The position numbers were made by a program, and so were the translations under genes. A DNA stretch of 32,146 bases from Deltaproteobacteria bacterium (lineage in GTDB: Bacteria > Desulfobacterota > WTBG01 > CAIYCZ01 > CAIRTM01): NCBI GenBank assembly GCA_016875025.1, contig VGSH01000025.1:1-32146 (forward strand). The letters run 5' to 3'. Every line of letters begins with the position of its first letter. Within the stretch, counting starts at the first letter, position 1. Below are positions 1 to 32,146 of the stretch, in pieces. The notes under the pieces are model-generated. The model was not told where the DNA came from, made no database searches, and saw nothing but the letters and a program-made list of their open reading frames with translations.

Positions 1-180
1 CCCGGCCCGATCTGCAGTCCCGGCCGCCTTGCGATCCGCGCGGTTCTGCAGCCCGAAAAAACGGACTTTCTGTTTTTTGTATCCCGTAATGACGGCTCAC
101 ATGAGTTTTCGCGCACATTGCAGGAGCATAACCGGGCGGTTGAAGCCTTTCAGAGGTCCCGTCCCCCCACCGGCCAATAA
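1..180 (+). CDS. mltG: Endolytic murein transglycosylase MltG, C-terminal fragment
   Basis: Frame 1 is open from the window edge to a TAA at 178-180 and encodes 59 residues. They read like the C-terminus of MltG (YceG-like) proteins: a PGPICSPG segment, then LQPEKTDFLFFVSRNDGSHEF, then FSRTLQEHNRAV. Family knowledge: MltG is an inner-membrane lytic transglycosylase that cuts nascent peptidoglycan and helps set glycan strand length. The PGPI-x-NPG and (Y/F)F-x(3)-DG-x-H-x-FS elements are conserved at the end of the catalytic domain. Here the usual Asn of the first motif is Cys-Ser. No start codon lies in the window, so the gene begins upstream. A gap of 240 bp separates it from the next gene. 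Confidence 0.85.
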   Translation, partial: PGPICSPGRLAIRAVLQPEKTDFLFFVSRNDGSHEFSRTLQEHNRAVEAFQRSRPPTGQ

Positions 181-420
181 CAACGCACGGCCAGCGCTGC
201 CTGCCGATAGCGCTGCGCGGGCCGCGCCGTCTGTATTCATATCTCCTTGAAAAATAATGGGAAATATGCTTTTATATAATTTTTTTGTTTCCAGTGCTCT
301 ACGCATTGGCAGGCGGCAGCTGCACCGCCACGGTAGCCGCTGCCGCGCGCCACGCGATCACCGCGTGCGGCCCCTTGCAACACTGACCTGACATAAACAC
401 ATGACCTGAGAGGCTCCTGC

Positions 421-1740
421 ATGCATAGTGCCCGGGAAAAGACATGGGGCTACCGCCACAAAATTCTTTTTGTGATATGGCTGCTGTATGTAATCAATTA
501 CCTTGACCGCATATCGGTTTTAACCCTGCTGCCCTATATCGGCGAGGATCTGCAGCTGAGCACGGTCCAGCTCGGCTGGCTCGGCTCCATTTTTTTCTTC
601 GGCTATGCGCTTGCGCAGTTTTCAGCCGGTATTCTCAGCGACCGCATCGGCGCAAAAAAAACCATGAGCATTGCCATCATCATTTTCACGGTCATCACGT
701 TTCTGACGGGCCTTGTCAGAAACTTCACCCAGTTCGTCATCCTCAGGCTGGGCCTGGCGCTTGGCGAGGGCCACCACTATACGCCATCCATCAAAACCAT
801 TGCCCACTGGTTTCCAGCCCAGGAGCGGGGCCGGGCCAACGGCTTCTTCGCTACGACGTTCGGCATTTCACCGATGATTACCCCGATGCTGGTAACGTGG
901 ATGGCGGCAGCATTTTTCAACAACAACTGGCGTCCGGTTTTCTTCTGCCTGGCTGTGCCCGGCCTGATCGGCATTTTCCTGCTCTGGAAGTATGTGTATG
1001 ACAGCCCTCACGAGGCCCTTCAAAAAGGCCTCGTATCCAGACAAGAGATTGATATAATAGATGCTTCCATCGGCGGGGGTACGCCCATTACGGCAAAGCG
1101 CTATGCAACAAAAATCATCACCACTGATATAAGGTTTTATCTCTATTCAATAGCATGGTTCATGCAGCTTATGATCTACTGGGGCATGACAACCTGGATC
1201 GCCTTCTTCCTGGTCAAGGCCCATGGCTTCAGCATAACCGCCATGGGTCTGCTGGCCGGAGCGCCGTACCTGGCTGCAATCATCGCGCAGTATTTCGGCG
1301 GGGTGGCTGCTGACAGATTTTTCGGCGGCCGTCCCCGCATCCTGTGCCTGATCGCCTACCTTGGCTGCGTTCCCGTACTGTATCTCATCGGGCAGGTGCC
1401 GCAGGGCCAGACCCTGCCCCTGCTGATTCTGCTGCTTTTGGGCGGCTTTTTTATCAATCTTAACTGGAGCGTTATCCAGGCATACCCGTCATACCGCTAC
1501 CCCAAAGAGGTCGTGGGGCGGGCCATGGGTTTTGCCAACGGCATCGGCCAGTTCGGCGCTTTTTTATCGCCGCTTGCCGCCGGTTACCTGGTAACCACCC
1601 GCGAGGACGGCTCGTCCTGTTTCGCCACGGTGTTTCTCTTCTGGTCTATGATCGCCGTGGTTGCGGCAGTCTGTTTTTATTTTTTAAAGGAAACCCCGAT
1701 AGAGGCCGGGCGGTTTGAAATTCGCACTGACACTCCCTGA
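421..1740 (+). CDS. MFS transporter, anion:cation symporter-like
   Basis: A 439-residue inner-membrane protein of the major facilitator superfamily with about 12 predicted hydrophobic segments. NYLDR at residues 26-30 ends helix 1. The loop 2-3 motif A (GILSDRIGAKK) lies at 70-80. A W-F-P-x-x-E-R-G-R-A stretch follows helix 4. This combination is typical of the ACS family (hexuronate, phthalate, tartrate and related organic anions), but the substrate cannot be read from sequence. The start has GAGAGG about 7 nt upstream. The 240 bp in front includes an AT-rich stretch (about 240-300) with a possible TTGAAA/TTTATA promoter pair, weakly supported. It ends 19 bp before rpoH, so the two may be co-transcribed, although no functional link is obvious. 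Confidence 0.88.
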   Translation: MHSAREKTWGYRHKILFVIWLLYVINYLDRISVLTLLPYIGEDLQLSTVQLGWLGSIFFFGYALAQFSAGILSDRIGAKKTMSIAIIIFTVITFLTGLVRNFTQFVILRLGLALGEGHHYTPSIKTIAHWFPAQERGRANGFFATTFGISPMITPMLVTWMAAAFFNNNWRPVFFCLAVPGLIGIFLLWKYVYDSPHEALQKGLVSRQEIDIIDASIGGGTPITAKRYATKIITTDIRFYLYSIAWFMQLMIYWGMTTWIAFFLVKAHGFSITAMGLLAGAPYLAAIIAQYFGGVAADRFFGGRPRILCLIAYLGCVPVLYLIGQVPQGQTLPLLILLLLGGFFINLNWSVIQAYPSYRYPKEVVGRAMGFANGIGQFGAFLSPLAAGYLVTTREDGSSCFATVFLFWSMIAVVAAVCFYFLKETPIEAGRFEIRTDTP

Positions 1741-1759
1741 GATGAGCTGTTGAACCGCG

Positions 1760-2710
1760 ATGAACGAAGAACAACGCATCACTCCTCAGGATGAAGGCTT
1801 CACGGCCATAGCTCCCGCGCCCCGGGCACACCTGCCCGCGACACAGGATCCGCTGCAGTTGTATTTGCGCGAAATCCGCAAAACACCATTGCTGACGCCG
1901 GAGCAGGAGCAGGACCTGACTGCGCGCTACCGCGAAACCGCCGATCCGGAAATCGCGTATCGTCTGGTAACCGCCAATCTGCGCCTGGTTGTAAAAATTG
2001 CGCTTGAGTACCAGCGCCACTGGACATTCAACCTCATGGACCTGATCCAGGAGGGCAACCTGGGACTTATGCAGGCCGTGAAAAATTACGATCCCCTTCG
2101 GGGCGTCAAGCTTTCCTATTACGCTTCTTACTGGATCAAGGCCTACATGATCAAGTATGTTATGGACAACTGGCGGCTGGTCAAAATCGGCACAACCCAG
2201 ATGCAGCGCAAACTGTTTTTCAATCTGCAGAAAGAAAAAAACCGGCTCGAAAAGCTGGGCTTTACACCCGGGCCGGCACGCCTGGCAGCGGCCTTTGACA
2301 CCACCGAAGAAAACGTGATTGAAATGGAGCAGCGGCTGGGCGACTGGGAGCCCTCGCTTGACCAGCCCATTGGTGACGGCTGGAAAGAAACCCGCGGCGA
2401 CCTCTTGAGCGCCGACCGGCAGCTGTTTGACACCACGATTGCCGACCATGAACTGCAGCGGATTTTCAGCCAGAAACTGCGGGAGATACGAAGCCGGCTC
2501 GATGACAAGGAGACCGAGCTGCTTGAAAAACGCCTGCTGTCTGAAACCCCCCTGACACTGCAGGAGATCGGCGATAAATATAATATCACGAAAGAGCGGG
2601 TGCGGCAGATTGAAAACCGCCTCAAGAAAAAAATACGCGATTACATGGAGCAGACCATGCCGGAGTTCGCGCAGGCAATGCTGCCGTCCGGGTCACGCGA
2701 TGACCGCTGA
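1760..2710 (+). CDS. rpoH: RNA polymerase sigma factor RpoH-like (sigma-32)
   Basis: A 316-residue sigma-70 family factor. Region 1.2 begins near DPLQLYLREI (30-39). Region 2 carries NLRLVVKIA and the -10 recognition helix GVKLSYYASYWIKAYM (115-130). The RpoH box QRKLFFNL (149-156), which separates heat-shock sigma factors from RpoD and RpoS, is intact. Region 4 ends with a helix-turn-helix, LQEIGDKYNITKERVRQIEN. Known role: directs RNA polymerase to heat-shock promoters. The acidic N-terminus is slightly longer than usual. The start at 1760 has only a weak ribosome-binding sequence and may be translated after the MFS gene 19 bp upstream. The heat-shock gene dnaJ follows in the same direction, which supports the assignment. 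Confidence 0.9.
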   Translation: MNEEQRITPQDEGFTAIAPAPRAHLPATQDPLQLYLREIRKTPLLTPEQEQDLTARYRETADPEIAYRLVTANLRLVVKIALEYQRHWTFNLMDLIQEGNLGLMQAVKNYDPLRGVKLSYYASYWIKAYMIKYVMDNWRLVKIGTTQMQRKLFFNLQKEKNRLEKLGFTPGPARLAAAFDTTEENVIEMEQRLGDWEPSLDQPIGDGWKETRGDLLSADRQLFDTTIADHELQRIFSQKLREIRSRLDDKETELLEKRLLSETPLTLQEIGDKYNITKERVRQIENRLKKKIRDYMEQTMPEFAQAMLPSGSRDDR

Positions 2711-2736
2711 ATACGGGCCGAACCGGACTGTGCTGC

Positions 2737-2764
2737 TTGACTGGCGGATATTCGAGTTTACAAT
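2737..2764 (+). promoter_or_regulatory. Candidate sigma-70 promoter for dnaJ
   Basis: TTGACT (2737-2742), 16 bp spacer, TACAAT (2759-2764): five of six consensus bases in each box. It lies in the 245-bp gap between rpoH and dnaJ, giving a leader of about 185 nt. I did not see a sigma-32-type CCCCAT box at the matching place. Confidence 0.5.
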
Positions 2765-2955
2765 AGAAAGAAAATTCTTTAATAATCCGCAGACGCTTCA
2801 TCTGCAGCGGATTCCCGCAACCCGTTACTGACAAAGCCGGGAGTTCAGGAACACCGCTTCCGGATACTGCCGTGCACACACCAGCAGAGCGTGCACGCAG
2901 ACCCTTACACCCTTTGACGCAGCCGCATACCATGCGGCCCATGAGAGCTGAACTG

Positions 2956-4065
2956 ATGGCAAAACGTTGTTACTATGAAATTCTGGAGGTCGAGCGAACC
3001 GCCTCCGACGACACGATCAAAAAAAGCTATCGCAAACTTGCCCTGCAGTATCACCCGGACCGCAACCCGGACAACCGTGCGGCTGAAGAAAGATTCAAAG
3101 AGGCCAGCGAAGCCTACGAAGTGCTGCGCGATCCCGAAAAACGCAGGCTCTATGACCGCTTCGGTCATGACGGGCTCAGGAATTCAGGATTTTCCGGCTT
3201 TCAGGGCTTTGACGATATCTTCTTTTCATTTGGTGAACTCTTCGAGGACTTTTTCGGCATGGGCGGGTTCGGCGGCAGACAGCGCGGCCGCTCCTCAGCC
3301 CGCCGCGGCGCTGATCTGCGCTATGACATGAACATTACCCTGCAGGAGGCTGCCTTCGGGATTGAAAAAAAAATTACGGTCCGCAAGCACGTCAGCTGCA
3401 CCGAATGCAGCGGCACCGGTGCAGCCGAAGGAACTACGCCGCAGACCTGCGCTACCTGCCAGGGCGCCGGCCGCGTTGCGCAGCGGCAGGGTTTTTTCAG
3501 CGTGGCCACTACCTGCCCGCACTGCCGCGGCACCGGCACCATCATTGCAAAGCCATGCCGGAAATGCTCCGGCTCCGGCAAACTGCTGCAGGATAAAAAC
3601 CTGATGGTCAAGATTCCCGCCGGCGTGGAAACCGGCATGCAGCTCAAGCTCACCGGCGAAGGCGAACCCGGGGATCGCGGCGGCCAGGCCGGCAACCTGT
3701 ATGTGTTCCTCAATGTCGACGAAGACGAATTCTTCAAGCGGCACAACAACGATATTGTCTGCCAGGTGTCCGTTTCTTTTGCACAGGCCGCACTCGGTAC
3801 CGAAATCAGGGTTCCGGCGCTTGACAAAGAGCCCCGGGAAGCAACCCTCACGATACCCCGAGGCATTCAGTCCGGCGAACTGCTTACCATCAAGGGCGGC
3901 GGCATACCGTATCTGAACCGCGGCGGCCGCGGGGACCAGATCGTGCAGGTTATCGTCAAAACGCCGCGCAAGCTCAACAAACGGCAGGAAGAACTCCTGC
4001 GAGAACTGGGCGAGCTGGACAGCAAAAATAAAGGCGGGGGCTGCTCAAAAATTCTGTTCAGCTAA
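2956..4065 (+). CDS. dnaJ: Chaperone protein DnaJ (type I Hsp40)
   Basis: A 369-residue co-chaperone. The J domain is at about 5-70 with HPD at 33-35, which stimulates DnaK ATPase. A Gly/Phe-rich linker follows (about 78-112). A zinc domain with four C-x-x-C-x-G-x-G repeats starts at Cys148, Cys165, Cys187 and Cys201. The C-terminal substrate-binding and dimerisation domains end in [10 protein letters not shown]. All diagnostic parts of a type I DnaJ are intact. The frame stays open upstream with ATGs at 2872, 2932 and 2941. I chose 2956 because [10 protein letters not shown] matches the usual DnaJ N-terminus and GAGAG lies about 9 nt upstream. dnaK and grpE are not in the window. Confidence 0.93.
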
Positions 4066-4198
4066 TCCGTGGCTTGACGGGCTGCGCACCGGCAGGATGA
4101 TTTGGCTGTATTCTCTGCCGCAGCGCTGACGGCTGCACATGCCTTGATGGCCATACCGGCGGCAAAAGCCTCTCTCGTTTCCAAGCTGGCAAAACATA

Positions 4199-5056
4199 AT
4201 GCGGCTGTGCTCTGTCATCCTTAATTATTTCGGCGCCGACGACACTATCGCGTGCGCGCGGCAGCTGTGCAGCCAGCAGGTCGACCGCATCTGCATTGTT
4301 GACAATTCAGCCGACACTGACCAGGCCGCCCGCCTTTCCGGGGCCTTTGCCCGCGAAACCAGCGTGCAGGTGCTTGAAACCGGGCGCAACACGGGTTTTG
4401 CCGCAGGGGTTAATTACTGCCTGCGGCGCATGCACCTGCCGGACTATGACGCTGTGCTTGTTCTCAATAACGACACGGTCATCCCGGACGGCTTTATTGA
4501 AACGCTTGCCCGCGGCGCGCACTCGGCTGGCCTGCGCATTGCGGGTCCGCGCATACAATGCTACCCTGACACCGCGCGGCTGTGGTCGCGGGGCGCGTGG
4601 TACAACCCGTGGTTCGGGCTCATCACGCACAGGCCCCTGCCGGGAAGCCTGTTCTACCTCAGCGGATGCTGCATGCTGATTGAACGCCGGGTGTTTGAAA
4701 CAATCGGCCTGTTTGATGAGCGGTTTTTCATGTATGGCGAGGATGTTGAATTCTGCGTCCGCGCTGCACGCGCGGGCCTGAGCGCCGGAGTTGTTGACGA
4801 GGCTGTGCTGTTTCACAAAACCAGCGCGTCCTCGGTCAATAATTCCTGCTTCTACGAACAGCAGGTCTCCCGCGCGCATCTGCTGCTGTCGCAGTGTCTG
4901 TTTAAGAACAACGCATCCCGGGCACTTTCCGTTTGCATGAAAGTTCCTTTTCTGTGCCTGCGCGCCATCGTGCGCTCGCTGCGCTACGGCACCACCAACG
5001 CCCTCACGGCCCTGATGAGCGCCCTGCGGGCCTTGACCCCGCTTCATCGGGAATAA
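4199..5056 (+). CDS. Family 2 glycosyltransferase (rhamnosyltransferase-like)
   Basis: A 285-residue cytoplasmic or membrane-associated GT-A fold enzyme. It starts with the nucleotide-sugar-binding strand (SVILNYFGADD), has DNSAD at 35-39 and the NNDT metal/nucleotide motif at 90-93. YGEDVEFCVRA (179-189) holds the E-D pair acting as catalytic base region. GRNTGFAAGVN is typical of rhamnosyl/O-antigen GT2 enzymes (WbbL-like). The donor and acceptor sugars cannot be told from sequence. The ribosome-binding site at 4199 is poor, so the exact start is less sure, but MRLCSVILNY leaves no room for a later one. It precedes the O-polysaccharide exporter genes and probably contributes to the exported glycan. 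Confidence 0.85.
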   Translation: MRLCSVILNYFGADDTIACARQLCSQQVDRICIVDNSADTDQAARLSGAFARETSVQVLETGRNTGFAAGVNYCLRRMHLPDYDAVLVLNNDTVIPDGFIETLARGAHSAGLRIAGPRIQCYPDTARLWSRGAWYNPWFGLITHRPLPGSLFYLSGCCMLIERRVFETIGLFDERFFMYGEDVEFCVRAARAGLSAGVVDEAVLFHKTSASSVNNSCFYEQQVSRAHLLLSQCLFKNNASRALSVCMKVPFLCLRAIVRSLRYGTTNALTALMSALRALTPLHRE

Positions 5057-5213
5057 GCGCAGCTCAGCGATGGGAGTTTTTCAACCGCCCGGCAGGGCTT
5101 AAAAAAAGCAGTGCCCTTTTCCGTGAAAAATATTACAATCAGCATTTGCGCATGATGACAGAAAACGCTGCGCTGACAAGCGGTTCAGCAACGGTCGACA
5201 CCATGGGAAATAT

Positions 5214-6032
5214 ATGTCTGAAATAATCATCGAACCCCGCAAACGGGTTCGCCACATATGGCGTGAGCTGTGGCTCTACCGTGAGCTGCTTTTTTTTATC
5301 ACCTGGCGCGACCTGATTGTCCGGTACAAGCAGACGGTGATCGGCATTGCCTGGAGTATCGTGCGCCCCGTGATAACCATGGTAATTCTTACGCTTGTGT
5401 TCGGCAAGCTCGCCAAGCTGCCCTCCGGAGATGTGCCCTATCCCCTGCTGGTCTACGCGGCCATGCTGCCCTGGCAGTTTTTCAGCGGCACGTTCAGCGT
5501 CAGCGCCAACTCGCTGACGTCAAACGCCAACATGATTTCCAAAACGTATTTTCCCCGCATCATTCTCCCCGCTACGGCCATGCTGACGAGCCTGGTCGAC
5601 TTTCTGATCGCGTTCAGCATTTATTTCCTGATGATGGCCTGGTACGGAATGTGGCCGGACTGGAGGATCGCGGTTCTGCCCCTGCTGATGATTCTGGCGG
5701 CAATGGCCTCACTGGGAGCCGGCCTGTGGGTTGCGGCCCTGAATGTCACCTACCGCGATTTCGCCATCGTAGTGCCGTTTATAATGCAGTTCGGCCTGTA
5801 CATATCACCGGTCGGTTTCAGCAGCTCGCTCGTGCCTGAACAGTGGCGGCTGCTGTATTCGCTGAACCCCATGGTCGGTGTTATCGACGGATTCCGCTGG
5901 GCTCTTCTGGGTGGTGAAACCCGGATATTTATGCCCGGATTTGTGCTTTCCACCTGCTTAACAATCCTGATATTTTTCCTCGGTATCCGGTTTTTCTACA
6001 AATTTGAACGAACATTCGCCGATATCATTTAA
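5214..6032 (+). CDS. wzm: O-polysaccharide ABC transporter permease (Wzm-like)
   Basis: A 272-residue ABC-2 type membrane protein with about six hydrophobic segments. The N-terminal amphipathic part (LWLYRELLFFITWRDLIVRY) and IGIAWSIVRPV are hallmarks of polysaccharide-export permeases. The LNPMVGVIDGFRWALLG segment near residues 220-236 is also conserved in Wzm/KpsM-like proteins. Role: forms the membrane channel that moves lipid-linked polysaccharide across the inner membrane. GGGA lies about 6 nt before the ATG. It is followed after 2 bp by wzt, so the two are translationally coupled. The 157 bp in front contain a 24-codon ATG frame at 5152-5226, judged spurious. Confidence 0.92.
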   Translation: MSEIIIEPRKRVRHIWRELWLYRELLFFITWRDLIVRYKQTVIGIAWSIVRPVITMVILTLVFGKLAKLPSGDVPYPLLVYAAMLPWQFFSGTFSVSANSLTSNANMISKTYFPRIILPATAMLTSLVDFLIAFSIYFLMMAWYGMWPDWRIAVLPLLMILAAMASLGAGLWVAALNVTYRDFAIVVPFIMQFGLYISPVGFSSSLVPEQWRLLYSLNPMVGVIDGFRWALLGGETRIFMPGFVLSTCLTILIFFLGIRFFYKFERTFADII

Positions 6033-6034
6033 CC

Positions 6035-7306
6035 ATGACATGCGCGCTGAAAACCGAAAACATAGGTAAAATTTATACAATCGGGCACATGCAGCGCCGC
6101 CGCGGGCGCAACCTCCGGGAAACTCTGGTTGCGCAAGGCACCAGTCTGCTGCAGGGCCTGCGCCATCCGTTTGCACAGCGCCGCTCAAGTTCCGCCACGG
6201 AAGAATTCTGGGCCCTGCGCGATATCTGCCTGACGGTTGAGCCGGGGGAGCGGGTCGGCCTGATCGGACGCAACGGCGCCGGCAAGTCAACGCTGCTTAA
6301 AATACTGAGCCGCATCACCGAGCCCACTGCAGGGCGGGCCTTTCTCTATGGGCGCGTCTCCGCTCTGCTGCAGGTCGGAACCGGATTTCACCCTGAGCTG
6401 ACCGGCCGGGAAAACATCTTCCTTAACGGCGCGGTGCTGGGCATGACCCGCAGGGAGATTCTTCGCAAATTTGATGAAATTGTCGCTTTTTCCGAGATAG
6501 AGCAGTTTCTTGACACCCCGGTCAAGCGCTACTCCTCGGGCATGTACGTGCGCCTGGCCTTCGCGGTAGCCGCCCACCTTGATCCGGAAATACTGCTGGT
6601 GGATGAAGTGCTCGCGGTCGGAGACCTTGCGTTTCAAACAAAATGCCTCGGCCGCATGAACAAGGTTGCCGAAGAGGGGCGCACAATCATTTTTGTCAGC
6701 CATAACATGGCAGCCATCAGCCGCCTGTGCAACCGGGTTGTCCTGTTTGAAAAGGGCCGCATTGTCAGGCAGGGAGATCCCGAGACCGTTATCCAGGCCT
6801 ACTACGCTCAGGCCGAGCAAACATCCGGACGTCTTGTACTGCCGGCCGATTTCAAGGCCGGAGCGCAGATTGAAGAAATAGGCGTAACCGATGAAAACGG
6901 TCTGTTTTCCTCGATCGTGAAAGTGCACCGTGATTTTTTCCTGTACATGCGCTGCCGCGTGCATGAAAAAATCAACCGGGCAACCATCAGCATGACCGTG
7001 CTCACGCTGGACGGCACCACGATATTCGTCAGCCGGCACACGGACGCGTTGCACACTGAAACATCAGAACTGCCGGCTGGAGACCTGTGCGCCCGTGTGC
7101 GCATACCGGCCCATTTTTTAAACACCGGGTCCTACAGCCTGAATCTCCAGATCATCGGACAGAGCGCGGGCAAAGACCGCGCCGTGCTTGACAGCGTGCA
7201 GCAGGCCCTGAACTTCCGTGTTGAAGAAACCGGATCGCTGTCCCCGCAGCTCAATGCCGGCCGCGCGGGCGTTGTCACCCCGATTTTGCCCTGGTCGTTT
7301 GAGTGA
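6035..7306 (+). CDS. wzt: O-polysaccharide ABC transporter ATPase with Wzt-type C-terminal domain
   Basis: A 423-residue protein. The ABC domain occupies about 1-250 with Walker A GRNGAGKST at 78-86, signature YSSGM at 166-170, Walker B LLVDE at 187-191 and the switch His223. The remaining 170 residues look like the beta-sandwich Wzt_C domain that, in characterised exporters, binds the modified end of the O-chain and couples termination to export. There is a long insertion between the first strand and the Walker A (about residues 20-58, Arg-rich), as in other polysaccharide exporters. It starts 2 bp after wzm and ends 13 bp before the next gene. The specificity of the C-terminal domain is unknown. 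Confidence 0.92.
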   Translation: MTCALKTENIGKIYTIGHMQRRRGRNLRETLVAQGTSLLQGLRHPFAQRRSSSATEEFWALRDICLTVEPGERVGLIGRNGAGKSTLLKILSRITEPTAGRAFLYGRVSALLQVGTGFHPELTGRENIFLNGAVLGMTRREILRKFDEIVAFSEIEQFLDTPVKRYSSGMYVRLAFAVAAHLDPEILLVDEVLAVGDLAFQTKCLGRMNKVAEEGRTIIFVSHNMAAISRLCNRVVLFEKGRIVRQGDPETVIQAYYAQAEQTSGRLVLPADFKAGAQIEEIGVTDENGLFSSIVKVHRDFFLYMRCRVHEKINRATISMTVLTLDGTTIFVSRHTDALHTETSELPAGDLCARVRIPAHFLNTGSYSLNLQIIGQSAGKDRAVLDSVQQALNFRVEETGSLSPQLNAGRAGVVTPILPWSFE

Positions 7307-7319
7307 CCGTGAGGTGCCC

Positions 7320-7955
7320 ATGACCATGTGGATAATAAGCGGGCCAAGTTCAGCCGGCAAAAGCCATTTCATAACAAGCGGCGCCGCAGCCGCCGTTACC
7401 GGCCTGCAGGGCGACATTGCGACACTGTTTCCCGATGAGGCCAAAGGGTGTAACGAAAAACCGGATACGTTCTTCCTGCACTATAATATCTTAAGACCGT
7501 TAAGCATAATCAGAGCCGAGCGGGCGGGTGCACACGGCGGCATTCTATCAAAGCTGGCCTGCCTTTTTAGTCGATGGCGGGAGCCCCGCAACACCATTTC
7601 GTGGCCGCACATGCTGAATCTCTGGCAGTATAAGCGGGACGCTGCACTCGATGCTTTGCTGCGCACTGAGCCACTTATAAAGGCGATTGTACTGGTCGCC
7701 GACCGACAAACCATACTGGACAGAATAAGGCAAAGGGAAACGGTCGAGCCCTTTCTGCAACGGAACAGACGCGCTGCACGCTACCCCGGACGCTACTGGA
7801 CCTCGGTTTACAATGCTGTTGATCTTCCGGAAATTTACCGCCGCTGGTGCGACTATCTAAGATGCAACGCTATCGAATACAAACATATCCATTCAGCGCA
7901 CGACAGATTTGAACCGCTGCAGGTTGACACGAAAATCGAAACCATCCTTACCTGA
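7320..7955 (+). CDS. P-loop NTPase of unknown function in the polysaccharide operon
   Basis: A 211-residue protein I do not recognise as a named family. A P-loop, GPSSAGKS, is at residues 8-15, right at the N-terminus, as in small kinases and nucleotide-dependent transferases. There is no clear Walker B. A basic helix with DRQTILDRIRQRE may act as a lid. No membrane segment or signal peptide is seen. The start is chosen by GAGG 6 nt upstream of the ATG. An upstream extension in frame would run into wzt. It sits 13 bp after wzt, so it is probably in the same transcript and may modify a glycan, a lipid carrier or a nucleotide sugar. A kinase is the first guess; a sulfotransferase-like role is also possible. 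Confidence 0.75.
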   Translation: MTMWIISGPSSAGKSHFITSGAAAAVTGLQGDIATLFPDEAKGCNEKPDTFFLHYNILRPLSIIRAERAGAHGGILSKLACLFSRWREPRNTISWPHMLNLWQYKRDAALDALLRTEPLIKAIVLVADRQTILDRIRQRETVEPFLQRNRRAARYPGRYWTSVYNAVDLPEIYRRWCDYLRCNAIEYKHIHSAHDRFEPLQVDTKIETILT

Positions 7956-8059
7956 GCGTGCTGCAGCGCAGCCGCTGATTATGCTGTGCTGCGCAAAAGA
8001 ATTACAGGCTTTATTAATTACCGCCGGAGTCGCATTCATTGATATCAGGACACCACGAC

Positions 8060-9112
8060 ATGACTGCTGACCTGCATGCCACACCCGAAAAACTGCACCT
8101 CATGGATCGCACGCGCTATGCCTGCAAAATAAGCGGCATACATGCCGTGCGAGGCCTCACCTTCGCGCTTGGCCGCAGGCGAACCCTGCAGCTCGGGCGC
8201 CTGCTGGGCCGTGCGCTGTACGCCGTAGCCGGCCGCCTTCGAAAAAAAATACTGCTGAACCTTGATATCGCGTTCGGAACGGCAATACCCGTGAACCACA
8301 AGCACGCAATCGCACGTGATGCCTGTACGCACTTCTGCGCCAACTGGGCGGAGCTGTTTTTTGCAGCCGAACCGCGCCGACGTGAAGCATGCATGCACCA
8401 CATCACCATCGCCGGTCGGGAGCATCTGGACAGTGCGCTTGCGCGCGGCTGCGGAGTGATCGCTGTCAGCGCGCACATGGGTGTCTATTCCCTGATCGGG
8501 CCCCGGCTTGAACACGACGGATATCGCTTTCTCATGGTCGTCCGAGATCTTGAAAGCGTATCGGGATCGGCAATGTATGCGCGCTGCCGGGAGATGATCG
8601 GCCTGCGCGCAGTGGCGACCGTTCCCGAAAAACAATTTTTAAAAAACACGCTTGGCATGCTGCGATCAGGAGGTATTGTCGGCATCATTGCTGATGAAAA
8701 CAGACGCCGGGGCGGCATTTTTGTCAATTTTTTCGGGCGTAGCGCTTCGACCGCGCCCGGGCCGGCCGCGCTGGCCCGGCGCACCGGCGCAGCTATTGTG
8801 CCGATGTTTATCGTGCGCAACCAAGATGACACCCAGACCATCCATATCCACGAACCGATTTTTTGCACACGCGGCGCAGATGAGCAGGCTGATGTGCGCA
8901 CGGCAACCGCAGCTTTTACACAGGCAATTGAGCTGCAGATCAGGCAGGATCCGGCCCAGTGGCCCTGGAACACCTGGCGCTGGCGCACCCAGCCGCACGG
9001 CAAAGATCCTGGCGCAAAGATACGCAAGAAGAATACGCTCAAGCGCATCCGCAGATTTTTTAGACGCATGCGCGCTCGCGGACAGGCCCCGCAACGCAAA
9101 CGGCCCGCTTAA
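8060..9112 (+). CDS. LpxL/HtrB-like lysophospholipid (lipid A) acyltransferase
   Basis: A 350-residue member of the LPLAT lipid A acyltransferase group, which adds a secondary acyl chain to lipid A at the inner membrane. Evidence: NLDIAFG near residue 67; the active-site region ISAHMG-like at His139; GIIADENRRRGGIFVNFFGR (208-227), which matches the family's D-Q...G-x-F-V-x-F-F-G block; TGAAIVPMF; and PWNTWRWRT in place of the usual W-x-W-x-H-R-R-W. Oddity: the H-x4-D/E motif reads H-M-G-V-Y-S, so the acidic partner is Ser144. The C-terminal tail is very basic. Start: the ATG at 8060 follows AGGA by 9 nt; a TTG at 8039 in the same frame is an alternative. Its position after wzm/wzt supports a role in lipopolysaccharide. 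Confidence 0.8.
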   Translation: MTADLHATPEKLHLMDRTRYACKISGIHAVRGLTFALGRRRTLQLGRLLGRALYAVAGRLRKKILLNLDIAFGTAIPVNHKHAIARDACTHFCANWAELFFAAEPRRREACMHHITIAGREHLDSALARGCGVIAVSAHMGVYSLIGPRLEHDGYRFLMVVRDLESVSGSAMYARCREMIGLRAVATVPEKQFLKNTLGMLRSGGIVGIIADENRRRGGIFVNFFGRSASTAPGPAALARRTGAAIVPMFIVRNQDDTQTIHIHEPIFCTRGADEQADVRTATAAFTQAIELQIRQDPAQWPWNTWRWRTQPHGKDPGAKIRKKNTLKRIRRFFRRMRARGQAPQRKRPA

Positions 9113-9179
9113 CTTCAAACGCAGCAGTCTCTACTCGCTCTGCTGCAACGCAACGACACCACCCCGCACAGGAGCAATA

Positions 9180-10829
9180 ATGCAGACGTTTATTATCATC
9201 GGCGGAGTTGCCGGCGGCGCATCAGCCGCGGCCCGGCTCAGACGGCTTAATGAAACAGCCCGCATTATCGTAATCGAACGCGGGCCATACATATCATTTG
9301 CAAACTGCGGCCTGCCCTACCATATCGGCTCGGTCATATCGGAACGCGACAGCCTGCTGGTAACCCGGGCAGCGTTTTTTTCAAAGCGGTTTAATGTGGA
9401 AGTGCGCACCGCAACCACGGCTACCGCGATCGATCCGGCTGCGCAGACAGTGCACGTCGTTGACAATACAACGGGAGAGTCCGCCAGCCTGCGCTATGAC
9501 GCGCTAGTGCTGGCCCCGGGCGCCCGCCCGCGCATACCTCCGGTTTCCGGCACCGATGTGAGCGGCGTTTTCAGCCTGCGCACCATGCAGGATATGGACG
9601 CCATTATCGCGTTCGTTAAGGAAAAATCGCCGGCACAGGCCGTGATTGCCGGAGGCGGCTTCATCGGCCTTGAGGTTGCCGAAAACCTGCACCATCTGGG
9701 CATCAAAGTGACTATTGTTCAGCGCGGCCCGCAGGTCATGAAGCATCTTGACACCGAAATCGCCGCCGCGCTGCACAAGCATCTGCGCTCGCAGGGTATT
9801 GAGCTGCGCATGGGCAATGCCATGCGCGATATCGCGCCGACGGGAAACGGGCTTGCGGTGAACCTCGAAAACGGCGACCGGCTTTCCTGCGATATGGTCG
9901 TGGCCGGACTGGGGGTACAGCCCGAGTCGGATCTGGCCCGCGCTGCCGGACTTGAAATCAGCGACAGCGGCGGCATTGTGGTCAATGACCGTTTGCAGAC
10001 AACCGACCCCCGCATCTACGCGGTCGGCGATGCGATTGAAGTGCGCCACCTCGTCAGCGGATGCCGCACACTGCTGCCGCTGGCCGGACCCGCCAACCGC
10101 CAGGGACGCCTTGCGGCCGACAATATCTGCGGGGCTGACCGGGCGTTCGCACCGGTACAGGGAACCGAAATTATCGGACTGTTCGGCATGGCCGCCGGCC
10201 GCACGGGCCTGTCTGAAAAAGAACTCGCTTCAGGATCGCAGCCCTTCGGGACAGCCCTGATCCATCCCCTGCACCATGCCGGCTATTATCCGGGCGCGCG
10301 CCAGATGACCCTGAAGCTCATGTTCTCACGGCCAGATGGCCGCATCCTGGGAGCCCAGGCCGTTGGTTGTGAGGGCGTTGACAAGCGCATTGACGTGCTG
10401 GCAACCGCGATCCGGGCCGGCCTGAGCGTGCATGACCTGGCAGGCCTTGAGCTGGCCTATGCGCCGCAGTTCGGGTCCGCCAAGGATCCCGTCAACATGA
10501 TCGGCTTTGTTGCGGAAAATATTTTGAACGGCAGGGTGCATACGGCCGGCTGGCATGAGGTTGAACTGCTCTCAAAAACCCACACCCTGCTCGATGTGCG
10601 CACCCCGGCGGAATTTGCCGCCGGTACGATCGCAGGGGCCGTCAACATTCCGCTCGACGAACTGCGGGATCGTCTTGATGAGGTGCCTCGCTTACCCCTG
10701 CTTATTTTCTGCGCGGTCGGCTTGCGCGGCTACCTCGCGGCCCGCATCCTCGCGCATCACGGTTTTGAATGCCGCAATCTGAGCGGAGGCTATACAACCT
10801 ACAGCCTGGTCATGCGCAACAGCACATGA
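9180..10829 (+). CDS. CoA-disulfide reductase / FAD-dependent pyridine nucleotide-disulfide oxidoreductase with C-terminal rhodanese domain
   Basis: A 549-residue flavoprotein. The N-terminal FAD fold starts IIGGVAGGASAAARLRR (6-22). The single redox cysteine of the CoADR/Nox/Npr group is Cys43 in SFANCGLPY. The NAD(P)H-binding fold is AVIAGGGFIGLEVAENL-like (about 155-170). The C-terminal ~100 residues form a rhodanese domain (LLDVRTPAEFAAGTI) with its own cysteine, Cys511, in CAVGLRGY. Fusions like this (CoADR-RHD) reduce CoA disulfide or persulfides/polysulfide with NAD(P)H, linking to sulfur metabolism or redox balance. AGGAG stands 6 nt before the ATG, which fixes the start although the frame stays open upstream into the acyltransferase gene. 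It is 67 bp after that gene and on the same strand. Confidence 0.9.
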   Translation: MQTFIIIGGVAGGASAAARLRRLNETARIIVIERGPYISFANCGLPYHIGSVISERDSLLVTRAAFFSKRFNVEVRTATTATAIDPAAQTVHVVDNTTGESASLRYDALVLAPGARPRIPPVSGTDVSGVFSLRTMQDMDAIIAFVKEKSPAQAVIAGGGFIGLEVAENLHHLGIKVTIVQRGPQVMKHLDTEIAAALHKHLRSQGIELRMGNAMRDIAPTGNGLAVNLENGDRLSCDMVVAGLGVQPESDLARAAGLEISDSGGIVVNDRLQTTDPRIYAVGDAIEVRHLVSGCRTLLPLAGPANRQGRLAADNICGADRAFAPVQGTEIIGLFGMAAGRTGLSEKELASGSQPFGTALIHPLHHAGYYPGARQMTLKLMFSRPDGRILGAQAVGCEGVDKRIDVLATAIRAGLSVHDLAGLELAYAPQFGSAKDPVNMIGFVAENILNGRVHTAGWHEVELLSKTHTLLDVRTPAEFAAGTIAGAVNIPLDELRDRLDEVPRLPLLIFCAVGLRGYLAARILAHHGFECRNLSGGYTTYSLVMRNST

Positions 10830-10872
10830 CCGGAGCATTTTCCTTTTTACTGCATCCCTTGCAAAGAGAAAA

Positions 10873-10960
10873 CCCGTTCGTGGTGAGCTTGTCGAACCAT
10901 GAACGGGCTCTGGTAAACTACAGCAGCCGTTCGTCCCTTCGACAGGCTCAGGGCGATCGG
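10873..10960. repeat. Paired inverted repeat, REPIN-like
   Basis: Two hairpin-forming units lie back to back after the CoADR gene. Unit 1 (10873-10907) has arms CCCGTTCGTGGT and ACCATGAACGGG. Unit 2 (10927-10960) starts CCGTTCGTCCC and closes with GGGCGATCGG. Unit 2 read backwards resembles unit 1 (GAGC-y-TGTCGAA...GAACGG), so the pair is an inverted doublet. I recognise the CTTCGACAGGCTCAGGG core as a short repeat common in many environmental bacterial genomes. No RAYT transposase is in the window. Confidence 0.7.
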
Positions 10961-11036
10961 TTCTTTTTTTGAGGCTCTACTATTTAGAAAAATGATCTCG
11001 TACAGGCGTTATGCGGAGAGGATCAATGCAGGAAAA

Positions 11037-11432
11037 TTATTTTCTTGCGCGGCCCGGCTTTACGTATTCAGCCGTGACATTGGTGCGGATGCCGCCCCGG
11101 GCGCTCCAGCAGGTTTCAACCCGCATGGCAAGCGGCCGGCAGGCTGCCACCAGATCGTCCAGAATCCGGTTGGTGATATCCTCGTAGAAAATCCCCTGAT
11201 TGCGATACTGCTGCAGGTAGAATTTGAGACTTTTGAGCTCAAGGCAGGTTGTGCCGGGCGTGTAGGTAATGGTAACGGTTCCGAAATCAGGCTGCCCGGT
11301 TTTGGGACAGACCGACGTGAACTCGGGCTGGATGATCTCAATGGTATACCGGCGTTTGGGATGCGGGTTGGCGAACACCTCCAGCATCGCCACACCTGTT
11401 TTTTTCAAAACCGGTTTTTTCTGGGCAGCCAC
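11037..11432 (-). CDS. queF: NADPH-dependent 7-cyano-7-deazaguanine reductase (preQ0 reductase)
   Basis: A 131-residue unimodular QueF, which reduces preQ0 to preQ1 in queuosine biosynthesis. The active-site cysteine is in [13 protein letters not shown] (Cys42 in this numbering), and the QueF motif E-L-K-S-L-K-F-Y is at about 65-72. [13 protein letters not shown] and the CWSARGGI stretch also match. I chose the GTG at 11432-11430 because AGAGG sits 8 nt upstream of it. An in-frame ATG at 11513 would add 27 residues without homology and without a ribosome-binding site, and would abut a repeat. The gene stands alone; other queuosine genes are not in the window. It converges on the CoADR gene across the REPIN-like doublet. 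Confidence 0.92.
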
Positions 11433-11513
11433 GTTTTTAACCTCTCTGCGATACTCTGTCCTGTTCCGAAATTCAAACAAACTAAAAAAATGCACCGCCA
11501 AATTTTGGGGCAC

Positions 11514-11604
11514 TGTAGGCCGGCCTAATCCGCCGTGGCGGAGTGTCCGGCGTTTTTTATTTGGAGTATTCTACCGGACACGCTTTCGCTTTGTCCGGCC
11601 TACA
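11514..11604. repeat. Palindromic repeat with TGTAGGCCGG / CCGGCCTACA ends
   Basis: A 91-bp element with perfect 10-bp inverted ends (11514-11523 and 11595-11604). Inside, GTGTCCGGCG (about 11553) and CCGGACACGC (about 11574) form a second inverted pair, giving nested stems around an AT-rich centre. It lies between queF and the CBS gene and carries no ORF. Confidence 0.65.
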
Positions 11605-11697
11605 TCTTGTGGAAATAATTCGTAGGAACCGTTTTCCGCAGCAGAGCTGCGACGAAGGATGAGCGTTTTTCAAAAGCCTGCTAATGAATGACCGACA

Positions 11698-12279
11698 TCA
11701 CCTCATACCCGCCCTTACGCAGCGATTCCGCAATCGGGTCGACATCGCATTTTTTAAGACGGAAAAAATAATATTAGGGCCCGGGGCATCGCCCATGCCC
11801 ACGCTGAGGATATCGCCGCCTTTTTTCTTGATGATGCGCGACACGCTTTCAAAGGCCTCCGCGTCATCTCCCAGCAGGATATCAATGCGCGAGCTGGCCT
11901 GCAGCACGCCCATGATCTCTATGAAGGCGGCAAGGATATCCACGACTGTTACAATACCGACCAGTTTGCCGTCTTCAAGGACCGGCAGCCCGTCGGTTTT
12001 ATGCTGATAGATGCGCCGGGCCGCTTCTTCAAGATTTTCCTCAGGCCCGATGGTGACCGGGTCCGTGTTCATCACATCCTTGATGAGTATTGCATTACCG
12101 CCGGGCAGCAGCAGTACCTGGCGCAGATCGCTCTCGGAAACAAAGCCGACAAATGTTTCACGGTCTACAACCGGCAGGTGCCGGATGTTGCTTGCATGGA
12201 GCAGATGCAGGGCATCATTCACGGTGGCCGAAGGGGCGATGGTAATGACCTCGCGGACCATTCTGCGTGCGACTTTCAC
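11698..12279 (-). CDS. CBS-domain protein with C-terminal ACT-like domain, apparent frameshift near the 3' end
   Basis: A 193-residue product as written. Two CBS domains (about 1-55 and 65-120), each with a D-G-L/H-L-P-V-V/L core, probably bind an adenine nucleotide; an ACT-like segment starts at about 130 (SSRIDILLGDD). This architecture is usually called acetoin-utilisation AcuB-like, but its role is not established. The GTG start at 12279 has AAGGAG 6 nt upstream. After residue 171 the frame yields a basic, unrelated tail. In the neighbouring frame the sequence continues as FFRLKKCDVDPIAESLRKGG and ends at 11681, which is what the family predicts. The shift falls in a six-base T run (+ strand A 11763-11768); seven T would restore the frame. 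Either the gene is mutated or the sequence has an error here. Confidence 0.8.
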   Translation of the reverse strand: MKVARRMVREVITIAPSATVNDALHLLHASNIRHLPVVDRETFVGFVSESDLRQVLLLPGGNAILIKDVMNTDPVTIGPEENLEEAARRIYQHKTDGLPVLEDGKLVGIVTVVDILAAFIEIMGVLQASSRIDILLGDDAEAFESVSRIIKKKGGDILSVGMGDAPGPNIIFSVLKNAMSTRLRNRCVRAGMR

Positions 12280-12323
12280 GGCGCTCTCCTTATAACGAAG
12301 ACAATGCGTTGTTGTATGCACCA

Positions 12324-12353
12324 ATACTACTATCAACTGAAACGCAATGTCAA
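12324..12353 (-). promoter_or_regulatory. Candidate promoter for the CBS gene
   Basis: On the minus strand TTGACA (12353-12348), 18 bp spacer, TAGTAT (12329-12324). The -35 box is perfect and the -10 matches four of six. It is 45 nt upstream of the GTG start and its ribosome-binding site. Confidence 0.5.
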
Positions 12354-12474
12354 TTTTTTTGAGAGCGTGCGTTGCCGGTACAACACGAGACGGGATGCTG
12401 AGGCGGGGTGTGTGCCGGCTGCAGCTGTTCAGGCAAACAGCGCATGTACAGCTGTAACCGACAGACCTGAGGTT

Positions 12475-13740
12475 TTATGCAGCGTTCTGCGAAGCGCGCC
12501 GGACCCCAAAGCGGCTCCTGTCGCCGGAGCGAGCATTCGGCTTCCGGGCCGGCTTTGATGAGACAGCCGGACGCCGTGTCTTGTACATCGGCCGGCGCGG
12601 ACGGTCCGATACCTCGGATGCGTCGGCCGCAAAACCTTCCATATGCCCGTGCTGCAAACGATCGCCCAGCATCCGCTTGATTGAACCGGCTGTTGAGCCG
12701 TCGCTGCCGGTGACAAAGGTGAAGGCTTCGCCCAGAGCGCTGGCGCGGCCCGTGCGGCCCGTGCGATGCGTGTAGGCATCAACCGTGTCGGGTATATCGT
12801 AATTGATAACATGCGACACACCGCGCACATCAATGCCGCGCGCGGCAACATCGGTTGCGACCAGTATTTTATACGTGCCGCGCCCGAACCCGTCCAGGGC
12901 CTTCTGACGGTTATTCTGAGACAGGTTGCCGTGCAAAGCCGTGGCCCGATGGCCCGAGCTCTCAAGCTGATGGGCAATAGTTTTGGCGCGCATCTTTGTG
13001 CGGGCGAACACCAGCACCGGTCCGGTCGGGGTTGATGCCAGCAGCTTTTTCAGCAGATCCGTTTTGCGGGCGGTCTGCACCGGATAGAACACATGCGACA
13101 CCGAGTCGATCGGCGCGGTGTGGCCGATCTGCACCCGTACCGGATTATTCAACACGGCGTCGGCCAGATGACGGATGTCGTCGGGCATGGTCGCGGAAAA
13201 CAGCAGGGTCTGGCGCTTGACGGGCAGCGCGCGGATGATCTTTTTAATATCCGGCAGAAAACCCATGTCAAACATGTGATCAGCCTCATCCAGCACCAGC
13301 ATATCGATGGCGGAAACATCGATCGTGCCGCGCTGAATATGATCGAGCAGCCGACCGGGGCAGGCGCAAATGATATTCACGCCCCGCTTCAGTGACATGA
13401 TCTGCGGCTGCATGCTGACGCCGCCGTAAATGCTCATGCTGCGCAGCCCGGTGCCGCGCCCCAGCTGGCCGATTACCTTGTTGGTCTGCTCGGTCAGCTC
13501 GCGCGTAGGCGCGATGATCAGGGCTCTGACCTTTTTGCGCGGCCCCTGCATGAGCTGCTGCAGTATGGGCAGCACAAACGCGGCGGTCTTGCCGGTGCCG
13601 GTCTGGGCCAGGCCCATGACATCGCTGCCGCCCAGTATCGGAGCTATTGTCTGCGCCTGGATCGGGGTGGGCTCGCGAAAGTTAAGCGCCTGAATGTTGG
13701 CTCGTATTGTTGCGTGAAAATTGAAATCATTAAAATTCAT
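12475..13740 (-). CDS. DEAD-box ATP-dependent RNA helicase, RhlE-like
   Basis: A 421-residue helicase. The Q motif (FREPTPIQAQT, 21-31), motif I AQTGTGKT (45-52), Ia PTRELTEQ (79-86), II DEAD (151-154), III SAT (182-184), V ARGIDV and VI HRTGRTGRA are all intact. A lysine/arginine-rich tail of about 55 residues follows, as in RhlE-type proteins that use it for RNA binding. Role: ATP-driven RNA unwinding in ribosome assembly or mRNA turnover, often cold-induced. AGAAGAA is about 6 nt before the ATG. The upstream 400 bp hold a promoter, a terminator hairpin and a mobile-looking repeat, so expression may be controlled in a long leader (see 14036-14177). Confidence 0.92.
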   Translation of the reverse strand: MNFNDFNFHATIRANIQALNFREPTPIQAQTIAPILGGSDVMGLAQTGTGKTAAFVLPILQQLMQGPRKKVRALIIAPTRELTEQTNKVIGQLGRGTGLRSMSIYGGVSMQPQIMSLKRGVNIICACPGRLLDHIQRGTIDVSAIDMLVLDEADHMFDMGFLPDIKKIIRALPVKRQTLLFSATMPDDIRHLADAVLNNPVRVQIGHTAPIDSVSHVFYPVQTARKTDLLKKLLASTPTGPVLVFARTKMRAKTIAHQLESSGHRATALHGNLSQNNRQKALDGFGRGTYKILVATDVAARGIDVRGVSHVINYDIPDTVDAYTHRTGRTGRASALGEAFTFVTGSDGSTAGSIKRMLGDRLQHGHMEGFAADASEVSDRPRRPMYKTRRPAVSSKPARKPNARSGDRSRFGVRRASQNAA

Positions 13741-13872
13741 TACGTATTCTTCTTTCTTTTTGTGGTGTTACTGCTTTTGTGGTGTTGCATGTTTCAAAAC
13801 AAACTATGCCGGCCCTGATGCCGGTCCGGTATGTGGGTCTACTGTGGGATGTGTGCTGCTCCTTCTATAACC

Positions 13873-13992
13873 GGCTGTTGAAAAATGTCCACCTACTGCG
13901 TTGCGCTCGTCACTCGTCTTTGCGGCGTACGGAAAAGTACGCCTCATTCCTCATGATGTCGCGCGCCTTGCATCTGCACTTTTTGAACAGCC
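13873..13992. repeat. 120-bp MITE-like repeat with GGCTGTT-n-AAAAA inverted ends
   Basis: The left end GGCTGTTGAAAAA (13873-13885) is matched by TTTTTGAACAGCC (13980-13992) at the right, 12 of 13 pairs. The middle has a perfect hairpin GGCGTAC-GGAAAA-GTACGCC (13924-13943). The sequence TATAA flanks both sides within a few bases, possibly part of a target duplication. There is no transposase ORF. I recognise this as a dispersed element type seen in deltaproteobacterial genomes. It lies in the leader of the helicase gene. Confidence 0.7.
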
Positions 13993-14035
13993 TATAAAAC
14001 AAACCTTTTTCATAACGCTGTGTTGCAGTCCAGCA

Positions 14036-14078
14036 TAAAAAAAGCCCTGCGGATTTAATTTAAAATCCACTGGGCTTT
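14036..14078 (-). terminator. Intrinsic terminator
   Basis: Read on the minus strand: AAAGCCC, a 3-nt internal bulge, GGATTT, short loop, AAATCC, 3-nt bulge, GGGCTTT and then a run of T ending at about 14036. The stem has 13 base pairs. It lies about 300 nt downstream of the zinc-ribbon gene and about 300 nt upstream of the helicase start. Confidence 0.7.
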
Positions 14079-14142
14079 GCATTTAAAACTTACTGGATTT
14101 CAGATTAGGTTTTCAGCGAAACGCTGAAGGCTTTTAAAATTC
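14036..14142 (-). ncRNA. Candidate small RNA or attenuation leader upstream of the helicase
   Basis: The stretch from the predicted transcription start (about 14142, 7 nt past the -10) to the U-tract at 14036 is about 105 nt and has no ORF with a ribosome-binding site. It begins with a 7-bp hairpin (14128-14112) and ends with an intrinsic terminator (14078-14036). A segment AAATCCA at 14100-14094 can pair with TGGATTT at 14069-14063, the inner 5' arm of the terminator, so a terminated and a read-through fold are both possible. Either a free small RNA or a regulated leader for the DEAD-box gene, whose ATG is 296 bp further on, would fit. This is an inference from sequence only. Confidence 0.45.
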
Positions 14143-14148
14143 TTTAGC

Positions 14149-14177
14149 AGAATATACGATACATAACTAAATGTCAA
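14149..14177 (-). promoter_or_regulatory. Candidate sigma-70 promoter upstream of the terminator/leader
   Basis: Minus strand TTGACA (14177-14172), a perfect -35, then TATTCT (14154-14149) at 17 bp or TATATT (14156-14151) at 15 bp. The surrounding 60 bp are AT-rich. No closer promoter is evident for the DEAD-box gene. Confidence 0.5.
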
Positions 14178-14336
14178 TTGTTTTATTTAATCTGTGAATA
14201 TAACCTGTTATGTGCCCTGCCCTGTTAAACCTGGCAGTTCACCCTGGCGCGGTTATGTGTTGTGCCCCACACAAATATTTCCAAGCGTTTAAGTCCAATG
14301 CAGCCTGGTGGGCTTTCACATTTACAATGAGCTGTT

Positions 14337-14374
14337 GCTGACAATGTATATTCATTGAAACATACACCGTCAGC
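14337..14374 (-). other. Stem-loop immediately after the zinc-ribbon gene
   Basis: GCTGAC/GTCAGC form an outer 6-bp stem and TGTAT/ATACA an inner 5-bp stem, separated by 2-nt bulges. It begins 2 nt past the stop codon of the gene at 14376. No T run follows, so it could stabilise the mRNA end rather than terminate transcription on its own. Confidence 0.35.
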
Positions 14375-14375
14375 G

Positions 14376-14690
14376 TCACTCAGGCTTGCCCGGCATCCTT
14401 ACGCTGAGGAAGAAAATATTCCGAGACAAGCCGGAAGGGCAGCAAAACCACTCGACCGCATCCAGCTTCGGCAGGCAGATATGCCGCGGGTCGGCCGCAT
14501 ACGCTCCGCAAAACTGGCACCTGTAGGTATCCTCAAATTTGCCCGGATTGCATAAATGTTTTGCGTTGCTCGTGGTCCTGCCGCAGGTCTTGCAGGTATA
14601 CACTTTTTTTACGGCACTTTTTGCGGTCGAAGCTTTCTTTTCAGGTGCTTTTTTCGCAGCAGGCTTTTTAACGACTTTTTTGGTTACCAT
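14376..14690 (-). CDS. Small zinc-ribbon protein with Lys/Ala-rich N-terminus
   Basis: A 104-residue protein. Residues 1-30 are a KKxAAKK-type basic region like histone H1 tails, suggesting nucleic-acid contact. Two cysteine motifs follow: YTCKTCGRTTSNAKHLCNP (31-49) and YRCQFCGAYAADPRHICLP (56-74), each C-x2-C-G...H-x-C, probably binding zinc. A third repeat seems to begin at WFCC but lacks the second C-G pair and the closing H-x-C, so the last 25 residues look degenerate. I recognise the fold as a proteobacterial zinc-ribbon family without known function. AAGGAG stands 7 nt upstream of the ATG. A 22-nt hairpin (14729-14750, CCCTGCGTG/CATGCAGGG) lies in its probable 5' leader. Confidence 0.75.
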   Translation of the reverse strand: MVTKKVVKKPAAKKAPEKKASTAKSAVKKVYTCKTCGRTTSNAKHLCNPGKFEDTYRCQFCGAYAADPRHICLPKLDAVEWFCCPSGLSRNIFFLSVRMPGKPE

Positions 14691-15139
14691 ATGGATTCTC
14701 CTTTTAAATGGGCAAACATGTACGGCTTCCCTGCGTGCCTACATGCAGGGTGTATGCCATTTCAGAAACAGCCGGCTGGCCGCTAAAATACAAAAGCTTT
14801 TAAAACGGGTTGGAAGCCTTCCGTGCTTTATGCCTGAAAAAATTTTCAGGGTAAAACAAGGCTGAAAGCATGGCATAATGGGAGACGGGGAGATAAATAG
14901 AGAGCATTTTCAAACAGTTGCCGGTAATGTGCCGTTTTGGCACGAATGCCCGGCCGGCATTGCGTACCTGTCACCGATAAGCATTGAGATATCCTGAATC
15001 GGATTGAAAAACATGACCTGCAGGGCCCGCATGATCAAGTCAAACCTGTTACCTCTGACTTGAACAGGGGGATGCCACCCCGCACGTGATACGGGCAAAC
15101 GCACAGCAGCAATCTCAACACTACAATACACTAAAAAGC
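14691..15139. other. 449-bp gap between zinc-ribbon gene and D-aminoacylase gene
   Basis: No supported gene. It holds the hairpin CCCTGCGTG-CCTA-CATGCAGGG (14729-14750) near the start of the zinc-ribbon gene, and an 18-bp palindrome CCTGAAAA-AA-TTTTCAGG (14833-14850). The 124-codon minus-strand frame over 14910-15284 runs into the D-aminoacylase gene out of frame and shows no family resemblance. Confidence 0.5.
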
Positions 15140-16717
15140 TCAGCCTTTTCTCAAGAGCCTGCCCGCAAGGTTGTCGGTGCAGGCTCCGTCCCTGAGCGCC
15201 CAGACGCCGTTGACCATCACTGCGCGCACGCCCTCTGGATACTGGTGCGGAGACGCATAGGTTGCCCGGTCGCGCACCGCGCATGGATCAAACAGCACAA
15301 AATCGGCCCGGTATCCCTGTGCAAGCAGGCCGCGATCTTTAAGACCCATACGCTTGGCCGGCATGCTCGTCATTTTGCTGACCGCCTGCTCAAGCGGCAT
15401 CAGCTTCTCATCACGTACCATTTCAAGCAACCGCGCGAAGGCGCCAAATGCGCGCGGGTGCGGCATATCGCGGCTGAGAACTCCGTCGGTATCGCGCACA
15501 GCAGCATCGCTTCCCAGCATGACCCAGCTCTGGCGCAGGACCGTGCGCAGATTGTCCTCGCTCATGCAGAAAAAAATCGCGTCAATATCAAGCTGCTCTT
15601 CAATCAGCAGATCGCACAGCGCTTCGCCCACGCTCTGGCCGCGAAGGGACGCGGCCTCGGCAAGCATGCGGCCCTGCAGATGGGCGTTTTTTTCCGAGGC
15701 AAGGCGCGCAAGCATGGTTGTCGCCCCGACTTCCTCTGCAGGTGTGCGCTCGAACAGTTCCGCGAGAATGCGCGCGCGCTGTGCCGGATCGCGCAGGCGC
15801 TCAAGCTCGGCCGCATTGCCGCCCTCGCAGGCCCACAGGGGCAGATGCGCGTCAAGCCCCGTGCTCGAGGCGCAGTAGGGATAGCGGTCGGAGGTAATAT
15901 CCAGGCCCTCGCCCCTGGCCTGTTCGATCAATTCCAGCACCTCAGGCAGCTTGTGCCAGTTGCGTTGATCCATGGTTTTCAGGTGTGAAATCTGCACGGG
16001 AACGCCCGCCCTGCGGCCGACCTCAAGGGCTTCAGCAACAGCCTCGCTCAGATGGTCGGATTCGCTGCGCATATGCGTTGCATAAAACCCGCCATATTTT
16101 TTAAGCACTCCTGCCAGATGCACCAGTTCGTCAACATCCGCGAATGCGCCCGGCGGATAGATGAGCCCGCTTGAAAGACCCCAGCAGCCGCAGTCCATGG
16201 CTTCTTCAAGCAGGGCGCACATCTTTCCCAGCTGCTCAGCAGTCGCCTGCTGTGGCCCGTAGCCGATGACTGATCCGCGCAGATTGCCGTGCCCGGCAAG
16301 CAGGGCGATATTGGTGCGCAGGCCAGTGCAATCAAGGCGCTCAAAGTACTCAGCCATGGTTATCCAGTCCGGATCAAGGCCCAAGGCTGCAAGGGCCGAG
16401 CGCCGCTGCTCGCGCGCCATGCCCAGAAGCGGCGCGGCTGACAGGCCGCAATTGCCGCACACCTCGGTCGTAATACCCTGCATGAGCTTGGAGCGGCCCG
16501 CGTCGATCAGAACATTAAATTCCGAATGCGCGTGGATATCGATAAACCCCGGGCACAGGCACAGGCCTGAGGCGTCGACTACCTCGGCCGCCTCGCACGC
16601 GGCCAGATCGCCGATGGCTGCAATGCTGTCCCCGGCCACGGCCAGATCCTGCCTGCGCGCAGGCGCGCCGCTGCCGTCGATCAGAGAAGCATTTTTAATC
16701 AGGATGTCGAACTGCAC
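15140..16717 (-). CDS. N-acyl-D-amino-acid deacylase (D-aminoacylase)
   Basis: A 525-residue amidohydrolase-superfamily enzyme that removes the acyl group from N-acyl-D-amino acids. Metal ligands by comparison with Alcaligenes D-aminoacylase: HAH in FIDIHAHSE (His62, His64), Cys90 in CGNCG, His215 in ATHMRSE, His245 in SHLK and Asp404 in GSDA. The N-terminal beta part (ILIKNASLIDGSG) and the C-terminal GYRADFVLFDP complete the usual two-domain fold. GTG codons at 16735 and 16717 share the frame; I chose 16717 because GGAGG (16731-16727) lies 9 nt before it and inside the longer version. Related proteins include D-glutamate/D-aspartate deacylases, so the amino-acid preference is open. No partner gene lies beside it. 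Confidence 0.9.
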   Translation of the reverse strand: MQFDILIKNASLIDGSGAPARRQDLAVAGDSIAAIGDLAACEAAEVVDASGLCLCPGFIDIHAHSEFNVLIDAGRSKLMQGITTEVCGNCGLSAAPLLGMAREQRRSALAALGLDPDWITMAEYFERLDCTGLRTNIALLAGHGNLRGSVIGYGPQQATAEQLGKMCALLEEAMDCGCWGLSSGLIYPPGAFADVDELVHLAGVLKKYGGFYATHMRSESDHLSEAVAEALEVGRRAGVPVQISHLKTMDQRNWHKLPEVLELIEQARGEGLDITSDRYPYCASSTGLDAHLPLWACEGGNAAELERLRDPAQRARILAELFERTPAEEVGATTMLARLASEKNAHLQGRMLAEAASLRGQSVGEALCDLLIEEQLDIDAIFFCMSEDNLRTVLRQSWVMLGSDAAVRDTDGVLSRDMPHPRAFGAFARLLEMVRDEKLMPLEQAVSKMTSMPAKRMGLKDRGLLAQGYRADFVLFDPCAVRDRATYASPHQYPEGVRAVMVNGVWALRDGACTDNLAGRLLRKG

Positions 16718-17132
16718 CGCACTCAACCTCCGCACCTGTGTGCTCAGTATGCCTGCCCTTCAGAAACCGTGAAAGCAAGGCTTGGCATACAGTCTCAGCA
16801 TACTATGCTGCAGGGCCATACGCAATATCCATATTTTCAAGCACTCGCACCTTCAAGAAAATCCATACAGGCTGTTGAAAAAAGCTTATTACACCGAGCC
16901 ATTCGGCTTTATCAGGCGCACGGCCGGGGTGACAGACAATTTTTTTTTACGGACGCAAAGCCCGGGGAATACAGGAACACTTTGCCTGTTTTAAAAATGT
17001 GCTTCGCGTTCTCGATACCGGATTGGTGTATGGGTTGGGAGGGAAACAAAAGTAGGCAATTATGTTTTTGCTTACAAAAGTATAATCCTGTATACTGTAT
17101 AATAATGAATACAAAACACAGAGGAGTGCGGC
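16718..17132. other. 415-bp divergent gap between D-aminoacylase and hicB
   Basis: No convincing gene; a 129-codon plus-strand frame over 16769-17158 overlaps hicB and has no family features. A lone copy of the 13873-type repeat end, GGCTGTTGAAAAAA, is at 16870-16883 with no matching right end nearby. The last 70 bp are AT-rich and carry the hicB promoter. TGTATA/GTATAAT repeats near 17081-17104 could be an operator. Confidence 0.5.
17068..17096 (+). promoter_or_regulatory. Candidate promoter for hicB-hicA
   Basis: TTGCTT (17068-17073), 17 bp, TATACT (17091-17096). Overlapping TATAAT hexamers occur at 17081-17086 and 17098-17103. Repeated GTATA units in this 25-bp stretch might be bound by the antitoxin. 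The -35 is weak. Confidence 0.35.
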
Positions 17133-17345
17133 ATGAAAGAAATAATCTTCTTAGTTGAAGAAGACCCTGAAGGAGGTTTTAACGCTCAAGCGCTGGGCCA
17201 CTCCATATTTACGGAAGGAGATACAGAGGAAGAGCTGAAACACAATGTTCTCGACTCTGTTAAATGCCACTTCGAGGAAGCGGACGCCCCTGCGGTTGTG
17301 AGGCTGCATTTTGTCAGAGAAGAAGTGATGGCCGTCCATGCATAA
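17133..17345 (+). CDS. hicB: HicB-like antitoxin, short form
   Basis: A 70-residue protein that reads as the N-terminal partial RNase H-like domain of HicB antitoxins: a beta strand with EDPEGGFNAQALGHSIFTEG, then DTEEELKHNVLDSVKCHF. Full-length HicB proteins have an extra C-terminal ribbon-helix-helix or HTH domain for DNA binding; it is absent here. GAGGAG lies 6 nt before the ATG. The stop overlaps the start of hicA by 8 nt, so the two are translationally coupled. The antitoxin gene comes first, opposite to the classic hicA-hicB order. Expected role: blocks the HicA mRNA interferase. Confidence 0.75.
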   Translation: MKEIIFLVEEDPEGGFNAQALGHSIFTEGDTEEELKHNVLDSVKCHFEEADAPAVVRLHFVREEVMAVHA

Positions 17346-17586
17346 AACACCCCGGGATATTTCAGGCAGGGAGTTATGCAAACTGCTGGGACGCTTCGGC
17401 TACACGGTTACCCGCCAGACAGGAAGCCATATACGATTGAGTGCTCTGCAAGCCGTTCGAATCCATCATATAACTATTCCCAATCACGATCCGGTTAAAA
17501 TCGGCACCCTCAATAAAATTCTCCATGACATTGCGGAATTTCAAAAAATTTCAAAAGAAGACCTGCTTCAGCAATTGTGGGGCTGA
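17338..17586 (+). CDS. hicA: HicA-like mRNA interferase toxin
   Basis: An 82-residue double-stranded-RNA-binding-fold protein of the HicA/YcfA family. SGRELCKLLGRFGYTVTRQ is the usual first helix and strand. The catalytic histidine is His31 in TGSHIRL, and the C-terminal part (PNHDPVKIGTLNKILHDI) matches the family's HxxxIKxGTLxxILxxxG stretch. In characterised systems HicA cleaves mRNA when free of HicB. The start codon overlaps the end of hicB. ALQAVRIHHITIP replaces the more usual polar stretch; I see no damage to the fold. Confidence 0.85.
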   Translation: MHKTPRDISGRELCKLLGRFGYTVTRQTGSHIRLSALQAVRIHHITIPNHDPVKIGTLNKILHDIAEFQKISKEDLLQQLWG

Positions 17587-17672
17587 TCGAGCTTTCAGCG
17601 AACAGGTGACAGTGCCATCTCTTGCACACAGCAATCAGGATAGTGGCGGTGCGTGCGGCGCAGCCCGTAGGC

Positions 17673-18092
17673 TCAGCCTTCGTGCCGGGTAATTTCAAGA
17701 CCGTTTTCTTCGCACCACTGTTCAATCGCCCTGCGCAGTGCTGACTCTTCAAATGCATACCACTGTTCGAGCAGGTTGCGCCGCTCAAGGAAATTCTTGA
17801 ACCGGGCATAGGCGCCGCGCCGCCTGAATATCTGATACACAGTATCTTCTTCATCAGGAAGCCTCTGCCGGACGAACTCAAATACGAGCTCACGGCCAAG
17901 GTCAAAATCATTTTTGTGCGGAACCTCAACGCATTGATCCCAGTCGCTATCCTCCGGGATTTCGCTTTCGTCGAGCATATCCGATTCGAAGTAAAACTGC
18001 TCCGTGGTTTTGTCGTATACAGCGCGGTTCTCGCCGCTTGAAGCACTGCCAACATAGTCAAACGCCAGTTCGATCTCTCTATATGCGGGCAT
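17673..18092 (-). CDS. UPF0158 family protein
   Basis: A 139-residue soluble acidic protein. MPAYREIELAFDYV at the start, FFESD-like strand (EQFYFESDM), a ROYAL-like VPHKNDFDLGRELVFEFV and GAYARFKNFLERRNLLEQWYAFEESALRRA are conserved in UPF0158 proteins, whose function is unknown. GGAG lies 7 nt before the ATG. It converges on hicA with an 86-bp gap, so it might have been carried along with the toxin-antitoxin pair or merely be next to it. No active-site residues stand out. Confidence 0.8.
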   Translation of the reverse strand: MPAYREIELAFDYVGSASSGENRAVYDKTTEQFYFESDMLDESEIPEDSDWDQCVEVPHKNDFDLGRELVFEFVRQRLPDEEDTVYQIFRRRGAYARFKNFLERRNLLEQWYAFEESALRRAIEQWCEENGLEITRHEG

Positions 18093-18196
18093 ATATCAAC
18101 TCCGTGCAAGAGTCGGCATACGTGTCAGCGGCTGTATGGCGCCGCCCCCTGTGCCGTGGTTTGCATCTAACCGTATTTGATCTGCGTAAAAAAAGC

Positions 18197-18224
18197 TTGG
18201 CAGATGAACTCAGCATGTTATTAT
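18197..18224 (+). promoter_or_regulatory. Candidate promoter for the aminomutase gene
   Basis: TTGGCA (18197-18202), 16 bp, TATTAT (18219-18224): five of six matches in each box. It would give a leader of about 160 nt before the ATG at 18391. The rest of the 18093-18390 gap shows no gene. Confidence 0.5.
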
Positions 18225-18390
18225 AAAAGCACAGAACACGACTATTGTCCGCTGTGTCTGGGTTTCCCCGCGATGCCCGTGCGCCGTTTGACTCCGATAT
18301 CATAACCCTGCTGTTCTCCCGTGCCGCTGCTGTCGCCGCGCGCCCGTGTGCCACGCTTTTCATGCTGGCGCAATAGTAATGGAGGTTGCC

Positions 18391-20181
18391 ATGTTTGACA
18401 AGAGCTATATCGACCGGATGTTCAGCATTTATCCTTCGATTAAAACCCTGCTGCAGGAATCAAAAAACGTCAAAATGGCGCGCTTTTTCGTGACGCGCTA
18501 CCTTGAGGAACTCACCCAGGTTCTCAACACCGACAAAAGCAAGATCATGCCCGTGGAGTGGCTGCTGCAGGCGAGCTGCCTGACCGCGTTCCGTCGCATC
18601 CTCTCAGTGCGCAGCGAGCGGGTCGTAAAATTCAGCCTGCTGCGACTGCTGTGGCTGCTGGCGCGCGAGAGCCACGATCAGCTGCCGTCCGATCTCGATG
18701 ACGGCTTTTTTGAAGAAATGATTCATCTCATGCACGGCATCAAAGGCGAAAGCCACATCTATGATGCCGTGCCCTACCCGCGCTTCATGTCGCTGCAGGG
18801 CCGCGAGTCGGCCCTGATGCGCTCCGGGCAGCTCGACGACATGATGACCGCCAATGCCGCCCTGATGAACCGCTATCCCTGCGGCCTGGATGCCGACGTT
18901 CGGACTGAGCGCGCGCGCAACCGCGAACGGATTCTTTCATTTTTCAATGCAACGGAGACTGACTGGCAGGACTTTGAATGGCAGAAACGCAATGTTATCC
19001 GTGATGCCGGCACACTGGAAAAACTCATTGATCTCAGCGAAGCGGAGCGTGCCGCCATCCAGCAGGCCCGCTCCGCAAAACTGCCCTTCGGCATAACGCC
19101 GTTTTATGTTTCGCTGATGGACCGCGCCGGCGGGCGCAGCCGCGATCATGCCGTGCGCGCGCAGGTCATCCCGCCGCTGGACTACGTTGCGGCCATGCGC
19201 ACCCATACACATGAGCGGCCCCAGTCACTTGATTTCATGATGGAACACGATACCTCGCCCGTGGACCTCATCACCCGGCGCTACCCGGGCATTGTCATCC
19301 TCAAGCCATACAACACCTGCAGCCAGATATGCGTGTACTGCCAGCGCAACTGGGAAATTGATGACGTGCTGATGCCCGGAGCGCAGGCTGCGGACGAAAC
19401 CGTGAATGCTGCCATTGAATGGATCGCAGCGCATCCGGCTGTCACCGAAGTGCTGATCACAGGCGGCGATCCCCTGATCATGCCGGATGAGCGCATCCAT
19501 GCCATCCTCAAACAGATCGCCGCCATCGAACATGTTGAGCGCATCCGCATCGGGTCGCGCACGCCGGTGGTGCTGCCCCAGCGCATCACACCGGAGCTCA
19601 TGCAGATCATTGCGGCCTTTCACGAGCCCGGCCGCCGCGAGATCGTGCTCATCACGCATTTCGAGCACTCCTACGAAATAACCCCTGAGGCCATGGCTGC
19701 CGTGCAGCAGTTCCGCTGCCGCGGCATGTCGGTCTACAACCAGACGGTCTTCACCGTGGAAAACAGCCGCAGATTCGAACTGGTCGAGTTGCGGCGCAGG
19801 CTGCGCCTGATCGGGGTTGACCCCTACTACACCTTCAACACCAAGGGCAAAGAGGAGACCAGAAGCTACCGCGTGCCCCTGGCGCGCCTGCAGCAGGAGG
19901 TCAACGAGGAGGCCCGGCTTTCACCGGGCCTTGTGCGCACGGATGAACCCGTGTATAACGTACCTCGCCTGGGCAAGAATTATGTGCGCGCCCAGCATCA
20001 CAGCCTGCTGACCATCCTGCCCGACGGCCGGCGGGTGTATGAATTCCACCCCTGGGAGAAAAACCTGGCCCTGGCCGACACCTACATCGACATTGATGTG
20101 TCAATCCATGAGTACCTGCAGGAGCTGCAGCGCCGCGGGGAGAACATCGATGACTATAAAACGATCTGGTACTATTATTAG
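18391..20181 (+). CDS. eam: KamA-family radical SAM aminomutase, probably glutamate 2,3-aminomutase
   Basis: A 596-residue radical SAM, PLP-dependent enzyme. The 4Fe-4S motif C-x3-C-x2-C is Cys310, Cys314, Cys317 (NTCSQICVYC); the GGDP SAM motif is 358-361; the PLP lysine is likely Lys529 in NVPRLGKN. In lysine 2,3-aminomutase Asp293 and Asp330 hold the substrate side-chain amino group. Here the equivalent places are Lys485 (YYTFNTK) and Asn523 (YNVP), which is the Lys/Asn pair described for glutamate 2,3-aminomutase. A product would be beta-glutamate, a compatible solute. The spacing Lys485-Lys529 (44) equals Asp293-Lys337 in the lysine enzyme. About 150-190 N-terminal residues exceed the usual length, and their role is unknown. 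GGAGG is 6 nt before the ATG. The rlpA-like gene follows after 66 bp. Confidence 0.8.
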   Translation: MFDKSYIDRMFSIYPSIKTLLQESKNVKMARFFVTRYLEELTQVLNTDKSKIMPVEWLLQASCLTAFRRILSVRSERVVKFSLLRLLWLLARESHDQLPSDLDDGFFEEMIHLMHGIKGESHIYDAVPYPRFMSLQGRESALMRSGQLDDMMTANAALMNRYPCGLDADVRTERARNRERILSFFNATETDWQDFEWQKRNVIRDAGTLEKLIDLSEAERAAIQQARSAKLPFGITPFYVSLMDRAGGRSRDHAVRAQVIPPLDYVAAMRTHTHERPQSLDFMMEHDTSPVDLITRRYPGIVILKPYNTCSQICVYCQRNWEIDDVLMPGAQAADETVNAAIEWIAAHPAVTEVLITGGDPLIMPDERIHAILKQIAAIEHVERIRIGSRTPVVLPQRITPELMQIIAAFHEPGRREIVLITHFEHSYEITPEAMAAVQQFRCRGMSVYNQTVFTVENSRRFELVELRRRLRLIGVDPYYTFNTKGKEETRSYRVPLARLQQEVNEEARLSPGLVRTDEPVYNVPRLGKNYVRAQHHSLLTILPDGRRVYEFHPWEKNLALADTYIDIDVSIHEYLQELQRRGENIDDYKTIWYYY

Positions 20182-20247
20182 CGGCATGCAGCGCGTAATT
20201 GCGCCGATCAGGTTATTGCCGATGCGGATTCAACGAAAGGACGTGTG

Positions 20248-20742
20248 ATGAAAGAAAAATTATCCGCCCTGCTGATTGTATCCATCGCCCTGCTGATGTG
20301 CGCAGGATGCCAAACGCTTCCGCCAGCGCCTGAAGCACAGGTTACTCAACCGGTAACCGCTGCGCCCGCCCCGCCGGATATCACCGGACCGGCCCCTGAA
20401 CCGGCCCCGCCGCAGTCCGTCGTGGGAGTCGCCCGCTACTATGCCAGCCGCTTCCACGGCCGCAAAACCGCCTCAGGTGAAATATACGACCAGAAAAAAA
20501 TGACAGCCGCCCATGAAAGCCTGCCGTTCGGCACGCTGGTGAAAGTCGAAAATCTCGCCAACAGCAGATCCGTTATCGTCAGGGTCAACGACCGCTGCCG
20601 CAAGCACGAGGAAGTATTCATTGATCTATCCCGCGAGGCCGCGTTGGAGCTCGGCTTTATCAGGCAGGGCAAAGCCGATGTCCGGCTCACCATTCTTGAA
20701 AACAATCCAACAAAGGCAACCACAGCTGCCGCGAAGGATTAA
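20248..20742 (+). CDS. rlpA: RlpA-like septal-ring lipoprotein (double-psi beta-barrel)
   Basis: A 164-residue predicted outer-membrane lipoprotein: a hydrophobic signal, then the lipobox L-M-C-A-G-C with the acylated Cys21, then a proline-rich spacer (22-60), then one RlpA-like barrel (VVGVARYYASRFHGRKTASG to the C-terminus). The putative catalytic His is in MTAAHESLPFGT and the Asp in VRVNDRC. Known relatives are lytic transglycosylases that cut denuded glycan strands at the septum; they often carry a SPOR domain, which is missing here. The usual NDRGP is NDRCR, a deviation. AAGGA lies 6 nt before the ATG; a GTG one codon upstream is in frame. It may share a transcript with the aminomutase. 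Confidence 0.88.
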   Translation: MKEKLSALLIVSIALLMCAGCQTLPPAPEAQVTQPVTAAPAPPDITGPAPEPAPPQSVVGVARYYASRFHGRKTASGEIYDQKKMTAAHESLPFGTLVKVENLANSRSVIVRVNDRCRKHEEVFIDLSREAALELGFIRQGKADVRLTILENNPTKATTAAAKD

Positions 20743-20783
20743 ATGCCAGCCACGTGAGGATTGTGCCCCTGTTGAGCTTCTTT

Positions 20784-21176
20784 TCAGGCATATATCCTGA
20801 GCTTCACATGCCTGGCAATATGGTCGAAGTCGCGGTCATTGTGAAGCAGGCGGGCATCATACTCAAGGGCAACTGAAGCAATCATGCAATCAACCGGCTG
20901 CCGGATTGTGACACCTTGTTTGCGAAGGGTTCTGTACATCTCGGCTGCCCCCAGAAATGTCGTCTGCCGCATAGGCAGAAAAATCAGATCATCCAGATAT
21001 TCTTTTGTTCTGGCAAAGTCCTTGTCAGATCGTATTCCCTGCAGCACCTCCGACAGAATTACTCCGCACAGGCACACATCCTCTTCATCTTCTATCAATT
21101 GCTGAAGCCTTGCCACATGCGGCTCATTTCGGCCGGCAAAAAAATCGATCCAGACGGTTGTATCGATAAGCACCAT
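20784..21176 (-). CDS. vapC: VapC-like PIN-domain ribonuclease toxin
   Basis: A 130-residue PIN-domain protein. Acidic active-site residues are Asp5 (LIDTTVWIDFF), Glu43 (LSEVLQG), Asp96 (QPVDCMIA) and Asp114 (HNDRDF). The set is complete for a metal-dependent RNase such as VapC. The ATG at 21176 shares one base with the TGA stop of the antitoxin gene, so it is co-translated; an upstream in-frame extension would run back into vapB without a Shine-Dalgarno. It converges on the rlpA-like gene with 41 bp between. The target RNA (often a tRNA or rRNA) cannot be predicted. Confidence 0.9.
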   Translation of the reverse strand: MVLIDTTVWIDFFAGRNEPHVARLQQLIEDEEDVCLCGVILSEVLQGIRSDKDFARTKEYLDDLIFLPMRQTTFLGAAEMYRTLRKQGVTIRQPVDCMIASVALEYDARLLHNDRDFDHIARHVKLRIYA

Positions 21177-21376
21177 CAATGACGCACCTTGCGCCATTCG
21201 GCAAGGTCCCCCTCCCATTTGACAGTGCCCTTCAGTTCAAGCAGGCGCTTCTGACGGCCACGGCGGCGAACCTCATGCAGCGCATAGTCAATGAGGGCCC
21301 TGCGGGTAGGGATCCCGGTCAGTTTTTGACATTCATTGACCAGATCATCGTTAATCACTACGTTTGTTCGTCCCAT
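21176..21376 (-). CDS. vapB: VapB-type ribbon-helix-helix antitoxin
   Basis: A 66-residue protein with the ribbon strand TNVVINDDLVNECQKL, the first helix, then TRRALIDYALHEVRRRGRQ as the second helix, and a charged C-terminus (WEGDLAEWRKVRH) that probably wraps VapC. Family role: neutralises VapC and represses the operon. It is preceded by GGAGGTGATC, a full match to the 16S anti-Shine-Dalgarno, 7 nt from the ATG when measured from GGAGG. A strong promoter and inverted repeat lie just in front (21397-21430). Confidence 0.88.
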   Translation of the reverse strand: MGRTNVVINDDLVNECQKLTGIPTRRALIDYALHEVRRRGRQKRLLELKGTVKWEGDLAEWRKVRH

Positions 21377-21396
21377 ATGATCACCTCCGGCTTTCT

Positions 21397-21430
21397 ATAC
21401 ACATTATAATGGCTTTTTTGTGTATTTCAA
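21397..21430 (-). promoter_or_regulatory. vapBC promoter with inverted-repeat operator
   Basis: Minus strand TTGAAA (21430-21425), 16 bp, TATAAT (21408-21403), a perfect -10. The perfect heptamers ATACACA (21397-21403) and TGTGTAT (21419-21425) flank the spacer and touch both boxes, 15 bp apart, as expected for an autorepressing VapB/VapC complex. The transcript would have a short leader with the strong ribosome-binding site. Confidence 0.65.
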
Positions 21431-21522
21431 GGAAAAGCATGCTTGCCTCCTGCGCGACACAAGGCAGGACAAACTCGATTATTTAAGGGCGCTGTCCGGA
21501 TACTGTTCTCAGGCGGGCCAGT

Positions 21523-22284
21523 TCAATTCCCTGCTTTGGAAGATTTCAGTTCCGCCGTAAAATTGCCAAGCGGCAGGCCGCACATGATTTTTACGGGCAG
21601 CCGGCGCTCATCAGCGCTTATCCACAGCTTCACTGTTGCGCCGGACAGCATGTCAAATATTTTTGAAAATCCCGCGAGCTGCGGCTCAACCACATACGCG
21701 TCATACTCTCCGCTTTCCACCCGCACCTTTTGCTTCCCCGGCACCTTGGCCCTGACAACGACGCACGCCAGGCCATCAGAAACGGGCCTGGAAATTTCCT
21801 GTATTCCCTTGAGATCAAGCAGGCGCAGGGCATACAGAACCGACAGCGGGTCAAAAGCCCCGGGCACAAGCGGTGAAGGCCGGTATTTCTTCCCATTGAA
21901 GCTATACTGAGCTTCTTGTTTTTTCCAGTCAAAGGTAACGGTCACGTCCTGCGCCGTTGTGCCGCTGTTGCGTTCTTTATACAAAAGCGCATGCGCCATG
22001 CCAATATCAGCATAGGACTCAACCCGGTCGCTGATCATAAGGATTGCACTTAGAAAAGGCGATGTCGCGGAGCTCATCGTGAAATGATAAGCCGGTATGC
22101 CATTTACCGCAGCCATGGGCTTAACCTCAAAGGTCACAACGCCTGCCGCAATATCTTCCCAATAGATACTGTACTGAAGTTGTTCTCCCGGCTTGAAGGG
22201 TATGGTGCCTGCTGCAGGGCACACGCGTGCTGCCAGGAGCAGCATGCCTGTTAAAAAAAAGACTGTGCGTAGCTTTTGATGCAT
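21523..22284 (-). CDS. DUF3108 domain secreted protein
   Basis: A 253-residue protein with a signal peptide (basic MHQKLR, then a hydrophobic core FFLTGMLLLAA, then a small-residue cleavage region at about 20-25). The mature part begins IPFKPGEQLQYSIYWEDIAAG, the conserved opening of DUF3108 proteins, and has many alternating beta strands; PLSVLYALRLLDL is also typical. Function is unknown; similar proteins are periplasmic and may form a barrel-like sheet. The start at 22284 is chosen over an in-frame ATG 15 codons upstream because AAGGAA stands about 9 nt before it and because it begins the signal peptide. No obvious partner lies next to it. Confidence 0.8.
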   Translation of the reverse strand: MHQKLRTVFFLTGMLLLAARVCPAAGTIPFKPGEQLQYSIYWEDIAAGVVTFEVKPMAAVNGIPAYHFTMSSATSPFLSAILMISDRVESYADIGMAHALLYKERNSGTTAQDVTVTFDWKKQEAQYSFNGKKYRPSPLVPGAFDPLSVLYALRLLDLKGIQEISRPVSDGLACVVVRAKVPGKQKVRVESGEYDAYVVEPQLAGFSKIFDMLSGATVKLWISADERRLPVKIMCGLPLGNFTAELKSSKAGN

Positions 22285-22382
22285 TCGTTTGTTTCCTTTG
22301 CTTTGATGCACGAGTCGATTCAGCAGCAATTCAACGAATTCAATAACGTATTCGCACCTGTCTCTGTTCTTTTATGACGCAA

Positions 22383-23540
22383 TCAACCTGCCGTATTAAA
22401 AAGCGGCTCCCCTTCCGCAAGGCAGCTCAACGGTACGGCCTCGACTCTGTCAGCCAGCTGATAGCGTTTACTCCCCGGATAAATTACGGCTATGCGCTCA
22501 AGCCCCAGATCTGTGAGTGCATTGCGCATTGAGGGCGTCAGCCGCGGCGCATCAACCCGCTTACATTCAATTCCGTAGAGCGCATCAGCGCGCCGCACTA
22601 TCAAATCGATCTCGGCCCCCTGATGGGTGGCCCAGAAAAACGCTTCATCGCAGGGCTCGTTCATCAATATCTGCTCGATCACAAAGCCTTCCCAGGATGC
22701 GCCTGCTCTGGGATGCGTATACAGGGATTTGAGCGTTGTCGCTCCGAGCAGCTGGTGCAGCAGGCCGCTGTCGCGCACGAAAATTTTCGGTGCTTTTACC
22801 TGACGCTTGCTCACGTTGGCAAAATACGGCGGCAGCTGCCGAACCATGTAAGCGTCGGTAAGCAGGTCAAGGTATCGGCGTATGGTTGTCTCGCTCACGC
22901 CCAGAACCCGGGCCGGCTCGGCGGCATTCCATGTCTGGCCATGATAATGCGCCAGCATCGACCAGAAGCGCAGCATCGCAACAGCGGGGACCCGCACTCC
23001 CCATTGCGGAAAATCACGCTCAAGCAGGGTTTGGATAAAATTTTTACGCCATGCAGTGCTGCTGTCTTCATCCGGGGCCAGGTATGCAAGCGGAAAACTT
23101 CCGCGCAGCCACAAAACGGTCTCGGATGCCGCGCCAAGTTCCCGCAGGGAAAATCCGCCGATAACGATGCGCTCCATCCGGCCTGCCAGGCTTTCTGATG
23201 ACTGGCGCAGCAGAGCCCCTGATGCGCTGCCAAGAATCAAAAAGCGGGCGGGCTGATCCCGCCGGTCGGCCAGCACGCGCAGCACGGGAAACAGGTCGGG
23301 GCGGCGCTGTACCTCATCGATCACCACCAGGCCGGTAAGCGGCCGCAAGGCGGTCATCGGCTCGTCCAGCCGTGCCAGGCTGGCCGGATCTTCCAGATCA
23401 AAATAATTGGGCGAATTTTCAGAAACAAGTTCTCGTGCCAGAGTGGTTTTGCCGGATTGGCGAGGCCCTGTCAATACAACTAGCCTGCTTCGGTCAAGTG
23501 CTGCCTGTAATTCATTAAATATGTATGTTCTTTTGATCAT
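22383..23540 (-). CDS. AAA+ ATPase with DUF4143 domain
   Basis: A 385-residue ATPase. Walker A is GPRQSGKTT (25-33), Walker B VVIDEVQRRPDLF (72-84); ILGSASGALLR holds sensor 1; GFSLRELG follows. The C-terminal DUF4143 part starts near VRVPAVAMLRFW, with FVRDSGLLHQLLG, and ends in a restriction-like E-x-D...E-x-K set (GAEIDLIV, YGIECK). Such proteins are abundant and of unknown role; a link to mobile elements or stress has been guessed. Start: ATG at 23540 and an in-frame ATG at 23558 both lack a ribosome-binding site. The promoter just upstream would put the transcript start close to 23540, so the mRNA may be leaderless. Confidence 0.85.
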   Translation of the reverse strand: MIKRTYIFNELQAALDRSRLVVLTGPRQSGKTTLARELVSENSPNYFDLEDPASLARLDEPMTALRPLTGLVVIDEVQRRPDLFPVLRVLADRRDQPARFLILGSASGALLRQSSESLAGRMERIVIGGFSLRELGAASETVLWLRGSFPLAYLAPDEDSSTAWRKNFIQTLLERDFPQWGVRVPAVAMLRFWSMLAHYHGQTWNAAEPARVLGVSETTIRRYLDLLTDAYMVRQLPPYFANVSKRQVKAPKIFVRDSGLLHQLLGATTLKSLYTHPRAGASWEGFVIEQILMNEPCDEAFFWATHQGAEIDLIVRRADALYGIECKRVDAPRLTPSMRNALTDLGLERIAVIYPGSKRYQLADRVEAVPLSCLAEGEPLFNTAG

Positions 23541-23546
23541 ATATAA

Positions 23547-23594
23547 AATATATACCATGAAAATCGATTATTTCAAGTTGTATTTTCATGGTAT
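23547..23594 (-). promoter_or_regulatory. Promoter and 13-bp inverted repeat for the DUF4143 gene
   Basis: Minus strand TTGAAA (23576-23571) then TATATT (23552-23547, 18 bp) or TATATA (23554-23549, 16 bp). A perfect inverted repeat, ATACCATGAAAAT (23552-23564) and ATTTTCATGGTAT (23582-23594), brackets the -35 box with a 17-bp spacer, a likely repressor site. Predicted start of transcription falls at about the ATG at 23540. Confidence 0.55.
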
Positions 23595-23654
23595 TTTAAG
23601 GTGGCTTTGTGACGCTTATTAGTTTACCTGCTGTCTTCTCAGAACAAGCCTGCC

Positions 23655-24461
23655 TTATCTGCCAAAATACCTGCGCACGGTCTGCTCGGCCTCGAGCATC
23701 TTTTTGCGGTAGAAGGCAAGCTGCTTGTCGAAGTTTGAGAGCGGGTGGCCGATCTTGAAGCCGATGAACATCTGGTCGAACCAGTCCCGGAGCATGTCTT
23801 TGCACTCCGGCTGGTAGCGCTGCGGCATGACCACGGCCGCGCGCGGCTGGCGCGGCGGTATGCCCGGCAGTTTCAGCGTTGACCGTCCCAGCACAAGGGT
23901 TGTGAGCGGCAAAACGCCCTCGGGCAGGCCCAGCTTCTCAACCAGAAAAGCCGTGTCGAGCAGGCCAGTGCGACCGGTTTCAGACAGCATGATGCTTTGA
24001 ATGCCCAGGGCCTCGGCTGCCAGGTTCATGTTCATGGCCGCGATTCCGGCATTGAAAATCGCGAAGCTCATGTTGATGGCAGGCGTTTCGGCAAAATCGC
24101 TGAACAGCTCGCTCAGGCGGTTCTGGTCGGCGCAGATGACGACCGCGTATGCGCCCTTGAAGGGAATCGGCCGCTCGAATGTCTGCTGCCACTGGGGGCG
24201 GTCAAAGGTAATAAACGACCAGGTTTGCAAATTGACCGTGCTGGGCGCAAAGCGGCCCGCATCTAAAATGGCCTCGATGTCCTCGGGAGAAATGTCGCCG
24301 GAAGCGAAGCTGCGGCAGCTGCGGCGGCTGAAGATAAGCTTCAGCGTTTCGGGCAAATCAGTGCGTGAGGCTGCCGGGGGACTGCCCGTGAACAGGGCCA
24401 GAAGGTTTTTGATCGTTCTGAACATACCGCAGTAAAAATAAAATTTTTCGGTTGAAATCAT
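23655..24461 (-). CDS. Nitroreductase family protein
   Basis: A 268-residue FMN-dependent oxidoreductase. LIFSRRSCRSFASGDIS and AILDAGRFAPSTVNLQTWSF (about 43-85) form the N-terminal FMN-binding part; the middle NAGIAAMNMNLAAEALGIQS and the GLPEGVLPLTTLVLGR region (near 190) complete the fold. The last 40 residues (DMLRDWFDQMF onwards) are helical. The physiological substrate is unknown; relatives act on quinones, nitroaromatics or flavins. Neither the ATG at 24461 nor that at 24425 (Met13) has a clear ribosome-binding site, so the start is uncertain. It lies between the DUF4143 gene and hpt, all on the minus strand, with an inverted repeat separating it from hpt. Confidence 0.8.
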   Translation of the reverse strand: MISTEKFYFYCGMFRTIKNLLALFTGSPPAASRTDLPETLKLIFSRRSCRSFASGDISPEDIEAILDAGRFAPSTVNLQTWSFITFDRPQWQQTFERPIPFKGAYAVVICADQNRLSELFSDFAETPAINMSFAIFNAGIAAMNMNLAAEALGIQSIMLSETGRTGLLDTAFLVEKLGLPEGVLPLTTLVLGRSTLKLPGIPPRQPRAAVVMPQRYQPECKDMLRDWFDQMFIGFKIGHPLSNFDKQLAFYRKKMLEAEQTVRRYFGR

Positions 24462-24495
24462 TACGGCAAAAAAACTGGAGCACGATATCGCCTCA

Positions 24496-24596
24496 TGTCA
24501 TTCTGAGGAGCCGAGGGCGACGAAGAATCTCCGTTTTTAATTCAATGCAGTAACGTGTACATAACACAGAGATCCTTCGCTTCGCTCAGGATGACA
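24496..24596. repeat. 101-bp inverted repeat of the TGTCATTCTGAGG type
   Basis: TGTCATTCTGAGGAGC...GAATCTC (24496-24531) is mirrored by GAGATCCTTCGC...CAGGATGACA (24569-24596) around a 37-bp AT-rich centre. I recognise the arms as a short intergenic repeat widespread in environmental bacterial genomes. It fills the gap between the nitroreductase gene and the 3' end of hpt. Confidence 0.7.
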
Positions 24597-24621
24597 ATGT
24601 TTAGGTATGACGACGCAGCAC

Positions 24622-25158
24622 TCAGGCCGGCTCGTCCGGCAGCAGGGCATAAATGCCCGGCAGACCGCGGTAGCGCTCGCTGAAATCAAGGCCGCAGCCC
24701 ACCACGAACACATCCTCGACCTCAAAACCGACGTAATCGACCGCGACAGCCACGCGACGACGGGCCTGCTTGTTCAAAAGCGCGCACACGCGGATGGATG
24801 CCGGAGCGCGCACACGCAGATCCGCGATCAGGTTCGACAGGGTCAGGCCGGTATCGATAATGTCCTCGATGATCAGCACATCGCGCCCGTCGATATCAAT
24901 GCCCAGATCCTTCACCAGCGTGCAGGCGCCGGCGGTCTCGCGGCGGGACCCGTAGGAGGCGACTTGGACAAAATCAACCGTGATGTCAACATTGAGGTGG
25001 CGGATGAGATCGGCAAGAAAGACAAAGCAGCCCTTTAAAACGCCGACAATGGCCACATGGCGGCCGGTGTAGTCGGCGCTGATCAGTTCGGCAAGCTCGC
25101 GGATGCGCTGTTCGATCTGCTCACGCGAAAAAAGAAGCTGAAGGCGCTCCTGCATCAT
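24622..25158 (-). CDS. hpt: Hypoxanthine phosphoribosyltransferase
   Basis: A 178-residue purine salvage enzyme that makes IMP (and often GMP) from hypoxanthine/guanine and PRPP. Motifs: VGVLKGCFVFLADL (38-51), DFVQVASYG (62-70), the PRPP loop VLIIEDIIDTGLTL (94-107) with Glu98-Asp99, the base-binding KQARRRVAVAVDYVGFEV and the C-terminal GLDFSERYRGLPGIYALLP. Length and order are normal. AGGA is 10-13 nt upstream of a pair of ATGs (25158 and 25155), and either could serve. A perfect TTGACA lies upstream at 25230-25225 (minus strand) but I see no good -10. Confidence 0.93.
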   Translation of the reverse strand: MMQERLQLLFSREQIEQRIRELAELISADYTGRHVAIVGVLKGCFVFLADLIRHLNVDITVDFVQVASYGSRRETAGACTLVKDLGIDIDGRDVLIIEDIIDTGLTLSNLIADLRVRAPASIRVCALLNKQARRRVAVAVDYVGFEVEDVFVVGCGLDFSERYRGLPGIYALLPDEPA

Positions 25159-25504
25159 GGTCGCGGTTTCCTGTGAAAAGGTGGGCCGGTTTTGCAGGAT
25201 ATGATTTCATGAAAAAGACGCACCTGTCAATAAGGAATTGATTTTATTGGAGTTTTTTTATAAGATGTTTCAATTTTAACACACCGCAGACAAGGCCATA
25301 AAAGGCCCGGCGTCTTATTTTCAACGCAAGCTTCTGGATGGACGCGCTTCTGCGCGTCCGCTCGACAGCGTTAGACGGCCACGCGAAAGCGTGGCCCTCC
25401 AAAATTTCTCCTGGATCTGTCCTGAGCGGAAACGAAGGGGGAGAGATTACAGAAAGCGAGCATGGCTGCAATCATCAGCAACATTTTCTTGAAAGCGTGA
25501 ATAC
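25159..25504. other. 346-bp divergent gap between hpt and valS
   Basis: No gene seen. It must carry promoters for both hpt and valS. A weak plus-strand candidate is TTGATT (25238-25243) and TATAAG (25259-25264) with a short 15-bp spacer. The middle is occupied by a double-hairpin repeat (25336-25406). No T-box-like leader is evident for valS. Confidence 0.5.
25336..25406. repeat. Double-hairpin intergenic repeat
   Basis: Two perfect 8-bp stems: GGACGCGC-TTCT-GCGCGTCC (25340-25359) and GGCCACGC-GAAA-GCGTGGCC (25377-25396), the second closed by a GAAA tetraloop. The flanking CTGGATG and CCTCCAAAATTTC complete an element type seen in other environmental genomes. It lies about 100 bp before valS. 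Confidence 0.65.
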
Positions 25505-28159
25505 ATGAGCACCGCCGAACTCGACAAAAGCTACGACCCGCACGCGGTCGAACAGAAATGGTACAAAATCTGGGAAGACAAAGGGTTCTTCAAACCTGCC
25601 GGCCGCGATGGCGCTGACCCCTACTGCATCGTTATTCCGCCGCCGAACGTGACCGGATCGCTGCACATGGGACATGCCCTGAACAACACTCTGCAGGACA
25701 TTTTGATCCGCTTCAAGCGCATGCAGGGCTGCACCACCCTGTGGCAGTGCGGCACCGATCACGCGGGCATTGCCACGCAAAACGTGGTCGAGCGCAACCT
25801 GGCGCGCGAAAGCACCTCGCGCTTTGATCTTGGCCGCGAGAACTTTGTGGAGCGCGTCTGGCAGTGGAGAGCCCAGTACGGCGGCATCATCGTCAACCAG
25901 CTCAAAAAACTCGGGGCCTCGTGCGACTGGTCGCGCGAGCGCTTCACCATGGATGAGGGCTGCTCACGCGCCGTGCGCGAAGTGTTCGTCACGCTCTACG
26001 AAGAAGGCCTGATCTACCGCGGCGAAAAGCTTATCAACTGGTGCCCGCGCTGCCACACGGCCCTGTCCGATCTGGAGGCCGAGCACGAAGAGATACAGGG
26101 CAACCTGTATTACATCCGCTACCCCGGACCCGACGGCTCGGGGCACCTGTGCGTTGCCACCACGCGGCCCGAGACCATGCTGGGCGACACGGCCATCGCC
26201 ATCAACCCTGATGACGACCGCCACCGCGCCTGGCAGGGCAAGCGCGTGGTGCTGCCGCTCATGAACCGCGAGATCCCGGTCATTGCCGACAGCTATGTTG
26301 CGCTTGATTTCGGCACCGGCGCCCTGAAGATCACCCCGGCGCATGACCCTAACGACTTTGAGATCGGCCGCAAATATGGGCTTGCAACCATCAAGGTTAT
26401 CGACAATGACGGCCGCATGAGCGCGGAAGCCGGAGCCTACACAGGCCTTGACCGGTTCGAAGCGCGCAAAAAGATCGTCGCTGACCTCGAGGCCCTCGGG
26501 CTGCTGGAAAAAATCGAGCCGCACACGCACGCGGTCGGGCACTGCTACCGCTGCAAGAGCATAGTTGAGCCCAATTTGTCGCTGCAGTGGTTCGTGAACG
26601 TGAAGCCCCTGGCAGAAAAGGCCATCGAGGCTGTCAAGGACGGCCGCACCCGCATCATCCCCTCCAGTTGGGAGAAAACCTATTTTGAATGGATGAACAA
26701 TATCCGCGACTGGTGCATCTCGCGCCAGATCTGGTGGGGCCACCGCATCCCGGCCTGGTACTGCCCGCAGTGCGACCATATCACGGTCGCCAAGCATGAT
26801 CCTGAGGCCTGCGCAGCCTGCGGCAGCCCTGACATCACTCAGGAAAGCGACGTGCTCGACACCTGGTTCAGCTCGGCACTGTGGCCGTTTTCGACCCTGG
26901 GCTGGCCGGACCGGACACCCGAGCTTGCCTCCTTCTACCCCACGTCCTGCCTTGTGACCGGGTTTGACATCCTGTTCTTCTGGGTGGCGCGCATGATGAT
27001 GATGGGCCTGAAATTCATGGGTGATGTGCCCTTCCGCGACGTCTACATTCACGCCCTGGTGCGCGACGCGCACGGCCACAAGATGAGCAAGTCCAAGGGC
27101 AACGTGATCGACCCGCTGGTGATCATCGAAAAGTTCGGCACCGACAGCTTCCGCTTCACCCTGACGGCCATGGCCGCGCAAGGGCGCGACATCAGTTTGT
27201 CGGAAGAGCGCATCGAGGGCTACCGCCATTTCGTCAACAAGCTGTGGAACGCCTCGCGCTTCGCGCTCATGCATGGTGAGGACCTTAAGCCGGGTCTGCC
27301 GGCCGGAGACCTGGAGCTGAAAGACCGCTGGATACTGAGCCGTCTGGGCAGCGTGACCGCGCAGGTGAATGACGCAATTGAAAACTACCGCTTCAATGAG
27401 GCGGCCAACAGCCTGTACCAGTTCGTCTGGCGTGAATTCTGCGACTGGTACCTTGAGATGGCCAAGCCGTCCCTGTATGACCGCGACAATGCAGCCCGCC
27501 GCAGCGCCACGCAGCAGGTGCTCTTCCATGTGCTGAAAACGATCACCGAACTGCTGCACCCGATCATGCCCTTTGTCACCGAGGAGATCTGGCAGAAGCT
27601 GCCCGGCGCGGGCGAAAGCATTGTCACCGCCCGCTTCCCGCAGCCAGACACCACCCATATTCAGGCTGACGTAGAAGCGAGCATGGAGCACCTGATCCAG
27701 TTCGTCACGGCTGTGCGCACCATACGCGCCGAGATGAACGTGCCGCCCTCGGCCCGGCCGGCAGCCGACCTGCTGTGCCATGACGCAGGGGTTGAAGAGA
27801 TGCTGCAGCGGCACACCGATCTGATCTGCAGCCTTGCGGGCCTTGCCCGCGCCGGCGTTCACAGCGCGTTTTTGCGCTCAACCACGGCCGCGGCCGGCGT
27901 GGTGGACACAGGCGAAGTGTTCGTCGAGCTTGAAGGCATCATTGATTTCGACGAAGAACGCAAACGCCTCGAGCGCGAAGCAGTGAAGCTGAAAAAAGAC
28001 ATCGATTTTATCAGCGGCAAGCTGGGCAATGCAAAATTCGTTGACAATGCTCCGGCCGACATCGTGCAGAAAGAGCGCGAAAAACTTGCCGTGCTGGAAG
28101 GCAAGCAGTCAAAAATGCACGAAAACATCGCGCGCATCGCATCGCTGCGCGCCTCCTGA
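25505..28159 (+). CDS. valS: Valine--tRNA ligase
   Basis: An 884-residue class I synthetase that charges tRNA-Val. The HIGH motif is HMGH at 54-57 (PPPNVTGSLHMGHALN), the KMSKS loop is 526-530 (GHKMSKSKGN). The CP1 editing domain, which removes misacylated threonine, lies between (GDTAIAINPDD, FGTGALKITPAHD). Cysteine pairs near 420-440 (CPQCDH...CAACGS) may bind zinc. The anticodon-binding domain follows from about 600, and the C-terminal 65 residues form the usual coiled coil (DEERKRLEREAVKLKKDI). Length is normal. The ribosome-binding site is poor. nadC starts 20 bp downstream, so they are probably one transcript. Confidence 0.96.
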   Translation: MSTAELDKSYDPHAVEQKWYKIWEDKGFFKPAGRDGADPYCIVIPPPNVTGSLHMGHALNNTLQDILIRFKRMQGCTTLWQCGTDHAGIATQNVVERNLARESTSRFDLGRENFVERVWQWRAQYGGIIVNQLKKLGASCDWSRERFTMDEGCSRAVREVFVTLYEEGLIYRGEKLINWCPRCHTALSDLEAEHEEIQGNLYYIRYPGPDGSGHLCVATTRPETMLGDTAIAINPDDDRHRAWQGKRVVLPLMNREIPVIADSYVALDFGTGALKITPAHDPNDFEIGRKYGLATIKVIDNDGRMSAEAGAYTGLDRFEARKKIVADLEALGLLEKIEPHTHAVGHCYRCKSIVEPNLSLQWFVNVKPLAEKAIEAVKDGRTRIIPSSWEKTYFEWMNNIRDWCISRQIWWGHRIPAWYCPQCDHITVAKHDPEACAACGSPDITQESDVLDTWFSSALWPFSTLGWPDRTPELASFYPTSCLVTGFDILFFWVARMMMMGLKFMGDVPFRDVYIHALVRDAHGHKMSKSKGNVIDPLVIIEKFGTDSFRFTLTAMAAQGRDISLSEERIEGYRHFVNKLWNASRFALMHGEDLKPGLPAGDLELKDRWILSRLGSVTAQVNDAIENYRFNEAANSLYQFVWREFCDWYLEMAKPSLYDRDNAARRSATQQVLFHVLKTITELLHPIMPFVTEEIWQKLPGAGESIVTARFPQPDTTHIQADVEASMEHLIQFVTAVRTIRAEMNVPPSARPAADLLCHDAGVEEMLQRHTDLICSLAGLARAGVHSAFLRSTTAAAGVVDTGEVFVELEGIIDFDEERKRLEREAVKLKKDIDFISGKLGNAKFVDNAPADIVQKEREKLAVLEGKQSKMHENIARIASLRAS

Positions 28160-28179
28160 AACCACAACCGGTCACACGC

Positions 28180-29028
28180 ATGAGCGAACACGATTTTCAC
28201 ACCGCAGCAGCCAGCCTGATCACGATGGCGCTGACAGAGGATATCGGCAGCGGCGACATAACCACCGGAGTGCTCATCGAGGCGCATCAGCCGGGCAGCG
28301 CCCTGATCATCGCCAGGCAGGACCTGGTGTGCTGCGGGCTTGATGTGGTTGGGCAGGTGTACGGCCGCATCAGCGCCGAGGTGCGCATGCGCACGCTCGC
28401 AGGCGAAGGAGAACACGCTGCTTCCGGCGCAAAGCTTGCAGAACTGCAGGGGCCCTGCCCTGCCCTGCTCACCGGCGAGCGCACAGCGCTCAACTTCCTG
28501 CAGCGCTTATCAGGCATTGCCACGCTCACGCGCAGCCTTGCCGATGCGATTGCGCACACAAAAGCCGTTCTGCTCGACACACGCAAGACAACGCCCGGCT
28601 GGCGCGTGCTTGAAAAAAAAGCTGTGCGCTGCGGGGGCGGCCGCAACCACCGCATGGGCCTGTTTGACGCCATGTTGATCAAGGAAAATCATATTGCTGC
28701 CTGCGGCGGCATCAAACCCGCACTGACAAAAGCCCGCGCCGGCTGCCCGGCGGGCATGCAGATCGAAATTGAAGTCCGCTCCCTTGATGAGCTGCAGCAG
28801 GCTCTTGACTGCGGCCCCGATATGATCATGCTCGACAACATGCCGTGCGAAGACATGCGCCGCGCAGTGGAACTCACCGCGGGCCGGATTCCTTTGGAAG
28901 CCTCCGGCAATGTCAGCCTGAAAACTATTGCCGCCGTTGCCGAAACCGGCGTTGACTATATTTCATGCGGCGCACTTACGCATTCGGCCCCGGCGGCCGA
29001 CGTGAGCATGCTGATCGAGCAGGCATGA
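28180..29028 (+). CDS. nadC: Nicotinate-nucleotide pyrophosphorylase (quinolinate phosphoribosyltransferase)
   Basis: A 282-residue enzyme of de novo NAD synthesis that turns quinolinate and PRPP into nicotinate mononucleotide. EDIGSGDIT (20-28), ERTALNFLQRLSGIAT (100-115), DTRKTTPGWR (133-142), CGGGRNHRMGLFDAMLIKENH (151-171), EIEVRSLDE (196-204), MLDNM (217-221) and EASGNV (240-245) match the family throughout; the substrate-binding basic residues Arg135, Lys136, Arg155, His157 and Lys168 are kept. It follows valS by 20 bp, with no good ribosome-binding site of its own. nadA and nadB are not in the window. A repeat-rich gap follows. Confidence 0.95.
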   Translation: MSEHDFHTAAASLITMALTEDIGSGDITTGVLIEAHQPGSALIIARQDLVCCGLDVVGQVYGRISAEVRMRTLAGEGEHAASGAKLAELQGPCPALLTGERTALNFLQRLSGIATLTRSLADAIAHTKAVLLDTRKTTPGWRVLEKKAVRCGGGRNHRMGLFDAMLIKENHIAACGGIKPALTKARAGCPAGMQIEIEVRSLDELQQALDCGPDMIMLDNMPCEDMRRAVELTAGRIPLEASGNVSLKTIAAVAETGVDYISCGALTHSAPAADVSMLIEQA

Positions 29029-29040
29029 GGACAGCGCGAC

Positions 29041-29077
29041 CGAAGGAGTCCGTAGGGGCAGGCCCCTGTGCCTGCCC
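29041..29077. repeat. GTAGGGGCA hairpin repeat, copy A
   Basis: A 37-bp unit with a perfect 8-bp stem GGGCAGGC (29056-29063), loop CCCTGT and GCCTGCCC (29070-29077), preceded by CGAAGGAGTCCGTAG. Copy B at 29292-29328 differs at one base. Confidence 0.7.
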
Positions 29078-29117
29078 TGCAGTTGGGAGTTGGGAGAGAA
29101 ACCCGTTCAAGTTTCAA

Positions 29118-29262
29118 CATTGATGCCGCCGTAAAAAGTCTGAAAAATGCTGTTTTGTCATTTCGACCGAAGGGAGAAATCTTGGTTTTTCGATGACTTG
29201 AAAGACCTCTCTCTTCATTCGAGGTGACACCCGGTGACTTTTTACGATTCCATCAACATTAA
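29118..29262. repeat. Nested inverted-repeat element, MITE-like
   Basis: Outer arms: CGTAAAAAGTC (29130-29140) and GACTTTTTACG (29236-29246), perfect over 11 bp and extended imperfectly by TCAACATTGATG and CCATCAACATT. Inner arms: TGTCATTTCGACCGAAGGGA (29156-29175) against a degraded copy ending GAGGTGACA (29221-29229). The inner unit resembles a common REP-type repeat; it may have inserted into an older element. No ORF. Confidence 0.6.
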
Positions 29263-29291
29263 AAAATCGGGATCGGGATCGCTATCGGGAT

Positions 29292-29328
29292 CGAACGAGT
29301 CCGTAGGGGCAGGCCCCTGTGCCTGCCC
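29292..29328. repeat. GTAGGGGCA hairpin repeat, copy B
   Basis: Same as copy A apart from one base (CGAACGAGTCC in place of CGAAGGAGTCC), same orientation, 251 bp downstream. The perfect 8-bp stem and CCCTGT loop are kept. It is preceded by a short ATCGGG tandem (29266-29293). Confidence 0.7.
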
Positions 29329-29381
29329 GCGCAGGGGCGAATGTTTTTCAACAGCACCTCCCCGATCACTGAAAGACGGTG

Positions 29382-30152
29382 ATGTATATGCTCCTTACCA
29401 TTGATATCGGCAACACCAATACCACGATCGGCCTTTTCAAGGGTGACGCGCTGGTTGACTGCTGGCATATGGCCACCGACACCCGCCGGACCGCCGATGA
29501 ATACCGCTGTGCGCTGGAGGCCCTGCTCAAAGGAGCGGGAATCGGCACGCAGCTGGTAGAAGGCGCGTGCATCGCCAGCGTAGTGCCGCAGCTTACCGCT
29601 ACCTGGCAGCAGCTGTGCGAACGCTGCTTCAGCGCCCCGGCTCTGGTGGTCGGCGCCGATTCGCACCTCGGCATCACCCTGTACTACGACAACCCGCGCG
29701 AGCTGGGCATCGACCGCGCGCTCGCCGCGGCAGCCGCCCATAAGAAGTTTAACTCCGACCTGATCGTCATCGACTTCGGCACGGCCACGACCATGGACTA
29801 CATAAACAGCCGGGGCCTTTTTATGGGCGGTGCCATCATGCCCGGCTTTAAAACCGCAGCCGACGCGCTTTTTGAAAAAACGCGAAAACTTCCACGCATC
29901 GAGTACGAGCTCCCGCAGGAAGCGCTTGGAACCAATACGATTGCATGCCTGCAGATCGGCATACTTGGCGGCTACTGCCTGATGATCGAGGCCATGGTCG
30001 CACGCATCAAAGCGCAGGTGCAGGGCGAACCAAAAGTGATCGCCACCGGCGGCCTTGCCCCCTTGATTGCGCGCCACACGAACGTTATCGATACCGTGGA
30101 TGCACACCTGCTGCTCGAGGGCCTGAAACTGGCCTATGCATTGAACCGGTGA
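29382..30152 (+). CDS. coaX: Type III pantothenate kinase
   Basis: A 256-residue cytoplasmic kinase that phosphorylates pantothenate, the first step of CoA synthesis. The phosphate-binding DIGNTN motif is at 8-13 (LLTIDIGNTNTTIGLF). DTRRTADEY, the PRELGIDRALAAAAA segment with the catalytic-region Asp, VIDFGTATTMD (metal/phosphate) and GGAIMPGFKTAADALFEKTRKLP are all as expected for CoaX. Start codons GTG 29379, ATG 29382 and ATG 29388 are possible; MLLTIDIGNTN would begin at 29388 with GGTGAT as ribosome-binding site, so the true start is uncertain by two codons. It stands between two repeat-rich gaps. Confidence 0.93.
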   Translation: MYMLLTIDIGNTNTTIGLFKGDALVDCWHMATDTRRTADEYRCALEALLKGAGIGTQLVEGACIASVVPQLTATWQQLCERCFSAPALVVGADSHLGITLYYDNPRELGIDRALAAAAAHKKFNSDLIVIDFGTATTMDYINSRGLFMGGAIMPGFKTAADALFEKTRKLPRIEYELPQEALGTNTIACLQIGILGGYCLMIEAMVARIKAQVQGEPKVIATGGLAPLIARHTNVIDTVDAHLLLEGLKLAYALNR

Positions 30153-30168
30153 GCCTTGAGTTCTGAGG

Positions 30169-30195
30169 TGTAGGGGCAACCCCCTGTGGTTGCCC
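30169..30195. repeat. GTAGGGGCA hairpin repeat, copy C with compensatory stem changes
   Basis: TGTAGGGGCAACC-CCCTGT-GGTTGCCC: stem GGGCAACC (30174-30181), the same loop CCCTGT, GGTTGCCC (30188-30195). Compared with copies A and B, two stem pairs change on both sides, keeping full pairing. Just beyond it is a perfect palindrome CGAAAAATTTTTCG (30201-30214). Confidence 0.65.
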
Positions 30196-30217
30196 GGGGA
30201 CGAAAAATTTTTCGCCC

Positions 30218-30371
30218 GTTCAAGGTTCAAGAGTTCAAGGTTTAAGGTTCAAAACCAAAATATAAATACTCAGACAGCAGTGACGCTCTTTCCAGACCGG
30301 TATTGCATGCGAGTATGCTTTTAAATTTAACATTGAACCCTTGAACATTGAACTCTTGAACTTTAAACCTT
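30218..30371. repeat. Inverted GTTCAAG/CTTGAAC repeats upstream of yggT
   Basis: The left side (30218-30253) is a string of GTTCAAGG, GTTCAAGA and GGTTTAAG units; the right side (30331-30371) holds the reverse complements, e.g. TTGAACTCTTGAAC and TTTAAACCTT. A 14-bp exact inverted match GTTCAAGAGTTCAA is included. The centre is about 77 bp and AT-rich. The right arm ends about 16 bp before the yggT start. Confidence 0.6.
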
Positions 30372-30387
30372 ATCCCCTGAGGTTCCT

Positions 30388-30942
30388 ATGATCAGCCTGC
30401 TTACCCTGCTCCATTATGCCATCTGGCTCTACATGATTGCCGTAATCGTGCGGGTGCTGCTCACCTGGGTAAACCCCGATCCCTGGAACCCGCTGGTCAG
30501 GTTTTTGCAGCGCGCAACCGACCCGGCGCTGTCCTTTATCCGCAGAAACATTCCACTGCCGCGCAGCGCAATTGACCTCTCGCCGATCCTGCTGATCATC
30601 GGTCTGGCCATGATCGACACCTTCATTCTGAAAACGACCGCGGACCTCAGCCTGAACCTGCCGGTCAGCGTGACCCGCAACCTGCTGTACGCGTTTGTCA
30701 TTGCAATCCAGTCGATTTTAAGGATATATATGATCATCATCATTATACGGGCCGTTATATCGTGGGTAAATCCTGATCCGTATAATTTTCTGGTCCGGGC
30801 CGTCTATGAACTTACCGAACCCGTTTTATACCGCGTGCGCAGGATGCTGCCGGTGAGCGGGGGCGGCTTTGATTTTTCACCGGTGATTGTTATCATCCTG
30901 ATATATGCCGCCAGCAGTTTGCTGGCGAAAGTAGTCTACTGA
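30388..30942 (+). CDS. yggT: YggT family membrane protein
   Basis: A 184-residue inner-membrane protein made of two tandem YGGT repeats. Repeat 1 has VRVLLTWVNPDPWNPLVRFL (22-41); repeat 2 has IRAVISWVNPDPYNFLVRAV (about 120-139). Each has two hydrophobic segments and a conserved Pro-rich loop (TDPALSFIRR, TEPVLYRVRR). Function is not firmly known; in other bacteria it is linked to cell division/envelope and osmotic stress. GAGG stands 5-6 nt before the ATG. It is followed after 17 bp by divIVA and then a DUF167 gene, a grouping conserved in many Gram-positive and deltaproteobacterial genomes. Confidence 0.9.
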   Translation: MISLLTLLHYAIWLYMIAVIVRVLLTWVNPDPWNPLVRFLQRATDPALSFIRRNIPLPRSAIDLSPILLIIGLAMIDTFILKTTADLSLNLPVSVTRNLLYAFVIAIQSILRIYMIIIIIRAVISWVNPDPYNFLVRAVYELTEPVLYRVRRMLPVSGGGFDFSPVIVIILIYAASSLLAKVVY

Positions 30943-30959
30943 CACGGGGGACACACACC

Positions 30960-31832
30960 ATGCCGGAGATAAAAAACAAACTGCGCGAAGTAGCGGCCGA
31001 GCCGCACGGGGTTTCGCTAAAAGCCGTTGATGTGCTGCAGCAGACCTTCACGGTAAAATTCCGCGGTTATGACAGCCAGGACGTTGACTCATTCCTCGAG
31101 GTCGTGGCCCGCGAAATGGAGCGCCTCACCGGCCAGAACATGCAGCTCATCGACGAGTTGCGGACCACGCGGCAGGATCTGGCGCTGCTGCGCAAGAAGG
31201 AGGAAAACGTCAATGCTGCCCTGCTGACGGTGCAGAGGCTTGCCGAGGAAACCCGGGAGAAGACGCAGGCCGAATCAGACCGGCTGCTTGAGGAGGCCGG
31301 AAACGAAGCCGGCCAGATTGTCGAAAGCGCGCGGAAGACCGCGCAGGCCAAGCAGGAGGAAGCCGCGCTTATGCGCGAGCGTGCAGAAAAAGAAGCCTGT
31401 GCCCATGTTGATGCGGCCCGGCAGGAGGCTGAGCGCATCCTGAACGCCGCGCATGAAAAGGCCTCACAGCGCCATGCGGAAGCCGACGCCATCAAGAGCC
31501 AGGCGCAGGATCAGGCCCGCGCGCTGCTTGACAGCACCCGCCGGGAGGCCGATGCCATGATTGAACAGACCCGCGCAAAAAGCGCCGAGCTGCAGGAAGC
31601 GGCCGCCGGCGCACGCCTGCAGGCCGAGCAGGAAGCTCGCGCGATTATCGACAAAGCCCGCGCTGAGTCGGCCGGCCTTGATGAAAAGCTGCAGCAGGCC
31701 CAGCAGCAGCTGCGCGACGACATAACACGCCTGCGGCAGAATAAAATACAATTTGAAACCTCATTCCGCGCGCTGATCGAAACCCACCTGAAGCTGATGG
31801 AAGGCAATGGCAAAAACCAGCAGTCAGAGTGA
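30960..31832 (+). CDS. divIVA: DivIVA-domain coiled-coil protein
   Basis: A 290-residue cytoplasmic protein. The N-terminal DivIVA domain is at about 18-75: LKAVDVLQQTFTVKFRGYDS, then QDVDSFLEVVAREMERL, the part that senses curved membrane. From about residue 60 to 280 it is nearly continuous coiled coil rich in Ala, Glu, Gln and Arg, with an unusually long repetitive A-E-A/A-R-A stretch. Known relatives mark cell poles or the division site and recruit other proteins. GGGGGA lies about 7 nt before the ATG. Its end overlaps the next gene by 26 nt. Confidence 0.88.
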   Translation: MPEIKNKLREVAAEPHGVSLKAVDVLQQTFTVKFRGYDSQDVDSFLEVVAREMERLTGQNMQLIDELRTTRQDLALLRKKEENVNAALLTVQRLAEETREKTQAESDRLLEEAGNEAGQIVESARKTAQAKQEEAALMRERAEKEACAHVDAARQEAERILNAAHEKASQRHAEADAIKSQAQDQARALLDSTRREADAMIEQTRAKSAELQEAAAGARLQAEQEARAIIDKARAESAGLDEKLQQAQQQLRDDITRLRQNKIQFETSFRALIETHLKLMEGNGKNQQSE

Positions 31833-32124
31833 CGAGCTGCTGCGGCCGGTTGAAAACGGCTGTGAGCTGCAGGTCATCGTGCTGCCGCGCTCATCGCGCA
31901 CCTGCATCGTCGGCCTCCAGGACACCGGCCTGAAAATCAAGATCAGCAAGCCGCCCGTGGACGGGCAGGCCAACGCGGCCTGCTGCCGCCTGATAGCCGA
32001 ACTGTTCAGCCTGCCCCGGTCGCGTGTCACTGTCGTGCGCGGGCACACCAGCCGCAAAAAAACTCTCAGGTGCGAGGGGCTCACTCCGGAGCAGGCCCTT
32101 GAAGCGCTGAAGCCCTGGGAGTAG
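31807..32124 (+). CDS. DUF167 (UPF0235, YggU-like) protein
   Basis: A 105-residue small protein of the DUF167 family: LQVIVLPRSSRTCIVGL, LKIKISKPPVDGQANAACCRLIAELFSLPRSRVTVVRGHTSRKK, i.e. the PPVDGxAN...L(A/F)...V-x-x-G-x-x-S-R-x-K core. Function is unknown. Its start lies inside divIVA (26-nt overlap) with GGAAGG just upstream, so translation is coupled. It closes the yggT-divIVA-DUF167 block. A repeat begins soon after the stop. Confidence 0.9.
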   Translation: MAKTSSQSDELLRPVENGCELQVIVLPRSSRTCIVGLQDTGLKIKISKPPVDGQANAACCRLIAELFSLPRSRVTVVRGHTSRKKTLRCEGLTPEQALEALKPWE

Positions 32125-32137
32125 GGAGTTCGGAGTT

Positions 32138-32146
32138 GTAGGGGCA
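32138..32146. repeat. GTAGGGGCA repeat, copy D, cut by the window edge
   Basis: The last nine bases, GTAGGGGCA, equal the first part of copies A to C, and the preceding GGAGTTCGGAGTT resembles the GTTGGGAGTTGGGAG after copy A. The rest lies outside the window. Confidence 0.45.

Follow-up and report, generated by a model that had tools for sequence, protein, structure and literature searches.

A conserved leader with an intrinsic terminator and a predicted antiterminator precedes DEAD-box helicase, cold-shock protein and RRM protein genes

What is known of how RNA helicases and cold-shock chaperones are tuned comes mostly from Escherichia coli, Bacillus and Caulobacter, usually one gene at a time. 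A cold-shock leader RNA with alternative folds is the cspA thermosensor of E. coli (cited in PMC6239172), which acts on translation and mRNA stability and works without a leader terminator, whereas the leader described here has one. Caulobacter crescentus, like the organisms studied here, carries long leaders on cold-shock genes, namely cspA/cspB and rhlE: cold induction of cspA is a relief of transcription attenuation, the 5' UTR of rhlE is 186 nt long, and rhlE fusions are more active in an rhlE mutant, an apparent negative autoregulation (PMC5472812). The box common to the Caulobacter csp leaders is, however, reported to be absent from rhlE (PMC5472812), whereas in our case, insofar as the two systems are compared by description, helicase, csp and RRM genes all share a single leader. 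From another perspective, RNA chaperones can alter how often intrinsic terminators are read through. Intrinsic termination is changed by Csps in E. coli (metY-rpsO operon; CspD), where CspD overcomes leader terminators (PMC9765468), whereas in Bacillus subtilis CspB and CspD favor termination (PMC8307031), and since these reports disagree, the sign of a Csp effect cannot be assumed. Moreover, in those bacteria the effect belongs to the protein, which acts on unrelated terminators, whereas here the chaperone genes themselves are preceded by a conserved leader that contains its own predicted antiterminator. Riboswitches, T-boxes and the L20-infC leader offer the same arrangement of exclusive terminator and antiterminator ahead of a gene; unlike riboswitches and T-boxes, our leader has no recognized ligand or tRNA domain and only about 25-30 conserved nucleotides before the terminator. 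Rfam yielded no match at gathering score to the whole window (the 32,146-nt stretch of DNA that was analyzed) or to 20 loci tested, the best scores for the window at a lax threshold being far below gathering, and no description of these leaders was found in the open-licence literature. Attenuation by terminator and antiterminator is thus a known principle; a leader common to helicase, csp and RRM genes is absent from Rfam.

At the locus examined, promoter, leader and intrinsic terminator all lie on the strand of a DEAD-box helicase gene and upstream of it (Table 1). A sequence-only reading of this DNA had picked out a minus-strand TTGACA with a plausible -10 box, which is TATTCT at 17 nt, and the pair is the only sigma-70-like site on that strand between 13600 and 14900. 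A TTGACA with a TATnnT-like box 16-17 nt away is found ahead of most homologous leaders. Transcription would be expected to start near 14141, which leaves 63 nt between the start point and the terminator. The same reading had described a terminator with a 13-bp stem and a T run; the terminator is there, with seven T at 14043-14037, but its stem is slightly longer, consisting of AAAGCCC/GGGCTTT (7 bp), one A.A mismatch, and GTGGATTT/AAATCCGC (8 bp). The predicted 112-nt fold has a free energy of -30.2 kcal/mol, against a mean of -18.3 in dinucleotide shuffles (z -3.84). The 7-bp hairpin that had been noted was also found, but it is kept in the same genus only, lies outside the conserved core, and could not be held by the leader of G006, which is too short. 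As for the helicase, the best NCBIfam models are CshA, DbpA and RhlE, all scoring below their own cut-offs, and for this reason we give it no narrower name. Its ATG lies at 13740, the full 296 nt past the T-run that the earlier reading had counted. This unusually long spacing is explained by a high-copy element (at least 40 genomic matches), which, to judge from the alignment, is an insertion between terminator and gene in this species; the same-genus relative G001 lacks the element here and has about 160 nt from terminator to ATG. The element is not part of the switch. Upstream of the leader, the window encodes a small lysine/alanine-rich protein with CxxC pairs (14376-14690, minus strand), for which no Pfam match was found. 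Among relatives, the genes upstream of the leader vary in family and in orientation, and thus the terminator does not belong to the upstream gene.

Table 1. Features of the window at the helicase locus, and the two further leader types found in other loci
Feature	Position	Strand	Basis or remark
Sigma-70-type promoter (predicted)	TTGACA 14177-14172, 17-nt spacer, TATTCT 14154-14149	-	consensus; like relatives' leaders
Leader RNA, ~106 nt (predicted)	14037..14141	-	also the expected product of premature termination
Conserved core of leader family	14036..14108	-	covariance model match 92.1 bits; 14-sequence alignment
Intrinsic terminator	14037..14078	-	folding; compensatory changes in relatives
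7-bp hairpin TTCAGCG/CGCTGAA, 3-nt loop	14112..14128	-	folding
AAATCCA, 5' strand of antiterminator outer helix	14094..14100	-	folding and homologues
TGGATTT, 3' strand of antiterminator and part of terminator 5' arm	14063..14069	-	folding and homologues
GTTTT, 5' strand of antiterminator inner helix	14085..14089; partner AAAGC 14078-14074	-	weaker support than outer helix
DEAD-box RNA helicase, 421 aa, RhlE/CshA-like core	12475..13740	-	Pfam DEAD and Helicase_C
High-copy element, ~150 bp, terminal inverted repeats (CAGGCTGTTGAAAAA...TTTTTCAACAGCCTG)	13868..14020	-	genome matches and alignment
Second leader type, TGTTCCYGGA...GCCCCGGAA..TCCGGGGCTTTTTT...GGAACA-SD	30-130 nt before helicase		L052, L054, L058, L065, L068, L069, L088, L140-L149 and others
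Third leader type, GCAGTACCTGATTGTAGTCAA, terminator, then segment able to pair back	terminator at -108 to -114		L172, L174, L175, L181, L182, L184, L187, L189

In DNA searches the leader was 87% identical in the same genus and 73% identical in another genus of the family, and it was recovered from the same genus and three further genera of the family, always before the orthologous helicase and at 67-90% identity. Overall it stands before the helicase orthologue in 8 class genomes and in one Desulfobacterales MAG. Two of the helicase leaders came from named public genomes in a survey of 80 helicase loci: L029 from an uncultured bacterium (the same contig as G014) and L048 from the Desulfobacterales MAG. 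A covariance model made from seven leaders and run over 17 genomes of the class returned 14 matches at E <= 0.05, 13 of which precede a helicase, csp or RRM gene: eight stand before the helicase (G000, G001, G005, G006, G007, G008, G012 and G014), three before the gene for an RRM-domain RNA-binding protein (G002, G007 and G008), and the others before a CspA-type gene in G004 and a csp gene in G005, the csp and RRM assignments being those of Pfam CSD and RRM_1. The 14th match, before an HU gene in G003, looks like an ordinary terminator. A second covariance model, applied to 395 phylum genomes, brought in one further RRM leader, L136 of G004, which has its own TTGACA, so that RRM genes carry the leader in 4 genomes overall (G002, G004, G007 and G008). 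Weakly scoring candidates beside unrelated genes (L124, L129-L133, L135 and L137-L139) also look like ordinary terminators. As a reverse check, the csp and RRM genes of nine family genomes were gathered; the leader stands before csp-RRM or RRM-csp gene pairs in G005, G002 and G008, and in G000 the helicase is the only one among the helicase, csp and RRM genes to carry a leader of the window type. The main finding, then, is that a single RNA element stands before genes of three protein families which are unrelated but all act on RNA structure.

The earlier reading had also proposed that AAATCCA pairs with TGGATTT, a part of the terminator's 5' arm, so that two exclusive folds would be available. 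Both sites are where it had placed them: in a transcript cut at 14060, before the terminator's 3' arm, AAATCCA:TGGATTT together with GTTTT:AAAGC constitutes both the MFE and the centroid structure (-20.5 kcal/mol, z -3.96), whereas the complete RNA prefers the terminator fold. Since this predicted antiterminator occupies most of the terminator's 5' half, the two folds are mutually exclusive. When they are cut at the corresponding place, nearly all homologues are predicted to fold as the antiterminator, and shuffled leaders and ordinary terminators do so less often. The expected pairs between leader and 5' arm exceed those in dinucleotide-shuffled leaders, with combined p values of 6e-9 for 16 leaders and 3e-7 for the nine helicase leaders alone, and p 6e-4 for the six csp/RRM leaders alone, all of which are approximate and serve as guides only, the leader sequences being related; the mean is 9.7 pairs, versus 5.2 in 70 other terminators from these loci (p 1e-6). 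The terminator covaries, with 14 alignment cells (14 sequences) in which both sides have changed, a count equaled in 0 of 500 shuffles. The outer helix of the antiterminator is formed in 94% of cells and yet is almost invariant; compensatory change was sought in it across the aligned homologues and none was found, and because of this near invariance the antiterminator has no covariation support. The inner helix does vary in sequence between homologues, is statistically marginal (combined p 0.05), and is missing from two RRM leaders, and in G012 and G014 (AAAACCCC) the antiterminator pairing must shift register. Both stems are nevertheless kept in relatives, on which the earlier reading had staked its proposal, and the exclusive antiterminator is retained above shuffles and controls, if without covariation. 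The terminator greatly exceeds the antiterminator in stability, and switching therefore has to rely on kinetics or on help from a protein.

We consider it likely that the leader is a cis-acting transcription attenuator of the helicase mRNA, common to several RNA-chaperone genes, and we infer that termination is conditional; the alternative stem kept in relatives favors a conditional terminator, as does the association with helicase, csp and RRM genes, and the sequence-only reading, which had put such a terminator in control of the helicase, gains support on both counts. A variant of this attenuator reading, with overlapping probability, is that a Csp, helicase or RRM protein binds TTAATYTRAAATCCAGTAAGTTYTGAAT as a single strand, the pairing being secondary, and brings about protein-mediated termination or antitermination and autoregulation. 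This is somewhat unlikely: the motif is conserved beyond its paired bases, and E. coli Csps bind nascent transcripts and alter termination, including at the tnaC and thiM leader terminators (PMC9765468), but the motif varies least precisely where it is complementary to the 5' arm. That the terminator is constitutive and sets low expression, with the alternative pairing a side effect of similar A+T-rich sequence, is improbable. An antiterminator lacking covariation and a terminator strongly favored at equilibrium are compatible with such an arrangement, but it would leave unexplained why the pairing of the conserved leader segment with the 5' arm surpasses that in shuffles and in control terminators, and why the leader is reused before csp and RRM genes. 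We regard as quite improbable an independent trans-acting small RNA made by promoter and terminator, with the helicase served by its own downstream promoter. The discrete transcript of some 106 nt with its tail of seven T would suit it, as would the distance from terminator to gene here, which is partly inserted element; against this, no promoter consensus was found on the minus strand between terminator and helicase gene, including the 13860-13741 interval in which a separate start had been offered as a test of the earlier proposal, and two of the RRM copies leave only some 23-34 nt between terminator and gene start, too short a gap for another promoter. Moreover, conservation is not independent of the downstream gene, the credible homologues keeping their place before a helicase, csp or RRM gene, and because promoter, leader and terminator track that gene and not the upstream one, a conditional terminator is favored over a small RNA, which may arise as a by-product of attenuation. 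Finally, although the earlier estimate of about 105 nt held for the length of the leader, its claim that this stretch is free of any ORF did not, since an ATG at 14082 opens a frame of about 42 codons that crosses the terminator; but ribosome-dependent attenuation through a peptide from this ATG is almost certainly wrong, since no Shine-Dalgarno was found for it and the ATG is missing from G001 and G005; the frame does not encode a conserved leader peptide, and no conserved translated leader ORF precedes the terminator.

For the conditional attenuator that we favor, the csp and RRM copies place the leader before cold-shock genes, and it would belong to an RNA-chaperone regulon, probably of a cold-shock nature. 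The CspA and RRM copies lend weight to the hint of cold control in the sequence-only reading, and the signal is perhaps cold or a shortage of RNA chaperones. The order of events would be as follows. The antiterminator hairpin would be made first, from the 5' arm of the terminator, and the 3' arm would have to displace it before the polymerase leaves the T-run. The usual outcome would be displacement, whereupon RNA polymerase would stop and the short leader RNA would be released. Cold would slow strand exchange and RNA chaperones would speed it; with slow exchange in the cold, or with scarce chaperone activity, the antiterminator would persist, and transcription would read through into the gene. 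Read-through would in turn raise the proteins that end the condition, restoring chaperone activity. That the leader senses RNA-chaperone activity in this manner, the antiterminator being a kinetic trap that needs strand exchange, such that termination follows from warmth or from sufficient CspA, RRM or helicase activity and read-through from a shortage, is a tentative proposal and, as it stands, unlikely. If true, three families of RNA-unfolding proteins that are not related to one another would be held in homeostasis by one RNA device, and leaders built to a similar plan would have arisen separately in other groups. If helicase, CspA and RRM genes do have one leader type in common, the attenuator would mark out an RNA-chaperone regulon, and feedback via RNA strand exchange could be tested directly; the list of known regulatory RNAs would gain new families as well.

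A second leader type, of a plan similar to that of the window, precedes DEAD-box helicases in Geobacter-like, Desulfobacterales and Nitrospirota genomes, with the order promoter, TGTTCCYGGA motif, terminator GCCCCGGAAnnnTCCGGGGC at 30-60 nt before the ATG, GGAACA, and Shine-Dalgarno. A model of it run over 297 genomes of the phylum found a match at E <= 0.001 in 43, and the strong full-length matches that were checked precede helicases almost without exception, none being before a csp gene. The helix that flanks the terminator of these leaders seems to covary by eye (L144, L147 and L153) but scores poorly on a MAFFT alignment, and for the Geobacter-like leaders it is a lead only. A third type is found before one csp gene in 8 of 9 family genomes, G000 included, and its motif resembles that of the second type. 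Syntrophaceae-like genomes have a different, long and very conserved leader about 250 nt before the helicase (TTCCTTGCTATT...GATAGCGATAGTTATTTGCCTTCC...; L031, L032, L035, L037, L038, L040 and L041), without a clear terminator.

Two minor observations concern the gene neighborhoods. A bS21 gene is the immediate upstream neighbor of the helicase (L134, G165) or of an RRM gene (L206, L207; G000, G001), which is another link of helicase and RRM genes to RNA and ribosome functions. One of these loci, L134, a match of the second covariance model in an rpsU/bS21-helicase operon of another family, was considered as a case of a compensated antiterminator, which the ensemble test does not support. In G002 and G008, a second RRM gene (L218, L219) is preceded by a promoter and by a terminator whose end lies at -154, and these leaders, of which L218 scores 27.5 bits, may be diverged copies of the window type.
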